The notes beneath the pieces are model-generated. The model did no database searches, was not told the DNA's origin, and worked only from the letters and a program-made list of their open reading frames with translations. Positions 1-60,442 of a stretch of 60,442 nucleotides of DNA are shown piece by piece (within the stretch, counting starts at the first letter, position 1; every line of letters starts with the position of its first letter). The stretch comes from Lachnospiraceae bacterium. Lineage in GTDB: Bacteria > Bacillota > Clostridia > Lachnospirales > Lachnospiraceae. Where the stretch lies: positions 1-60,442 of the forward strand of contig CAJTDK010000021.1 in NCBI GenBank assembly GCA_910575105.1, in the 5' to 3' direction. A program made the translations under genes and the position numbers.

Positions 1-221
1 GATTTCTGTGTGGCTATGCTCGCACTCTCGTTTTCCGTGCCATCGTCTTTCGATAGGCGGCAGTAAATGCCGACTAAATAGATTTTCTTTTCTTCTTTGA
101 TTCCTGCCATGCGGATTTGCTCAATGACCGCTTCATCAACGCCATGCTCACGCAACACTTTTTCCTCGGCTTCTTTCCAGATACGCCATTTCCTGTCCTC
201 ACGTCCGTGGTTATATGCCAT
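1..221 (-). CDS. Serine recombinase, N-terminal part, fused to a sigma-like head (partial)
   Basis: The gene starts at the ATG at 221 behind a GGAGG site and runs out of the window, so only about 73 codons are visible. Residues from about 37 read MAGIKEEKKIYLVGIYCRLS, followed by KDD. The G-I-Y-C-R-L-S stretch carries the catalytic serine of the resolvase domain of large serine recombinases (TndX/TnpX type). The first ~36 residues (MAYNHGREDRKWRIWKEAEE and on) instead resemble the head of the small sigma-70-like proteins of Gram-positive conjugative elements. The recombinase section begins with its own ATG codon, so the head looks joined in frame to an otherwise complete recombinase gene. The role would be excision and integration of the element. 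The recombinase call is fairly sure; the fusion interpretation is inference from remembered family sequences. Confidence 0.72.
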   Translation of the reverse strand, partial: MAYNHGREDRKWRIWKEAEEKVLREHGVDEAVIEQIRMAGIKEEKKIYLVGIYCRLSKDDGTENESASIATQK

Positions 222-233
222 TCCTTATTTCCT

Positions 234-272
234 CCAATCTGAATTTTTGAAAATGTAAAAAATCCAGATTGG
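234..272 (-). promoter_or_regulatory. Inverted repeat next to the recombinase ribosome-binding site
   Basis: CCAATCTG at 234-241 and CAGATTGG at 265-272 form an 8-bp perfect stem with an A/T-rich loop. On the minus-strand transcript the 3' arm ends directly beside the GGAGG of the recombinase gene, so folding could hide that site. This is a visible structure; a regulatory role is inference. Confidence 0.4.
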
Positions 273-432
273 GAAGGCGGCGAACGACAGCCAACAGCGG
301 AAACAGCCCTGTGGCATAATCTGATAAAAAACGACAAAAGAAAAACCGCAAAGGCTCTGTGACCTCTACGGTTATAGGAGATACATATTCTGTTGAGTGG
401 AGATTCTACTTCTGGTTTCATGGTGAGAAATA

Positions 433-520
433 GCGTTGCATAAGCAGGGATTTTTTTAACTGGCTTCCTGCCATTCCCCGATATGCTATGTATAAGTCAA
501 ATTTGCGTTGCATGAGCAGA
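433..520. repeat. Direct repeat GCGTTGCATRAGCAG, two copies
   Basis: GCGTTGCATAAGCAG at 433 and GCGTTGCATGAGCAG at 505 differ at one base and lie 72 bp apart in the gene-free stretch 222-712. That stretch otherwise holds small hairpins and no convincing gene. The copies could be protein-binding sites or recombination relics of the element. Confidence 0.4.
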
Positions 521-616
521 TGGATAACTGCCCGAAAAAAGAACATAAAAAACCCTCCAAACTTCAAAAACAGGTCTGGAGAGTGTCTGTTAAGTCTTTT
601 CGGGCATAGCATAACC

Positions 617-650
617 GCCCACCAATACACCGTTTTTTTATATGGTGGGC
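617..650 (-). other. Hairpin, possible attenuator or terminator
   Basis: CGCCCACCA at 617-625 pairs perfectly with TGGTGGGCG at 642-650, with a 16-base loop. It lies between the KTR gene and the recombinase gene. There is no strong U-run on the minus strand, so a terminator role is uncertain. Confidence 0.35.
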
Positions 651-682
651 GTTCGCCTTAAAACCTTATGAAATAAAACAAA

Positions 683-720
683 GCCGACAAACTGTGATTT
701 TATTTCACAAATTCATCGGC
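683..720 (-). terminator. Terminator overlapping the KTR stop codon
   Basis: GCCGA at 683-687 pairs with TCGGC at 716-720, and inside it TGTGA pairs with TCACA. On the minus strand the stem is followed by a T-rich stretch. The 3' arm overlaps the stop codon of the cysteine-rich KTR gene. Confidence 0.55.
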
Positions 721-901
721 TCTGCGTCTGTGCGTCTGGCTCTTTCATAACAACTACTTTTAATGATTTTACATTGATTAAACTTTCTTGTCTGCATTTC
801 GGACAATACAGAGGGAAGTTCCTTATTTCTGTATCTTCCCTTATTTTCATGCGTGTCTTATTATCGCATATAGGGCAATATATCCAATGATACCGTTCCA
901 T
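713..901 (-). CDS. Cysteine-rich KTR domain protein
   Basis: A 62-residue protein with two Cys-x-x-Cys pairs (CPIC near residue 9 and CPKC near residue 33) and the N-K-T-R motif. This is the hallmark of the small cysteine-rich KTR family carried by Gram-positive conjugative and mobilizable elements. The spacing suggests a single zinc-ribbon fold. Function is unknown; nucleic-acid binding is a reasonable guess for such a ribbon. It sits between the DUF4097 lipoprotein gene and the recombinase, a usual place for this family in such elements. Confidence 0.82.
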   Translation of the reverse strand: MERYHWIYCPICDNKTRMKIREDTEIRNFPLYCPKCRQESLINVKSLKVVVMKEPDAQTQSR

Positions 902-920
902 ATCTTTCTACACTCCAAAA

Positions 921-1781
921 CTATTTTACAATCACTGTTCCACTGTTACTCATGATAGATAAACTGTTTTCGCCCTTTCCGATGCTCCCATCCTTGCATC
1001 CGTCCGTATCGGTACTGAATTCCGCATTTTTAAGCTGTACGGTTACATCGTCCGAACCACTGGATATATGGCAGGATAAATTATCTGGCATCGCTTCATG
1101 GGTCAATGATATATCTCCCGAACCTGTTTCTACAGACAGGGAATCATAGCCGTTTATGTTGCTTATATTCACTTCGCCAGAATCTGTCGAAACAGCGGTC
1201 TTTCCAATAACTGTATTTTTCATGGTAACATATGCGGATTCTGTATTGATATTAGAATCCGTGCATGAAGCGTCTGTTATTTTAATATCGCCTGAAAGAG
1301 ATTTTATTTTTGCGCTTTCAGCTATGAAATCAGACATCGTTATATAGCCAGACTGGTTGTTCAAGGACAAAGTGGAAATGCTGACCGCTTCCAACTCCAT
1401 CTCTCCCGAACCATTGTTAATGGCTAAGGAAAAAGCATTATCTTTAGGAATATACAATATTATCTTCCCTGCTTCGCCAAATGAGAATTGCTCCGCCAGA
1501 TTTTTGTCCGTATCATCATCCTGCTGTACCATTAGTTTTCCATCTTTCTGCACAACCTGCATATCACGGTCATCTTCGACTTTTCCCTCGCAGGCTATGT
1601 GTACTTTGTCATCGCTGGAAGCCATCACTTTTAAATTCCAAGAGGAAATATCCAATACAATTTCTGAAATACCTTCCGCCGAAAATTCCTCGTTAGAATC
1701 TATTTTTTCTTTATTCCCGCATCCGCATATGCCAAAAGCTATCACTAAAATCCCCGCTAACAGTATTCTTTTCATATTCAT
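921..1781 (-). CDS. DUF4097-type lipoprotein
   Basis: A 286-residue exported protein. The first ~20 residues are a lipoprotein signal (basic start, hydrophobic core, then G-I-C-G-C-G-N with a lipidation cysteine). The rest is rich in short alternating beta-strand repeats with S/G/D turns (for example NNGSGEMEL, TDSGEVNIS, ETGSGDISL), as in the DUF4097 putative adhesin beta-helix family. It is the last gene of the block HTH, response regulator, kinase, ABC ATPase, permease, lipoprotein. In comparable cassettes this family accompanies ABC/two-component modules of the bacitracin or lantibiotic response type, so a cell-envelope stress role is plausible but unproven. Confidence 0.75.
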   Translation of the reverse strand: MNMKRILLAGILVIAFGICGCGNKEKIDSNEEFSAEGISEIVLDISSWNLKVMASSDDKVHIACEGKVEDDRDMQVVQKDGKLMVQQDDDTDKNLAEQFSFGEAGKIILYIPKDNAFSLAINNGSGEMELEAVSISTLSLNNQSGYITMSDFIAESAKIKSLSGDIKITDASCTDSNINTESAYVTMKNTVIGKTAVSTDSGEVNISNINGYDSLSVETGSGDISLTHEAMPDNLSCHISSGSDDVTVQLKNAEFSTDTDGCKDGSIGKGENSLSIMSNSGTVIVK

Positions 1782-1792
1782 AACCCCGCCCC

Positions 1793-2497
1793 CTACATTA
1801 AATCTTTGCTTTCCACATTTACGATTGACAAAGCGGCAAAAAGCAAAGAAATAGCCGTCAAAATAATGGGAAATACTGCGTTGCCTGCCATTGTGAAATC
1901 GCCAATGTTCGCCTGTGTGAGAAAAATCAGCAAAAATGAAGTGACAATCGTTGCTTTTGAAGATTTTAAAGCCATCCCGACAAACAGGGCAATAAAGCTC
2001 ATGCTGACGATTACCACTGATTTTAGTATCAGTTGTATATAAAATGACAGGCTGCCTATTGAAAAATCAACAGCAAAGGATGACTGCATAAATTTTGCCC
2101 CAAAGAACACGCACATATAAATCGCCAGTTTTGTTAAAATGAGTGCGGCAAAATTAAAAGTCCAGACCGCAATCATTTGGGAAGCTAAGATTTTCTGCCG
2201 CTTAATAGGGTAGGAAAACATCAGATTCATGGTCTTGTTTTTGTATGCGCTTACAATAAAGGATGCCAACATTACACTGGTGTAAATAAGAAAAGCCATG
2301 CTGGTAAATAATTCGATAGGAGCGGAGATTACATCTGTCCCAGGCGCAGCATCCAGTGTCCCGTCTGGGTCGTTGGCAATGCCCAAAAACGCTAACGCAA
2401 AGACAAATAAGCCAAGCAGAGCCGCCATAATGATTACGCCCCCTAAATATTTCCCGATATTATTCTTTTTCCATTCAAGTCTGACAAGCTTTAACAT
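1793..2497 (-). CDS. ABC transporter permease, ABC-2 type
   Basis: A 234-residue membrane protein with about six hydrophobic segments (roughly residues 20-42, 68-90, 110-132, 150-175, 180-200, 207-226). The N-terminus MLKLVRLEWKKNNIGKYL is typical of the short ABC-2 permeases that partner BcrA/LanF-like ATPases. The gene overlaps the 3' end of the ATPase gene by 7 bp, so the two are translationally coupled and should form one exporter. The substrate is probably a peptide or lipid-acting compound, judged from the adjacent two-component system and lipoprotein; this is inference. Confidence 0.8.
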   Translation of the reverse strand: MLKLVRLEWKKNNIGKYLGGVIIMAALLGLFVFALAFLGIANDPDGTLDAAPGTDVISAPIELFTSMAFLIYTSVMLASFIVSAYKNKTMNLMFSYPIKRQKILASQMIAVWTFNFAALILTKLAIYMCVFFGAKFMQSSFAVDFSIGSLSFYIQLILKSVVIVSMSFIALFVGMALKSSKATIVTSFLLIFLTQANIGDFTMAGNAVFPIILTAISLLFAALSIVNVESKDLM

Positions 2498-3414
2498 GAT
2501 TTTCCCACCTCCGATGTGATTTTTAAGAAATAGTCCTCCAATGTTTCGGTATGTTGGCTGATGGAAGCAATCTCTACATCATTTGCCATCAATTCCCTCG
2601 AAATCTTTTGTGTGGTGACACCCTGCTCATAAATACGAATCCCCGAATCGTTTACGATTTTAAAATTACTTAACTGCATTTTTTCAGCTAAAACATACGC
2701 CGCTTTCTTTGTATCCTCTACGGCAAGCTCGATATACGCCGTATTTGTTTCCGCAATTTCTTTCATGGATATTTCTTTCATCATCTTTCCATGATGGATA
2801 ACGCCAACCGTATCGGCAATACTTTCTATTTCTGGGAGAAGATGACTGGATATCATAAGCGTCATTCCATACTCGGTACATAGCATCCGAAACAAATCTC
2901 TGATTTGCTTCATTCCTGCGGGGTCTAAACCATTTGTCGGCTCGTCAAGGATAACTAACTCTGGCTTGCACAATATGGCACGGGCAATCCCCAGACGCTG
3001 CTTCATTCCTAAAGAATAGCTGCCCGCAGGCTTATCCGCCGCATCAGAAAGCCCAAGCATCTGAAGAGCTTCCTCCACGCTGCCCTTGTTGTAATACCCC
3101 ATATACTCACAATGAAGCTGTAAGTTGTCCTTTCCGCTCATATGGTCATAAAATGTAGGAAATTCAATGATGCTTCCCATACGCTTCAGCACCTCGTAAG
3201 AAGTTTTTTCCAATGCTTTCCCAAACAGCGCAACCGTGCCGCTTGTCGGTTTCCAAAGGTTGGTAAGCATCTTCATCACCGTGGTTTTTCCTGCCCCGTT
3301 CGGTCCTAAAAATCCATATACCTCACCTTTCTTTACATGGATATTCACATCTGTGACTAACTGTTTTCCATCTATCGTTTTGCTTAGATGGCTTGTTTGC
3401 AAAATATAAGACAT
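2491..3414 (-). CDS. ABC transporter ATP-binding protein (BcrA/LanF-like)
   Basis: A 307-residue ATPase with a Walker A motif GPNGAGKTT near residue 38, the signature SLGMKQRLGIA near 135, Walker B LVILDEPTNGLDP near 154 and the H-loop SSHLL near 190. The ~90 residues after the ATPase domain are the C-terminal extension seen in BcrA-type ATPases. It is read together with the downstream permease. Upstream, 3429-3548 holds a possible TATAAT box (complement of 3486-3491), suggesting that the transporter genes have their own promoter, perhaps under the neighbouring response regulator. Confidence 0.88.
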   Translation of the reverse strand: MSYILQTSHLSKTIDGKQLVTDVNIHVKKGEVYGFLGPNGAGKTTVMKMLTNLWKPTSGTVALFGKALEKTSYEVLKRMGSIIEFPTFYDHMSGKDNLQLHCEYMGYYNKGSVEEALQMLGLSDAADKPAGSYSLGMKQRLGIARAILCKPELVILDEPTNGLDPAGMKQIRDLFRMLCTEYGMTLMISSHLLPEIESIADTVGVIHHGKMMKEISMKEIAETNTAYIELAVEDTKKAAYVLAEKMQLSNFKIVNDSGIRIYEQGVTTQKISRELMANDVEIASISQHTETLEDYFLKITSEVGKSC

Positions 3415-3548
3415 TTTTTGCCTCCTTTCCTTAGTAACGCCTTTCTCGGACGTAGCAATACGCCCAAAGGTGTTTTATGAATATCATTATAGCGATATAG
3501 ATTTTCAAAACTCTTGACTAATTCTTACGAATTTCTTTCGCAGGGAAT

Positions 3549-4490
3549 TTAATAAGTTATTTTTTTGAGGCTTACTGTAAAAGTTGTTTTGACATTCGCT
3601 ATGCTGTCTAAAAATATATCGCCCTCTAATTGCTTTGCAAGATTCTTCGCAATCGTTAAGCCTAATCCGTTCCCTTGTATTTCCCTGTTTCTGGAATCTT
3701 CCATTGTATAGAGCCTGTCAAACACATTCGATGCAAATTCCTGTTCAATCCCTTTCCCTTTATCAACCACATCAATATATACATTGCTCTTGTCTTGACG
3801 CAAAAAAACTCCTAAATATTTTCCGTCGGAGCCGTAGCGTATTACATTTGACAATAAATTGTATAAAATCCTTTGCAGGGCTTCTTTCTCCCCCTGCACA
3901 AAAATAGCTGTTTCTGGAATAAACAAATCAACATCAAAATCTTTCTGCAATAAAATATCATAAAACTCCAAAACATTCTCCCTGCATATCTCGTTGATAT
4001 TGACTTTGCCAAGATTTATATTTGTATCGCCAGATTCCAGTTTTGCTAATGTAAAAAACTGATTGATAAGATTCATAACTTGATTCGCTTTTGTTTCTAC
4101 TTTTTTCAACATCTCATTATCTGCATGGTTCAAACGCATAATTTCCAGATAACCCAATATGACCGTTAGAGGTGTTTTTATGTCATGGGAGATATTCGCC
4201 AACATCTTTTTAGATGAAATTTCTTCCCTTTTAAAATCTGCCCTTATTTTTTGGCGGTCTATCAGCAGGCGGTTGATTTGTCCCCCTAATTCCATCAAAA
4301 CAGGGTTATCCGTAAATACCATTACTTTCTCGTCACTTCCAGTTTCTAAAATTTCCTCCAACTTTTTATTCATCCTTTTTATCTTTGCCTGTATTCCCCT
4401 GCCAAAAATAAAACGCTGGTATAAAACCACAAGGAATAATAAGCAGACAACAACTGCCAAAAAGAATATGATTGTTTTATCGCTCATCAT
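3549..4490 (-). CDS. Sensor histidine kinase
   Basis: A 313-residue kinase with one N-terminal membrane segment (residues ~5-25), a short linker and no large extracellular domain. The H-box reads NISHDIKTPLTVILGYLE near residue 95, with the phosphorylated histidine. N-box (LLSNVIRYG) and G-box (GKGIEQEF, GNGLGLTIAKNL) motifs follow. The lack of a sensory ectodomain is typical of intramembrane-sensing kinases paired with peptide-export ABC transporters. Its stop lies one base from the response-regulator stop-to-start junction at 4492, so the pair is one transcription unit. Confidence 0.88.
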   Translation of the reverse strand: MMSDKTIIFFLAVVVCLLFLVVLYQRFIFGRGIQAKIKRMNKKLEEILETGSDEKVMVFTDNPVLMELGGQINRLLIDRQKIRADFKREEISSKKMLANISHDIKTPLTVILGYLEIMRLNHADNEMLKKVETKANQVMNLINQFFTLAKLESGDTNINLGKVNINEICRENVLEFYDILLQKDFDVDLFIPETAIFVQGEKEALQRILYNLLSNVIRYGSDGKYLGVFLRQDKSNVYIDVVDKGKGIEQEFASNVFDRLYTMEDSRNREIQGNGLGLTIAKNLAKQLEGDIFLDSIANVKTTFTVSLKKITY

Positions 4491-4491
4491 T

Positions 4492-5181
4492 TCACTCCCC
4501 CAATTTGTATCCGATTCCCCATACCGTAATCACATACTGCGGTTCACGGGGATTATCTTCTATTTTATTCCTCAATCTGCTGATATGGACATTGACAGCA
4601 TTTTCATCACCATAATAGGTATCATTCCAGACAAGGGAGTAAATCTGTTCTTTCGTATATACTTTCTTTGGATTCTGCAATAACAGCTTTAAAATTTCAA
4701 ATTCTTTTGATGTAAGCTCTATTTTACAGCCGTTTTTTGTTACAGAATACTCATTCAGATTCATGACAAGGTTTCCCGTTTGAAGTATTGGCTGCTGTTC
4801 TGTGGCACTTGCAGCATACTGTGTAGTTCTTCGGATATTTGCTTTTATCCTTGCCAATACTTCTGTGACGGAAAACGGTTTCGTTATATAATCATCTGCT
4901 CCCAAACCTAAACCAAGCGTTTTATCAGAATCGGTATCTTTTGCCGAGATAATAATAATCGGGACAGTGCTGTTTTCTCTGATTTTTTCCATGACTTCGA
5001 TTCCGCTTATCTGAGGAATCATCAAATCAAGCAAAACCAGACTGAAACTATCCGAAAAGAACCTGTCAAGGGCACTTTTGCCATCATACGCTGTAATTAC
5101 CTCAAATTTCTCTGTGGTCAAAAAATTCTTTAGCATGGTACTGATTTCCATATCATCTTCAACCAATAAAATCTTACTCAT
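4492..5181 (-). CDS. OmpR-family response regulator
   Basis: Translation most likely starts at the ATG at 5181 (MSKILLVEDDMEIS), which has an AGGAGG site, rather than further upstream. About 229 residues. The receiver domain shows the acidic pair EDD, the phosphorylation site in LVLLDLMIP and the conserved lysine in ITKPFSVTEV. A winged-helix DNA-binding domain follows (ELTSKEFEILKLLLQN, YVITVWGIGYKL). It should control the ABC transporter/lipoprotein genes downstream together with the adjacent kinase. The 5' end overlaps the small HTH gene by 8 bp. Confidence 0.9.
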   Translation of the reverse strand: MSKILLVEDDMEISTMLKNFLTTEKFEVITAYDGKSALDRFFSDSFSLVLLDLMIPQISGIEVMEKIRENSTVPIIIISAKDTDSDKTLGLGLGADDYITKPFSVTEVLARIKANIRRTTQYAASATEQQPILQTGNLVMNLNEYSVTKNGCKIELTSKEFEILKLLLQNPKKVYTKEQIYSLVWNDTYYGDENAVNVHISRLRNKIEDNPREPQYVITVWGIGYKLGE

Positions 5182-5371
5182 TGTCCGATTCCTCCTTATC
5201 TCTTTTCTTAAAACGCCCATCTTTTGGCTTTGATGCAGTCTTTGGAATCAGCCACACATTGCTGATTCGCATTACATCGGGGATTCGGTTTGTAGCACAT
5301 AATACCTGTATTCTCCGTTCGGACAATCCCCATTTTTCAGCCGCTTCTTTTACATTCATGTAATCAAACAT
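5174..5371 (-). CDS. Small helix-turn-helix protein
   Basis: The start is placed at the ATG at 5371 because AAGGAGG lies 8 bases before it, giving about 65 residues. MNVKEAAEKWGLSERRIQVL reads as a MerR/excisionase-like helix-turn-helix, followed by a basic tail (KPKDGRFKKRDKE). Such proteins are common in Clostridia mobile elements next to TnpV and two-component genes. It overlaps the response regulator start and is probably co-transcribed. It could act as a local repressor or excisionase; the sequence does not decide. Confidence 0.75.
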   Translation of the reverse strand: MFDYMNVKEAAEKWGLSERRIQVLCATNRIPDVMRISNVWLIPKTASKPKDGRFKKRDKEESDNE

Positions 5372-5470
5372 TGAAATAACCTCCTTCATAACTGATATTA
5401 TAATGCGTCAAAACGAATAATACAATCAAGAAAATGATTCCATGAACAAGAATCGTTCCTCATTAAAATA

Positions 5471-5501
5471 CGGCAGGATTTTTGATATTGATATCCTACC
5501 G
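5471..5501 (-). terminator. Probable terminator after tnpV
   Basis: CGGCAGGAT at 5471-5479 pairs, with one mismatch, with ATCCTACCG at 5493-5501. On the minus strand the stem is followed by TATTTTAA, just past the tnpV stop at 5510. Confidence 0.5.
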
Positions 5502-5509
5502 TTTCTTCA

Positions 5510-5884
5510 CTAATTATAAATAATTTCCTTGTTCACAGTCTCCCTTGCACAAGCCCTTATGTTATTTAAGTGTTGTACCCATTCTAAGGCGTTTTCTTCC
5601 TTTAGGCGTTCCGTTATGCCCTGTGCCTGTTTCATGCTCTCTATGAGCCTTTCAAAGCGTTCCTGCGCCTGCTTGTCGATGTCGGCAAGGTATGTATTCA
5701 GTCTGCCGCTTGTGAGAAGATTGGTGTATGTAACCTTGCGGTACTGCTTCAGATAGTCCAGATGCCGTTGCCCCCATGTGCCTATCGGCTGTTCTTCTTC
5801 GGCTGGTAAAGCTATGCACGGTATTAGATAATCTCCCTGTCGTTCGTATTTTCCACCCAGTTCCTCAAAAATCGTCTTTGCCAT
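5510..5884 (-). CDS. TnpV family transposon protein
   Basis: A 124-residue protein beginning MAKTIFEELGGKYERQGDYL, with the family's central region (GTWGQRHLDYLKQYRKVTY) and a helical C-terminal half. TnpV proteins are found on Tn4451-like mobilizable elements and many Lachnospiraceae integrative elements; their biochemical role is not established. The start overlaps the 3' end of the chimeric helicase ORF by 20 bp in another frame, because the element sequence has been joined directly onto the truncated helicase gene. Confidence 0.85.
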   Translation of the reverse strand: MAKTIFEELGGKYERQGDYLIPCIALPAEEEQPIGTWGQRHLDYLKQYRKVTYTNLLTSGRLNTYLADIDKQAQERFERLIESMKQAQGITERLKEENALEWVQHLNNIRACARETVNKEIIYN

Positions 5885-8800
5885 TGTCTGTTACCTCCAC
5901 TTTCTTTTTTATTTTGAATGTCCGCAAAATCCGTCCTACATCCGAAGGCCTCCAGGGACAGTCGCAGTTGTGGATAGCGATGAGCCTGTCCTGACAGTTC
6001 GTCCCCGCGCCCATCTTCTGGGTGGAGCCAAACAGCACCCTCACCTCGCCGCTCCTTACCTTCGCGAACAGTTCTTTCTTCTGCGCATCAGTTTTTGCCT
6101 CGTGGATAAAGCGGATCTGTTCTGCGGGGATGCCGCGCCGGACCAGCTTCTCTCTCATATCATCATAGACATTAAAGCTCCCGTCATTTTTCGGCGTGCT
6201 GATATCACAAAAGCATAGCTGCGCTGCTTTGGTATCCGCATGCTCCTCCCAGATCCGGAAGATATTGCCGGCACAAACGTTGACCTTGCTGTCCGGGTCA
6301 TCGGGCAGCATGGGATCAACAAGCCTCTGGTCAAGGGCAAGCCTGCGGCCGTCATTGGTCACTTTCAGCATGTTATCCCGACTGGGCTCCACAAGCCCTG
6401 CCCGGATCTTTTCCGCCCTCTTCGCAAGCCCCGCTACCAGTTCCGTCTGGATGCTGCTTGGCTTTGTCTTGATATTATGATAACATACTTTTGGGACAGG
6501 AAGATTTAACATTTCCGCAGTCTGGATATCCGCCACTTCCTTGAACATCTGCATCAGCTCCGGCAGGTTGTAGAACTTCGCAAACCTTGTCTTGGCCCGG
6601 TAGTTCGTGCCCTCCGGGGCAAGCTCCAGCGCTGTTACTGTCTCCCCGAAGGTGGACGCCCAGCTGTCAAAATGCTGCAGGCCGTTCTTTGCAAGGGTAT
6701 CGTACTGCAGGTATCTCTGGACTGAATAAAGTTCCGCCATCGAGTTGCTCACAGGAGTTCCCGTTGCAAAAACGATTCCCCGCCCTCCGGTGATCTCATC
6801 CAGATAACGGCATTTCATAAAGAGGTCTGAGCTTTTCTGGGCCTCCGTCTGGGCGATACCGCCCACGTTTTGCATCTTGGTATAAAGGTAAAGGTTCTTG
6901 TAAAAATGGCTCTCATCGATAAACAGCCTGTCCACACCCAGTTCCTCAAAGTTTATCACGTTGTCCTTCCGCTTCGTATCATTAAGCTTATCAAGCTTCG
7001 CCTTGATCGTCTTCCTCGTCTTCATGAGCTGCTTGACCGAAAACTGCTCCCCCTGAGACCCTTCCGCCTTCTTTATGCCGCACTCGATGTCATAGAGCTG
7101 CCGCATAAGCTGCTCCCTCTGGCGTTTTTCACTGATGGGGATCTTCTCGAACTGACTATGCCCAATGATCACGGCGTCATAGGAGCCTGTGGCGATCCTG
7201 CCGCAGAACTTCTTGCGGTTTCCCGTTTCAAAGTCCTGCTTCCTGGCCACAAGGATATCCGCGCTCGGATAGAGCCGCAGGTATTCTGACGCCCACTGCC
7301 CCACAAGGTGGTTGGGCACGACAAACATGGATTTCTGGCACAGCCCCAGCCGCTTGCTCTCCTGCGCGGCGGCGACCATCTCAAAGGTCTTTCCGGCCCC
7401 CACTTTATGGGCAAGGAGCGTATTCCCCCCGTAGAGGATATGGGCGATGGCATTGACCTGGTGGGGCCTTAAGGTGATCTCCGGGCTGATGCCGCCGAAG
7501 GTGATATGGCTCCCGTCATACTCCCGGGGCCTTATGCTGTTAAAGGTGTCGTTGTAATAGCGGACCAGGCGGTTCCGGCGCTCAGCGTCCTCCCAGACCC
7601 AGTCCTTAAACGCCTGCTTGACCGTCTCTTGTTTTGCCTGCGCCGCCATCGTCTCTTTTGCATTGAACACTGCCTTTTTATTTCCCTGCTCATCATAAAT
7701 ATAGTCAAAGATCCTTGTATCCCGCAGGTTTAACGTATCCTCGATGATGCGGTAGGCGCTGGCCCGCTTTGTCCCGTAAGTGCTGTCCGCCCGGACATTT
7801 CCAAAATCCGCGCCTTTATTCTCAATGAACCAGTCCCCGTTCACCTGCGTATAGCGCACCTTTATCCTTCCCGCGGCATACGCTGACGGCTGTAAGAGCT
7901 CCAGCACGAACTGCTGGATATCCTCCTGGGGGATCCATGCCGTACCCAGGCGCACGGAGATCTCTCCTGCGGCCAGGTCTTTGGGGATCACCTTTTCTAA
8001 GGTCGCTGCATTGACGGCGAACTCCGGGTCTGACTTTGCCGCTGCCTGTGCGGCCTTTAGTTTCTCCCGGACATTGCCTGACAGATATTCATCCGCGGCC
8101 ACATACCTTGCGGGTTCGGAAAACGGCACTTTAAAGATGACTCCCTGAAGGTCCTTTACAATCTCCCCTTCCGTCTTCCCGGAGAGCTGTGCCATATATC
8201 CCAGGTCCACACGGGCCTTTTCCCCGATGGAGACGGCAAGCGCCTCTGCGGAAGTCCCCACGGAGGTCACTTCCCTGTGGGGCCTGATCGTCCGCCTGGT
8301 GAACATGTCCGCTTTCCGCTTAAACCTCCCCTCGTCGTCAAGCACCTCAAGGGAGCATAAGAGGAAATAGCTCTCATCCGCGGCAAAGGCAAGGTAGTTC
8401 CCCCGGCTGTTAATCAGACCGTATCTTGCGGTAAAGGCATCGTACAGGCTGTCAAGCTCCTCCTGCCCGGCCCGGATCCTTTCCTCCGGGAAGTCCTCTG
8501 CCTGGTACTTAATGAGCCTTCGCACGCAGTCCCGGAGCTCCACCAGCCCTTTGATGCGGTTCTCCGCAGTCAGGGATACCTTTGCCGGGGTCATCCTGCT
8601 GTTCTCCCGGAAATATACCCGCCCATCCACAAGGGTGAAGGAGAAGTTCCTTACCTCCGGGTCTGCTTCTATGGATCCCTCCTGATCAGCAGCATCAGAG
8701 ATCCGGTCGATTTCGTCATCAGCCTGTTCAGCTTCTTTAAAAAGCCCGGAGACCGCGCTGCCGATCCGCTGCACAGCCCCCTTAAGAAGCTCCTGCAGGG

Positions 8801-11498
8801 GCATATCCGGACGGGCCTTACAGACAGTATCCATGCCGAACCGGGTGCTCTCAAGCTTCATCTCCCCGAGGACCATCTCCGGATGCTCCGTAAAGTAGCG
8901 GTTCATGGTAATGCCGTTCTCATCCGTGTCAAGGTAAACCCAGTCCGGCTCCGCGTCGATGATCCGGTCACGTCTCTGCAGGATAAGGATGTCGCTTGTG
9001 ACCTCCGTCCCCGCATTTTCTTTAAAGGTATCGTCCGGCAGACGGACGGCTCCTAAAAGCTCTGCCCGCTGTGCGAGATATCTCCTCACCGCGGGGCTTC
9101 CCTTATCCATCGTCCCCTTTGAGGTCAGGAACATCACCACGCCGCCTGCGCGCACCTTATCAAGCGCCTTTGCAAAAAAATAATCATGGATGAGGAACTT
9201 ATGGGCATTGTACCTGCTGTCGTTGACCTTGAAGTCGCCGAAAGGGACATTTCCGATCACCGCATCAAAGTATCCGTCCGGAAGGGCCGTATCCTCAAAG
9301 CCTTCAACGGCGATATCCGCTTTCTGGTAGAGCTGCCTCGCGATCCCGCCCGATACAGGGTCGATCTCAATGCCGTGAAGCTTTGAATCCGCCACGCTTT
9401 CAGGCAGCAATCCGAAAAATCCGCCTACGCCGCAGGACGGCTCCAGGATGTTCCCCCTGGTAAATCCCAGACGGCCAAGCACTTCGTACATTGCCTTGAT
9501 GACAACGGGCGGCGTATAAAAGGCGGTCAGCGTGGATTCCATCGCGGCCTGGTATTCCTCTTCGGAAAGTACCGACTTTAATTCCTTATACTCCTTTGCC
9601 CACGCCCTGTCCCTTTCGTCAAATGCCATGGGAAGCCCGCCCCAGCCGGCATACTTTGCTAAGACCTCCTGTTCTTCTGGCGATGCAGGACGGCCTGCTG
9701 TCCGGAGGTCGTGCAAAAGGCGGATCGCGGAGATATTATTCCAGAACTTTTCTTTTGCGCTTACGGCGGCGGGAGTATCATTGGTAATGCGGAAGTTCCA
9801 GCGTTCTTTGGAATGGGCGGTGATCTTTTCCTTAGAGGCATCCTCTTCCGGTTCATTCTGCAATGAAACATTTCCCGGTTCATTTCCCGCCTTATTCTCT
9901 GAACGCTTATTCTGTTCCTGGTTCTTTTCCGGCTCATCAAAACTAAGCTTTTCAACCATTATATCATAGGGCAGCCCGTTTTTCACGGCAGGATATTTTG
10001 CTATGGTTTCTTTTAAGGGATCTATCTCAGCCGTATCCTCCGATTGCTTTTGCTCCTCCTGGTCCTGTCTCCCCTCCTGCGCTTGAACCTGCTCTTGCTT
10101 CTGGTGCTCTTGGTGATCCTGGTCAAACTCTTCTCCGTGTTCTTCCCCGCCCCTTTCTTCTCCCTCCCGGTAAAATGGCTCAAGCTGCTCCTCCGGCACA
10201 TAGACCAGCTCACTGAAATCCAGCGCGGAAAGGGCATTTTCGATAAGGTCGGCAAGGTCATCATACTGCGTATATTCCACAAGCAAACCATCAACATAGG
10301 TTTCCATCCGGCAGCGGATAAGATCGGCCGCAGCCTGTATCTCATGCTGCCCGTCCTCTGTAGTGGTATAAGCAAGCCCGATCCCTGACAGATCAGTATA
10401 ATCCACATCTTCAAGAGAACCGTATTCCCTCTCACAAAACCCGTCAATATACTCCTTCGCCTCCTCTAACAGCCGCTCCTTTTCTGACCCTTCCTCCCTT
10501 TCCGGCGCTTCCTGCTCTTTTGATTTTTCCGTCCTGCGAAACCAGTCGTTTTCCGTATCCATAATCTCAGCAAAAAGCCTCTTATCCTCCGGCATCAGCT
10601 CCGTATGCTCCATAAGAAACGGCACGAGCACATCGCGCCCTTTCTGCAGGGATTCCATCTGTTCCTGGTATACGGCTCCTCCTTTCGGCGCTGCCTTGAT
10701 GGTGTAATGGATGGTGTCGCCGATCTCATACTCTTCCTTATCCGCAGTCTTTACCAGGTCAATGTCGGAGACAAACACAGCCTGCTCCTTATCATCGATA
10801 TCCTTATGCTCGATCTCCAGCCCGCTCCAGGACAGTGTCTCAAAAGTGACTAACGTCTCGCCGCCCAGGTTCGAGGCGTTGAAGGTAAACGAAACCTCTG
10901 CCTCCCCGTCCGGCTCCTCCGGCGTAAACGTGGCAGTCCCGGTGATCTCATTTCCGTCCGCATCCTTCGCCGGCTTTCCATTTTTCTTTAACATCTGGAT
11001 ACCGTCAAGCTTCATCTCTTTCCCGACCGGGAGGTTGGTGTAGGAAACCGTATCAATGATCGTCACCTCTTCCCCCGCGTAGATACTCTGAGCCTGCGTA
11101 TCCTTTCCTGCCGCCTTCGTTCGGATGGACGGGAAATGAATAGTCTGCTCGGCTGCGCTGATATCCTTGTGGGATGCCAGCAGGTTCTCCGTCGTCAGCT
11201 CTGTGCCAAGATAAAGTTCCTCAAAAAATACGACATCCTTTCCGGAAAGCTTCGATGCGTCAAAGGTGACCTCTGTCCTTACTGTGCCATCCTTCGCCTT
11301 TGGCTTGAACTCTTTTATTGCGGTGACCGCATTGCCTTCTTCATCAAGGACAGGCTCTTTCGTCTCCCGGTTCATCAGTGTCGTTTTCAGCGTGTGGACG
11401 AGATTTTTCTGGAGGCCGGTGTAGTCTACCGTATCCTGGAGCGTTACACTTTTTCCTGCCGCCGTATACTGCGTCTTACTCTTTTCGTCATGGGCCAT
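5865..11498 (-). CDS. Chimeric ORF: VaFE surface repeats joined to a truncated conjugative-element DNA methylase/helicase
   Basis: One open frame of 1877 codons made of unrelated parts. Residues ~1-269 hold two VaFE-like repeats (T-L-Q-D-T-V-D-Y and T-I-I-D-T-V-S-Y) and the start of a third surface-type domain (GDTIHYTIK). These belong to secreted anchored proteins, but there is no signal peptide here. Near residue 270 (about 10,690) it changes to an acidic, Glu/Gln-rich intracellular region. A methylase-like fold follows, with GNILEPSCGVGGF near residue 685 and GNVPFGDF near 750. Then comes an SNF2-like helicase: HKVGAGKTFEM near 1365, DESHFYKN near 1528, ATGTPVSNSM near 1577, GSTQKMGAGTNCQDR near 1825. 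The usual residues after CPWRPSD are missing and the frame ends in unrelated sequence beside tnpV. The ORF probably arose from deletions in an integrative element. The upstream frame stays open towards parB, so the ATG at 11498 is only nominal; translation is doubtful. Confidence 0.8.
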   Translation of the reverse strand: MAHDEKSKTQYTAAGKSVTLQDTVDYTGLQKNLVHTLKTTLMNRETKEPVLDEEGNAVTAIKEFKPKAKDGTVRTEVTFDASKLSGKDVVFFEELYLGTELTTENLLASHKDISAAEQTIHFPSIRTKAAGKDTQAQSIYAGEEVTIIDTVSYTNLPVGKEMKLDGIQMLKKNGKPAKDADGNEITGTATFTPEEPDGEAEVSFTFNASNLGGETLVTFETLSWSGLEIEHKDIDDKEQAVFVSDIDLVKTADKEEYEIGDTIHYTIKAAPKGGAVYQEQMESLQKGRDVLVPFLMEHTELMPEDKRLFAEIMDTENDWFRRTEKSKEQEAPEREEGSEKERLLEEAKEYIDGFCEREYGSLEDVDYTDLSGIGLAYTTTEDGQHEIQAAADLIRCRMETYVDGLLVEYTQYDDLADLIENALSALDFSELVYVPEEQLEPFYREGEERGGEEHGEEFDQDHQEHQKQEQVQAQEGRQDQEEQKQSEDTAEIDPLKETIAKYPAVKNGLPYDIMVEKLSFDEPEKNQEQNKRSENKAGNEPGNVSLQNEPEEDASKEKITAHSKERWNFRITNDTPAAVSAKEKFWNNISAIRLLHDLRTAGRPASPEEQEVLAKYAGWGGLPMAFDERDRAWAKEYKELKSVLSEEEYQAAMESTLTAFYTPPVVIKAMYEVLGRLGFTRGNILEPSCGVGGFFGLLPESVADSKLHGIEIDPVSGGIARQLYQKADIAVEGFEDTALPDGYFDAVIGNVPFGDFKVNDSRYNAHKFLIHDYFFAKALDKVRAGGVVMFLTSKGTMDKGSPAVRRYLAQRAELLGAVRLPDDTFKENAGTEVTSDILILQRRDRIIDAEPDWVYLDTDENGITMNRYFTEHPEMVLGEMKLESTRFGMDTVCKARPDMPLQELLKGAVQRIGSAVSGLFKEAEQADDEIDRISDAADQEGSIEADPEVRNFSFTLVDGRVYFRENSRMTPAKVSLTAENRIKGLVELRDCVRRLIKYQAEDFPEERIRAGQEELDSLYDAFTARYGLINSRGNYLAFAADESYFLLCSLEVLDDEGRFKRKADMFTRRTIRPHREVTSVGTSAEALAVSIGEKARVDLGYMAQLSGKTEGEIVKDLQGVIFKVPFSEPARYVAADEYLSGNVREKLKAAQAAAKSDPEFAVNAATLEKVIPKDLAAGEISVRLGTAWIPQEDIQQFVLELLQPSAYAAGRIKVRYTQVNGDWFIENKGADFGNVRADSTYGTKRASAYRIIEDTLNLRDTRIFDYIYDEQGNKKAVFNAKETMAAQAKQETVKQAFKDWVWEDAERRNRLVRYYNDTFNSIRPREYDGSHITFGGISPEITLRPHQVNAIAHILYGGNTLLAHKVGAGKTFEMVAAAQESKRLGLCQKSMFVVPNHLVGQWASEYLRLYPSADILVARKQDFETGNRKKFCGRIATGSYDAVIIGHSQFEKIPISEKRQREQLMRQLYDIECGIKKAEGSQGEQFSVKQLMKTRKTIKAKLDKLNDTKRKDNVINFEELGVDRLFIDESHFYKNLYLYTKMQNVGGIAQTEAQKSSDLFMKCRYLDEITGGRGIVFATGTPVSNSMAELYSVQRYLQYDTLAKNGLQHFDSWASTFGETVTALELAPEGTNYRAKTRFAKFYNLPELMQMFKEVADIQTAEMLNLPVPKVCYHNIKTKPSSIQTELVAGLAKRAEKIRAGLVEPSRDNMLKVTNDGRRLALDQRLVDPMLPDDPDSKVNVCAGNIFRIWEEHADTKAAQLCFCDISTPKNDGSFNVYDDMREKLVRRGIPAEQIRFIHEAKTDAQKKELFAKVRSGEVRVLFGSTQKMGAGTNCQDRLIAIHNCDCPWRPSDVGRILRTFKIKKKVEVTDNGKDDF

Positions 11499-11817
11499 CG
11501 TGGATGCAGGGAATTTCCGCCTTCTCTGCCAGCTCGCTCGCCATCTTCCGCCTGTGGCCCGCTACCATCTCATAGCCGCCTCCTGGTTTCTCACGCACCA
11601 AGGCAGGCACTAATACCCCGTACTCCCGGATGCTCTCCGCCATCTCCAGCATACTTTCATCCGCCTTTACCTTAAACGGATGATCCGGGAAATCACTGAT
11701 CTCCGTAAGAGGAATCTCCCTGACCGATTCCCTCTTTGCTTCCTCCCGTTCCTCCTGCGTACTGAACAGGTCATCTACAGAGGGAAGATTTAGATTGATG
11801 CCTTTGTTTTTCGCCAT
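11488..11817 (-). pseudogene. ParB-like partition protein, truncated
   Basis: The start is the ATG at 11817 (MAKNKGINLNLPSVDDLF), with GGAGG 7-8 bases before it. The product has the ParB N-terminal motif region (PFKVKADESMLEMAESIREY, then GVLVPAL and the AGHRRKMA box) and stops after about 109 residues at EIPCIHDGP. Normal ParB proteins continue with the rest of the nuclease-fold domain, a helix-turn-helix and a dimer domain (about 280 or more residues in total). The break lies where the sequence passes into VaFE-repeat DNA read in another frame. It therefore looks like a deletion remnant, without the DNA-binding HTH. Confidence 0.82.
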
Positions 11818-11873
11818 CCCGCACCACCTCCTTCGTAAATGACGCATATGCTTTCGCCACCGGGCTGTTCTTA

Positions 11874-12605
11874 TCATAGCTGTAGATACTCTCCCCTGCC
11901 GCACTGGTTTCCGCCGCCTTTACCCCCCCCCCCCACAGGGATCACTGTGTCATACACTTTGATCATCCTGCCATAGTTCTGTTTCAGGCTTTCGGCTGTC
12001 GCACGCGCAAGGTTCGTCCGCATATCCGCCAGGGTAAGGACCACCCCGTCTATCCTTAATCTCGGATTGATCTGCCGCTGCACCTTATTGATCGTCTTCA
12101 CCAGCTGGGTCATCCCTTTTAACGGCAGGTAGTGGGCCTGGACGGGGATGACCACGCTGTCTGCCGCGGCCAGTGCATTGATCGTGAGCATACCGAGGCT
12201 CGGCATACAGTCGATCAGGATGTACCCATAATCTTTCCTTAAATCGTTCAGGTAGGATCTCATGGTGAATTCCCTGCTCATGGCATTGACCAGCGACATT
12301 TCCATGCTGGACAGTTCAATATTCGCCGGGATCAGGTCCACCCCCTCCTTATGGTGAAGGATTCCCTCACCTGGTTCAAACGGTTCATCCCGGATGATCT
12401 TTTCCATCTGTGTTGACAGGGTGACAGATAAGCTGTCCTGGTCTGTCCAGCCTAAAGATGTGGTCAGATCCCCTTGAGGGTCCGCATCCACAAGCAAGAC
12501 CTTTTTCCCTTCATTCGCCAACCCGATACCCAGATTGACGGTGGAAGTTGTCTTACCCGTTCCGCCCTTTTGATTGGCTATGGCCAGCACTTTGCATCCT
12601 GACAT
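11874..12605 (-). CDS. ParA-family ATPase, frameshifted near the 3' end
   Basis: A 243-residue reading frame starting with MSGCKVLAIANQ behind a GAGAGGAGG site. The deviant Walker A KGGTGKTTS is at residues ~13-21, switch I DADPQGDLT near 42, and the Walker B region YILIDCMPSLGML near 127. It is the cytoplasmic ATPase of a ParAB partition module of an integrative element. The last ~17 residues after DTVIPV are out of frame because of a run of 12 G. With 11 G the frame would continue as V-K-A-A-E-T-S-A-A-G and stop at 11771, overlapping parB, as is usual for ParA. So this is a frameshift or phase-variable state of an otherwise intact gene. Confidence 0.85.
   Translation of the reverse strand: MSGCKVLAIANQKGGTGKTTSTVNLGIGLANEGKKVLLVDADPQGDLTTSLGWTDQDSLSVTLSTQMEKIIRDEPFEPGEGILHHKEGVDLIPANIELSSMEMSLVNAMSREFTMRSYLNDLRKDYGYILIDCMPSLGMLTINALAAADSVVIPVQAHYLPLKGMTQLVKTINKVQRQINPRLRIDGVVLTLADMRTNLARATAESLKQNYGRMIKVYDTVIPVGGGGKGGGNQCGRGEYLQL
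11923..11934 (-). repeat. Poly-G tract (12 G on the coding strand) inside parA
   Basis: Twelve consecutive C on the plus strand (G on the coding strand), inside the 3' part of parA. Eleven G would restore the ParA C-terminus, twelve gives the observed wrong frame, and thirteen gives an immediate TAA stop. Confidence 0.85.
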
Positions 12606-12809
12606 TGCTTTTCCTCCTCTCTTTGGAAAATATAAAAATAACCATCCCGGACGATACTGGAATGGTTATGTAAATAGAAAAAACTACCGCAAAAACGGCA
12701 GCTATGTATTTTAAATATGTAGGGAATATATCTCATACAGACCGTATGAGCTTCTGAGGGATACCATGCAATGACCTGCATATATCCAGTAGATATGTAC
12801 TCCGGCTTT

Positions 12810-12978
12810 CGGTTAACAGACCTATGGATGATTTTTTTCGGTTAACAGCCGTATGGTGTAAAATTTTGAATTTTTTCTCTTATTTTTTACATAGCAAAAA
12901 CCCGCAAACACTGATGCTTACGGGCTTTTTCAAGCTCCCCGAGCCCCGCTCGAACCAACAATCCCACGGTTAACAGAC
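12810..12978. repeat. Iteron-like repeats CGGTTAACAG upstream of parAB
   Basis: Three copies of CGGTTAACAGNC, at 12810-12821, 12839-12850 and 12967-12978. The first two share a longer core, TTTCGGTTAACAG..C.TATGG (12807-12827 and 12836-12856), with a spacing of 29 bp. They lie in the otherwise gene-free 12606-13026 stretch upstream of parA. This is the place expected for partition-protein binding sites or an origin, but no function is shown. Confidence 0.5.
12896..12924 (-). terminator. Terminator after the brnTA-like pair
   Basis: The CCCG at 12901-12904 and CGGG at 12921-12924 bound an imperfect stem (CCCGTAAGC against GTTTGCGGG on the minus strand), followed by five T on the minus strand. 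It lies about 100 bp after the antitoxin stop. Confidence 0.6.
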
Positions 12979-13026
12979 ATGTTCCCTATCGTTAATGCAG
13001 TCACCCACCGAAGAAATAGAATCTTG

Positions 13027-13221
13027 TTATGCTCTTTTTTCCATCCGATCTTTCGCCGGATTTACACGTCTGAACTTTAGAGCTCTTTCCGGAGTTGTTT
13101 CCGGGCAATCTTCATCAAAAACAATTGGTTTCTTTCTCGCCTCTGCAAGAGATGCTCTTTCATCTTCTGAAAAAGCAAGAGATGCTACCATTTCTTCCGT
13201 CATTCCGTCAATATTTACCAT
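13027..13221 (-). CDS. Putative antitoxin of a BrnT/BrnA-like pair
   Basis: The start is taken at the ATG at 13221 (MVNIDGMTEEMVASLAF) because AAAGGGGGC precedes it; 64 residues. The protein is small, charged and helical, with the segment FDEDCPETTPERALKFRRVN typical of short antitoxins read with RelE/BrnT-fold toxins. It overlaps the end of the toxin gene by 14 bp, so the two are coupled. No complete ribbon-helix-helix domain is obvious. The family call depends mainly on the toxin next to it. Confidence 0.6.
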   Translation of the reverse strand: MVNIDGMTEEMVASLAFSEDERASLAEARKKPIVFDEDCPETTPERALKFRRVNPAKDRMEKRA

Positions 13222-13594
13222 AATACAGCCCCCTTTCAAAGCTTGTTGCAAATCTGGCGGATATTAATCTCACAACATCTATTTTTTCTTCATTTCTATC
13301 AATCTGCACTCTCTCTGTATAAACTACAAATATAATATCATTTATTTCTCCCATAAATGAATCTATGTTTCCAATAACAGTTCCTTCTGAAGAAACATTC
13401 ACATATCCTGCTGACAAATCTCCTATTGTATCATAACGATCTTCGACTACACTATTCTCTTCATCGTAAAATTCAATTCGGTCGTAATCGAAAAATACAC
13501 GAGCAGCATGTTTAAAAGATATGCCATGATGTTCAATATTATACTCATTCTTTTGTTCATCATACTCAAATATCATATCTCCCAGCGTAAACAT
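13208..13594 (-). CDS. brnT: BrnT-family toxin
   Basis: The frame opens at a GTG at 13630; the ATG at 13594 (MFTLGDMIFEYDEQKNEY) fits the family better, and a later ATG (MIFEYDEQ) is also possible. BrnT ribonuclease toxins begin with F-x-W/Y-D-x-x-K, have H-G-(V/I)-S-F followed by A-x-x-V-F-x-D, and end with R-(L/I)-I-S-A-R-x-A-T-x-x-E-R. Here FEYDEQK, HHGISFKHAARVFFDYD and LISARFATSFERG are all present. A ~25-residue insertion separates the parts, so it is longer than typical (~95 residues). As a type II toxin it would cleave RNA and be held by the overlapping downstream antitoxin, stabilising the element. Confidence 0.8.
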   Translation of the reverse strand: MFTLGDMIFEYDEQKNEYNIEHHGISFKHAARVFFDYDRIEFYDEENSVVEDRYDTIGDLSAGYVNVSSEGTVIGNIDSFMGEINDIIFVVYTERVQIDRNEEKIDVVRLISARFATSFERGLYYGKY

Positions 13595-13630
13595 AACTGT
13601 TCTTGATTCTTTTCTATTAATCGCTCCCAC

Positions 13631-14193
13631 CTCACTTATAATCTCAACTAAAGGTAATATTTTATGAATCCATTTTTTATAAATATATTAGCATCTGAGA
13701 ACACCACCGTGTCTGATATATAATCTTTTCGTAAAACAAGTCATCTGAACTATCCTATTTTTATCTTTCTCTGTATTTTTCATTATACTAGAATAAAGAC
13801 TTCTTTTCAAGCATTCTCATCTCAGTAAGCCACACATCATTATCTCCGAAAATAGCCATTTGACATTTACCGCTATAACTGTGCAGAAACTCATAATGTA
13901 TATTTATACTTTTTTATACATTTTTCTTCCCGATTATTGGTCAAATTTGGGTCAAATACTAATAAAAAATCATAACGAATTATAAAACAACAAAAACGTC
14001 AAACAACGATTTTATGCCATTATAACATGTTATAACACCATACAAAACGGCAAGGCAGCCCCTCATACCTTTCTTCCTTTCCTGTCAGCATCTTGATCTG
14101 TTACGTTATTTCACCGGTAAAATAGATTGTTTTGTGTATCATAATCATATCATCCGCAGGGGATATACAAAATAGACAAAACCAAACTAATTA
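13631..14193. other. Gene-free A/T-rich stretch at the right edge of the element
   Basis: No convincing gene lies here. It contains a tandem pair of GGTCAAAT (13939-13946 and 13950-13957, period 11) and a perfect 16-bp palindrome TTATAACATGTTATAA at 14020-14035. Base composition and gene style change on either side, so the boundary of the mobile DNA is probably in this stretch. Neither end repeat nor tRNA target is recognisable. Confidence 0.45.
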
Positions 14194-14222
14194 TTGCATT
14201 ATTTTGAACTATCTTGTATAAT
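14194..14222 (+). promoter_or_regulatory. Sigma-A promoter of the yesMN-like operon
   Basis: TTGCAT at 14194-14199 and TATAAT at 14217-14222 with a 17-bp spacer. A short leader of about 20 bases reaches the GGGAGG site of the kinase gene. Confidence 0.7.
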
Positions 14223-14248
14223 GACCTCGCAAGGGAGGTACATAAAAA

Positions 14249-16123
14249 TTGAAAAAACTACCCAAACACTACTCGCAGACTTTTTACCTTTTTGTGGTTT
14301 ATGGCTCATTTATCCTGCTTTTGCTTACTATATTTTTCACTTTTGCATATTCCTCCTACAAAGAAAACACCCTGGAGAATGCAGAAAATTCTATCGAAAA
14401 CCTATGTGCATCTGTCCAGGATTCTGTAGCTGCCCAGATGGACAACCTGTCTACTATCTCCATGAATATCGTGTATTCCAATGCGATAAAGGCGAATTTC
14501 AAAGATTTTTCCAGACTGTACCAGGACACAGGGATGGATCCTGAAACAACAGTCGCTTCCCGGGAAAAGGCAGAGGCTATCCATGAGATCGTCACGGCCA
14601 TCATCGGCGCGTACCAGAGCGCCTCCGAAATCAAACTGTATACGATGGACGGCTCCTGCGTAGAGTCCGGCTTTAACCACTCCACCGGCCATGAGGACAT
14701 ACAGGCAAAGCCATGGTATGACGATGTCCTTGCCCTAAACGGCCACAAATATATCACCACACCAAGGACCAACACTTATCTTCCCGCAGGCGGAAATAAC
14801 CGCAGTTCACAGAAGTTTATCTCTCTGATCCGGCTGTTTTTGGACAGTGCCGATAAGCCGGAGGGGATCGTCGAGGTCATTCAGGACTGCAGCAAGGTCT
14901 TCGGTCTTGCCGAACAGCTGCAGCAGAGCAACAAAGAGATCAGCGTGTATGTATACAATTCCGAAGGCCGCCTGATGTTCCCTTACAATCAGCCCGTTGA
15001 TTCCGAGGATTACAGCCTGCTGGCCAGAAAAAACGGTGTCACTGACGGCCAAAGCCAGCTTGTTACCACTTCCTCTGACCGGACGTTCCTTCTCTCAACA
15101 CAGAACATCCCAGGCTATCAGTGGACGGTGATTGTGACACAGACCGAGGAATCCCTGTACCTCCCTCTCCGCATTTTCCGCGTATCCTTTTTGCTGATCG
15201 CGGGCTTTTCCATTCTTTTTACCCTGCTGGTCTGCTTTTTGCTTTCCAGACGGATTACAAGCCCGCTTAAAAAACTGACTGCCGCTGCCGGAAAGATCAC
15301 TATCAACCGGATACTGGACGCCGAAAAAGTCAATCTCACCTCCGCAGACAGCAGCATAAAAGAGCTGTCTATCCTGTGCGAGGCCATCCGTAGCATGTAC
15401 GAAAAGCTGCGCTCCACCTCTAAGGAGGTTCTCCTCTCACACAACGAAGAGACCCGCGCCAAGCTGCAGGCTACCCAGTCGCTCATCAACCCTCATTTTC
15501 TCTACAACAGCCTGACGAGCATCAGCATCATGGCAGAGGAAGAGATGAATGACGACATCATCCGGATGTGTCAGGCTCTCTGCGGATATTTCCGCTATAT
15601 TTCCTCCTCGAAAGAGATGGTCGTTCCGCTGGAAGAGGAGATCCGCTATACAAACCGGTATCTGGAATGTATGCAGCTTCGCTTCACTGATGAGCTGGAT
15701 TACCAAATTCATCTTCAGGAAGATACGAAAGGCATCTATATTCCCAAGCTGATCACACAGCCTATCGTTGAAAATGCCTTTAAATATGCATTCACCGGCA
15801 AACCGCCATGGCATCTTTCCATCTCCTCTATGACCAGGGACGGGCACTGGATGATCCGGATAGAGGACAACGGCGGAAACTTAAGCGATGCCCGCAAAGA
15901 TGAACTCCTCAGCCTTTATGAAAACCTGGATTTCAACAAAGAAGTGAAGTCTTTAAAGATCGGCGGCATGGGCCTTAAGAACGTATATCTGAGATTAAGA
16001 TTAGTCTACGGAGAAAACAGCATTTTTAAAATCGATAACAGCACCGCCGGAAGAACCGTATTCATTCTGGGCGGAAATGTTCTCTACTCAAAGGAGGAAT
16101 ACTATGAAAACCTCGACTTATAA
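14249..16123 (+). CDS. YesM-like sensor histidine kinase
   Basis: A 624-residue membrane kinase. The start is a TTG at 14249, chosen because GGGAGG lies 10 bases upstream and the product begins with a normal membrane start (MKKLPKHYSQTFYLFVVYGS and on). Membrane segments lie at residues ~15-35 and ~305-328 and flank a ~270-residue extracellular cache-like sensor. A HAMP linker follows, then the His_kinase motif QSLINPHFLYNSLTSIS near residue 413 and an HATPase domain (ITQPIVENAFKYAF, DNGGNLSD, GGMGLKNVYLRLRL). This architecture is the YesM/LytS class that responds to extracellular sugars or peptides. It is read with the overlapping AraC-type regulator; target genes are not obvious nearby. Confidence 0.92.
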   Translation: MKKLPKHYSQTFYLFVVYGSFILLLLTIFFTFAYSSYKENTLENAENSIENLCASVQDSVAAQMDNLSTISMNIVYSNAIKANFKDFSRLYQDTGMDPETTVASREKAEAIHEIVTAIIGAYQSASEIKLYTMDGSCVESGFNHSTGHEDIQAKPWYDDVLALNGHKYITTPRTNTYLPAGGNNRSSQKFISLIRLFLDSADKPEGIVEVIQDCSKVFGLAEQLQQSNKEISVYVYNSEGRLMFPYNQPVDSEDYSLLARKNGVTDGQSQLVTTSSDRTFLLSTQNIPGYQWTVIVTQTEESLYLPLRIFRVSFLLIAGFSILFTLLVCFLLSRRITSPLKKLTAAAGKITINRILDAEKVNLTSADSSIKELSILCEAIRSMYEKLRSTSKEVLLSHNEETRAKLQATQSLINPHFLYNSLTSISIMAEEEMNDDIIRMCQALCGYFRYISSSKEMVVPLEEEIRYTNRYLECMQLRFTDELDYQIHLQEDTKGIYIPKLITQPIVENAFKYAFTGKPPWHLSISSMTRDGHWMIRIEDNGGNLSDARKDELLSLYENLDFNKEVKSLKIGGMGLKNVYLRLRLVYGENSIFKIDNSTAGRTVFILGGNVLYSKEEYYENLDL

Positions 16124-16859
16124 ATACATCATCGCGGAGGATGAAAGCCTGATCAGGAAAAATCTCGTCAAAAAGATAAACGCGCTCAACCTCCCTCTGG
16201 AATCCGCCGGAGAGGCAGCCAATGGGCTTGAGGCTATCGGTCTTATCGAAAGGCACTGCCCGGAGCTTGTGATCACCGACATCCGTATGCCTCAGTGCGA
16301 CGGCCTTGAGCTGATCAAGTACCTCCACGGCAATTATCCTCGGACGAAGGTTGTCGTCTTGAGCGGATACGATGATTTCTCCTATGCACAGACTGCCTTG
16401 CGCTATTCCGTCAAGGATTATCTGCTGAAGCCTGTTGCCTCTGAACATCTTCTGGAGGCTCTTCAGCGCGTCCTCATCACCATGGGTGCAGAGTCCGAAG
16501 AACTCAAGGCATATCATTCAAAGGAAAATACATTAAATCAGGAGGCCATCGCTAACCTCCTGCAGAAATATTTAAGCGAAAATTACCAGAAAGAAATCTC
16601 CCTCCGCGAATTAGGCGACAAATTCGGCTTTACACCGGAATATCTGGGAAAGATCTTCAAGAAATTTACCGGGGAAACCCTGTCCAAATACCTCATCAAG
16701 CTGCGGATGAACGAGGCAAAGCGGCTGCTCCTCAACAGCCCCGAGATGAGCATACAGAAGGTTGGGGAACTGGTAGGCTATAAGGATGACTTTTACTTTA
16801 GCAGAGCGTTCAAGAATTATACCGGATTCCAGCCAAGTAAGTTCAGGATCCAGGATTAG
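16104..16859 (+). CDS. YesN-like response regulator with AraC HTH
   Basis: The start is placed at the ATG at 16104 (MKTSTYKYIIAEDESLI), which has AAAGGAGG 8 bases before it; 251 residues. The receiver shows AEDES, the phosphorylated Asp in LVITDIRMP and the conserved Lys in DYLLKPVASEH. The C-terminal ~100 residues are an AraC-type double HTH (ISLRELGDKFGFTPEYLGKI and VGELVGYKDDFYFSRAFKNY). It overlaps the kinase gene by 20 bp. The operon is followed by the convergent ktrA gene. Confidence 0.93.
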   Translation: MKTSTYKYIIAEDESLIRKNLVKKINALNLPLESAGEAANGLEAIGLIERHCPELVITDIRMPQCDGLELIKYLHGNYPRTKVVVLSGYDDFSYAQTALRYSVKDYLLKPVASEHLLEALQRVLITMGAESEELKAYHSKENTLNQEAIANLLQKYLSENYQKEISLRELGDKFGFTPEYLGKIFKKFTGETLSKYLIKLRMNEAKRLLLNSPEMSIQKVGELVGYKDDFYFSRAFKNYTGFQPSKFRIQD

Positions 16860-16861
16860 CT

Positions 16862-17503
16862 TTATATCCGCTTAAGCGCCTCATTGGAGCCTACCAGCAT
16901 CAGGATCATCCCCCGCCCAAGAGGAAGCTCTGGATCTGGAGTGATCTCCACGCGCTCCCCTTCCTTGATTCCCACTACGTTCACCTCATAAGTCCTCCTT
17001 ACGTCCAGCTCCTTAAGCGTCCTTCCGATCCATTTCTGAGGTACTGCAGCCTCGACCACGCTGTAATCCGGCGACAGCTCGATCCAGTCTGCAAGATTGG
17101 CTGACACCAGATTCTTCGCGATCCGCCTGCCCATCTCCTTCTCCGGGAACACGACGGCATCCGCCCCCACCTTCCGCAGGACCTCGGCATACCTCTTGTT
17201 ATGCGCTTTGCACAGGATATAGGGAATCCCGGCTTCTTTTGCGCCCAGTACCGCCATAATACTTCCCTCCAGATTCTCCGACGAAGCGACCACGATCCCG
17301 TCAAAGCTCTTAGAACCCAGAGCCTCAAACAATTCCGGATTGCCGATATCCGCCTGCATGGCGTAAGTCACCTTATCCGCCACATCCTCGATCCGCTCCA
17401 TATCCTGGTCCACCGCTACGACATCACAGCCAAGCTGCTGCAGCGCCACTGCCACACTCGCTCCAAAGCTGCCCAGTCCCAGCACAACAAACTGTTTTTT
17501 CAT
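16862..17503 (-). CDS. ktrA: KtrA-like potassium uptake regulatory subunit (RCK/TrkA)
   Basis: 213 residues with an N-terminal Rossmann fold (VVLGLGSFGASVAVALQQLG, acidic VDQD after beta-2) that binds nucleotide, and a C-terminal RCK_C domain (~residues 135-213). One RCK unit is the KtrA/TrkA-short form, which assembles as an octameric ring on KtrB and gates K+ uptake in response to ATP/ADP (family knowledge). It lies downstream of ktrB on the same strand, but 332 bp apart rather than adjacent, so it may have its own promoter. The stop lies next to the convergent yesN-like gene. Confidence 0.9.
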   Translation of the reverse strand: MKKQFVVLGLGSFGASVAVALQQLGCDVVAVDQDMERIEDVADKVTYAMQADIGNPELFEALGSKSFDGIVVASSENLEGSIMAVLGAKEAGIPYILCKAHNKRYAEVLRKVGADAVVFPEKEMGRRIAKNLVSANLADWIELSPDYSVVEAAVPQKWIGRTLKELDVRRTYEVNVVGIKEGERVEITPDPELPLGRGMILMLVGSNEALKRI

Positions 17504-17835
17504 CGTCCATCCTCCTCGTCTTCTATCTCCGATATTTGGCAGTACAGGATTTTATCCATCTCTATTCTGTGGATAAATCCTGCTCATCTCAAAAAAGCAA
17601 AGAATTCCTTTACAGAAATATTTCCAATCAATTTCTGAAATCTATGGCCAGATACTGCCAGATAACCAGACACCTGCAAGGCTCTCCAAGAGATTGTTAC
17701 GATTCACTCCATGATCAGCAGCATGCAACAATCCATTTGAAATTGCCTTTACAGTCTCACTTAAGCAGTCAGAAAAGTACTTAAGTGAGACTATTCACCT
17801 TAATATTGTGTAAATTACAAGCTTTTTCCGAAAGC
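17504..17835. other. ktrA-ktrB spacer without a gene
   Basis: There is no gene here. Next to ktrA lies a short inverted repeat (GGATTTTATCC at 17547-17557 against GGATAAATCC at 17571-17580). Near the ktrB end there is a perfect 13-bp inverted repeat, described separately. The rest shows nothing recognisable. Confidence 0.5.
17753..17792. repeat. Perfect 13-bp inverted repeat after ktrB
   Basis: AGTCTCACTTAAG at 17753-17765 and CTTAAGTGAGACT at 17780-17792, with a 14-base loop. It lies 44 bp after the ktrB stop. There is no U-run on either side, so a simple terminator is unlikely; a processing hairpin, operator or mobile relic are alternatives. Confidence 0.6.
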
Positions 17836-19278
17836 TCACCCGACCATAACCTGTTCCTTAGGAAGGCTGCGCACCCGGTCCCTGGGATGCTGCTTCCCTG
17901 CGAATGTAAGCACCAGCGTCAAAGGCCCAAGCCGCCCCATATACATCATGATCATCAGGATGATCTGGCTTGCCCGGCAAAGACGCGGAGTCAGATCCGC
18001 CGTAAGCCCCACCGTCCCCACCGCCGACGCCGTCTCATAGAGCACATCGACCATGGCGACGCTGTCCGGCTCTATGGTAAGAACCGCGATAGTCCCGGTG
18101 ATAAACACGGCAAAGGCCACCATCACAACGCAGAATCCTGTGCGCAGATTGGCCGCCGAGATCTTCCGGCCCATGCACTCCGTATCGTTCCCTCCCCGCG
18201 CAAAAGTGCGGCAGGACAAAAACAGCATGGCAAAGGTCGTCGTCTTCACTCCGCCCGCCGTTCCTCCCGGCGAACCGCCGATAAACATCAGGATAGCGCA
18301 GAACAGCTTTGTTTCTTCATGCAGCGCCCCCTGGGAAAATGTGTAAAATCCGGCCGTCCTCGTCGTCACCGACTGGAACAAAGACGCCATCAGCTTCTGC
18401 CCCGTATCCATGCCACCGATCGTGGCAGGATTGCGGAACTCGGAAAAGAATATAAAGACCATCCCCGCCGCGATCAATATAAATGTAGTCACAACCGCCA
18501 GCTTCGAATGCAGCTTAAGCCTCCCAAAGCGCCACCGCCCGGCCGTCTCCCGGCACATAAGCTCCCTTATATTCTCCGTTACGTCAAACCAGACTGTGAA
18601 CCCGATACCACTCAGGATGATCAAAAGCATAGTGGTAATATTAACGATCGGATTCGCCGCATACCCGGCAAGGCTGCGGTTTCCGAGAATATCGATCCCC
18701 GCATTGCAAAAAGCCGAGACTGCATGGAAGACAGCGTACCAGACGCCCCGCAGCAATCCATACTCCGGCACAAACTGAAGGGCATACAGCGCCGCTCCCG
18801 CGCCCTCCACTATAAGCGTCCCGGCGATCACCTTTTTCACCAGCCCTACGATGCCGCCGAGATGCTGCGCGCCGTACGCCTCCTGCAGCACGATCCGCTC
18901 CCTCAACTCAAGCCTTCTTCTAAGCAGAAAGAAAAACAGCGCCGCGCACGCGATTACGCCGAGACCGCCGATCTGTATGAGGATGAGCAGCACCACCTTT
19001 CCAAACAGCGTAAACTGGCTGGCCGGCGTAATCGTCACCAGCCCTGTCACGCACACCGACGTCACCGAAGTAAACAGTGCGTCAATAAACGCAATAGGCT
19101 TTGTGTTGCTCACCGGCAGATATAAAAGAACCCCGCCGAAAAGTATGACACTTAAGAAACCAAGTGCCGTAATACGAAGTGTATTCCATCTGATGCTTTT
19201 CCTTTTCTTCACGATCATTCTCCATATACTTTTTCTAAAATGGCGCAGATAATCTTTTGCTCCTATCATCCGCGCCAT
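17836..19278 (-). CDS. ktrB: KtrB/TrkH-family potassium channel subunit
   Basis: About 480 residues with four M1-P-M2 repeats. Selectivity-filter-like segments include TSVTSVCVTGLVT (~residue 72), HAVSAFCNAGID (~190) and SVTTRTAGFYT (~300). It carries K+ (or Na+-coupled K+) inward and is gated by KtrA. The start is uncertain: ATGs at 19278, 19269 and 19218 are in frame, and 19269 has the better-spaced AGGA. The gene begins about 15 bp after the leuS stop, so it is likely co-transcribed with leuS. The C-terminus lacks any extra domain. Confidence 0.9.
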   Translation of the reverse strand: MARMIGAKDYLRHFRKSIWRMIVKKRKSIRWNTLRITALGFLSVILFGGVLLYLPVSNTKPIAFIDALFTSVTSVCVTGLVTITPASQFTLFGKVVLLILIQIGGLGVIACAALFFFLLRRRLELRERIVLQEAYGAQHLGGIVGLVKKVIAGTLIVEGAGAALYALQFVPEYGLLRGVWYAVFHAVSAFCNAGIDILGNRSLAGYAANPIVNITTMLLIILSGIGFTVWFDVTENIRELMCRETAGRWRFGRLKLHSKLAVVTTFILIAAGMVFIFFSEFRNPATIGGMDTGQKLMASLFQSVTTRTAGFYTFSQGALHEETKLFCAILMFIGGSPGGTAGGVKTTTFAMLFLSCRTFARGGNDTECMGRKISAANLRTGFCVVMVAFAVFITGTIAVLTIEPDSVAMVDVLYETASAVGTVGLTADLTPRLCRASQIILMIMMYMGRLGPLTLVLTFAGKQHPRDRVRSLPKEQVMVG

Positions 19279-19293
19279 CCTGCATTCTATGAA

Positions 19294-21723
19294 TTATTTC
19301 TGCACAATATTAATGATCTTCTTCGGAACATAGATCTCTTTCACGATAGTTCCGGTAAACTTATCTGCCACCGCCTCTTTTCCGGCAGCGATCGCGTCCT
19401 CTTTGGACGCATCTACCGCAATACTGATGACCGCTCTCGTCTTCCCGTTGATCTGCACCGGAACTTCGATCTCGTCATCCTTCATCGCCTCCTCGTCAAA
19501 GACAGGCCATCCGGCTTTAAATACGCTTCCCGTATGTCCAAGCTGCTCCCAGATCTCCTCCGCCATATGCGGTGCAAAGGGTGAAAGCAGGACTGCCATG
19601 ACGGACAACGTTTCAAGATCCACTCCCCCTGCCTTTTTCGCGATCTCAATCAGGTTGTTATTGTGCTCCATGAATCCGGAAATCGCGGTATTTAAGCTAA
19701 AGCTCTCCAGACGCACCGTGATGTCCTTAATGAGCCTGTGGCGCTCCTTGATCATCTCCTTCGTCGCCTCAGCCTTTGCTTCCTTGCTGTCCATCACCAG
19801 ATTCCACAGACGCTTTAAGAACCGGTTCACGCCGTCGATACCGCGGTCATCCCACTCTGCGTCAAGCTCCGGCGGCCCCACGAACAGCTCATACATCCTG
19901 AGGGAATCACAGCCGTAGTCTCTCACCAGGTCATCCGGCGATACTACATTGCCTTTGGACTTGCTCATCTTGATCCCGTTCTTCCCGGTGATCATGCCCT
20001 GATTGAACAGCTTCTGGAACGGCTCGTCAAAATCAATGGCTCCGATATCGCACAAAAATTTCGTATAGAATCTGGAGTACAGAAGATGCAGCACCGCGTG
20101 CTCCACACCTCCGATATACATATCCACGGGCAGCATAGCATCAGCCTTCTCCTTGGACACCAGTTCCTTGTCATTATGATTATCCACGTAGCGCAGGAAA
20201 TACCAGGAAGACCCTGCCCACTGAGGCATGGTGTTCGTCTCTCTCTTCGCGTCTTTCCCGCACTTCGGGCACTTGCAGTTCACCCACTCGTCAATAGCAG
20301 CTAACGGCGACTCCCCGGTTCCGGTAGGCTCGTAGGACTCTACCTCCGGAAGCCGCAGCGGCAGCTCCTCCTCCGGCACAGGCACATTGCCGCACTCCGG
20401 ACAGTGTACGATCGGGATCGGCTCACCCCAGTAACGCTGACGGGAGAATACCCAGTCCCGAAGCTTGTAGTTAACGGTGGCGCGGCCCATGCCCCACTCC
20501 TCGATCATATGGGGAGCCTCTTTTTTCAGGACCGCGGACTCCATGCCATTCCATTTGCCGGAATTGATCATCGTGCCGCTGGCCTCTGTGTAGGCTTCTG
20601 TCATCTGTTCAATCTCTTTGCCGTCCTTTGCGATGACCTGCACGACAGGGATGTTGAATTTCGTGGCAAACTCAAAGTCGCGGTCGTCATGAGCCGGTAC
20701 GCACATGATGGCCCCGGTACCGTAATCCGCAAGGACATAATCGGAAAGCCAGATCGGCGTCTTCTCGCCGTTTAACGGATTCACCGCATAGCTTCCCGTG
20801 AACACGCCGGTCTTTTCCTTATCCTGCAGACGGTCCACATTAGACTTCATGGATGCGTCGTAGATATATTTCTCCACTGCCTCTCTCGTCTCGTCTGTGG
20901 CAAGAGATGCCGCCAGCTCATGCTCCGGCGCAAGTACCATAAAGGTAGCGCCGTACAGAGTATCCGGACGCGTCGTATATACCGTGATCTTCTCATCGCG
21001 CCCCTCCACCGGGAAGTCAACCTCTGCGCCGTAGGATTTTCCGATCCAGTCGGTCTGCATCTTCTTTACCTTCTCCGGCCAGTCAAGCTTGTCGAGATCA
21101 TTAAGCAGGCGCTCTGCATAGGCGGTGATCTTAAGCATCCACTGACGGAGATTCTTCTTTGTCACCTCCGCGCCGCAGCGCTCGCATTTCCCATTTACCA
21201 CCTCTTCATTGGCAAGGCCCGTCTTGCAGGAGGGACACCAGTTGATGGGGAACTCCTTCTCGTAGGCCAGTCCCTCCTTGAACATCTTCACAAAGATCCA
21301 CTGGGTCCACTTGTAAAACTCCGGATCTGTCGTATTCACTTCCCTGTCCCAGTCATAGAGCGCCGCGATCTCATTGATCTGGTTCTTGATATTCTTCACG
21401 TTCTCCGCCGTGGAAATCGCCGGATGGACACCCATCTTGATGGCATAGTTCTCTGCCGGAAGCCCGAAAGCGTCCCATCCCATAGGATGGATGATGTAGT
21501 ATCCCTGCTGCAGCTTGTACCTGCTCCACACGTCAGAGATGACATAGCCTCTCCAATGCCCTACATGAAGGCCGTTCCCTGACGGATAGGGGAACATATC
21601 GAGACAGTAATACTTCTCTTTCTTGCTCCCGTCCTCATTCTCTGTTACATTCACCGGATTCTTCGCCCAGTTTTCACGCCATTTCTTCTCAATCGCCTTA
21701 TGGTTATAAGGTATCTTCGACAT
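19294..21723 (-). CDS. leuS: Leucyl-tRNA synthetase
   Basis: The start is placed at the ATG at 21723 (MSKIPYNHKAIEKKW) because AGGAGG is 9 bases away; an ATG two codons earlier is too close to it. About 809 residues, the normal bacterial length. The HIGH-type motif is in YPSGNGLHVGHWRGY near residue 46, the zinc-like insert CPSC..CERCG near 180, and KMSKSKGNVV near 560. The editing domain includes TTRPDTLYGATF. It charges tRNA-Leu with leucine. Expression should be controlled by the T-box leader just upstream. The next gene in the same direction is ktrB. Confidence 0.97.
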   Translation of the reverse strand: MSKIPYNHKAIEKKWRENWAKNPVNVTENEDGSKKEKYYCLDMFPYPSGNGLHVGHWRGYVISDVWSRYKLQQGYYIIHPMGWDAFGLPAENYAIKMGVHPAISTAENVKNIKNQINEIAALYDWDREVNTTDPEFYKWTQWIFVKMFKEGLAYEKEFPINWCPSCKTGLANEEVVNGKCERCGAEVTKKNLRQWMLKITAYAERLLNDLDKLDWPEKVKKMQTDWIGKSYGAEVDFPVEGRDEKITVYTTRPDTLYGATFMVLAPEHELAASLATDETREAVEKYIYDASMKSNVDRLQDKEKTGVFTGSYAVNPLNGEKTPIWLSDYVLADYGTGAIMCVPAHDDRDFEFATKFNIPVVQVIAKDGKEIEQMTEAYTEASGTMINSGKWNGMESAVLKKEAPHMIEEWGMGRATVNYKLRDWVFSRQRYWGEPIPIVHCPECGNVPVPEEELPLRLPEVESYEPTGTGESPLAAIDEWVNCKCPKCGKDAKRETNTMPQWAGSSWYFLRYVDNHNDKELVSKEKADAMLPVDMYIGGVEHAVLHLLYSRFYTKFLCDIGAIDFDEPFQKLFNQGMITGKNGIKMSKSKGNVVSPDDLVRDYGCDSLRMYELFVGPPELDAEWDDRGIDGVNRFLKRLWNLVMDSKEAKAEATKEMIKERHRLIKDITVRLESFSLNTAISGFMEHNNNLIEIAKKAGGVDLETLSVMAVLLSPFAPHMAEEIWEQLGHTGSVFKAGWPVFDEEAMKDDEIEVPVQINGKTRAVISIAVDASKEDAIAAGKEAVADKFTGTIVKEIYVPKKIINIVQK

Positions 21724-21775
21724 GATCATATTCCTCCTGCCTTAATTACTTGGTGAGGTTCTTTTGAACCTGATA

Positions 21776-22057
21776 AAAGCCCTCTCATCTCTAAGAGACG
21801 AAAAGGCTTAACTTCCGTGGTACCACTCTTTTTCACGCAGCCCTATGCCGCATGCACTCATTGCTTCTGTAACGGGAAGGAAACCGCCCGTACCTACTTA
21901 CCGCTTTCGGAAAATGTCTTCCTGCCGGCAGCCGCACCTTCAGTCCGGGAACTCCGAGGCGAGTTGGGAGATTTCTGCCTGCTGCCTCGCACCCTCCGGC
22001 AGCTCTCTGAAGACATCCGTCTCTTACTATTCCTCTTCATCGCTTTTTCAATATACG
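21776..22057 (-). ncRNA. T-box riboswitch (leucine) upstream of leuS
   Basis: On the minus strand the leader shows the T-box sequence AGAGTGGTACCACGGAAG (complement of 21813-21830) in its antiterminator. It is followed by a terminator hairpin (stem within 21777-21810, AAGCC..GGCTT, then TTTAT). In stem I the specifier region reads CAA-CUC-GCC (CUC at the complement of 21961-21963), a leucine codon matching leuS. Uncharged tRNA-Leu should stabilise the antiterminator and switch on leuS. Confidence 0.9.
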
Positions 22058-22063
22058 ATAAAT

Positions 22064-22092
22064 ATTATAGGTAATATGTTAAAATAAGTCAA
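22064..22092 (-). promoter_or_regulatory. Sigma-A promoter of leuS
   Basis: On the minus strand TTGACT (complement of 22087-22092) and TATAAT (complement of 22064-22069) with a 17-bp spacer, directly ahead of the T-box leader. Confidence 0.8.
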
Positions 22093-22116
22093 CCCCGAAG
22101 AAATTATTTTTTACGG

Positions 22117-22145
22117 TTGTTCCATACCCCGCTTTAGTGTATAAT
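22117..22145 (+). promoter_or_regulatory. Sigma-A promoter of the small P-loop gene
   Basis: TTGTTC at 22117-22122 and TATAAT at 22140-22145, 17 bp apart, reading towards the gene at 22205. It is back-to-back with the leuS promoter. Confidence 0.7.
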
Positions 22146-22204
22146 GAATATAAGTAAAGTTACTGGATTTTCAGTAGAATATGATACATAAAGGAGAGTT
22201 TGCT

Positions 22205-22627
22205 ATGGTATATTTATTGACAGGTCCGAAAGGCAGCGGAAAAACGCAGCAAATGATTGAACAGGCTAACAAGAAAGCAAAGGAGTGCAACGGGAACGTG
22301 GTTCTGATCAAGAAGACACACCGTGATACCGCCAGTGTTGCATTCAACATCCGTACCATCTGTATGGATGACTACCCGGCGATCATCAACATTGACGGAT
22401 ACATTGGATTCTTATATGGGATGTACAGCTCTAATCACGATATCGAGTGCGTATTTATCGACGGCATCTTAAAGCATGCGGATATCTCCCTTGAGAATGT
22501 TCCTGCATTTATCGACAGGCTGAACCGGATCTCCAAGGACTGCGGCATCGAATTCTATGTAAGCATCAGCGCTGCAAAGTCGGATCTGGCGGGTGTAAAT
22601 TCCGAACATTGTGAGTATCTTAACTAG
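22205..22627 (+). CDS. Small P-loop NTPase-like protein, function unknown
   Basis: The start is the ATG at 22205 (MVYLLTGPKGSGKTQQMI), with AAAGGAGAG upstream; 140 residues. A Walker A motif GPKGSGKT lies at residues 7-14 and a hydrophobic-acidic strand VFIDGIL near residue 88 may be Walker B. No other domain is visible, and the protein is too short for a full helicase or kinase. The fold start resembles thymidine-kinase-like or PilT-like P-loops. It is divergently transcribed from leuS and stands alone, ending at the hairpin repeat. I do not recognise its function. Confidence 0.7.
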   Translation: MVYLLTGPKGSGKTQQMIEQANKKAKECNGNVVLIKKTHRDTASVAFNIRTICMDDYPAIINIDGYIGFLYGMYSSNHDIECVFIDGILKHADISLENVPAFIDRLNRISKDCGIEFYVSISAAKSDLAGVNSEHCEYLN

Positions 22628-22633
22628 TATGAT

Positions 22634-22779
22634 CCAACTTAAATGCCTTAATGTTTCACGTAGGATAAATTTTCAGATGCAAGGCGGCTAAATGAGGCGA
22701 TGCCGGTAACATCGTCGATTGAAGCCAACGCAGCAGATGGAAATTTAGACAAGTGAAACATAAGGTTATTTAAGTTGGG
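22634..22779. repeat. Hairpin repeat element, copy 1
   Basis: A 146-bp imperfect palindrome. The outer arms CCAACTTAAAT and ATTTAAGTTGG match perfectly, followed by CCTTA/TAAGG and TGTTTCAC/GTGAAACA. The inner strands ACGTAGGATAA and AGACAAGTGA recur in copy 2 near 30.7 kb. The element lies between the small P-loop gene and the convergent AEC-transporter gene. Confidence 0.75.
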
Positions 22780-22807
22780 TTATGCTAGACTGAGTCAGAA
22801 AAGCAAA

Positions 22808-22841
22808 AAGGAATCCGGAGCGGAAGTGCTTCGGATTCCTT
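22808..22841. terminator. Bidirectional terminator
   Basis: AAGGAATCCG at 22808-22817 and CGGATTCCTT at 22832-22841 form a perfect 10-bp stem between two convergent genes, with T-rich sequence on both sides. Confidence 0.7.
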
Positions 22842-22935
22842 CTTTGTTGCTTTTTCGCTATTTTTATTTCTATATTGCTCTTTTTCTTTCCTCCCAGTTC
22901 CAAAGCATACCGCCTTTTCTATTCACCGCAGGCTC

Positions 22936-23871
22936 TCAGGCCAGCGTCTCATAAAGCATGACCATCAGCGGCATCGTCACAATGCAGAAAATGATGGACA
23001 TCACATTGATGACACTGGCGTACTTGGAGTCCCGGTCATAGATCTGCGCAAGCTGCGTCACCATGGCTGCCGCCGGCGCTGAGGTTGCCAAAAATACCAC
23101 CAGTAGGATATCCTTCGCCTCCCTGTGAATCCCCAGCCCCGCCAGAGCGGAAAAGATGACCGCCGTCACTGCCGGATACACAAGCAGCCGGATAAAGCAT
23201 ACAAAGTAAGGGCGCTTGCGGCTGAATACCCACTTAAGATCCATATTCCCGATGACCATGCCGATGACAAACATCCCCGCCGTCCCGATCATGCCCCCAA
23301 ATCCCTCAAGGCAGGTGCCGATCACTTCAGGGATATGGATTCCCGCGGCAAAGAAGAACGCGCCCGCTATCATGGCGATGATATTCGGATTCATCAGGAT
23401 CTTTTTATAATCCCAGTCCTCCGTCTGCTGCCCGATCATGCGGCTTCCGTGAGTCCAGATCAGCATCGTCTGGACGATATTGTAAGCATTGGTATAAAAT
23501 ACCCATTCCATCCCCATGACTGCGGCTACCAGCGGGATGATCAGATTTCCCGCATTCGTGTAGATCAGCGAAGCCCTCTCGATGCTGTTCAGGTTAAGCG
23601 GCCTGCGAAAGAGGGCTGTCCATGCGATCATCAGGATATGTACCAGCACAGCGGCCGCAATTGCTAAAAGCAGCCCCTGTACCTTATCCTTCGTCAGCTC
23701 AATCTGAAAAGAGTAGACGACCATGCAGGGCGAACAGATATAGACGACCAGATTAGAGATTACCTTACTGTCCTCGCTCTTAAACAGCCCCGCCTTGACG
23801 CTTGCATACCCCGCCGCCACAAAAAGAAACAGTGATATGATCTGTTTTGCAAGCAGTATACTTAATCCCAT
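22936..23871 (-). CDS. AEC-family transporter (auxin efflux carrier type)
   Basis: A 311-residue, very hydrophobic protein with about ten membrane segments in two halves. The start MGLSILLAKQIISLFLFVAA and the motif YTNAGNLIIPLVAA near residue 105 are typical of the AEC family. Bacterial members export or exchange small carboxylates or amino-acid-like compounds; the substrate cannot be read here. The gene overlaps the 3' end of the preceding membrane-protein gene by 10 bp, so it is the last gene of the trkA-trkH operon. Its stop is near the hairpin repeat copy 1. Confidence 0.85.
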   Translation of the reverse strand: MGLSILLAKQIISLFLFVAAGYASVKAGLFKSEDSKVISNLVVYICSPCMVVYSFQIELTKDKVQGLLLAIAAAVLVHILMIAWTALFRRPLNLNSIERASLIYTNAGNLIIPLVAAVMGMEWVFYTNAYNIVQTMLIWTHGSRMIGQQTEDWDYKKILMNPNIIAMIAGAFFFAAGIHIPEVIGTCLEGFGGMIGTAGMFVIGMVIGNMDLKWVFSRKRPYFVCFIRLLVYPAVTAVIFSALAGLGIHREAKDILLVVFLATSAPAAAMVTQLAQIYDRDSKYASVINVMSIIFCIVTMPLMVMLYETLA

Positions 23872-25526
23872 GGCTCTTCCTTTTCATCCTTCTCATCCTG
23901 ATTATCGTCAGACGGAAGATCCCCGGCGATCTTCAGAGACATGACCGTATTGGCTTTCTCGTCTTCCTTATATTCCATCGTGATCTCCTGTCCGGTCTCG
24001 CACCTTACCACATCGATGAAGTCTACAACTGACGCATCAAAAATATCATCCGACCCTTCCACCATCAGATAATAGTGGGATGTCCCGTCGATGACAGCCT
24101 GCGCGATCTTCGTAATCCTTCCCGTGACTGTCTTGATCTCCCTGGTGTCCTTTTCCGCTTCCTTCACCCCGCTGCTAAGGAGCAGCTCAAGATAATTCTC
24201 CTCACACTGGCTGACACTATCCCCGACCGCTACGATCTGGTACTTCTGTACATTTACCATCGCATATTTTTTCACAAGCCCCGCGTCATCCTTAAGGGCG
24301 ATAAAATATGTCGGCTCATCGGATATATTGAGAAGCAGCGGAAATGTGGCCGTATACTTGAGGTTCTGCACCTGCCCTTCCGCCGACGACATGGCAGATG
24401 CCTCTGTCGCACCTTCCACCTTATAATATTTCGTCTCCATCGTCCGCTGATTGGACAGCATAAATCCTACGTTGGACTGGTCGCCGTTTACCGACGTGAC
24501 CCCGGTGTACATCCACACATCATCATCAAGGGCAAGATAATTATAGCCGTCCGTCGTCTCCAGGCAATCCTTCTGGCTCAGCACGCTGTTGATAAACCCA
24601 TGCTTTAATGTCCCGTAATAGTCAAACAGCTCCACAAGCAGATCCGCCGCGTATGCACGGTCGATCCATGACGGCGCATTTTCGATCTTATAAGTCTTGG
24701 TCTCACCGGTGATGGCATTGCAGAGAACGACCTTCCCTACCGTCTCGCCGCCGAACAGCCCGATATTATACTTCTTTACCGGAGCAACCCAGTAAGGAGT
24801 ACCGTTATCGTCGATCTCAAAGCTAAGTCCCCCGTAGATATAGGTCGGGTGGGCGAACCTGAGATGGCGGTATATATTCCGGTTAAAATACTCGCTCGTC
24901 GTATACTTCATCCCCTCCTCAAGCTTCACAAGCTCCGTAGTCTGGGTCGCCATATTGATCCGGATATAGGCCGGGATCCCCTCCGACTGGTTCGTAAACC
25001 ACTTAACCAGGCTTGCGTACCGCAGCGGAGACACTCTCACCGGATTATCCTTGTAGTTGATCTGGGTATAGATATCATCCACCTCGAACTGGGAAACCAT
25101 ATCCACCATGCTCCCCATCTTCCGGTCCCCCAAAATCACCGCCGTGTCACGGTCCAAAAGCGGTATCTTGTCAAAGGAAAGCTCCTCTATATCTTCCGTG
25201 AACTCGCCCTCATCTACCTTCATCAGCTTCTGGTACTTTTTCGCATTGATAATCGGAGAGGACAAAAGGCTGCCCGCCAGGTAGAAAAGCCCCAGCGCCA
25301 CGATCACTGTGCCGATCGCGCGCAGCCCCCTGTTCTCCTTCGCCTCACGGAACGACCGCATCTTTTTTTTGCTCATATAGACCAGAGCCGCCGCGATCAG
25401 GACCACAAAGATAAAAAACCAAGTATCCGAAGAGTGTATATTTATCGCAGGCAGTGAAATATAATAGTATATCCCGACTACGGCGACTGCCGCGGCCACT
25501 GCCAAAAGCTTCCATTTAGATTTCAT
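23862..25526 (-). CDS. Membrane-anchored protein of unknown function in the trk operon
   Basis: 554 residues with three N-terminal membrane segments (~8-27, 35-52, 72-92), then a ~440-residue soluble region that starts by closing into VSQFEVDDIYTQINYKDN and ends in an acidic tail (SDDNQDEKDEKEEPWD). The soluble region is rich in beta strands and aromatic residues; I see no enzyme motif. It starts 13 bp after trkH with AGGAGG and overlaps the AEC gene. Position suggests a role linked to ion uptake or envelope state. I do not recognise the family. Confidence 0.7.
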   Translation of the reverse strand: MKSKWKLLAVAAAVAVVGIYYYISLPAINIHSSDTWFFIFVVLIAAALVYMSKKKMRSFREAKENRGLRAIGTVIVALGLFYLAGSLLSSPIINAKKYQKLMKVDEGEFTEDIEELSFDKIPLLDRDTAVILGDRKMGSMVDMVSQFEVDDIYTQINYKDNPVRVSPLRYASLVKWFTNQSEGIPAYIRINMATQTTELVKLEEGMKYTTSEYFNRNIYRHLRFAHPTYIYGGLSFEIDDNGTPYWVAPVKKYNIGLFGGETVGKVVLCNAITGETKTYKIENAPSWIDRAYAADLLVELFDYYGTLKHGFINSVLSQKDCLETTDGYNYLALDDDVWMYTGVTSVNGDQSNVGFMLSNQRTMETKYYKVEGATEASAMSSAEGQVQNLKYTATFPLLLNISDEPTYFIALKDDAGLVKKYAMVNVQKYQIVAVGDSVSQCEENYLELLLSSGVKEAEKDTREIKTVTGRITKIAQAVIDGTSHYYLMVEGSDDIFDASVVDFIDVVRCETGQEITMEYKEDEKANTVMSLKIAGDLPSDDNQDEKDEKEEPWD

Positions 25527-25539
25527 AAATACCTCCTGT

Positions 25540-26985
25540 CTAAAATTGTTTTCTCCATATGGGGACAGCGAACAGCATCAGAAACGGGAAAATCTCCAGC
25601 CTTCCCGCCAGCATGTCAAAGCAGAACACCAGCTTGGAAAACACGGAAAACTGGGAAAAATTCCCCGCCGGCCCCACGCCGCCGATTCCCGGCCCGATAT
25701 TATTCAGCGTCGCCATAACCGAGCTGAACGTCGTCGCAAAATCCCGGTTATCTATCGCTATAAGTAAAATAGACACGATCATGATCGCCATATAGGCCAT
25801 CAGATATGAGCAGACCTTCCGCACCACATCCGTGTTCATCTTCTTGCCGTTCACCCGGATAATACTTACTGATTTCGGGTGCTTCATCTGCTTGAGCTCA
25901 CGCTTGATGCTCTTCAAAACGATCAGCACTCTGGACACCTTAATACCGCCTCCAGTGGACGACGCACACGCGCCGCAGATCATCAGCATCAGAAGGATGC
26001 ACTGGGAAAACATAGGCCACACCGCAAAATCCGCAGTGGCAAACCCGGTAGTCGTGATCACCGACCCTACCTGAAAGACCGCATGACGAAAAGCCTCAGG
26101 AATACCCGGGTACCGGCCGCTGATATTCATCGTGATCAACACCGTGGATATGGCAATGATCAGCACATATGCCCGCAGCTCCTCATTTTTCCACACCGGC
26201 TTAAAGTCCCGCAGGATCAGCAGAAAATACAGGTTAAAGTTGATTCCGAACAAGATCATAAAGACCGTGATCACCCCGTCGATATAGGCGCTTCCAAAGT
26301 GCCCCACACTCTCCGCATAATTGGAAAATCCTCCGGTCCCCGCCGTGCCGAACGCATGGACCAGGCTGTCAAAGACATTCATGCCGCCAAGAAGCAGAAG
26401 CACTACCTCCAGCGCTGTCATCCCGAAATAGATGCCGTAAAGGATCCGCGCCGTGGATGTCATCTTCGGAACCAGCTTCTCCTTCTCCGGCCCCGGCACT
26501 TCCGCCATCATCAGGTACATCGTGCTGCTCTTATCAAGGCTGGTGAGCACAAGCACAAACACCAGCACTCCCATCCCTCCTACCCAGTGGGTGAAGCTTC
26601 TCCAGAAATGCATACACTGGGAAAGCACCTCCACATCTGGAAGGATAGAAGATCCCGTCGTCGTAAATCCAGAGACCGTCTCAAAAAGTGCATCGATATA
26701 AAGCGGTATCTCCCCGGACAACGTGAAGGGAAGCGCCCCGAACAAAGACCACAGAATCCACGCCAGCGCTACGATAACAAGCCCTTCCTTCTGATAGATC
26801 TTCGTCTTCTCCGGCTTCTTTAATCCGGCAATCAGGTACACAACAAGCAGTACCGCAGACGGGATCAGGAAAGCAAGCCCCTCATGCTCCCCATACAGTG
26901 CACCTACAAACGCCGGGATGAGGAGCAGAAGCGCCTCCACTCCCAGCATCTTCCCTAATATATACCATATCATCTTTACGTTCAT
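25540..26985 (-). CDS. trkH: TrkH-family potassium uptake subunit
   Basis: 481 residues with 8-10 membrane segments and the four pore loops: ETVSGFTTTGSSI near residue 103, HAFGTAGTGGFSNY near 215, GSVITTTGFATADF near 310 and LNNIGPGIGGVG near 430. The repeated T-x-G signature is the K+ selectivity filter. TrkH is the pore of the Trk system, gated by TrkA, whose gene lies immediately upstream (13-bp gap). It is a second, separate K+ system in this window besides ktrB-ktrA. Confidence 0.92.
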   Translation of the reverse strand: MNVKMIWYILGKMLGVEALLLLIPAFVGALYGEHEGLAFLIPSAVLLVVYLIAGLKKPEKTKIYQKEGLVIVALAWILWSLFGALPFTLSGEIPLYIDALFETVSGFTTTGSSILPDVEVLSQCMHFWRSFTHWVGGMGVLVFVLVLTSLDKSSTMYLMMAEVPGPEKEKLVPKMTSTARILYGIYFGMTALEVVLLLLGGMNVFDSLVHAFGTAGTGGFSNYAESVGHFGSAYIDGVITVFMILFGINFNLYFLLILRDFKPVWKNEELRAYVLIIAISTVLITMNISGRYPGIPEAFRHAVFQVGSVITTTGFATADFAVWPMFSQCILLMLMICGACASSTGGGIKVSRVLIVLKSIKRELKQMKHPKSVSIIRVNGKKMNTDVVRKVCSYLMAYMAIMIVSILLIAIDNRDFATTFSSVMATLNNIGPGIGGVGPAGNFSQFSVFSKLVFCFDMLAGRLEIFPFLMLFAVPIWRKQF

Positions 26986-26998
26986 ATCTGCAAGGCTC

Positions 26999-28357
26999 CT
27001 AACCTAAAATATCACTGAAATTGCTGACAATATGATCTTTTGTCACCACCATAACACTATCTCCCACCTCTAAGTGGTCATCACCGTTAGGTACGATCAC
27101 CTTCCGCCTCCGCCCGATACATGCGATCAGGTTATTCTTCTTGATCGGAAGGTCCTTTAACGGCACGTTCGTATATGCGCATTCCTTCTTAATGATAAAC
27201 TCCAGCGCCTCCACCTTGCCCTGCACAAGCCGGTACATGGTCTCAACATTGGCACTGCTGTAGGAATTATTCCGTGCCCTTACATAGCCCATGATCGCAT
27301 CCGCTGTCGCGCTCTTGGCAGAAATAATACTGTCAATTCCCAGTCCTTCCACCATCTGCGCCCTGGTATCGTCATTCACCTTGGCAATGATCTTAGGCAC
27401 GCCAAGAGTCTTGGCAAAAAAGGACATGATGATATTCTCCTCATCCATCCCGGTAAGCGCCACAAAAGCATCCGTATCCGTAATCCTCTCTTCCATCAGA
27501 AGATCCTGGTCCGCCGCATTGCCGTTAATGATAGTCGCCTTGGGGAGCAGCTCACACAGCTCCTCGCACCGCTGCTCATTGCGCTCGATGATCTTTACCT
27601 TCATGCCTACCTGCAGAAGCTGCGATGCAAGATAAAAGCAGACATGCCCTCCTCCGCAGATGAGCACCTTCTTCACCTTGACATTCTTGCGCCCAAGGGA
27701 TTTGAAAAACGTCCTCAGATCCTGGTGGGCCGCCGCGATATGCAGGCGGTCTCCGGCTCTCACCACAAAGTTTCCGTCCGGGATATACACATCTTTCCCC
27801 CGCTTCACCGCACATACCAGTATCTTGATCTGAAACTTGCGGTAAACCTCCGCAAGGGAGATATCCGTCAGCGGCTGGTCCGCGCCCACCGCATACTCTA
27901 CCAGCTCCACACGTCCCTTCATGAACGTCTCCACCTTGCTGGCCTCCGGGAACAGCAGCACCCTCAGGATCTCATTGGAAGCCGCAAGCTCCGGATTTAC
28001 CGCCATAGAAAGGTGCAGATCCTCCTTCAGTATCCCGATCTGGCTGTAGTAGATCGGATTCCTCACCCTTGCGATCGTATGCTTCGCCCCAAGCCTTCTT
28101 GCGATAAGACAGCTTAACATATTCATCTCGTCGGCCGAGGCGCAGGCAATGACCAGGTCCGAATGCGGCACGTCCGCCTGCTTCATGATCTCTGCATCCG
28201 CTCCGTTTCCTGTAATACAGAATATGTCCATCTTATTCAGCGCGTCTTTAAGTTTCCCTTCGTTCTGGTCAATCAGCGTGATATCATAATTTTCTTCTGA
28301 CAACTGTATTGCAAGCTTATGACCTACTTTACCGTCACCAATAATTACAATTTGCAT
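26999..28357 (-). CDS. trkA: TrkA potassium uptake regulatory protein, two-unit form
   Basis: 452 residues with two tandem RCK units. Each unit has a Rossmann core (MQIVIIGDGKVGHKLAIQLS at residue 1; VLICGGGHVCFYLASQL near 230) followed by a C-terminal RCK domain. This is the long TrkA form that binds NAD(H)/ATP and gates TrkH. The gene heads an operon with trkH, an unknown membrane protein and an AEC transporter, and has GAGG upstream of the ATG. Confidence 0.93.
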   Translation of the reverse strand: MQIVIIGDGKVGHKLAIQLSEENYDITLIDQNEGKLKDALNKMDIFCITGNGADAEIMKQADVPHSDLVIACASADEMNMLSCLIARRLGAKHTIARVRNPIYYSQIGILKEDLHLSMAVNPELAASNEILRVLLFPEASKVETFMKGRVELVEYAVGADQPLTDISLAEVYRKFQIKILVCAVKRGKDVYIPDGNFVVRAGDRLHIAAAHQDLRTFFKSLGRKNVKVKKVLICGGGHVCFYLASQLLQVGMKVKIIERNEQRCEELCELLPKATIINGNAADQDLLMEERITDTDAFVALTGMDEENIIMSFFAKTLGVPKIIAKVNDDTRAQMVEGLGIDSIISAKSATADAIMGYVRARNNSYSSANVETMYRLVQGKVEALEFIIKKECAYTNVPLKDLPIKKNNLIACIGRRRKVIVPNGDDHLEVGDSVMVVTKDHIVSNFSDILG

Positions 28358-28425
28358 CTTCGTTCCTCTTTAATCTACATAATTTTATATTAAGCATAGT
28401 AGAGTATAGCACCTTTGCAAAAATA

Positions 28426-28449
28426 AGAAAAGCCCTCTCGGGCTTTTCT
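28426..28449 (-). terminator. Terminator of the EF-G-like gene
   Basis: AGAAAAGCCC and GGGCTTTTCT form a perfect 10-bp stem with a four-base loop, followed on the minus strand by TATTTTT. It separates the EF-G-like gene from the trk operon. Confidence 0.8.
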
Positions 28450-28505
28450 TGCTTTTTCTTTTCTTAACTTTTATCCTGCTGTCCGCTCCGTGACAGGCAA
28501 TATGC

Positions 28506-30581
28506 TTATTCCTCTGCTGCTCTCTTGGCGATCTCTGCCTCCTGAACATCCGACGGAGCCTGCTCATAGCGTGCAAATTCGTACTCGTAGGTTCCTCGGC
28601 CGCCGGTCATGGACCGGAGGGTCGTACAATAGCCAAACAATCCGGTCATCGGGATGTCAGCCTCAATCACCTGACAGCCGCCGGCAATAGGATTCATCCC
28701 CAGCACACGACCGCGGCGCTTATTCAGGTCTCCCATGACATCTCCGGTATAATCATCCGGAACAGTTACTTTAATCGAAGCGATCGGCTCAAGAAGAACC
28801 GGGCCTGCCTCCATGAATCCCTTCTTGAACGCCTGGATGGTCGCTGTCTTGAACGCCATCTCAGAGGAGTCTACCGGATGATAGGAGCCGTCATACAGCG
28901 TAGCTTTTACGCCAACAACCGGATATCCCGCCAAAGGCCCCTTGATCACAGACTCCTGAAGTCCCTTCTCAACTGCCGGGAAGTAGTTCTTCGGAACAGC
29001 TCCGCCTACGACTGTCTCTTCAAATACATATGGTGTCTCTAAGTCTCCGGAAGAAGCGAACTTCATCTTGACATGGCCGTACTGTCCGTGTCCGCCGGAC
29101 TGCTTCTTATACTTCGTATCCACATCAGAATTCTTGCGGATCGTCTCGCGGAATGCAACCTTCGGCGTCTCTAAGGTAACTGCACATTTATATCTCTCCG
29201 CCAGCTTGCTCACGGCGATCTCTAAGTGCTGGTCACCCATGCCGTAGAGAAGTGTCTGACGGTTCTCGCTGTCATTAACCGCCTTAAGAGTGATATCCTC
29301 AGCCATCATCTTCTGAAGCGCCTGAGATACCTTATCCTCATCCCCCTTATTGGCTGTCACATACTTCATATAAGTATAAGGCTTGGAATACTCTGTCTTT
29401 CCAAAAAGAAGCGGCATTGTCTTAGCAGAAAGGGTGTCGCCGGTCTTCGTATTGCCAAGCTTGGCAATCGCTCCAATATCGCCGGCAAACAGCTCGCTGA
29501 CCTCCACCGGCTTATTTCCGATCATGGTGTAGATCTTTCCAAGCTTCTCATCCGTCTCAGAGGAGGCATTGTAAAGAACATCCTCGCCTTTCAATACGCC
29601 GGAGCATACCTTTACGAAAGAATATTTGCCGATGAACGGGTCTACCATCGTCTTGAACACGTAAGCAGATTTTGCCTTTGCAAAGTCATAGTTAGCCTCA
29701 TAGATCTCATTGGTCTTAAGGTTCACACCCGCGCACTCTCTCCAGTCTGGACTCGGGAAGAATCTTACAATGTCAGATAACAGGTTCGCAACGCCCTGAG
29801 CCTGAATATTGGATCCCATAGCAACCGGAACGATGCTTCCGTCCATAACCTCTGTACGCATCGCCGCGCGGATCTCCTCCACAGAGAACTCCTCGCCTGC
29901 AAAATAACGCTCCATGAACTCCTCGCTGGTCTCTGCAACCGCCTCAAGAAGCTTCTCACGGTAACTCTCCACATATTCCATACAGTAATCCGGAATCTCG
30001 CACTCCTCCCGCTTTCCGATACCGGTGTAGCGCCTTCCGGCATTCTTGATAATATTCACATATCCGATCAGCTTCTCATCCTCACGGATCGGAGAAAAAT
30101 GAGGTGCGATCACTTTTCCGTATTTCTCTGTCAGATCCTCAACAACCTGACGGAAGCTGGCGTCATCCACATCCATCTCCGTCACATAGATCATACGCGG
30201 CAGGCTGTACTTGTCACACAATTCCCATGCCTTCTCTGTCCCTACCTCTACGCCTGCCTTTCCCGATACAACGATCACCGCAGCATCCGCAGCACTGACT
30301 GCCTCTTCCACTTCTCCGACAAAATCGAAATATCCCGGAGTATCCAGCACGTTGATCTTCGCCTTCTCCCATTCAATCGGAATCAGGGCTGTGCTGATGG
30401 AAAACTCACGCTTCTGTTCTTCTTTGTCAAAGTCACTGATCGTATTCCCGTCCGTAACTTTACCCATCCGGTTCACCGCGCCAGATACATAGGCCATAGC
30501 CTCTGCAAGACTTGTCTTCCCGCATCCGCCGTGTCCTAAAAGAACCACATTTCTGATTTCGTCCGTTCTATAAACTTTCAT
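28506..30581 (-). CDS. EF-G paralogue (elongation factor G-like GTPase)
   Basis: A 691-residue translational GTPase. The G1 motif reads GHGGCGKTSLAEA near residue 16 instead of the AHIDAGKTT of canonical EF-G; G3 is DTPGYFDFVGE near 79, and G4 is unusual (YVTEMDVDD where N-K-x-D is expected). Domains II to V follow, including the domain IV start (GGHGQYGHVKMKF) and the C-terminal region (GRGTYEYEFARYEQAPSDV). This is the EF-G-like second copy common in Clostridia; its role may be ribosome recycling or a tetracycline-protection-like function. It stands alone with its own promoter and terminator. The main fusA is not in this window. Confidence 0.85.
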   Translation of the reverse strand: MKVYRTDEIRNVVLLGHGGCGKTSLAEAMAYVSGAVNRMGKVTDGNTISDFDKEEQKREFSISTALIPIEWEKAKINVLDTPGYFDFVGEVEEAVSAADAAVIVVSGKAGVEVGTEKAWELCDKYSLPRMIYVTEMDVDDASFRQVVEDLTEKYGKVIAPHFSPIREDEKLIGYVNIIKNAGRRYTGIGKREECEIPDYCMEYVESYREKLLEAVAETSEEFMERYFAGEEFSVEEIRAAMRTEVMDGSIVPVAMGSNIQAQGVANLLSDIVRFFPSPDWRECAGVNLKTNEIYEANYDFAKAKSAYVFKTMVDPFIGKYSFVKVCSGVLKGEDVLYNASSETDEKLGKIYTMIGNKPVEVSELFAGDIGAIAKLGNTKTGDTLSAKTMPLLFGKTEYSKPYTYMKYVTANKGDEDKVSQALQKMMAEDITLKAVNDSENRQTLLYGMGDQHLEIAVSKLAERYKCAVTLETPKVAFRETIRKNSDVDTKYKKQSGGHGQYGHVKMKFASSGDLETPYVFEETVVGGAVPKNYFPAVEKGLQESVIKGPLAGYPVVGVKATLYDGSYHPVDSSEMAFKTATIQAFKKGFMEAGPVLLEPIASIKVTVPDDYTGDVMGDLNKRRGRVLGMNPIAGGCQVIEADIPMTGLFGYCTTLRSMTGGRGTYEYEFARYEQAPSDVQEAEIAKRAAEE

Positions 30582-30623
30582 ATCTTGCTGCCTCCTTGTT
30601 CTTTAGAAAAATCTCATATACAC

Positions 30624-30652
30624 ATTGTACTAAAAATTCACGCACATTACAA
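30624..30652 (-). promoter_or_regulatory. Sigma-A promoter of the EF-G-like gene
   Basis: On the minus strand TTGTAA (complement of 30647-30652), a 17-bp spacer and TACAAT (complement of 30624-30629). The transcript would start about 40 bp before the gene. Confidence 0.65.
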
Positions 30653-30685
30653 CTTATTTATTCAAAATATCCATCATTATAGCCA

Positions 30686-30872
30686 TAGTACATTGAATAA
30701 TAAGTATCTAGTACATCGAGAAATAAGTATCCGGCTATATCACGCAGGATAATTTTTCGGATACATGGCAGATTTTCGACGGCGCAGCGGCGGCTACAGC
30801 TAGAAAAGTCTAACGCAGTAGCCGGAAAATCAGACAAGTGATATGGCTAGTTACTTATTATTTGATGTACTA
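30686..30872. repeat. Hairpin repeat element, copy 2, with duplicated left arm
   Basis: An imperfect palindrome from TAGTACATC at 30709 to GATGTACTA at 30872. A 23-bp extra copy of the left arm (TAGTACATTGAATAATAAGT at 30686) stands directly beside it. The inner strands ACGCAGGATAA and AGACAAGTGA match copy 1, while the outer arms differ in sequence but remain complementary. It lies between the divergent EF-G-like and tyrA genes. Confidence 0.75.
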
Positions 30873-30888
30873 GGCATCCCGGCTTTCA

Positions 30889-30917
30889 TTGACAAAACAG
30901 GAAATTGAATATAGAAT
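30889..30917 (+). promoter_or_regulatory. Sigma-A promoter of tyrA-aroA
   Basis: TTGACA at 30889-30894 and TAGAAT at 30912-30917, spacer 17 bp, about 55 bp before tyrA. Confidence 0.75.
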
Positions 30918-30973
30918 GATATTCGTAAAATGCAGCTGACCCGCGGACAGCATATCATTCAGGAGGACTATTC

Positions 30974-32068
30974 ATGAAAGAGAAGGTTGGTTTTATCGGT
31001 CTGGGATTAATCGGAGGCTCTATCGCGAAGGCCATCCGCCAGTACTATCCCGAATACGAGATCGTAGCTTTTGATAAGAATAAGGAAGCGCTGGCGCTGG
31101 CGACCCAGGAATCCGTCATCGATGTGGCCGCCACCACCATAGACGGTAATTTCCATCAGTGCAGTTATATTTTCCTGTGCGCGCCCGTTGTCTACAATGC
31201 GGCATATCTGAAACAGATGAAGGAGTACCTTCACGACGGCTGCATCCTGACCGACGTAGGCAGCGTAAAGACGAATATACATAAAGAAGTGGAAGCTTTG
31301 GGCATCGGGAAATATTTTATCGGCGGACACCCTATGGCAGGTTCGGAAAAGACCGGATTTACCAACTCCAAAGCCATGCTGATTGAAAATGCATATTATA
31401 TCCTGACCCCCTCCGACGAAGTGCCGCCAGATAAGATCAGCCGTTTTGAAAAGCTTATCCAGAGCCTGCGCGCCATCCCGCTGATCCTCGACTATGGCCA
31501 GCACGACTATGTGACCGGCGCCATCAGCCATCTGCCCCACATCATTGCCTCCAGCCTGGTGAATTTTGTAAAGGATAATGATACCGGGACAGAGCTGATG
31601 AAAAATCTTGCGGCAGGCGGTTTCAAGGACATTACCCGCATCGCCTCCTCTTCTCCTACCATGTGGCAGCACATCTGCCTCACAAACCGGGAGAATATCT
31701 CCGGGATACTCGGTAAATATATCGAATCCCTGCAGGATTTTAAAGCGCTGATCGACAGCTCCGACGGGCAGAGCCTTTACCGGAATTTTGATTCTTCCAG
31801 AAATTACCGGAACGCAATCCCCTCTGCCTCGGCAGGCCCTATCAAAAAGGCTTACGCGGTATACTGCGATATCATCGACGAGGCCGGAGGAATCGCCGCT
31901 ATCGCCACTATCCTTGCCTCCAACGGACTGAATATTAAGAATATCGGGATTGTAAACAACAGAGAATTTGAAGAAGGGGTTCTGCGTATAGAATTCTATG
32001 ATGAGGCATCTTCCAAAAGAGCCGCACAATTACTGCAGAAATTCAGGTACATTGTATATGAGCGTTAG
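30974..32068 (+). CDS. tyrA: Prephenate dehydrogenase with C-terminal ACT domain
   Basis: 364 residues. An NAD-binding fold opens with VGFIGLGLIGGSIAKAIRQ at residue 4; the prephenate region includes IGGHPMAGSEKTGF near 114 and ISHLPHIIAS near 182. The final ~70 residues form an ACT-type regulatory domain (GGIAAIATILASNGLNIKNI). It converts prephenate to 4-hydroxyphenylpyruvate, the tyrosine branch of aromatic synthesis. Its 3' end overlaps aroA by 11 bp. It has a good promoter 55 bp upstream and an AGGAGGA site. Regulation by tyrosine through the ACT domain is likely from family knowledge. Confidence 0.94.
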   Translation: MKEKVGFIGLGLIGGSIAKAIRQYYPEYEIVAFDKNKEALALATQESVIDVAATTIDGNFHQCSYIFLCAPVVYNAAYLKQMKEYLHDGCILTDVGSVKTNIHKEVEALGIGKYFIGGHPMAGSEKTGFTNSKAMLIENAYYILTPSDEVPPDKISRFEKLIQSLRAIPLILDYGQHDYVTGAISHLPHIIASSLVNFVKDNDTGTELMKNLAAGGFKDITRIASSSPTMWQHICLTNRENISGILGKYIESLQDFKALIDSSDGQSLYRNFDSSRNYRNAIPSASAGPIKKAYAVYCDIIDEAGGIAAIATILASNGLNIKNIGIVNNREFEEGVLRIEFYDEASSKRAAQLLQKFRYIVYER

Positions 32069-33362
32069 ATCTATCCGCCCGTTGTCAGGGCTTAAAGGTG
32101 AAATCAATATCCCGGGGGACAAATCCATCTCCCACCGTTCCATTATGCTTGGCGCGATCGCCCAGGGCACGACTGAGATCACACATTTCCTCAAAGGGGC
32201 AGACTGCCTGTCCACCATCAGGTGTTTCCGTGACATGGGGGTTGAGATCGAGGAAAAACCGGACTGCATCCTAGTCCACGGCAAGGGGCTGCACGGCCTT
32301 TCCCGGCCGGCCCGGACATTAGATGTAGGAAACAGCGGAACCACCACCCGGCTTCTGTCTGGAATCCTCGCCGGCCAGAACTTTTCTACCGCACTGTCCG
32401 GGGACGAATCCTTAAATTCCAGGCCCATGGCCAGGATCATGACCCCGCTGAACAGCATGGGCGCAGACATCACAAGCCTTGAACACAACAACTGCGCCCC
32501 TCTTCTTATCAATCCCGGCGCCCTGCATGGCATCCATTACCAGTCGCCGGTCGCATCTGCGCAGGTGAAGTCCGCCGTCCTTCTCGCAGGACTTTACGCC
32601 GACGGCGCAACCTCCGTCACAGAGCCTGCCCTCTCCAGGAACCACACAGAGCTCATGCTGCAGAACTTTGGCGCATGCGTCACCTCTACCATGCACAAAG
32701 GCGGCAGCGCTACCGCGCAGATTGAGCCTTGCAGCGAGCTTTACGGCCAGCAGGTCATCGTTCCGGGAGATATCTCCTCCGCAGCATACTTTATCGCTGC
32801 CGGGCTTTTGGTCCCCCACTCGGAGCTCCTGGTGAAAAATGTAGGCACCAATTTCACCCGCGCCGGCTTCCTCAGCGTGTGTGAAGCCATGGGCGCCTCA
32901 CTCACTATGCTGAACAGATCCTTTGAAGGCGGGGAGGGGAGAGCAGATATCCTCGTTTCCTCCTCCTCCTTAAAGGGAACGGTCATTGAAGGCGGGATCA
33001 TCCCCACGCTCATTGACGAGATTCCGATAATTGCCGTCATGGCAGCCTGCGCCGAAGGTACGACCATCATCAGAGATGCCGCCGAGCTGAAGGTGAAGGA
33101 GACGGACCGGATCCGTACGGTCACGGAAAATCTAAGAGCCATGGGCGCATGTGTCACCCCGACAGAAGACGGCATGATCATCGAAGGAAATGCAGGCGAT
33201 CCCCTCGCCGGCGCCCACATCAAAAGCTGTCTCGACCACCGCATCGCCATGTCTTTTGCCGTAGCAGGACTTGCCGCGGCAGGTGAGACAGTGATTGAAG
33301 ACAGCCAATGCGTAGATGTATCCTATCCGGAATTTTTCGCTTCATTAGAAAGCCTGAATTAG
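32058..33362 (+). CDS. aroA: EPSP synthase (3-phosphoshikimate 1-carboxyvinyltransferase)
   Basis: The start is placed at the ATG at 32058 (MSVRSIRPLSGLKGEINIPG), inside the last codons of tyrA; there is no strong ribosome site, so translational coupling is likely. About 434 residues. Signature motifs are GDKSISHRSIMLGA near residue 22, LDVGNSGTTTRLLSGIL near 90 and KVKETDRIRTV near 350. It joins shikimate-3-phosphate and PEP on the way to chorismate. Together with tyrA it forms a short aromatic operon ended by the hairpin after 33,377. Confidence 0.94.
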   Translation: MSVRSIRPLSGLKGEINIPGDKSISHRSIMLGAIAQGTTEITHFLKGADCLSTIRCFRDMGVEIEEKPDCILVHGKGLHGLSRPARTLDVGNSGTTTRLLSGILAGQNFSTALSGDESLNSRPMARIMTPLNSMGADITSLEHNNCAPLLINPGALHGIHYQSPVASAQVKSAVLLAGLYADGATSVTEPALSRNHTELMLQNFGACVTSTMHKGGSATAQIEPCSELYGQQVIVPGDISSAAYFIAAGLLVPHSELLVKNVGTNFTRAGFLSVCEAMGASLTMLNRSFEGGEGRADILVSSSSLKGTVIEGGIIPTLIDEIPIIAVMAACAEGTTIIRDAAELKVKETDRIRTVTENLRAMGACVTPTEDGMIIEGNAGDPLAGAHIKSCLDHRIAMSFAVAGLAAAGETVIEDSQCVDVSYPEFFASLESLN

Positions 33363-33376
33363 ATCGTATAGAAGAG

Positions 33377-33420
33377 AAAAGACAGTCCTGTGGCAAGCAT
33401 TCCTGCCCAGACTGTCTTTT
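33377..33420 (+). terminator. Terminator of tyrA-aroA
   Basis: AAAAGACAGT at 33377-33386 pairs with ACTGTCTTTT at 33411-33420, followed by more T. It may serve both strands because the next gene converges. Confidence 0.75.
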
Positions 33421-33458
33421 TTGCATAATTCTATAACCCCAGCGTCCATAGGGACAGC

Positions 33459-34484
33459 TCAGATCATCCCGCACAGCGCCTCCACATCTTCCTTCTTCGT
33501 CGCCCAGCTTGTGGCAAACCTCACTACCGTACGGTTCTCATCATATTTTTCCCAGAAGCCAAACGCCACCTTGCTCTTTAAGCGCTCCATCGCCTCATTT
33601 TCCATAATGATAAACTGCTGGTTTGTCGGCGATTCAATAAAAAATTCATAGCCCTTTTTCTGAAATTCCTTCTTTAGAAGCTCCGCCATATCAATAGCAT
33701 GTTTACTGATCCTTCCATACAGGTTATCCGTAAACAGTGTATCGAACTGGAGGCCCAGAAGCCACCCCTTGGCAAGAAGCCCGCCCTGCTGCTTCACCAT
33801 AGTCATAAAATACTTTGGCATGTTCTTCTTCGTGAACACGACCGCCTCACCGAACAGCGCGCCCACCTTCGTTCCGCCGATATAGAAGACGTCACAGCAG
33901 CGCGCGATGTCAGGCAGCGAAACATCCGTATCCCTGCTCATCAGCCCGTAGCCAAGCCGCGCCCCGTCCAGATATAAAGGAATGCCGTACTCCCTGCATA
34001 CCGCTGAGATCTCCTGCAGTTCCTTTAAGCTGTAGAGCGTCCCGTACTCCGTAGGATGGGAGATGTAGACCATACCCGGAAATACCATATGCTCATGGTT
34101 GCCGTCCTCCCAGAAGGTCTTAAGATAATCAGAGAGCTCACCGGCTTCCAGCTTTCCGTCATGCCCGGGAAGCTCAAGCACCTTATGCCCGGTGTATTCA
34201 ACCGCCCCCGCCTCATGGACGCTCACATGCCCTGTCTGCGCCGCCACAACACCCTCGTACCGCTCAAGACATGAAGCGATTACGATGGAATTCGCCTGGG
34301 TACCCCCTACAAGGAACTGGATCTGCGCCTGCTCACACTTACACGCCTTCCGGATCTTTTCCTTGGCGCTCTCACAGATTGCGTCCCCTCCGTAGCCCTT
34401 CTGCTGCACAAGATTCATCTCCTGCATACGGCTCAGTATCTTTTCATGGGCTCCCACTGTATAATCACTTTCAAATGATATCAT
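33459..34484 (-). CDS. Low-specificity threonine aldolase-like PLP enzyme
   Basis: 341 residues, fold-type I PLP enzyme. Motifs include FLVGGTQANSIVIAS near residue 58, the aspartate in LYLDGARLGYGL near 168 and the PLP lysine in YIGGTKVGALFGEA near 202. Family members cleave L-threonine or beta-hydroxy amino acids to glycine and an aldehyde; some are beta-eliminating lyases. The gene is monocistronic or follows hemB on the same strand with a 63-bp gap. Confidence 0.85.
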   Translation of the reverse strand: MISFESDYTVGAHEKILSRMQEMNLVQQKGYGGDAICESAKEKIRKACKCEQAQIQFLVGGTQANSIVIASCLERYEGVVAAQTGHVSVHEAGAVEYTGHKVLELPGHDGKLEAGELSDYLKTFWEDGNHEHMVFPGMVYISHPTEYGTLYSLKELQEISAVCREYGIPLYLDGARLGYGLMSRDTDVSLPDIARCCDVFYIGGTKVGALFGEAVVFTKKNMPKYFMTMVKQQGGLLAKGWLLGLQFDTLFTDNLYGRISKHAIDMAELLKKEFQKKGYEFFIESPTNQQFIIMENEAMERLKSKVAFGFWEKYDENRTVVRFATSWATKKEDVEALCGMI

Positions 34485-34547
34485 CTCTTTATTCTCCTCT
34501 CTGCCGGACGCTCTCCCGGCTTTGTCTGCTCATGGATATCCGGAGCT

Positions 34548-35525
34548 TTAACCGATCAGTCCCTCATCCATATAGCCCGCAAGCTCCTTCGCGTAATAGG
34601 TCAGATAGCTGTGCACCCCGGCGCGGAATGCTGCAACGGCTGTCTCGCACACAATGCTCCTCTCGTCGATCCATCCCTTTCCTGCCGCCGCCTTGATCAT
34701 CGCATACTCCCCGCTGACGCTGTAGGCCGCCACCGGAAGATTCGTCGCCTCCTTGACCTTCACCACCATATCAAGATACGACAGCGCCGGCTTCACCATG
34801 ATAATGTCCGCTCCTTCCTCCTCATCCAGCAGCACTTCCTTGATTCCCTCCCGGCTGTTGTGGTAATCCATCTGATAGCTCCTGCGGTTGCCGAACGCCG
34901 GCGCAGAATCCGCCGCATCCCGGAAGGGCGCATAAAAACCGGAGGCATATTTCACCGCATAGGACATGATGGGCGTGCCGGTAAACTGATTCTCATCCAG
35001 GATCTGCCGGATTGCCGCCACTCTTCCATCCATCATATCCGACGGAGCCACCATATCCGCCCCCGCCTGCACATGGGAAAGCGCCGTCTTCGCCAGCACC
35101 CTGAGGGTAGGATCATTGTCCACCTCCTGTCCGCAGAGCATACCGCAGTGTCCGTGGGAAGTATACTCGCACAGGCAGACATCCGTGATGTAATAAAGCT
35201 CAGGAAATGTCCTTTTCGCTTCGCGAAGGGCGCGCTGGATAACTCCGTCCGCAGCATACGCCTGGCTCGCCTGCTCATCCTTATGCTCCGGTATCCCAAA
35301 AAGCATCACTGCCCTTACGCCGGCCTCCCTGATCTCTTCCAGCGCATAGGAAAGACGGTCCACACTGTAACGGTACTGTCCCTCCATGGAAGGTATCTCT
35401 TCCTTTATCCCAGACCCATCCTTCACAAATATGGGATAGATCAGCGACGCCTTGTCCACTCTTGTCTCCCGCACCATCTTTCTCAGATTTTCACTGCCTC
35501 GTAACCTTCTTGGTCTTTTAATCAT
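34548..35525 (-). CDS. hemB: Porphobilinogen synthase (delta-aminolevulinate dehydratase)
   Basis: 325 residues. The zinc-binding cysteine loop DVCLCEYTSHGHCG lies near residue 117; the Schiff-base lysines are in YAVKYASGFYAPF near 190 and IIMVKPALSYLD near 245. It condenses two 5-aminolevulinate molecules into porphobilinogen, the common tetrapyrrole precursor. It lies downstream of cobA-hemD on the same strand. The sequential order hemC, cobA-hemD, hemB is interrupted by other genes. Confidence 0.95.
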   Translation of the reverse strand: MIKRPRRLRGSENLRKMVRETRVDKASLIYPIFVKDGSGIKEEIPSMEGQYRYSVDRLSYALEEIREAGVRAVMLFGIPEHKDEQASQAYAADGVIQRALREAKRTFPELYYITDVCLCEYTSHGHCGMLCGQEVDNDPTLRVLAKTALSHVQAGADMVAPSDMMDGRVAAIRQILDENQFTGTPIMSYAVKYASGFYAPFRDAADSAPAFGNRRSYQMDYHNSREGIKEVLLDEEEGADIIMVKPALSYLDMVVKVKEATNLPVAAYSVSGEYAMIKAAAGKGWIDERSIVCETAVAAFRAGVHSYLTYYAKELAGYMDEGLIG

Positions 35526-35642
35526 AAATGCTTAATTCCTTTCCGGACAGGCTCCTTCTGTCCTGCGTTACCGCTCACCTTGCGAAAAATAAGCGCTGTA
35601 TTACTCTTGATGTCCTGCTGCCCGTGCCTGCCTTGTGACCGT

Positions 35643-37145
35643 TCACTCCCGGCGCGACGCCAGCTCCAGTACCAGCTCCGTCAGTGCCTCAAGGGTTGCT
35701 TTTTTTGCAACGTGGCACTGCATGTGATGCTTTGCGGCCGTCTGGGCCGTCTGCCTCCCGATACAGGCCGCCCTTATCCGTGAACAGTCCAGCCCCGCCG
35801 CCGCCGCAAAGCCCTCCACTGTAGAGCTGCTGGTAAACACGACGATATCAATCTTCCCTTTCTCGATCTCTTCTTTTAGAGAAACGGCCCCTCCTGCATG
35901 AAGGTCAGTACGATAGACCGGGATATCCTCCACCGCTGCTCCCGCCTGCAAAAGAATCGGCACAAGCTGCTCATTGCCCTTCCCGGCGCGGGGGATCAGG
36001 ATGCGGCCGCCACGGACTCCCTGGCCTGCAAGAGCATGCCCCAGGGACTCCCCGTCGTAGACCTCCGGCATGACCTCCGCATAGATCCCTCTCTCACAAA
36101 GAGCCGTCCGGGTTCCTTCCCCGATCACGGCAAATCTTGCTCCCGAAAGCCGCCGGATATCCATCTTTTCCTTCTTCATCTGGTCAAAAAACACCTGCAC
36201 ACCGGTCTGGCTGGTAAAGACGATCCAGTCATAGCTCCCGATCTGCCTAAAACAGCGGGAAAGCTGCCGGCCGTCATTAACCGCCGCAGTACGGATCGTC
36301 GGAAGCTCCAGCACCTCGGCTCCCCCGGCTCTTAATCTGTCAGCCAGAGCCGGCATGAAACGTCTTGGTCTCGTCAGCGCGACCCTTACGCCAAAAAGAG
36401 GAAGCTCCTCCCGCCAGGAAAACGTCTCAGCAAGCCTGCACACCTGCCCCACGACGATGACCGCAGGCGGCCGTATCCCCGCCGCTTTTGCTTTCTTTGG
36501 AAGATCCTGAAGATCCGCCGTCACCTTCCTCTGCCCCGCAGTCGTTCCCTCCTGCAGCACCGCCGCCGGCATATCCGGGGGCATCCCCGCCGCTAAAAGC
36601 TCCCCTGCAATATCCGGCAGGGCGGTAACGCCCATAAGAAATACCAACGTACCCCCGGCCCTGACCAGCGCCCGGTAATCCGTATCCTCCTGCCAGCCTT
36701 TTCTTTTATGCCCGGTAATGATATGTACCGAGGACGCATAATCTCTGTGGGTGACCGGAATCCCGTTGTAGGCAGGTACTGCCAGAGAGGATGTAACACC
36801 CGGCACCACCTCAAAAGGGATCCCCTGCTCACGGAGCGCTGAAAGCTCCTCCCCGCCACGGCCGAATAGAAAGGGATCTCCGCCCTTAAGCCTTACTACC
36901 CTCTGCCCTTTCTTCGCCTCCCTGGCAAGAATCTGGTTGATCTGCTCCTGGGGAATGGGATGATGCCCCGCCAGCTTTCCCACATTGATCAGCTTCTTTT
37001 CATCATCCAGCGAAGAAAGAATTTCGTTTCCCACAAGATGATCGTAGACGATCACATCCGCCTTTGCTAAAAGCGCCTTTCCCTTCACCGTCAGAAGCCC
37101 TGTATCTCCCGGCCCGGCCCCCACAAGCCATACCTTTCCTTCCAT
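35643..37145 (-). CDS. Uroporphyrinogen-III methyltransferase / uroporphyrinogen-III synthase fusion
   Basis: 500 residues with two domains. Residues ~1-245 are the SAM-dependent CobA/SumT domain (VGAGPGDTGLLTVKG near 6, RLKGGDPFLFGRGGEE near 82, VTHRDYASSVHIITGH near 130). Residues ~250-500 are the HemD domain that closes the linear tetrapyrrole (GVRVALTRP, DWIVFTSQTGVQVFF, VVFTSSSTVEGF). The fusion performs two consecutive steps, to uroporphyrinogen III and then precorrin-2. It starts one base after the thioesterase stop. The commonest gene name for such fusions is cobA/hemD. Confidence 0.94.
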   Translation of the reverse strand: MEGKVWLVGAGPGDTGLLTVKGKALLAKADVIVYDHLVGNEILSSLDDEKKLINVGKLAGHHPIPQEQINQILAREAKKGQRVVRLKGGDPFLFGRGGEELSALREQGIPFEVVPGVTSSLAVPAYNGIPVTHRDYASSVHIITGHKRKGWQEDTDYRALVRAGGTLVFLMGVTALPDIAGELLAAGMPPDMPAAVLQEGTTAGQRKVTADLQDLPKKAKAAGIRPPAVIVVGQVCRLAETFSWREELPLFGVRVALTRPRRFMPALADRLRAGGAEVLELPTIRTAAVNDGRQLSRCFRQIGSYDWIVFTSQTGVQVFFDQMKKEKMDIRRLSGARFAVIGEGTRTALCERGIYAEVMPEVYDGESLGHALAGQGVRGGRILIPRAGKGNEQLVPILLQAGAAVEDIPVYRTDLHAGGAVSLKEEIEKGKIDIVVFTSSSTVEGFAAAAGLDCSRIRAACIGRQTAQTAAKHHMQCHVAKKATLEALTELVLELASRRE

Positions 37146-37619
37146 CTAAAATCCTCCTGCCTTCTGGAGCTTCCGAAGCTCCCTGCGCTTCTCTGCCTTC
37201 AGCCACTCCTGCCGCTCCTCTTCCGTCTCCAGAATGAGCCTCGGAACCCGCACCGGCCGGTCGTCATGCCCCAGGGCGACTTCGGTAAGGTACGCCCGGT
37301 TGATCAGCGTGCGCTCCCCATTCTCATCCTCCACATAGGTATCCACCTTCACCTCCATCGATGTATTCCCTACGTGCGTAAGCTTCCCCTTGATGACGAT
37401 ATCGTCCTTCGGGTATGCTCCCTTTATAAAATGAAGCTTATCCACCGACACTGTCGTCACATTTTTGCGGCAGTGTCTTTTCGCTGTCAGCGCACCTACC
37501 TCGTCGATCCACTGCATCAGAATCCCCCCGAACAGCCTGCCCGAGTTGTTCAGATGATTCGGGCGCACGATGTGCACCGTCTCAACGACGGAATCAGACA
37601 CCCTTCTTTCCTCTGCCAT
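37146..37619 (-). CDS. Acyl-CoA thioesterase, hotdog fold
   Basis: About 157 residues starting at the ATG at 37619 (MAEERRVSDSVVETVHIVRP), with AGGAG 7 bases before it; a GTG directly upstream is in frame but less likely. The motif NHLNNSGRLFGGILMQWIDE and the G-x-L-x-H pattern match the YciA/BFIT-type thioesterase family (hydrolysis of medium/long acyl-CoA). The basic tail from ~residue 138 is unusual but without known meaning. It is immediately upstream of cobA-hemD and probably co-transcribed, though functionally unrelated. Confidence 0.85.
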   Translation of the reverse strand: MAEERRVSDSVVETVHIVRPNHLNNSGRLFGGILMQWIDEVGALTAKRHCRKNVTTVSVDKLHFIKGAYPKDDIVIKGKLTHVGNTSMEVKVDTYVEDENGERTLINRAYLTEVALGHDDRPVRVPRLILETEEERQEWLKAEKRRELRKLQKAGGF

Positions 37620-37686
37620 CACCGCTCTCCTTTCGTCTTACCCTCTGTTTCTTCTTATAATCTGCCCATCCGGCTCCCTCTGCATT

Positions 37687-37724
37687 CGTTACTATGCACG
37701 GCCCAAGGGCCGCTCATAGCAACG
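37687..37724. repeat. Hairpin repeat, family GTTRCTRTKCAYGG, copy A
   Basis: CGTTACTATG at 37687 pairs with CATAGCAACG at 37715-37724 around GGCCC/GGGCC. The arm GTTACTATGCACGG recurs in related form near 37,820 and 41,589. Confidence 0.5.
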
Positions 37725-37790
37725 ATTCGTAACGGCATTCCTAAGTTTGCTGCGCAAAAGCCACCCCTCATTCCTGTATCATGTTCTTAC

Positions 37791-37833
37791 GGAATGCGCA
37801 GCCAGTGCGCATTCCTGACCCATGAACAGTAAC
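37791..37833. repeat. Hairpin repeat, family GTTRCTRTKCAYGG, copy B
   Basis: GGAATGCGCA at 37791-37800 pairs perfectly with TGCGCATTCC at 37806-37815. Directly behind it CCATGAACAGTAAC at 37820-37833 is the reverse complement of the family arm. It adjoins the stop of the XRE gene. Confidence 0.5.
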
Positions 37834-38844
37834 CTACATTCTCCTTTTTTTCACCACAGCCACGCAGATGACCTTGACCGCCGCGTACAGCACTCCTGCC
37901 ACTGGCCAGATGATCCAGCTCTTATGCCATTCCTGCGAAGAAAAGCTGTAACCCAGATATATCGCTGTGGCGATAAGCCAGTATGCCTGGCAGACAGGCT
38001 CAAATGCCTCTTCGCCTTTCTTATTCACCGCCGAATAAGCGCCCTCCTGCAAAAGCTTCTGCATACTCTCCCAACGTACCCCTGCAAAAGTAAAGATGAA
38101 CACACCCACCGCCACGATAATGAGCAGCACGCAGACTGCCAGCGTCATCATAAAATCATCCTCAGTAAAGATGACCACGGCAAAAAGGGGCGTTACCGCC
38201 AGTATACAGCAGCATGTTCCGATAATATTGCAGATCATGTAAGTACTCTGGAATCTCTCCTTCTCCTCCTTCACCATCCCGGTCACGCCGTACTCTGTCT
38301 CGAACCTGCTCTTCTCCAGATATTCATACGGCTCTGTCTTTACCCCGCAGAAGATGAATACCCCCACTGCTGCCGCCACCAGCAGAAGCAAGATCATGAC
38401 TCCCACGCCCGCAGCCATATTTTCCGTAACCGGAATCTTCCCGGCCTCCTGCGCCGAACTGAACAGTATCAGACAGACAGGCGACACAATGCACAAAGAG
38501 ACAGCCAATGCGATCCTGCCCGCCAGCTTCTCTTTGATATCCAGAAATTTCCTGGCCTCCTCCATAGATACCCGGCGCACCGGCCTGGCTTCCTCCAAAG
38601 CCCTGTCAGGTACATATCCGGTATCCTGCATCTCATCCGTCTCCTCCAGCTCATCCTTTAGCAGAAAATCCGTACTTACCTCAAAGATTCGGCTCAGCAG
38701 CAGGATCTTATTCAGATCCGGAACTGACTGGGCGCCCTCCCATTTCGATACGGACTGCCTAGTGACATTAAGCTTTTCCGCCAGTTCCTCCTGGGACCAT
38801 CCGTTCTTTTTTCTCAGTGTGATTATCTTGTCCGCTAAGATCAT
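37834..38844 (-). CDS. XRE-type transcriptional regulator with membrane domain
   Basis: 336 residues. The N-terminal ~65 residues are a Cro/CI HTH (MILADKIITLRKKNGWSQEE, then LNVTRQSVSKWE). The rest has about five membrane segments (~108-130, 145-167, 210-230, 236-258, 278-335). This HTH plus DUF-like membrane tail is common in Firmicutes and may sense membrane or cell-wall state; no ligand is known. The 63-bp tandem repeat lies directly upstream. It stands among the tetrapyrrole genes without an obvious pathway link. Confidence 0.82.
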   Translation of the reverse strand: MILADKIITLRKKNGWSQEELAEKLNVTRQSVSKWEGAQSVPDLNKILLLSRIFEVSTDFLLKDELEETDEMQDTGYVPDRALEEARPVRRVSMEEARKFLDIKEKLAGRIALAVSLCIVSPVCLILFSSAQEAGKIPVTENMAAGVGVMILLLLVAAAVGVFIFCGVKTEPYEYLEKSRFETEYGVTGMVKEEKERFQSTYMICNIIGTCCCILAVTPLFAVVIFTEDDFMMTLAVCVLLIIVAVGVFIFTFAGVRWESMQKLLQEGAYSAVNKKGEEAFEPVCQAYWLIATAIYLGYSFSSQEWHKSWIIWPVAGVLYAAVKVICVAVVKKRRM

Positions 38845-38870
38845 ATGTAATTCCTCCTATTCTTTTTCTG

Positions 38871-39067
38871 CATCTGATCTATCCTCTGTGTGTCTGCCGC
38901 ATCCGGTATAGCCAGCCCTCTGCATATGCCTTGCATCTGATCTATCCTCTGTGTGTCTGCCGCATCCGGTATAGCCAGCCCTCTGCATATGCCTTGCATC
39001 TGGTCTATCCTCTGCATCCTTCTGCATCAGGTGTCGCCTCTGCATATGCCTTGCACCTGGTCTATCC
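38871..39067. repeat. 63-bp tandem repeat upstream of the XRE regulator
   Basis: Two near-identical 63-bp units (38871-38933 and 38934-38996) plus a third, diverged copy to about 39,067, containing CATCTGATCTATCCTCTGTG and TGCATATGCCTTG. A 74-codon open frame exists across it but has a repetitive, unlikely product, so I treat the stretch 38845-39227 as a gene-free minisatellite region. Confidence 0.8.
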
Positions 39068-39227
39068 CTTCCGCTTTGCAAAATCAGGATACTGATATTC
39101 GCAGTTGCACACCAGAAATCACACCCGTCAATTTGTCAACTGGCAGTTGCATCTTCCCGTTTTCTGCCGTTTCCCACCTTTTTCTTCTCTTCCTGCTTTC
39201 TCTTCCTGTCTCATCCCGCCCTGTCCT

Positions 39228-39926
39228 TTATCTGATCTTCAGCGTCCTCAAATACCCCTTCTGCTCATCCGTGATCCGATAGCTTTCCACCGCTTTCTGG
39301 ATCGCCTTGTTGTGAGTCCACTTATCAAGGCGCCGCTTTTCGATAAAAGGAAGCACTGCATCGTACTGCTTGGCAAGAGCCGTCGCAAAATACCAGGCAA
39401 TCATCATATTCACATAATACTCCTCTGACCGCACCTCTGCCACCATCTCCGGATACTTCAAGCCAAACTCCCCGTCCAGATAAAAGCTCATCAGCATCCC
39501 GATGCCGAACCGCACCGTATACGTATGCCCCGAAGCGATCCACTCCTCGATCTTCTTAAGCAGTTCCGGCAGATGCTTTTTAAAGATTTTCGGCGACGTC
39601 AGGTCGCAGGTCGCCCAGTTGTCCACAAAAGGGAGGAATCTGTCCAGCTCCTCTACGCACTGTTCATAATCCTTCATGCCTGCCACCAGAAACCCATGAA
39701 GATTATTTTCCTCGTAATATCTGTGGGGCAGATGCCTTAAAAATTCTTTTGCTCCTTCTGTCTTCCCGAATTCCTTCGCGAATTTTCGAAGGGCAGGCGT
39801 GCGCACGCCGATGATGCACTCCGGCGAAACGGTGGGCATCAGCTTCGCTTGAAATTCCCTGTACTTCAGATCCTGAAGCTCAAATAATCTGTCCTGAACA
39901 TACCGTATGATATCCTTTTCTTCCAT
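39228..39926 (-). CDS. DNA alkylation repair protein (AlkD-like HEAT repeats)
   Basis: The start is placed at the ATG at 39926 (MEEKDIIRYVQDRLFELQDL), with AAGGGG nearby; 232 residues, normal for the family. The whole protein is helical, with the motif GVRTPALRKFAKE near residue 38, the DNWATCDLTSPKIF segment near 110 and KWTHNKAIQKAVES near 205, typical of AlkD glycosylases that remove 3- and 7-alkylpurines. It is a separate gene between hemC and the XRE regulator, out of place in the tetrapyrrole block. Confidence 0.88.
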   Translation of the reverse strand: MEEKDIIRYVQDRLFELQDLKYREFQAKLMPTVSPECIIGVRTPALRKFAKEFGKTEGAKEFLRHLPHRYYEENNLHGFLVAGMKDYEQCVEELDRFLPFVDNWATCDLTSPKIFKKHLPELLKKIEEWIASGHTYTVRFGIGMLMSFYLDGEFGLKYPEMVAEVRSEEYYVNMMIAWYFATALAKQYDAVLPFIEKRRLDKWTHNKAIQKAVESYRITDEQKGYLRTLKIR

Positions 39927-39972
39927 AATGATTACCCCTTCTCTATCTGGCACTTTTTTATTTCTTCCTATA

Positions 39973-40869
39973 TTATATCTTCCTGCCATACTTCTCTGAC
40001 AGCTTCCTGGCCAGCGAGATTCCAAGCTGCTCTGCCTCATATACCGGGCCGCTCATGCTTTCTACTGTGTAAAAGGAATCCTCTTCCCGGTAGAAAAGTC
40101 CTCTTAGATGAAGCACCCCGTCCTCCGCCTCTGCGTAGGCAGCCACCGGCGAGGAACATCCTCCGCCAAGGCAGCGCACAAATGCCCGCTCTGTGCACGC
40201 TGCCACTGACGTCTCAGGACAGCCAAAGCCTTGAAGGAAACGATAATCTTTCCCCGCTCTTCCCTGCACAGCCAGAATACCCTGCCCCGCCGCCGGAAGT
40301 ATCTCCTCCGTCGAAAAGTACCGGGAGATCCTCTCCTCAAGCCCCAGGCGCTTTAATCCCGCCGCCGCTAAAATCAGGGCATCATATTCACCCCGGTCAA
40401 GCTTTTCAAGCCTGGTCGTCACATTGCCCCGGATCATCTTAAACTCAGCCTGCGGAAACACCCTCTTCGCCTGGATCCTCCTGCGGAAGGACGAACAGCC
40501 GATAACGCCCCGCCCTCTCCACACCTTTACGCCTTCCGGAAGCACCAGCACATCCCTGGCATCCTCTCTCTGCGAAAAAGCAACGATAGGAAGCTCACCG
40601 GATTCCTCCATAGGCATGTCTTTAAGGCTATGTACCGCCAGCTCGATGCCGCCCGCCAAAAGCGCCCGGTCTATCTCCTTCACGAACAGCCCCTTGCCGC
40701 CGATCTTATCCAGCGTCACATCCAGCCTCCTGTCTCCTGTCGTCTCGATCTTTACAATCTCCGGCTCCATATCCGGACACCACTGTCTTATATAAGAAAC
40801 CAGTTCCTCTGTCTGAATGACCGCCAGCCTGCTTCTGCGGCTGCCGATCCGTACCTTCTTCTTATCCAT
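39973..40869 (-). CDS. hemC: Hydroxymethylbilane synthase
   Basis: The start is taken at the ATG at 40869 (MDKKKVRIGSRRSRLAVIQT), with AGAGGATATGG upstream. About 298 residues. The motif RSRLAVIQTEEL is near residue 12, and the cofactor-binding cysteine is in CLGGGCSSPVAAYAEAE near 235. It polymerises four porphobilinogens to hydroxymethylbilane. It follows the sirC-like gene by 43 bp; the two probably form one unit. Confidence 0.93.
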   Translation of the reverse strand: MDKKKVRIGSRRSRLAVIQTEELVSYIRQWCPDMEPEIVKIETTGDRRLDVTLDKIGGKGLFVKEIDRALLAGGIELAVHSLKDMPMEESGELPIVAFSQREDARDVLVLPEGVKVWRGRGVIGCSSFRRRIQAKRVFPQAEFKMIRGNVTTRLEKLDRGEYDALILAAAGLKRLGLEERISRYFSTEEILPAAGQGILAVQGRAGKDYRFLQGFGCPETSVAACTERAFVRCLGGGCSSPVAAYAEAEDGVLHLRGLFYREEDSFYTVESMSGPVYEAEQLGISLARKLSEKYGRKI

Positions 40870-40912
40870 CCATATCCTCTCTGCCGCCATACATTTTTTG
40901 TATCTTATTCTT

Positions 40913-41446
40913 TTATATCCGATCTTCCGGCGCCCCGTCTTTCGGCGCCCGGCCTGTATTTTCAAGGATGTCCTCTATCTGTTCCCGTACCCTTCTTGCC
41001 TGCGCATGATCCAAGCCGCCGGAGGTGATCCCCACAGTCACATTGTCCTTGACCACAACGGCCGGGAAATAGAAGTCACACAATTCTTTCCTGTGGGAGA
41101 CATTGATACAGATCCCCCGTTCCCTGCAAAAATGCATGAGCCGTTCGTTGCATGTGCTGTTACTGGTAGCGGCAAGCACCATATCCGCGCCCTCGAGAAA
41201 CTTTTTCGTTTCATCCCCCCATGCTTTGTCTTCCCCGCATACTTCTTCCGGGATCCAGCGCACCTTCGCCTCCTTCACCCGTTCTTGGAGCTTTTCCGTC
41301 ACCTTTGGCGAGATCACCGTGATATCCTCCGTGAACTTAAGGAGCGTCTCCACCCTTCTCTCAGCGACCCTTCCGCCGCCGACGATCACGATCCGCTTTT
41401 CCGACAGGTCGATAAACATCGGAAAATAAGGCTTTTTACCACACAT
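40913..41446 (-). CDS. Precorrin-2 dehydrogenase (SirC/CysG N-terminal type)
   Basis: The start is placed at the ATG at 41446 (MCGKKPYFPMFIDLSEKRIV), which has AGGAGAG upstream. About 177 residues. An NAD-binding loop VIVGGGRVAERRVETLL lies near residue 20; later motifs are VLAATSNSTCNERLM and INVSHRKELCDFYFPAVV. It oxidises precorrin-2 to sirohydrochlorin, feeding siroheme and the anaerobic cobalamin route. It is next to hemC and opposite the cbi cluster. Confidence 0.9.
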   Translation of the reverse strand: MCGKKPYFPMFIDLSEKRIVIVGGGRVAERRVETLLKFTEDITVISPKVTEKLQERVKEAKVRWIPEEVCGEDKAWGDETKKFLEGADMVLAATSNSTCNERLMHFCRERGICINVSHRKELCDFYFPAVVVKDNVTVGITSGGLDHAQARRVREQIEDILENTGRAPKDGAPEDRI

Positions 41447-41588
41447 CACAACACTCTCCTGCCTAAAAGATTCCTTTCCCACTGCCCCGTCAGCCAGAAA
41501 GCATATATTCCTCCGTCTGCCAGGGTACTTTAACAGTTTACCACATCCTGCAAAATTTACAATTAAATTATCATTTTGTAATACTATT

Positions 41589-41633
41589 GTTGCTGTTCAT
41601 GGGTCAGACGGCTTCTGGGCCGTGAATTGTAAC
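41589..41633. repeat. Hairpin repeat, family GTTRCTRTKCAYGG, copy C
   Basis: GTTGCTGTTCATGG at 41589-41602 pairs with CCGTGAATTGTAAC at 41620-41633 at 10 of 14 positions. The arm is the same motif as copies A and B near 37.7 kb. Confidence 0.45.
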
Positions 41634-41649
41634 ATACTATTTAGCCTCC

Positions 41650-41678
41650 TTGACACCTGTCTCCTCCTGCTGTATGAT
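41650..41678 (+). promoter_or_regulatory. Sigma-A promoter of the cbi operon
   Basis: TTGACA at 41650-41655 and TATGAT at 41673-41678 with a 17-bp spacer, directly ahead of the cobalamin riboswitch. Confidence 0.75.
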
Positions 41679-41691
41679 AAAGGCAGATTGA

Positions 41692-41926
41692 ATGCAGTGA
41701 GGTGCCTTACCGGTGCGTGCTTTGCCTATAGACTCAGCAGAGCCTTACCGGACAGGATAATAGACAAACCGGGTGAGATTCCCGTACGGTCGCGCCGCTG
41801 TAATGGAAGAGATGCGAAGGGATGTGACAAAGACATCCTGCGCAGGCGATGTCCCAATATGTCACTGGGCAACCGGGAAGGCGAGACATTGCGACGACGC
41901 CTGAGTCAGAAGACCTGCCCCTGCAT
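41692..41926 (+). ncRNA. Cobalamin riboswitch
   Basis: The conserved boxes are clear: GAGGTGCC near the start, the B12 box context GTCACTGGGCAACCGGGAAG, and GCCTGAGTCAGAAGACCTGC near the end. ATGCAG at 41692 pairs with CTGCAT at 41921-41926 as P1. It precedes cbiM and should shut off the cobalt-import operon when adenosylcobalamin is plentiful. Confidence 0.93.
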
Positions 41927-41933
41927 ACAGTTT

Positions 41934-41968
41934 ACACGTGGTTACGCCGTATAGCCAGGTGTTTTTTT
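41934..41968 (+). terminator. Riboswitch-controlled terminator
   Basis: The hairpin ACACGTGGTTA..TAGCCAGGTGT is followed by seven T (41962-41968), right after the cobalamin riboswitch and 29 bp before the cbiM start. This is the expected expression platform for transcription attenuation. Confidence 0.65.
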
Positions 41969-41997
41969 CATACTTTCAATCAAAGGAGGAGTTTGTC

Positions 41998-42744
41998 ATG
42001 ACTCAGAATCAAAAGAAACTGATCGCTGCCGCCGCCGTATTTTCCATCGCATGGGGAATCTGCCCGGCAGCCAACGCGATGCATATTATGGAGGGCTATC
42101 TTCCGGCAGGATACTGTATCGCATGGGGAGTTCTCTCCCTTCCGTTCCTTGTGGCCGGTTTTATGAGGATAAAGAAAACTCTGGACGAAAACCGCAGGGC
42201 ACTGACGCTCCTTGCCATGTCAGGCGCATTTATCTTCGTCATCTCATCGTTAAAGATCCCTTCCGTTACCGGAAGCTGCTCCCATATGACAGGCACGGGG
42301 CTCGGCGCTATACTCTTCGGCCCGTGCACAGTCAGCATCCTGGGGCTGATCGTACTGATCTTTCAGGCGATTCTCCTTGCCCACGGCGGACTGACCTCAC
42401 TGGGAGCCAATACATTTTCCATGGCGATAGCAGGACCGTTTATCTCCTATGGAATCTACATGCTCTGCAGAAAATGTAAGCTGAGCCGTCTGGCCACCGT
42501 ATTCTTAGCCGCATCCGCCGGCGATCTGTTTACTTACTGTGTGACAAGCGTCCAGCTTGCCCTTTCCTATCCTTCAGAAGCAGGCGGTATATCGGCTTCT
42601 GTCCTGAAGTTTCTCGGTGTATTTGCCCCGACCCAGCTCCCTCTCGCGGTAGTGGAAGGTCTTCTGACTACAGCGATCGTCCTCTGCCTTGAATCCTACG
42701 CAAAGCCGGAGCTTAAGTCTGTCGGCTATCTTAAGGAGGTGTAG
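41998..42744 (+). CDS. cbiM: Cobalt ECF transporter, substrate-binding membrane protein CbiM
   Basis: The start is placed at the ATG at 41998 (MTQNQKKLIAAAAVFSIAWG) with AAAGGAGG before it; 248 residues. The N-terminal signal is followed by NAMHIMEGYLP, whose Met-His end binds cobalt after processing. Further segments include GSCSHMTGTGLGAILFGP. CbiM is the S-component that captures Co2+; CbiN, CbiQ and CbiO complete the complex. The gene is controlled by the cobalamin riboswitch. Confidence 0.95.
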   Translation: MTQNQKKLIAAAAVFSIAWGICPAANAMHIMEGYLPAGYCIAWGVLSLPFLVAGFMRIKKTLDENRRALTLLAMSGAFIFVISSLKIPSVTGSCSHMTGTGLGAILFGPCTVSILGLIVLIFQAILLAHGGLTSLGANTFSMAIAGPFISYGIYMLCRKCKLSRLATVFLAASAGDLFTYCVTSVQLALSYPSEAGGISASVLKFLGVFAPTQLPLAVVEGLLTTAIVLCLESYAKPELKSVGYLKEV

Positions 42745-42747
42745 AAG

Positions 42748-43068
42748 ATGGAAAAAAAGCAGAAAAAGATACTTTTCGCGTTGATTGCCGCAGCCGTCCT
42801 GATCGCGGCGGTTCCGTTTCTGGCACTTAGGGGCGCGGAATTCGGCGGTTCGGACGATGCCGGAAGCAAGATGGCAGAACAGATTCACGGGGAATATGAG
42901 CCGTGGTTTACCCCAGTTCTTGAGTCCCTGACCGGCGGTGAGATCCCGGGCGAGATCGAGAGCCTCCTGTTCTGCGTGCAGACAGGTATCGGCGTAGGCA
43001 TCACCGCGTTTTTCATGGGACGGCTTTACGAGCGCAGGAAACTCGGGAAGGATGATGAAGAGCTATGA
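42748..43068 (+). CDS. cbiN: Cobalt transport accessory protein CbiN
   Basis: 106 residues with two membrane segments (~9-28 and ~78-95) and an extracytoplasmic loop (EYEPWFTPVLESLTGGEIPG), the normal CbiN layout. It helps CbiM load cobalt. It starts four bases after the cbiM stop and overlaps cbiQ by 4 bp (ATGA), so the operon is tightly coupled. Confidence 0.92.
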   Translation: MEKKQKKILFALIAAAVLIAAVPFLALRGAEFGGSDDAGSKMAEQIHGEYEPWFTPVLESLTGGEIPGEIESLLFCVQTGIGVGITAFFMGRLYERRKLGKDDEEL

Positions 43069-43850
43069 TCATTATAGACAGGCTTTGCTACTGCTCAAAG
43101 CTCCGGTATGTCAATGCAGGGGAAAAATCCGCGTTTACCGTACTGACTCTTGCAGCATGCATCTTAAGCCGCTCATGTGCCGTCGCCCTTTTCGTGCTGG
43201 CGGCCACAGGAGTCCTCACGGTATATAAGGGCGGGCTTCCCCTCTTTAGATACTTAAAGCTGATGTCAATGCCGGCAGCTTTTCTGCTTCTTGGCACAGC
43301 CGCGATCTTCATCAATATATCGAAGGTTCCTCTTGGCGCCTTCGCATTTTCCGCCGGTTCTTACTACATCACCGGAAGCTTCCAGGGCTTAAGGCAGGGC
43401 GCAGAACTTATCCTCACTGCACTGGCAGGCATATCCTGCCTGTATTTTCTGTCCCTGAGCACTCCGGTGACAGATATTTTAACTGTTCTTAAACGGCTTC
43501 ATGTACCGGCGCTGATCCTGGAGCTGATGCTGCTCATCTACCGTTACATCTTTGTGATGCTTAAGCTGGCGGAAGATATCACCGTCTCCCAGCATGCCCG
43601 GCTCGGGAATCGGAATCTGGCTGCTTCACGGAAATCCTTTGCCGCTATGGTAAGCAGTATCTTTATCCTGTCTATCCGCCGCTCCGGCCAGCTTTATGAC
43701 GCTTTAGAGTCGCGCTGCTATAACGGGACGCTCCGGGTACTCCCGGAAGATCACCCGGCGAAGGCCTCCGAAGTCTTTTGTATCGCAGTCTTTGAGCTTT
43801 TTTTGTATCTCGCGGTCATTTTTCTTAAGCTGTCAGGAGGCATGCCATGA
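43065..43850 (+). CDS. cbiQ: Cobalt ECF transporter transmembrane subunit CbiQ
   Basis: 261 residues with four to five membrane segments and the coupling motif region (QLYDALESRCYNGTLRVLPE), the A-x-x-x-R-G/C-type signature contacting CbiO. It is the T-component that links the S-component to the ATPase. It overlaps cbiN and cbiO by 4 bp each. Confidence 0.93.
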   Translation: MIIIDRLCYCSKLRYVNAGEKSAFTVLTLAACILSRSCAVALFVLAATGVLTVYKGGLPLFRYLKLMSMPAAFLLLGTAAIFINISKVPLGAFAFSAGSYYITGSFQGLRQGAELILTALAGISCLYFLSLSTPVTDILTVLKRLHVPALILELMLLIYRYIFVMLKLAEDITVSQHARLGNRNLAASRKSFAAMVSSIFILSIRRSGQLYDALESRCYNGTLRVLPEDHPAKASEVFCIAVFELFLYLAVIFLKLSGGMP

Positions 43851-44806
43851 AACTTTCGGAGGATCACAACATCGATAGGGAGATCCTGCTTGAAGCAGAG
43901 CGTCTCTTCTATACTTATGAGGGGGAAAGCACGCCTGCCTTAAACGGCCTCTCCCTCACCATAAAGCGGGGAAAGAAGATCGCCTGCATGGGCGCTAACG
44001 GTTCTGGGAAATCCACTTTCTTCCTGTGCTGCAACGGCATATATACGCCCTCTTCGGGCTCCCTGTATCTGAGCGGCAGGCCCGTTGGCCGCACGAAAAA
44101 GGATCTGCTTATGCTGCGCCGGAAGGTAGGCATCGTATTCCAGGATCCGGACCGCCAGCTTTTTGCCGCAAGTGTCCGCCAGGAAATTTCTTTCGGCCCG
44201 CTAAACCTCGGTTTTTCCGAGGAAGAGACGCGCAGGCGGGTTGACGCGGTCATGGAGGAGCTTGGAATCACTGCCTATGCCCACAAGCCGGTCCACGCGT
44301 TGAGCGGCGGGCAGAAAAAACTAGTGTCCATCGCGGATATCCTGGTCATGGAGCCGGAACTTATCATTCTGGATGAGCCTGCCGCCGCCTTGGACCCCTT
44401 TTACACGGAAATGGTCCATCAGATCACCCGGCGCATTACGGAACGGGGAATTACGGTGATGATGGCGACCCACGATGTCAACTATGCTTACGAATGGGCT
44501 GACGAAATCATCCTGTTTGACGAAGGCAGGATATTACGGCAGGGACATCCCGCCGGACTGTTTTCTGATCATGCATTGCTGAAAAAGACGCATCTTACGC
44601 CGCCTATGCTCCTGACAGTTTTCCATCAACTCCAGTCCAGAAATCTGATCAGGGAGAAGTCGCCGGCGCCGCGGAATATGGAGGAGCTGAAAAGCCGCCT
44701 GACTTCCCCGCCGGATACACAGGAGCAAAACGGCTTCCCGGCTTCCCCGCCGGATACGCAGGAACAAAACAGCTGCCTGGCGCAGCAGGAGGAATTATCA
44801 ATATGA
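43847..44806 (+). CDS. cbiO: Cobalt ECF transporter ATPase CbiO
   Basis: 319 residues. The Walker A motif GANGSGKST is near residue 49, the Q-loop IVFQDPDRQLFA near 105, the signature ALSGGQKKLVSIA near 150, and Walker B LIILDEPAAALDP near 170. The C-terminal ~80 residues extend beyond the ATPase and contain a 13-residue segment twice (SPPDTQEQNGFPA and SPPDTQEQNSCLA), coming from two 39-bp DNA units (44703-44741 and 44742-44780). It powers cobalt import. It overlaps cbiK by 4 bp. Confidence 0.94.
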   Translation: MKLSEDHNIDREILLEAERLFYTYEGESTPALNGLSLTIKRGKKIACMGANGSGKSTFFLCCNGIYTPSSGSLYLSGRPVGRTKKDLLMLRRKVGIVFQDPDRQLFAASVRQEISFGPLNLGFSEEETRRRVDAVMEELGITAYAHKPVHALSGGQKKLVSIADILVMEPELIILDEPAAALDPFYTEMVHQITRRITERGITVMMATHDVNYAYEWADEIILFDEGRILRQGHPAGLFSDHALLKKTHLTPPMLLTVFHQLQSRNLIREKSPAPRNMEELKSRLTSPPDTQEQNGFPASPPDTQEQNSCLAQQEELSI

Positions 44807-45591
44807 AGATAAAGAAAGGAATCCTCGTGGTGAGCTTCGGCACCAGCCATGAGGATACAAGAGAAAAGACAATCGGCGCTATCGAAGCCGCCGTCTGTGT
44901 GGCACATCCCCAGATCCCTGTCTATTTTGCCTGGACAAGCGGAGTGATCAGAGCGAAGATCTTAAAAAAAACGGGCGAGAAAATATGCGGCACTAAAGAA
45001 GCCCTGGCGCAGATGAAGGCGGACGGGATCACCCATGTCTATATCCAGGCCACTCATATCATCAACGGCATCGAATACGAACTGCTGAAGGAGGATACCT
45101 GCAGATGCAAAGACTTTTTCTCCGCTATTTCCTTTGGGAAACCGCTTCTATCTTCTACGGAAGACATGAAAGAGCTCACCCGCATCATTGCCGGGGAATT
45201 CTCGGATATTCTCGCCTCCGGCGGGGCGGCCCTTGTCCTCATGGGACACGGCACAGAACACCATTCCAACACAGGCTATGCGGCGCTGGATTATATGTTC
45301 CGGGAGACAGGTCATCCGGATATCCACGTGGGGACTGTAGAGGCATACCCTTCCCCCGCGCAGATCATCCCTCTGCTTGATCCTTCCCGGATAAAGACTG
45401 TCCACCTGGCTCCCTTGATGACCGTAGCCGGCGACCACGCCAAAAACGATATGGCAGGAAACGCCGAGGATTCCTGGGCATCCCAGTTTGCGCGCGCCGG
45501 ATACCATGTGGTCTGCCATCTTAAGGGCCTGGGGGAATACCCGGCTGTCCGCCGGCTGTTTTTACGGCATCTTGATGAGATCCTGGACTGA
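44803..45591 (+). CDS. cbiK: Sirohydrochlorin cobaltochelatase CbiK
   Basis: 262 residues with two similar halves. The N-terminal half has the conserved ILVVSFGTSHEDTREK, and the metal-binding histidines are in ALVLMGHGTEHHSN near residue 146 and AEAYP/LAPLMTVAGDHAKND near 205. It inserts Co2+ into sirohydrochlorin (anaerobic cobalamin route). Being in one operon with cbiMNQO links cobalt import directly to its first use. The precorrin-2 dehydrogenase gene is on the opposite strand nearby. Confidence 0.94.
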   Translation: MKIKKGILVVSFGTSHEDTREKTIGAIEAAVCVAHPQIPVYFAWTSGVIRAKILKKTGEKICGTKEALAQMKADGITHVYIQATHIINGIEYELLKEDTCRCKDFFSAISFGKPLLSSTEDMKELTRIIAGEFSDILASGGAALVLMGHGTEHHSNTGYAALDYMFRETGHPDIHVGTVEAYPSPAQIIPLLDPSRIKTVHLAPLMTVAGDHAKNDMAGNAEDSWASQFARAGYHVVCHLKGLGEYPAVRRLFLRHLDEILD

Positions 45592-45646
45592 CTGTATCCT
45601 TCTAACCTCCCCCGGATGCCCTGATCCGCCGGCAGACTTCACCAGC

Positions 45647-46168
45647 TTATCCGTTAACGACGGCAATCTGGCAGGCCTTCATGGCTTCAAGGGCCTGCCG
45701 GTGGCTTTCCGGCGTCACACCTGCACAGCACGACGCATCCACGATGATCGGCACCTCCGGCAGGCTTGCCTTGATGATCATCGCATTGGATATGACGCAG
45801 ATATCTGTGCACAGTCCTACTAATGTAACGCTCTCGATGGCTTCCTGCTCATGGCACGCCTTCAAAATCTTCCCTAACTCCACGCTTCCGAAGGTTACCT
45901 TGTCAACCGGCTCATCCGCTATCAGCGGCCCGATCTCCGGGCAGATCTCCCACCCTTTGCTGCCGCGGATACAATGCCTTACCGGAAGGTTCCTCCCTTC
46001 CTGGGTCTCAAGATAATCCTCTCCGTGGGTATCCCTTGTGGCAAATACTCTGCCGTCAAATCCCCTGATCTTTTCCGCCACCCGCGGCACGATCTTTAGC
46101 GCCTCCTTAGTGCCAAGCGCACCGTCGATAAAATCATTCTGCATGTCAACTACAACTAATACGTTCAT
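45647..46168 (-). CDS. Isochorismatase-family amidohydrolase (nicotinamidase-like)
   Basis: 173 residues. The catalytic triad residues are in VVVDMQNDFIDG (Asp, residue 8), DKVTFGS (Lys) and LVGLCTDICVISNAM (Cys near 122). The metal-site region RDTHGEDYLETQEG and the order of motifs fit nicotinamidase (PncA-type), converting nicotinamide to nicotinate in NAD salvage. Assignment beyond the superfamily is moderate. Gap to yigZ is 12 bp on the same strand, suggesting an operon. Confidence 0.82.
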   Translation of the reverse strand: MNVLVVVDMQNDFIDGALGTKEALKIVPRVAEKIRGFDGRVFATRDTHGEDYLETQEGRNLPVRHCIRGSKGWEICPEIGPLIADEPVDKVTFGSVELGKILKACHEQEAIESVTLVGLCTDICVISNAMIIKASLPEVPIIVDASCCAGVTPESHRQALEAMKACQIAVVNG

Positions 46169-46180
46169 ACTTCCTCCTTT

Positions 46181-46831
46181 TTAAAGGACAGTCGGCACCC
46201 CGCCGATCTCGGCAAACTGAAGCTTCTCCGTCTCGCAAAGCCCTGCCTGTCCATTGGTTCCTTCTGTAATCTCTGCTTTTACCTGCTCCTTAATGTCATC
46301 CGCCAGCAGCACCTCTAACCGGACGGTATCTGTGTACTCCGAATTCAAAATGCAAATCCCCCTCTGCCCGAGAATGTACTGGATCTTCCCAAGCCCGGTA
46401 TAGTCTGTGGAGATTACCAGTTTAACACCCCGCATTCTGGTTATAATCACAGATGAGGCAAGCCCCGCCTTCACTGCGCCGGAATAAGCGCGCACCAGGC
46501 CGCCTGTCCCAAGAAGCACGCCGCCGAAATACCTGGTCACTACCACTGCTGCATTGTGGATCCCTTCCCCCAGAAGCACGTCAAGCATCGGCTTCCCGGC
46601 GGTTCCCTGAGGTTCCCCGTCGTCGCTGCAGCGGGCAAGTTCATTCCTGTCCCCGATGACATAGGCAAAGCAGTTGTGCCTTGCGTCCCAGTATTTTTTC
46701 CGCATAGCTTCGATAAAGGAAAGTGCCTCCTCCTCCGTCCCTGCCGGAACGACCGTGGCGATGAAACGGGATTTTTTCTCCACCAGCTCACCCTCGCCGC
46801 CCTGATATACGATTTTACATTGTTCTGTCAT
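46181..46831 (-). CDS. yigZ: YigZ family protein (IMPACT-like)
   Basis: 216 residues. The N-terminal UPF0029 domain shows KKSRFIATVVPAGTEEEAL near residue 19, the motif ARHNCFAYVIGD near 49 and DDGEPQGTAGKPML near 69, all typical of YigZ/IMPACT. The C-terminal ~70 residues are the ferredoxin-like DUF1949. The role in bacteria is unclear; eukaryotic relatives bind the GCN1/ribosome system. It is transcribed divergently from the penicillin-binding protein gene. Confidence 0.9.
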   Translation of the reverse strand: MTEQCKIVYQGGEGELVEKKSRFIATVVPAGTEEEALSFIEAMRKKYWDARHNCFAYVIGDRNELARCSDDGEPQGTAGKPMLDVLLGEGIHNAAVVVTRYFGGVLLGTGGLVRAYSGAVKAGLASSVIITRMRGVKLVISTDYTGLGKIQYILGQRGICILNSEYTDTVRLEVLLADDIKEQVKAEITEGTNGQAGLCETEKLQFAEIGGVPTVL

Positions 46832-46930
46832 GTTACGCCCTCCTACATAATACTAGTATATTAAATTTCTTAAGATTTTCCTACTAAAATGTGAAGTTTT
46901 CATTTTTTTCTTTATTTCAACAAGTTTATT

Positions 46931-46939
46931 TGCTATAAT
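46931..46939 (+). promoter_or_regulatory. Extended -10 promoter of the class A PBP gene
   Basis: TGC-TATAAT at 46931-46939 is an extended -10 element, 28 bp before the ATG. A -35 box is weak. Confidence 0.55.
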
Positions 46940-46966
46940 GACTGCGTATAAAGGAGGCAAGCACTT

Positions 46967-49630
46967 ATGAATTATAGTAAGAAAAAAGCTGCTCAAAAAC
47001 AAAAAAGGATAACATCCAAGTCTACCATGCAGGGCAAGCGGGTCGGACTCAGACTGGTTAAGGCCTTCTTCCTCTGTATAATCGTCATAGGTGTGGCAGG
47101 CGTGATCGGCGGCGGCTTATTTGTCAAAAAGATCATTGACGACGCCCCGAAGGTATCTCCCTCCGATGTCAAGCCCCAGGGCTATACGACCTTCGTATAC
47201 GCTGACGACGGGAAGAAGGAGATCGAACGGTTCGTAGCCTCCGGCTCCAACCGTATCTACAAGTCCATCGATGAGATTCCGGAGGACTTACAGCACGCGT
47301 TTGTCGCCATCGAGGACGAACGTTTTTACGAACACAACGGTATAGATATACGGGGTATCGCCCGTGCCGCAGTTGTTACGCTCACCGGCGGCTCTGAGGG
47401 TGCAAGTACCCTGACCCAGCAGCTGATCAAGAATAATGTCTTTCCGAACTTCGTCAACGAACAGACTTTCTATGACAAGCTGCAGCGTAAGTTCCAGGAG
47501 CAGTTCCTTGCCCTGCAGATTGAGAAGCAGATGAGCAAGGAAGAAATCATCGAAGCTTACATGAATACCATCAACCTCGGACAGAACTCTCTGGGCGTAC
47601 AGTCTGCGGCAAAGCGCTATTTTAATAAGAACGTCAACAAGCTCACCCTGTCCGAATGTGCGGTAATCGCGGGCATCACCCAGAGTCCGTCCGGCTTAAA
47701 CCCGGTGACTAACCCGGAGAAAAACGCACAGAGACGGAAAAAAGTCCTGAAGAATATGCTCGAGCAGGGCTATATCACAGAGGCAGCCTACAAGGAAGCC
47801 CTAGAAGACGATGTCTATGCGCGTATCCAGAAGGCAGCGAAGAAGACGGACAAGAAGAATCCTTACACTTATTTTGTAGATGCTCTTTCCGACCAGGTTC
47901 TTGAAGACCTCAAGTCCCAGCTCGGCTACACGGAGACGCAGGCTTACAACGCACTCTACAGCGGAGGCTTGAGCATATACTCCACACAGAACTTAGACAT
48001 CCAGAAGATCTGCGACGAGGAGATGAATGACGATTCCAATTACCCGTACCTTAAGGAGTACGGCCTGGATTATGCGCTGACTGTCACAAGGGCAGACGGC
48101 TCGATCGAGAACTACTCCTCCGGTCATATCAAACAGTACGCCAATAAAAAGCATGGCAAGACCCAGGGGCTTTTATACTCCAGCCCGGATGACGCCAAAG
48201 CTATGGTAAAGGAATGGAAGAAGACCATCAAGAAGAAGGGGGACACTTATGACGAGGTGATCAATATCACCCCGCAGCCCCAGGCTTCTATGACACTTAT
48301 GGACCAGAAGACCGGAGAAATCAAGGCTATGGTCGGCGGACGCGGCGAAAAGAAGAGCAGTCTCGGCCTGAACCGTGCATACAGAGGTTCCAAGAGACAG
48401 CCTGGTTCTACTTTCAAAGTACTGGCAGCCTACGCCCCGGCGATGGATGCCTGTGACAAGACCCTCGCGACGATCGTCCGCGATGAGCCGACCAAATATA
48501 AAAACGGCAAGCAGATCAAGAATGCCAGCAGAGGCTACAAAGGCGATGTCACCTACCGCAAAGCCATCGCCAATTCTATCAACGTCTGCGCCGTTAAAGT
48601 CAGCAACGAGATCACCCAGCAATTAGGCTTCGACTACTGTGAGAAATTCGGTATCACTACACTGGTCAAGAGTAAGAAAGCCAACGGCGGTATATACAGC
48701 GATATCAATGAGACTCTTGCCTTGGGCGGTCTGACTGACGGCGTGTACAATTACCAGCTATGCGGCGCATATGCGGCGATCGCCAACGGCGGCAAATACA
48801 ACAAGCCCATAATGTACACCAAAGTCCTCGACCACGACGGCAACCTCCTGTTAGAGGGCGGGAACCAGTCTCACCGTGTGTTAAAAGAAAGCACTGCGGC
48901 CCTTGTCACCAGCGCACTGGAAAGCGTTGTTACGGAAGGTACAGGGCGCTCCTGTTCACTCGGCAGCATGCCGGTAGCGGGAAAGACAGGTACGACCACC
49001 TCCAATAAGGACTTATGGTTCTGCGGCTTCACCCCGTATTACACCTGTGCCGTATGGGGCGGATATGATGATAATAAAGAATGTAATACCGATACCAGCT
49101 TCCGTTTCCGGCTGTGGAAAGGCATCATGGAACGGGTGCACGAGGATCTCGAACCAGAAGAATTTGAGATGCCTGATTCCGTTGAGAAGAAGACGGTATG
49201 TAAAAAGACTGGTATGCTGGCAAGAGCAGGCAGATGTCCGTCAATCACCGAATATTTCGATACGGATGTCCTTCCTGACGAGGTGTGCACCGGACACGGC
49301 GATGTCGATGACGGAGACGACGATGACGACGACAATGACGACGACGAGAGCATAGATACCGGCGGAGATGATCTGGAAGATCCGGATAATCCGGATAACC
49401 CGGGCGGCAATGATAATCCGGGCGGCAACGATAATCCGGGAACTACGGATCCTACTACGCCAACTAATCCATCTAATCCGTCTAATCCAACCACACCGTC
49501 CAATCCGACCACTCCGGACCCACCGACCACTCCGGATCCGCCAACGACTCCGGATCCGCCGGCCACGCCCGATCCACCGGCTACGACTGATCCGCCGACC
49601 ACGACTGATCCGGCGAATCCGACCGGTTAA
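46967..49630 (+). CDS. Class A penicillin-binding protein (PBP1A type)
   Basis: 887 residues. A basic cytoplasmic start and one membrane segment (~36-58) are followed by the GT51 transglycosylase (AIEDERFYEHNGIDIRGIA near 110, GASTLTQQLIKN near 145). The transpeptidase has the S-x-x-K serine in QPGSTFKVLAA near 485, SINVCAVK near 544 and the KTGTT motif near 675. After the catalytic part comes an Asp-rich stretch (~785-800), then a ~90-residue Pro/Thr/Asn tail of short P-D-P-P-T-T-type repeats, exposed outside the membrane. It polymerises and cross-links peptidoglycan. An extended -10 promoter precedes it and a strong terminator follows. Confidence 0.95.
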   Translation: MNYSKKKAAQKQKRITSKSTMQGKRVGLRLVKAFFLCIIVIGVAGVIGGGLFVKKIIDDAPKVSPSDVKPQGYTTFVYADDGKKEIERFVASGSNRIYKSIDEIPEDLQHAFVAIEDERFYEHNGIDIRGIARAAVVTLTGGSEGASTLTQQLIKNNVFPNFVNEQTFYDKLQRKFQEQFLALQIEKQMSKEEIIEAYMNTINLGQNSLGVQSAAKRYFNKNVNKLTLSECAVIAGITQSPSGLNPVTNPEKNAQRRKKVLKNMLEQGYITEAAYKEALEDDVYARIQKAAKKTDKKNPYTYFVDALSDQVLEDLKSQLGYTETQAYNALYSGGLSIYSTQNLDIQKICDEEMNDDSNYPYLKEYGLDYALTVTRADGSIENYSSGHIKQYANKKHGKTQGLLYSSPDDAKAMVKEWKKTIKKKGDTYDEVINITPQPQASMTLMDQKTGEIKAMVGGRGEKKSSLGLNRAYRGSKRQPGSTFKVLAAYAPAMDACDKTLATIVRDEPTKYKNGKQIKNASRGYKGDVTYRKAIANSINVCAVKVSNEITQQLGFDYCEKFGITTLVKSKKANGGIYSDINETLALGGLTDGVYNYQLCGAYAAIANGGKYNKPIMYTKVLDHDGNLLLEGGNQSHRVLKESTAALVTSALESVVTEGTGRSCSLGSMPVAGKTGTTTSNKDLWFCGFTPYYTCAVWGGYDDNKECNTDTSFRFRLWKGIMERVHEDLEPEEFEMPDSVEKKTVCKKTGMLARAGRCPSITEYFDTDVLPDEVCTGHGDVDDGDDDDDDNDDDESIDTGGDDLEDPDNPDNPGGNDNPGGNDNPGTTDPTTPTNPSNPSNPTTPSNPTTPDPPTTPDPPTTPDPPATPDPPATTDPPTTTDPANPTG

Positions 49631-49651
49631 CGGCTATAGCGAAAAAGATAA

Positions 49652-49689
49652 CCCCCGCTCCATAACGATGATCAATTATGGAGCGGGGG
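49652..49689. terminator. Strong terminator after the PBP gene
   Basis: CCCCCGCTCCATAA at 49652-49665 pairs perfectly with TTATGGAGCGGGGG at 49676-49689, with a 10-base loop and a T-run beyond. Suits both the PBP gene and the convergent glcK. Confidence 0.85.
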
Positions 49690-49810
49690 ACTTTTCATAC
49701 ACATATCATTTTCTCACGGTTTGTGCAGTTAATGCACAAACCAGTGTCAACAGCAATATTTTTATTCCTGCCCTTTCTATCTATTAACTTGTCTGTTTAC
49801 GCATCTATGA

Positions 49811-50770
49811 CTACCTTTTTACCTTATCGATCACCAGCTTCGCAGAACCGCAGATTCCCGCGTCATTTCCAAGCTCCGCCAGGATAAACTTCGTCTGTCT
49901 GTTGGCAAAAAATGCTTTTTCCTGATAGTATTTTTCGATATACCCGAGGATGATCTCTCCCGCCTTGGATACTCCGCCGCCGATTACGATCACCGTCGGG
50001 TCGGTAACTGCCGCAAGGTTCGCCATGGCATGTCCGAGATAAGAGCCAAACTCCTCCACGATCTCTTCCGCCACCTTATCCCCTTCCTTCAGCGCATCGA
50101 ACACGGTCTTCGCCGTGATCTTTTCCATCTCACATCTGCGCAACGCTGACGGATCGTCATTCTTTACCAGACGGATCCGCGCAAGTCTGGCAATCCCGGT
50201 TGCAGACGCATACTGCTCAAGACATCCTGTCTTACCGCAGCCGCAGGTATCCTTCTCCTCATAATTGACACAGAGATGGCCGATCTCGCCTCCTGCCCCG
50301 CCGCTGCCGACGATGGGCCTGCCGTTGACGATGACCCCGCCGCCCACTCCGGTACCCAAAGTCACCATGACCAAATCCTGCTGCCCCTTCCCGGCGCCCA
50401 GCCACATCTCACCGAGAGCCGCTACATTGGCGTCATTACCCACTTCGGTCGGAAGATTCATCAACTCTTCCATCTCCCGCTTAACCTCCTTGTAGCCCCA
50501 GCCCAGGTTCGCTGTATTCTTGACGATACCTTCTGCATTAACCGGCGCAGGGACACCGATTCCGATCCCTTCCACCATCTCTTTCTCTATGCCGTGCTCC
50601 TTAAGCTTCTCCGCAAGCGACCGCGCAATATCCGGAAGGACAGCGCTGCCGTGATTGGCTGTATCTGTCTTGATCTCCCACTTATCTGCGATCGTCCCGT
50701 CCGTCTGAAACAGCCCGATCTTTACCGTCGTACCTCCTACGTCCACTCCAAAGCAATATCTCTTATCCAT
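49811..50770 (-). CDS. glcK: ROK-family glucokinase
   Basis: 319 residues. The phosphate loop FGVDVGGTTVKIGLF lies at residue 8; the sugar-binding and zinc region is GAGGEIGHLCVNYEEKDTCG near 158 with CGKTGCLEQYAS. ROK glucokinases phosphorylate glucose with ATP. The gene follows hprK and uvrC on the same strand; glucokinase and HPr kinase in one unit is a carbon-catabolite theme. Confidence 0.9.
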   Translation of the reverse strand: MDKRYCFGVDVGGTTVKIGLFQTDGTIADKWEIKTDTANHGSAVLPDIARSLAEKLKEHGIEKEMVEGIGIGVPAPVNAEGIVKNTANLGWGYKEVKREMEELMNLPTEVGNDANVAALGEMWLGAGKGQQDLVMVTLGTGVGGGVIVNGRPIVGSGGAGGEIGHLCVNYEEKDTCGCGKTGCLEQYASATGIARLARIRLVKNDDPSALRRCEMEKITAKTVFDALKEGDKVAEEIVEEFGSYLGHAMANLAAVTDPTVIVIGGGVSKAGEIILGYIEKYYQEKAFFANRQTKFILAELGNDAGICGSAKLVIDKVKR

Positions 50771-50795
50771 CCTCGTCCTCTCCCATCCTGTTTAT

Positions 50796-51719
50796 CTATT
50801 TTTTAGCCAGATTCGCCTGCACTCTTCTATACAGCTCCTGAGCCGCGTTGTATCCCATATTCTTCTGCCTGTGGTTAATTGCAGCAGTCTCGACGATCAC
50901 CGCAAGATTGCGCCCCGGGCGGATAGGAAGCTGATGGCATACTACCTTATTGCCGAGGAATTCCGTATGCTGCTCTTCAAGGCCCAGACGGTCATATTCC
51001 TTATCCCGGTCCCAGTCCTCCAAGGTGATGACAAGGTCGATATTCTGCGTCTGCTTCACACTAAGGACACCGAACAGATTCTTCACATCTACGATGCCGA
51101 TTCCCCGAAGCTCGATAAAATGCCTGGTGATATCCGGCGCACTTCCCACCAGCGTCTCATCGCTGACCTTGCGGATCTCTACCACATCATCACTGACCAG
51201 CCGGTGCCCGCGCTTGATCAGCTCCAGCGCCGCCTCGCTCTTGCCGATGCCGCTCTCTCCCATGATCAGCACGCCCACACCGTATACATCCACAAGCACC
51301 CCGTGTATGGAGATACAGGGGGCAAGCTCTACATTCAGCCACCGGATGATCTCCGCCATAAACTGGGAAGTCTTCATCTCCGTGGAAAATATAGGGATAT
51401 TCCTCTTATTCGCCTCCGCCAGCAAAAGTTCGTCCGGCCTCTGGTTCCTGCAGAAGATAATGCAGGGTATCTCATATGACATAAAGGTCTCATAGATTTC
51501 TTTTTTCTTATCCTCTTCAAGGGTTTGCAGGTAAGAATACTCCACATACCCGATGATCTGCACGCGCTCTGAGGCAAAATGCTTAAAAAAACCCGAAAGC
51601 TGCAGAGCAGGACGGTTAATATCCGGCAGCTTCACCTGCTTCTTGGTATAATCCACGTCAGGAGTAAGATTCTTGAGATTCATCTTCTCAACTACTTTAC
51701 TCATCTTTACTGTACTCAT
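50796..51719 (-). CDS. hprK: HPr kinase/phosphorylase
   Basis: 307 residues. The P-loop GESGIGKSEAALELIKRGH is near residue 155, the catalytic SDDVVEIR near 177, and the family signature (ELRGIGIVDVKNLFG) near 205. It phosphorylates HPr on serine in response to fructose-1,6-bisphosphate and ATP, the central sensor of carbon catabolite control in Firmicutes. It lies between uvrC and glcK, 25-45 bp apart on the same strand. Confidence 0.95.
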   Translation of the reverse strand: MSTVKMSKVVEKMNLKNLTPDVDYTKKQVKLPDINRPALQLSGFFKHFASERVQIIGYVEYSYLQTLEEDKKKEIYETFMSYEIPCIIFCRNQRPDELLLAEANKRNIPIFSTEMKTSQFMAEIIRWLNVELAPCISIHGVLVDVYGVGVLIMGESGIGKSEAALELIKRGHRLVSDDVVEIRKVSDETLVGSAPDITRHFIELRGIGIVDVKNLFGVLSVKQTQNIDLVITLEDWDRDKEYDRLGLEEQHTEFLGNKVVCHQLPIRPGRNLAVIVETAAINHRQKNMGYNAAQELYRRVQANLAKK

Positions 51720-51762
51720 CTCATCGTTCTCCTTTTGCTTTTATTCTTTTTAGTATACCACA

Positions 51763-53601
51763 TTAATGGAAAAAGCGGTACACGTCATTGGCTGATTTTT
51801 CATTCATGGACGGAAGACTCTTAAGCTCCTCCACTGTCGCATTCCTGATGGCCTCGATGTCCGCAAAATGTCTCATCAGATCCTTCCTTCTCGCTGCGCC
51901 TACTCCCGGGATATCATCCAGAATAGAGTGCACCTGGTTTTTGCTGCGGAGCTGCCTGTGGAAGGTAATGGCAAACCGGTGCGCCTCATCCTGGATCCTC
52001 GTGATCAGCCGGAAGCCTTCGGAGTTCCTGTCGATGGGAATCTCCACATTCTGATAATATAGCCCTCTCGTGCGGTGGTTATCATCCTTGACCATGCCGC
52101 AGACCGGAATATCAAGGTTCAGCTTACTAAGGACCTCCAGCGCCACATTCACCTGGCCCTTCCCCCCGTCCATCATGATCAGGTCAGGAAATGCCGTGAA
52201 GCCGCCAAGCTCCTTTCCCTCATCCTGCTCCTTAAGCCCGTGCGCAAACCGCCTGGTCAGCACCTCTTCCATACTGGCGTAGTCGTCTGCCCCCTTAACT
52301 CCCTTGATCTTAAACTTGCGGTAATCACTGCGCTTAGGCTTCCCCCGCTCATAGACGATCATAGAGCCCACCGAGTCAAAGCCGCTGGTATTAGAGATAT
52401 CATAAGCCTCCATGCGCACCACACGGTCTAATCCCAGAAGCTTTTCCAGCTCCTTCACGGCGCCGATGGTCCTTCCTTCCTCCCGCTTCAGCCGTTCCTT
52501 ATCCGTCTTAAGGACCAGAGCAGCATTCTTTGCGGCAAGCTCCACCAGCTTCTCCTTCGTCCCCTTCTTCGGCACCCGGATATGTACCCGGTGCCCCCGC
52601 TTCTTGCCCAGCCATTCCTCGATAATACCTGCATCCTCGATCTCCTCCGGAAGCATCAGCTCAGAAGGGATATAAGGCGTCCCTGCATAGAACTGCTTAA
52701 TAAAGCTGGACAGGATCTCCTTTCCGGTATCCCCCTTCGCGATCTTCAAGTAAAAATGATCACGCCCGATAAGCCTGCCGCCGCGGATAAAGAACACCTG
52801 CACCACCGCATCCTCCTCCTCGACGGCAGCCGCAAGGATATCCCGGTCTTCCCCGGCAGTATCCGTAATCTTCTGCTTCTGGGCAATCTTCTGGACGCTG
52901 GATAAAAGCTCCCGGTATTCGATCGCCTTCTCAAACTCCAGATTATCCGATGCCTCCTGCATCTTCCCCTCCAGCTCCTTTAAGATCAGATCATAGCTGC
53001 CATTCAAAAACTGCAGCACCTCCTCCACCGACCTGCCGTATTCCTCTTGGGAGACATACCCCTGGCAGGGAGCCTTGCACTGATGGATATGGTAGTTAAG
53101 GCAGGGTCTTTCCTTCCCGATATCACGCGGAAGCTTACGGTTGCAGCTCCGGATATAATAAAGCTTGCGGATCAGCTCGATTGTATCCTTGACCGCCCCG
53201 GCGCTGGTATAGGGGCCGAAATATTTCGCCCTTTCCTTCACCATCTTGCGCGCGATCATGACCCGCGGAAATGCTTCGTCCACAGTCACCTTGATGAACG
53301 GATATTCCTTGTCATCCATGAGCATCGTATTATACTTTGGCCGGTGCTCCTTGATCAGGTTGCACTCCAGAACCAGCGCTTCCAGTTCAGAATCCGTAAC
53401 GATATATTCGAATCGGGTGATGTGGGTCACCATCTGCTCAATCTTGACCCCCTTATTGCGGCTGCTCTGGAAATACTGCCTCACCCGGTTCTTAAGGCTT
53501 ATGGCCTTTCCCACGTAGATGATCGCGTCCGCTTCATCGTGCATGATATATACGCCCGGCTTCCCCGGGAGTTTTTTCAGTTCCTCTTGAATGTCAAACA
53601 T
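51763..53601 (-). CDS. uvrC: Excinuclease ABC subunit C
   Basis: 612 residues, normal length. The GIY-YIG nuclease domain is at the start ([20 protein letters not shown]), followed by the UVR motif ([17 protein letters not shown] near 218), the RNase-H-like C-terminal nuclease ([20 protein letters not shown] near 380; [14 protein letters not shown] near 475) and helix-hairpin-helix motifs at the end ([19 protein letters not shown]). It makes both incisions in nucleotide excision repair with UvrAB. It heads the uvrC-hprK-glcK unit, about 110 bp beyond ftsH. Confidence 0.97.
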
Positions 53602-53682
53602 ACCTTTAACCCTCTCTGCCGCTCATTCCTGCATGTCCTGCCGCGACGGCACAGCATTTCCTGCAGCGCCATGTATGAAAAG

Positions 53683-53710
53683 TGCTGCGAAATCCCGAGA
53701 CTTCGCAGCA
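53683..53710 (-). terminator. Terminator of ftsH
   Basis: TGCTGCGAA at 53683-53691 pairs with TTCGCAGCA at 53702-53710; on the minus strand CTTTT follows. Confidence 0.75.
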
Positions 53711-53714
53711 ACCT

Positions 53715-55610
53715 TTATCTCATACCGATACGTTCTTCCGTTTCTTTTTTCTCCTCCGGGTCGATTCCCTCCGACTCGTGGAAGATCTCCATAAACTCTT
53801 TACCTGTGATCGTCTCCTTCTCGATCAGGAAATCCGCGATCTTATCCAGCGACTTCCTGTGCTCCGTCAAAAGCTGCTTCGCCTCCTCATAGGCACCTTT
53901 GAGAAGCTTCATCACTTCCTTATCAATCTCGGACGCTGTCGCTTCACCGCAGTTAGCGACTGCCCTTCCGTCCAGATAACGGTGCTGCACGGATTCCAGC
54001 CCGATCAGCCCGAACTTCTCGCTCATGCCGTACTGGGTAATCATCGCTCTGGCGATCTTCGTCGCCTTCTCAATATCATTGGAAGCTCCTGTGGTCACCG
54101 TGTCAAATACGATCTCCTCCGCTGCACGCCCGGCAAGGGCGCCCACCAGCATCGCCTCCAGCTCCTTTTTCGTATTGAGGAACTTCTCTTCCTCCGGCGT
54201 CTGCATCACATAACCCAGCGCTCCCATCGTACGCGGGACGATCGTAATCTTCTGCACCGGTTCCGAATCCTTCTGAAGCGCGCTCACAAGGGCATGGCCC
54301 ACCTCATGGTAGGACACGATTTTGCGCTCCTCCTGGCTCATGATCCGGTCTTTTTTCTCCTTACCTACCAGTACGACCTCCACAGCCTCAAACAGATCCT
54401 TCTGCGAAACCGCATTCCTTCCGTTCTTTACGGCTGTGATCGCAGCCTCATTGATCATATTGGCAAGATCGGACCCTACAGCTCCGGAAGTCGCTAACGC
54501 GATCGCCTCCAGATCTACAGTCTCATCCATCTTCACTTCCTTGGCATGGACCTTCAGCACGTCCACACGGCCTTTCAGATCCGGCTTTTCTACCACGATC
54601 CGCCGGTCAAACCGTCCTGGCCTGAGAAGCGCGGGGTCAAGAATCTCCGGACGGTTGGTCGCAGCCAAGAGCACAAGCCCCTTATTGCTCTCAAAGCCGT
54701 CCATCTCCGCCAGAAGCTGGTTTAGGGTCTGCTCTCTCTCGTCGTTGCCTCCCATCTGGGTATCCCTGCTTTTTCCGATGGCATCCACCTCATCGATAAA
54801 TACGATACACGGCACCATCTGCTGCGCCTGCTTAAACAGGTCGCGCACACGGGAAGCACCAACGCCCACATACATCTCCACGAATGCCGATCCGGAAAGA
54901 GAGAAGAACGGTACGTTGGCCTCGCCTGCAACCGCCTTCGCCAGAAGTGTCTTACCGGTTCCCGGAGGTCCCACGAGGAGCGCGCCCTTCGGCAGCTTCG
55001 CGCCGACGCTCGTATATTTGCCCGGATTGTGAAGGAAATCCACGACCTCCTGCAAAGATTCCTTCGCCTCATCCTGCCCGGCAACATCCTTGAAGGTCAC
55101 GCCGGTCTGCTTCTCTACATACATCTTGGCATTGCTCTTGCCGATACCCATCATACCGCCGCCCTTAGACATCTTCCTCGTCATGTACACGAACATGCCG
55201 ACGATCAGCGCAACCGGCAGTATGGTCAGAAGCACATTAAGCACCATCATGGAAGTGGTATCGGGTATGGCGTGCTTATACTCGACTCCAGCCTTATAAA
55301 GACGGCTGGACAGATTGGCGTCGCTCACGATACCGGTGAAATATTCCTTCCCGGCCTTCTCGTCACCCTCCTTCTTCGCTGTTATGACAAGCTTATCACT
55401 CTTGATCTCAACCTTCTCGATCTCGCCCTTGTCCACCATCGCGAGAAACTTATCATACGAGATCTCCTCTGAATTGGTCGCACCCCTGAACTGATAGAGC
55501 GCCAGCACCATAATCGTGGTGATGAGCGTCACCAGTATGACAAAGGAAATCCCCTGCTGATTCTTATTATTGTTTGGTCTCTGGTTATTTTGATTATTCT
55601 GGTTGTCCAT
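53715..55610 (-). CDS. ftsH: ATP-dependent zinc metalloprotease FtsH
   Basis: 631 residues. There are two membrane segments (~21-40 and ~115-137) around a short extracytoplasmic domain. The AAA module has Walker A GPPGTGKTLLAKAV near 212, Walker B CIVFIDEVDAIGK near 267 and the SRH DPALLRPGRFDRR near 325. The protease zinc motif is SYHEVGHALVS near 433. It degrades membrane and regulatory proteins. It has a good sigma-A promoter, divergent from the DUF1846 gene. Confidence 0.97.
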   Translation of the reverse strand: MDNQNNQNNQRPNNNKNQQGISFVILVTLITTIMVLALYQFRGATNSEEISYDKFLAMVDKGEIEKVEIKSDKLVITAKKEGDEKAGKEYFTGIVSDANLSSRLYKAGVEYKHAIPDTTSMMVLNVLLTILPVALIVGMFVYMTRKMSKGGGMMGIGKSNAKMYVEKQTGVTFKDVAGQDEAKESLQEVVDFLHNPGKYTSVGAKLPKGALLVGPPGTGKTLLAKAVAGEANVPFFSLSGSAFVEMYVGVGASRVRDLFKQAQQMVPCIVFIDEVDAIGKSRDTQMGGNDEREQTLNQLLAEMDGFESNKGLVLLAATNRPEILDPALLRPGRFDRRIVVEKPDLKGRVDVLKVHAKEVKMDETVDLEAIALATSGAVGSDLANMINEAAITAVKNGRNAVSQKDLFEAVEVVLVGKEKKDRIMSQEERKIVSYHEVGHALVSALQKDSEPVQKITIVPRTMGALGYVMQTPEEEKFLNTKKELEAMLVGALAGRAAEEIVFDTVTTGASNDIEKATKIARAMITQYGMSEKFGLIGLESVQHRYLDGRAVANCGEATASEIDKEVMKLLKGAYEEAKQLLTEHRKSLDKIADFLIEKETITGKEFMEIFHESEGIDPEEKKETEERIGMR

Positions 55611-55635
55611 CTTTTCCTCCTGTATTACCTCTTAT

Positions 55636-55664
55636 ATTATAAAGACAGGCTTGTGTGAAATCAA
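55636..55664 (-). promoter_or_regulatory. Sigma-A promoter of ftsH
   Basis: On the minus strand TTGATT (complement of 55659-55664), a 17-bp spacer and TATAAT (complement of 55636-55641), 26 bp before the gene. Confidence 0.7.
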
Positions 55665-55683
55665 TAAAAACATTATGAAAAGA

Positions 55684-55713
55684 TTGTAAACTTACTATCT
55701 TATGTAGTATACT
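55684..55713 (+). promoter_or_regulatory. Sigma-A promoter of the DUF1846 gene
   Basis: TTGTAA at 55684-55689 and TATACT at 55708-55713 with an 18-bp spacer, back-to-back with the ftsH promoter. Confidence 0.6.
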
Positions 55714-55775
55714 TGATAGTGGATCTATCCATGCAGGTTTATAAGATTTTTCTGAACACACAAGAGGAATGAGAG

Positions 55776-57269
55776 ATGAAAAAAGGATTTGACAACGAAA
55801 AATATCTGAAAATGCAGTCTTCCCACATCAAGGAACGTATCGGGAAGTTCGACAATAAGCTCTATCTGGAGTTTGGCGGCAAGCTCTTTGACGACTACCA
55901 CGCTTCCCGCGTCCTCCCAGGCTTTCAGCCGGACAGCAAGATGCACATGCTCATGCAGCTTTCTGACCAGGCGGAGATCGTCATCGTCATCAGTGCCGAG
56001 GACATCGAGAAGAATAAGATCCGGGGAGACTTAGGGATCACCTATGACGTAGACGTGCTCCGGCTGATGTCCGTCTTTAAAGATCACGGCCTGTACACAA
56101 GCAGCGTCGTGATCACAAAGTTCAGCGGCCAGGAAAGCGCATGTCTGTTTCAGAACCGCCTGGAAAAATACGGGATCAACGTATACCGCCACTACCCTAT
56201 CTCCGGGTATCCTTCCAATGTTCCCCATATCGTGAGTGAGGAAGGCTATGGCAGGAACGACTATATCGAGACCTCCCGCCCGCTGATTGTCGTGACCGCG
56301 CCGGGACCGGGAAGCGGCAAGATGGCCGTCTGTCTCTCCCAGCTCTACCACGAACATCTGCGGGGCATCTGCGCCGGCTATGCCAAATACGAAACGTTCC
56401 CCATCTGGAATATCCCGCTTAAGCACCCGGTGAATCTGGCCTACGAAGCCGCCACCGCCGACCTTAATGACGTCAATATGATTGACCCCTTCCACCTGGA
56501 CGCATACGGGGAGACGACGGTCAACTACAACCGGGATGTGGAGATCTATCCCGTGCTGAATGCGATGTTCAAGCGCATTTACGGGGAGAGCCCGTACAAA
56601 TCCCCCACCGATATGGGGGTGAATATGGCGGGGAACTGCATCTGCGACGATGACGTGTGCCGCATGGCCTCCTGCCAGGAGATCATCCGCAGATATTACG
56701 ATTCCTTAAGAAGACGCCTTATCGGCTCCTGCCCAGATGAAGAGGTCTATAAGGTGGAGATGCTCATGAACCAGGCTGATATCACCGTCCACGACCGGGC
56801 GGTTGTAGACGCCGCCATGCGGCAGGCTGAGGAGTCTGAAGGCCCCGCAGCCGCATTAGAGCTTCATGACGGCACCATCGTCACCGGCAAGACCTCCAAC
56901 CTGCTTGGAGCCTCTGCAGCGCTCCTTCTCAATGCGCTGAAGGAGCTGGCAGGCATTCCCCATGAGCGCCACGTCATCTCCCCGGAGGCCATCGAACCGA
57001 TACAGAAGTTAAAGACCCAGTATCTGGGAAGCAAGAACCCGCGCCTGCATACGGACGAGGTGCTTATCGCCCTGTCTGTCAGCGCCGCCACAGACGCCAC
57101 CGCACAGCTTGCACTGGACCAGCTTCCGAAGCTTAAGGGCTGTCAGGCGCACACCTCCGTCATGGTCAGCTCCGTGGATATCAAGCAGTTTAAAAAGCTG
57201 TCCATACAGGCGACTTTTGAAGCGATGTATGAAAAAAATACTATTTTTTTTATGGAGAAAGGTGTATAA
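55776..57269 (+). CDS. DUF1846 domain-containing protein
   Basis: 497 residues, the usual length of the DUF1846 family. It begins MKKGFDNEKYLKMQSSHIKE and has the P-loop-like TAPGPGSGKMAVCLSQLYHE near residue 176. Conserved D/N/Y-rich segments follow (MGVNMAGNCICDDDVC), with a final domain of about 150 residues. Family function is unknown; a nucleotide-binding role is suggested by the glycine-rich loop. The gene reads into pyrG (55 bp gap), so it may be co-transcribed with it, although a TATAAT overlapping its stop could be a separate pyrG promoter. Confidence 0.9.
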   Translation: MKKGFDNEKYLKMQSSHIKERIGKFDNKLYLEFGGKLFDDYHASRVLPGFQPDSKMHMLMQLSDQAEIVIVISAEDIEKNKIRGDLGITYDVDVLRLMSVFKDHGLYTSSVVITKFSGQESACLFQNRLEKYGINVYRHYPISGYPSNVPHIVSEEGYGRNDYIETSRPLIVVTAPGPGSGKMAVCLSQLYHEHLRGICAGYAKYETFPIWNIPLKHPVNLAYEAATADLNDVNMIDPFHLDAYGETTVNYNRDVEIYPVLNAMFKRIYGESPYKSPTDMGVNMAGNCICDDDVCRMASCQEIIRRYYDSLRRRLIGSCPDEEVYKVEMLMNQADITVHDRAVVDAAMRQAEESEGPAAALELHDGTIVTGKTSNLLGASAALLLNALKELAGIPHERHVISPEAIEPIQKLKTQYLGSKNPRLHTDEVLIALSVSAATDATAQLALDQLPKLKGCQAHTSVMVSSVDIKQFKKLSIQATFEAMYEKNTIFFMEKGV

Positions 57270-57324
57270 TTGGAAAGTATTTTTTTGAAAATAACCCGTA
57301 CACAGCTTTCAAAAGGAGGATATT

Positions 57325-58929
57325 ATGGCAGTTAAATATGTATTCGTTACCGGCGGAGTGGTATCCGGTCTCGGCAAGGGGATCACGGCAGCGTCCTTAG
57401 GGCGCCTTCTCAAAGCACGCGGTTACAAGGTGACCATGCAGAAGTTCGATCCCTACATCAATATCGATCCGGGAACTATGAATCCGGTACAGCACGGGGA
57501 GGTATTCGTCACCGACGACGGGGCGGAGACAGACCTGGATCTTGGGCATTACGAGCGGTTCATCGACGAGAGCCTGACGAAAAACTCCAATGTCACCACC
57601 GGGAAAATCTACTGGTCCGTCCTGCAGAAGGAGCGGCGGGGAGATTTTGGCGGCGGAACCGTCCAGGTCATCCCCCACATTACCAATGAGATCAAAAGCC
57701 GCTTTCACCGCAACCCGGCGGCGAAGGATACAGAGATTGCCATTATTGAAGTCGGCGGAACCGTCGGCGACATCGAGAGCCAGCCCTTTCTTGAAGCCAT
57801 CCGCCAGTTCCAGCACGAAAAGGGGCGGGATAATGTGGTGCTCATCCACGTCACTCTCATCCCCTATCTTCGCGCGTCCCAGGAGATGAAGACGAAGCCG
57901 ACCCAGGCCAGCGTCAAGGACCTGCAGGGGATGGGCATCCAGCCGGATATCCTTGTCTGCCGCTCCGAATACCCGCTGGACAGCGGAATCAAAGACAAGA
58001 TTGCCCTGTTCTGCAATGTCCCCTCCAGCCATGTCCTCCAGAACCTGGATGTGGAATACCTGTACGAGGCGCCTCTTGCCATGGAGGAGGAGAACCTTGC
58101 CGGCGTCGTCTGCGAATGCTTAAAGCTTGACTGCCCCCATCCAGACTTAAAAGACTGGCGCGAGATGGTGGATTACTTAAAGCACCCGACCACCGAGGTG
58201 ACCGTGGCTCTCGTGGGCAAATATATCCAGCTCCACGACGCCTACATCAGCGTTGTCGAAGCCTTAAAGCACGGCGGTATCTTTAACCATGCAACCGTGA
58301 ATATCAAATGGATCGACTCTGAGACCGTCACCCCGGACAATGCTGCCGGAGTATTTTCCGATGTGAGCGGAATCCTTGTGCCCGGCGGCTTTGGCACCCG
58401 CGGGATCGACGGAAAGCTCGAGGCGATCCGGTATGCCCGCACGAACCATGTCCCCTTCCTGGGCCTTTGTCTCGGCATGCAGCTTGCCATCGTAGAGTTT
58501 GCCCGCGATGTCATCGGATACCGGGACGCCCACAGTGCGGAGCTTAACCCTAACACAACCCACCCTGTCATCCACATCATGCCGGAGCAGATCGGCATAG
58601 AGGATATCGGCGGAACCTTAAGGCTCGGCTCCTACCCCTGTACCCTTGATTCGGATTCGAAGGCATATGCGCTGTACCAGGCAGAACAGATCGAAGAGCG
58701 TCACCGCCACCGCTACGAGGTGAACAACGACTACCGGGATGTCCTGGCCGAACACGGCATGAGGCTTTCCGGCCTGTCCCCTGACGGCGCCATCGTGGAG
58801 ATGATCGAGATCCCCTCTCACCCGTGGTTTATCGCGACACAGGCGCATCCGGAGCTGAAGTCAAGACCCAACAGGCCCCACCCGCTGTTCAAAGGATTTA
58901 TCGAGGCAGCGTTAACGTACAATTCCTGA
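57325..58929 (+). CDS. pyrG: CTP synthase
   Basis: 534 residues. The synthetase domain begins [20 protein letters not shown], with further motifs [13 protein letters not shown] and [18 protein letters not shown] near 142. The C-terminal glutaminase has the nucleophilic cysteine in [11 protein letters not shown] near 380 and the His/Glu pair at [12 protein letters not shown] near 510. It makes CTP from UTP with glutamine. The leader is short (a T-rich stretch, then AAAGGAGG); no attenuator is evident. Confidence 0.97.
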
Positions 58930-59018
58930 CCATCCTGACACACGCTTCATATCGGAGGAACACGGCGCGCACAGCAGACCGCCGCAACACAGAATACATT
59001 CCGAAGGGAGAAAACCAT

Positions 59019-59948
59019 ATGGCCTATGAAGAAAGAGTGAAAAATAGTGAACAGAGCTACCGCGTCGCTGCCACCTTCCGGCTTCTGTGCCTGGTTCCAG
59101 AAAACACAGAGCTTTCTCTCACGGTCTGCGGGATCGAACGCTGCGCCCCGGCCCAATCCTACGGCCCCTGCCGGAGAGATGACTATCATCTGCATTTCGT
59201 CCTTGCCGGCAAGGGAACCTTAAGGATCGAGGAAAACTACTACTATCCCCACCGCGGACAGGTATTCGTCGTGCCGCCCGACGTAGAGATCCACTATTAC
59301 TGCGACGATGCAGAACCGTGGCACTACACCTGGGTATCCTTCACCGGAACCAAGGCGGCATATTACCTGGAAAAAGCCGGGATCACCATGGATGCTCCGG
59401 TCCGCGACTGCTATATCAAGCCCGAAGAATTTCTTGCCTACACAGAAAAGATCCTGAACTGCCACGAGCTTACCATCGCCAACGAGCTTCTCCGCAATTC
59501 CCTGCTCTACGAGATCCTCGCACTCCTGGTCAGCTCACAGGACAAGAAGCTCACCGACAGCCATCAGCCGGCCGAACACAGCTATTCACCGGATGTCTAC
59601 GTAGATTACGCTGTTGAATATATCCATTATAATTACGATCATATCCGTGTCAGTGACATCGCAGACTACATTGGCATCACCCGCTCTTATCTGACGCACA
59701 TTTTCAAACAGAAGCTCAACGTATCACCCCAGGAATACCTGCTTACCTACCGGCTGGACCAAAGCTTACGGCTGCTTCGGTCCACGGGCCTTTCCATACA
59801 GGAGATCTCAGAAAAGATCGGCTATGAGAATCCGCTGACCTTTTCCAAGATGTTTAAAAATGCTTACGGCTTAAGCCCGAAAAACTACCGGCTTCAGATG
59901 GTGGATCCCACGCCTGACAGCCCGAAAAAGGCGTCCCCGGCTTCTTAG
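59019..59948 (+). CDS. AraC-family transcriptional regulator (cupin + HTH)
   Basis: The start is placed at the ATG at 59019 (MAYEERVKNSEQSYRVAATF) because AAGGGAG lies 8 bases upstream; the frame is open earlier but overlaps pyrG. 309 residues. The N-terminal half is a cupin sugar-sensing fold (HFVLAGKGTLRIEENYYYPH, VPPDVEIHYYCDD), and the C-terminal ~100 residues are the AraC double HTH (ISDIADYIGITRSYLTHIFK and ISEKIGYENPLTFSKMFKNA). It likely controls the convergent carbohydrate ABC transporter, as such regulators often lie beside their sugar operon; this is inference. Confidence 0.9.
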   Translation: MAYEERVKNSEQSYRVAATFRLLCLVPENTELSLTVCGIERCAPAQSYGPCRRDDYHLHFVLAGKGTLRIEENYYYPHRGQVFVVPPDVEIHYYCDDAEPWHYTWVSFTGTKAAYYLEKAGITMDAPVRDCYIKPEEFLAYTEKILNCHELTIANELLRNSLLYEILALLVSSQDKKLTDSHQPAEHSYSPDVYVDYAVEYIHYNYDHIRVSDIADYIGITRSYLTHIFKQKLNVSPQEYLLTYRLDQSLRLLRSTGLSIQEISEKIGYENPLTFSKMFKNAYGLSPKNYRLQMVDPTPDSPKKASPAS

Positions 59949-59964
59949 GGGACGCCTTTTTCGG
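59922..59964. terminator. Bidirectional terminator inside the AraC gene end
   Basis: CCGAAAAAGGCGTCCCC at 59922-59938 pairs perfectly with GGGGACGCCTTTTTCGG at 59948-59964 (17 bp, loop of 9). The left arm encodes the last residues of the AraC protein and the loop holds its stop codon. It separates two convergent genes. Confidence 0.85.
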
Positions 59965-59995
59965 GATATACACTATATGAATTATCCCGTCGCCA

Positions 59996-60442
59996 TTATA
60001 ATTTTCCGCCGGAAGTTGCAATACCCTCAATGAACTGTTTCTGGAAAATCAGATACAAAACGATCATCGGGATACATGCCAGCAGCGATGCTGCCATAAG
60101 CTGCGGATAATTGCTTGCGTACTGTCCCTGCATCTTTGCCAACGCTGCGGACAGCGGCATTACGTCTTTGTTACAGATCAACGGCCACATCAGGTCTTTA
60201 TATGCAAATACTGCGGTAAAGATTCCAAGCGCTACCATGGACGACCTTGTAAGCGGCGCCATGATATACAGGAAGGTCTGCGGAATATTGCATCCGTCAA
60301 GTCTCGCTGCTTCCTCTAAGTCCTTCGGAAGCCCCATGTACGCCTGTCTGAGAAGGAACGTACCAAACGCCGTTACCAGTCCCGGAAATACCAGGGCGAA
60401 GATCGTGTTAAGCGCTCCTAACTGGCTCACCATTAAGTACTG
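59996..60442 (-). CDS. Carbohydrate ABC transporter permease, C-terminal part (MalG type, partial)
   Basis: Only the last ~149 residues are in the window; the gene continues past the right edge (the frame is open at 60442). The EAA-type loop is clear: LEEAARLDGCNIPQTFLYIM near the middle, followed by APL and three more membrane segments, ending FIEGIATSGGKL as MalG-like permeases do. It is one of two permeases of a sugar importer; sugar unknown. The gene converges on the AraC regulator. Confidence 0.88.
   Translation of the reverse strand, partial: QYLMVSQLGALNTIFALVFPGLVTAFGTFLLRQAYMGLPKDLEEAARLDGCNIPQTFLYIMAPLTRSSMVALGIFTAVFAYKDLMWPLICNKDVMPLSAALAKMQGQYASNYPQLMAASLLACIPMIVLYLIFQKQFIEGIATSGGKL

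Follow-up and report, generated by a model that had tools for sequence, protein, structure and literature searches.

CTAG is a target of IS630, and Tourist-type MITEs, PIF-Harbinger and IS5-like elements duplicate TWA in a CTWAG context and have ends beginning with GG. The ERIC/IRU/RU-1 repeats of Enterobacteria are described as small intergenic mobile palindromes with no known mover; the reviews consulted leave the mover of ERIC open, and ERIC has been assigned a role in mRNA decay in Yersinia. The bcr1 repeat of the Bacillus cereus group is MITE-like, intergenic and 147–167 bp long (PMC2267715), and often forms part of mRNA UTRs (PMC3446304). REPINs form hairpins in single-stranded DNA or mRNA, show compensatory changes and are moved in trans (PMC3116915). 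RUP is non-autonomous and has a TA target, and an IS630 transposase, that of IS630-Spn1, has been proposed to move it in trans (PMC2229807).

The window, the whole 60,442-nucleotide stretch of a Lachnospiraceae genome that was analysed (contig CAJTDK010000021.1), contains two hairpins of comparable size. Copy w1 (22624–22788, + strand, 165 nt, sense strand set by the core) and copy w2 (30708–30873, + strand, 166 nt) each run from CTAG to CTAG, and were present where the original prediction had placed them, with true ends slightly wider. They score 160.7 and 178.8 bits, respectively, with model R1, which holds little sequence information and on which long hairpins in general can score, and 102.2 and 81.2 bits with the core model R2. 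When R2 was run unfiltered on the window, w1 and w2, both of which are among its 50 training rows, gave 102 and 81 bits and all else at most 10.2 bits; E-values of both models are rough. The arms of each copy are 36 nt long and 81% complementary. An additional left arm adjoins w2 as predicted (30686–30708, + strand; 87% identity to 30709–30731, and two mismatches in the end-pattern listing) and is probably the remnant of another element.

The gene contexts are likewise as claimed. Copy w1 lies between convergent ORFs at 22181–22627 (+) and 22936–23871 (−), and the upstream ORF takes its TAG stop codon from the left CTAG of this copy; w2 lies between divergent ORFs at 28506–30581 (−) and 30974–32068 (+). 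A separate terminator-like hairpin is located at 22805–22844. Because of both gene contexts and this separate hairpin, a plain terminator was ruled out.

Both copies fold far better than shuffled sequences, with RNA folding z-scores of −12.2 (w1) and −8.5 (w2) and none of 200 shuffles folding equally well. The inner strands ACG(T/C)AGGATAA and AGACAAGTGA, predicted to occupy the same place in the fold, indeed face each other in w1 and w2. The loops, all on the + strand, were read from the sequence and aligned in the family alignment. In w1, loop 1 is formed by CGTAGGAT (22659–22666) on the 5′ side and AGACAAG (22747–22753) on the 3′ side, and loop 2 by GCAAGGC (22679–22685) and AACGCAGC (22727–22734). 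The corresponding segments of w2 are CGCAGGAT (30743–30750) and AGACAAG (30832–30838) for loop 1, and ACATGGC, a variant of GCAAGGC (30763–30769), and AACGCAGT (30812–30819) for loop 2.

The family occupies 27 places in the own genome, and a search of 60 further genomes gave matches in 16. Neither of the outcomes named beforehand as speaking against the prediction, namely just two copies or loss of pairing in the arms, occurred. Named carriers belong to Clostridia, Selenomonas, Delta-, Gamma- and Alphaproteobacteria, and Verrucomicrobia; many carrier genomes are metagenome bins, and the isolates include Rheinheimera D18, Shewanella, Thalassomonas, Blautia massiliensis and Lachnospiraceae A2. 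Across 11 genomes R2 gave from 2 to at least 88 matches per genome (at least 34 in Lachnospiraceae A2 and at least 3 in B. massiliensis GD8), counts that may be low since at most 150 candidates were scored per genome. By an arithmetical estimate, about 7 matches to the fixed-letter pattern are expected by chance, and the single match in a viral contig (L218, 26.7 bits) is probably due to chance. Rfam covariance models matched nothing on the elements, either at the gathering threshold over the whole window or at E ≤ 10 over 22500–31000, and a known Rfam RNA was thus rejected. No blastn match was found for w1 or w2 in phages or for w2, which alone was run, in plasmids, and the arms gave weak partial matches alone against plasmids; on the basis of the missing blastn matches, derivation of w1 and w2 from a phage or plasmid was rejected.

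Besides an apical stem, the core has two CGCAG/CAAG internal loops that are oppositely oriented, are separated by about 15 bp and flank a covarying helix. Even very distant bacteria share almost the same core, and the surrounding arms differ. The covariation of base pairs claimed originally could not be established from w1 and w2 alone, because they represent two different subfamilies, but holds for the wider family set, in which the core scored 0.611 as compared with 0.188 for shuffles and at most 0.133 for slid alignments. In the helix beside the loops, both sides were changed in 13 of 16 pairs. Alignment A4 is biased, as CGCAGGAT, GCAAGG and AACGCAGC were demanded of its 48 fetched rows, which were taken from the matches listed; the loop-1 3′ letters AGACAAG, which the search pattern did not demand, were kept in 47–50 of 50 rows (38 at one position). 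These patterns argue that the core is under structural selection.

Mismatches counted on one strand are asymmetric. In the arms, G·T exceeded A·C (174 vs 97) and A·G exceeded C·T (120 vs 36) in 83 arm pairs, after 39 of 122 had been dropped as less than 60% paired or sharing the same arm key. In the core helices the corresponding figures were 73 vs 19 and 21 vs 2, and in the apical stem no strand bias was seen (10 vs 9). Since the mismatches favour G·T over A·C on one strand, the structure is, to judge from the alignments, carried by one strand, as RNA or single-stranded DNA.

The insertion sites show how the elements enter the genome. At locus L022 an exact empty site exists, in which one CTAG became two upon insertion, and the congeners examined lack the copies of the own genome. 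In the Methylobacter subfamily, exact 3-bp repeats flank 24 of 28 copies; these are TTA/TAA duplications, and 24 of 25 informative copies agree (p 8e-7). Flank agreement was found in just 6 of 10 Blautia copies, and in the strain A2 subfamily TA is present at both flanks in 4 of 4 copies read by eye (L326, L332, L335 and L337). One subfamily duplicates TWA in a CTWAG context and has ends beginning with GG. Of 75 arm pairs, 50 had an end that could be recognised, and their arms are 30–34 nt long; the other 25 had no end of the required form (TA or TWA plus G). The elements thus share with bacterial MITEs a short, non-coding, multicopy character (about 165 nt in 27 places), terminal inverted repeats, and target-site duplications with an empty site. 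Taken together, the sequence data identify both hairpins as non-autonomous mobile elements of one family, in keeping with the small mobile element and the structurally selected family that had been proposed. Core-deleted copies occur as well, so that arms may be able to persist or move even in the absence of the core.

End-pattern searches gave no autonomous copy in the own genome, in Binatia, in Methylobacter (100 of 260 places listed) or in the collected loci, and no recurrent neighbouring transposase was present among the element loci searched. Three candidates from these searches were rejected. A 1,393-bp long copy in Binatia is a hairpin with one gene inside, presumably IS110-like; a 1.35-kb Methylobacter candidate has no transposase; and of seven distant end pairs in the collected loci, two are the same Binatia copy and five, read by eye, contain no transposase-like ORF. 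DDE_3 (IS630 transposase) occurs in 11 of the 25 genomes searched, among them one (G001) without an element match, DUF4096 in 2 of 21 genomes searched and DDE_Tnp_4 in none of 19; these domains do not track the elements. The family differs in this respect from RUP and IS630-Spn1, as it does in the TWA duplication of one subfamily, and from the Tourist-type, PIF-Harbinger and IS5-like group, given the scarcity of DUF4096 and the absence of DDE_Tnp_4 in the carrier genomes searched. REPINs comprise two REP sequences and adjoin RAYT genes, whereas here duplications flank the elements. The own genome has two Y1 transposases and one fragment, and the stretches read around these genes contain no such hairpin; on this basis the Y1 transposases of the own genome were rejected as carriers.

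The likeness to ERIC lies in the loops. Within the printed ERIC consensus (PMC2759123), GCAAGGCG...CAACGCAGC is present, and GCAAG and AACGCAG each occur twice; the former arrangement and the paired GCAAG/AACGCAG were each found in 0 of 20,000 shuffles, the motif having been chosen after both families had been seen. However, ERIC is 127 bp long as compared with about 165, and its loops are in tandem whereas those of the element are opposed. In two E. coli loci, ERIC did not match R2, which was built without enterobacteria, when filters were used, and gave a score no better than background unfiltered (5.8 bits, E 1.1). YPAL/RU-2 was rejected as a relative, the loop motif being absent from its printed sequence (PMC2759123).

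The reading that we favour, and consider rather probable, is a MITE-type non-autonomous transposon with an unlinked transposase, whose core is kept by selection on one strand through a recognising factor. The element, of about 165 nt, would consist of subfamily-specific inverted arms of 30–34 nt and, between them, about 115 nt of structured core. A transposase encoded elsewhere, presumably DDE-like and acting in trans, would insert it at TA-centred targets (CTAG or CTWAG) with duplication of TA, TTA or TAA. The core would be kept by selection on a single folded strand, with RNA as a likelier form than single-stranded DNA, and a putative factor recognising the double loop would aid the survival or spread of the element.

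A single-stranded-DNA element, in which the folded strand would be bound at its loops by a recombinase of the HUH/Y1 type or another kind, as has been proposed for REPINs and RAYT proteins, seems unlikely. It would account for a structure carried by one strand and a core conserved better than the arms, DNA tolerates G·T pairs as well, and Y1 genes are present in the own genome. However, left and right duplications in step (24 of 25) are unexpected for Y1 insertion, the own Y1 genes have no such hairpin in the stretches read around them, a Binatia chromosome shows no replication-strand bias (22 of 40, p 0.64; 40 of 48 matches listed), and w2 forms its core helix with RNA but not with DNA parameters. 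Functionless cores in an ordinary MITE, conserved through recent spread and paired through template-switch repair of palindromes, are very improbable. Such repair would give the right arm of L305, a perfect inverted copy of the left arm that includes the flanking TAA, and many invariant core letters are forced by the search pattern, but AGACAAG lies outside that pattern, the adjacent helix changes on both sides, and strand-specific mismatches are not produced by repair alone.

We also doubt that the hairpins are host-useful RNA, domesticated at mRNA 3′ ends for stability or as RNase sites, with the core kept by host selection. Placed copies are near gene 3′ ends (median distance 19 nt, as compared with 89 nt for 5′ ends; of 135 elements, 39 lacked a usable neighbour and 15 were inside called ORFs), copies lie directly 3′ of groEL-like genes in Shewanella and Thalassomonas, and the role described for ERIC in Yersinia would be a precedent. 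However, the stop codon within CTAG targets may alone explain the nearness to 3′ ends, and the congeners examined lack the own-genome copies. Orientation is not biased either downstream of genes (45 sense vs 54 antisense) or in tandem gene pairs (19 sense, 28 antisense), and therefore the data do not point to a role in cis within mRNA.

With the MITE-type transposon as the preferred reading, the family represents a new MITE superfamily, widespread and with a conserved structured core; bcr1 is described as specific to one species group. More tentatively, the double CGCAG/CAAG loop could be a recognition module for a single factor conserved widely among bacteria, the basis of a phylum-spanning class of structure-defined mobile hairpins with interchangeable arms and transposases, of which ERIC would be the enterobacterial branch. 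If so, what is conserved would be the folded core instead of the ends of the transposon, which reverses the usual logic of MITEs. Bacterial MITEs have mostly been described per species group and by their ends, whereas the folded core identifies this family in bacteria ranging from Clostridia to Verrucomicrobia, and with the core covariance model it becomes possible to test for binding partners of the structure and for the enzyme that mobilises such repeats.

Both hairpins of the original prediction are present in the window, w1 at 22624–22788 and w2 at 30708–30873, each with CTAG at both termini and with folding z-scores of −12.2 and −8.5, respectively, against shuffles. A solitary left arm lies at 30686–30708. 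Neither hairpin matched an Rfam family at the gathering threshold or at E 10. The window further includes a T-box leader (21791–22049, minus strand) upstream of an ORF that we take to be leucyl-tRNA synthetase-like, and a cobalamin riboswitch (41724–41936, plus strand), detected by Rfam search at the gathering threshold. A separate repeat of ~62 bp, spotted as a flank of another element in the same genome (L009, query 1255–1316), is found at 37772–37833, at no fewer than 31 other places in that genome, and in genome G001.

The exact inner-strand pattern was found at five places in the genome of origin (reversed control, 0), which fall into two subfamilies, one of w1 and L003, the other of w2, L001 and L002. 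For the same genome, a covariance model trained on these five copies (R1) produced 38 rows with E ≤ 1, corresponding to 27 places after rows of both strands were merged, 25 of them at E ≤ 0.001; a match at E ≤ 0.001 was obtained in 17 of the 61 genomes searched, including the genome of origin. The two hairpins thus belong to a larger family, as had been proposed. R1 can pick up long hairpins generally; hence, the matched sequences were read by eye, and most contained related inner strands. A pattern of three short motifs scanned across the genome collection listed at least 120 stretches, against an arithmetic estimate of ~7 expected by chance, and the inter-loop helix was at least 75% kept in 99 of the 122 pattern matches listed.

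A core model (R2) was trained on alignment A4, comprising w1, w2 and 48 three-motif loci. At E ≤ 1e-4, it matched 114 of the 120 three-motif loci listed (94/100 and 20/20), 48 of which are training loci, and gave no match in six (L065, L067, L119, L126, L144 and L158); L100 was borderline at 28.9 bits. According to record titles, carriers are found among Lachnospiraceae, Family XIII, Oscillospiraceae, Selenomonas and a coriobacterium, and also among Deltaproteobacteria, Binatia, Methylobacter, Rheinheimera, Shewanella, Thalassomonas, an alphaproteobacterium and Verrucomicrobia. R2 matches at E ≤ 0.01 numbered at least 20 in the genome of origin, 48 in Binatia, 88 in Methylobacter, 50 in Shewanella benthica, 34 in Lachnospiraceae A2 and 70 in Blautia RGIG5147, and 2 to 10 in each of five other genomes.

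From outside to inside, the element consists of a target repeat, an arm (30–34 nt in the 50 of 75 arm pairs that had a recognisable end), loop 1, a helix of ~15 pairs, loop 2 and an apical stem. Loop 1 has C[GCA]G[GA]T facing A[GA]C[AA]G, and loop 2 has C[AA]G[GC] facing [AA]C[GCA]G; the two loops are one CGCAG/CAAG motif in inverted orientations. RNAalifold places loop 2 in a shifted register, and its pairing as drawn is provisional. In loop 1, the search pattern set the A4 letters of the 5' side; in loop 2, it set most letters on either side. AGACAAG, on the 3' side of loop 1, is free of the pattern, and its successive letters were kept in 47, 48, 47, 49, 38, 47 and 50 of 50 rows. Short forms with two arms and little or no core (L343–L346 in Methylobacter, L189 and L193 in the genome of origin) are apparently products of internal deletion. 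CCCGGG-type palindromes are added in some Binatia copies.

The suggestion of a mobile element was supported by an exact empty site. In the genome of origin, element L022 breaks a gene that is uninterrupted in plasmid relatives, and the single CTAG of an Enterococcus plasmid corresponds to CTAG-element-CTAG; an Agathobacter relative has TTAG. The elements w2, L006, L008 and L019 are absent from the congener stretches examined, the exact edges being blurred by intergenic divergence. At the w1 site, two congeners have the gene end without CTAG and lack the element; two others, G002 and G003 (L279, L280), have the first part of an element of a different arm type at that CTAG. Target-site duplication was well marked in Methylobacter, where both ends were visible in 28 of 32 fetched stretches, 24 of the 28 had identical 3-bp flanks, and flanks of TAA or TTA on both sides were concordant in 24 of 25 (p 8e-7). 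It was weaker in Blautia (6/10 concordant; 20 stretches fetched). A strain A2 subfamily read by eye had TA flanks on both sides (4/4).

One CTAG is common to two elements of different arm types, L018 and L020 (C3:32443–32766 of the genome of origin), with a right-end remnant adjoining; hence, elements also insert at one another's ends. A family member resembling an intervening sequence lies within a 16S rRNA gene (L042:95–263, genome G056), the Rfam SSU match at 1–351 spanning it. Core-like hairpins in Thalassomonas and Shewanella (L123, L164, L169 and L175) immediately follow a gene that is presumably groEL-like.

Conserved pairing with changed sequence, noted originally in the outer arms, was evident in A4, whose covariation score was 0.611, as compared with 0.188 in shuffles and at most 0.133 for slid structures. 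Paired cells amounted to 90.9% (67.2 in shuffles) and compensatory cells to 299 (88 in shuffles), and 22 of 27 pairs were altered on both sides (19.1 in shuffles; 22 reached in 1/500 shuffles). In the Methylobacter exception, L305, the right arm is a perfect inverted copy of the left, flanking TAA included, as would be expected if the template had been switched at a palindrome. Repair of this kind may help to keep changing arms complementary, which weakens arm covariation as evidence, and the case for structural selection rests on the core helix and strand bias. Among mismatches in 83 arm pairs, G.T exceeded A.C (174 vs 97, p 3e-6; by element, 49 vs 17) and A.G exceeded C.T (120 vs 36). The core helices gave 73 vs 19 and 21 vs 2, respectively, and the apical stem had no strand bias (G.T 10 vs A.C 9). 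Insertion showed no clear orientation preference relative to genes or, in one Binatia chromosome, to replication (22 of the 40 matches listed); hence, mutational strand bias should largely cancel. We attribute the asymmetry to selection on a single folded strand. Under RNA parameters the w2 core helix formed, and under DNA parameters it did not, a mild hint that the folded strand may be RNA.

Among candidate movers, IS630-type DDE_3 was present in 11 of 25 genomes, and one of these 11, G001, had no element match; DUF4096 was present in 2 of 21 and DDE_Tnp_4 in 0 of 19. Inspection by eye of the 25 listed clusters of ORFs from 171 loci revealed no transposase. The search for long copies (genome of origin, Binatia, fetched loci and 100 of 260 Methylobacter places listed) found only a Binatia hairpin copy (L180:8391–9783) enclosing a transposase gene that we take to be IS110-like.

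The element behaves as a MITE and has the features of one apart from a known autonomous parent. The printed ERIC consensus (PMC2759123) contains the loop motif as well, GCAAGGCG...CAACGCAGC, with each motif half present twice (0/20,000 shuffles for each; 58 of 20,000 for a looser form), the motif having been selected after both families had been seen. ERIC was not detected by the core model, and we would call it a relative by motif, not a member. No recognisable prior description of this family was found in the literature, covered mostly without subscription journals, and one may be in print. The elements are a real, mobile, structurally selected superfamily.
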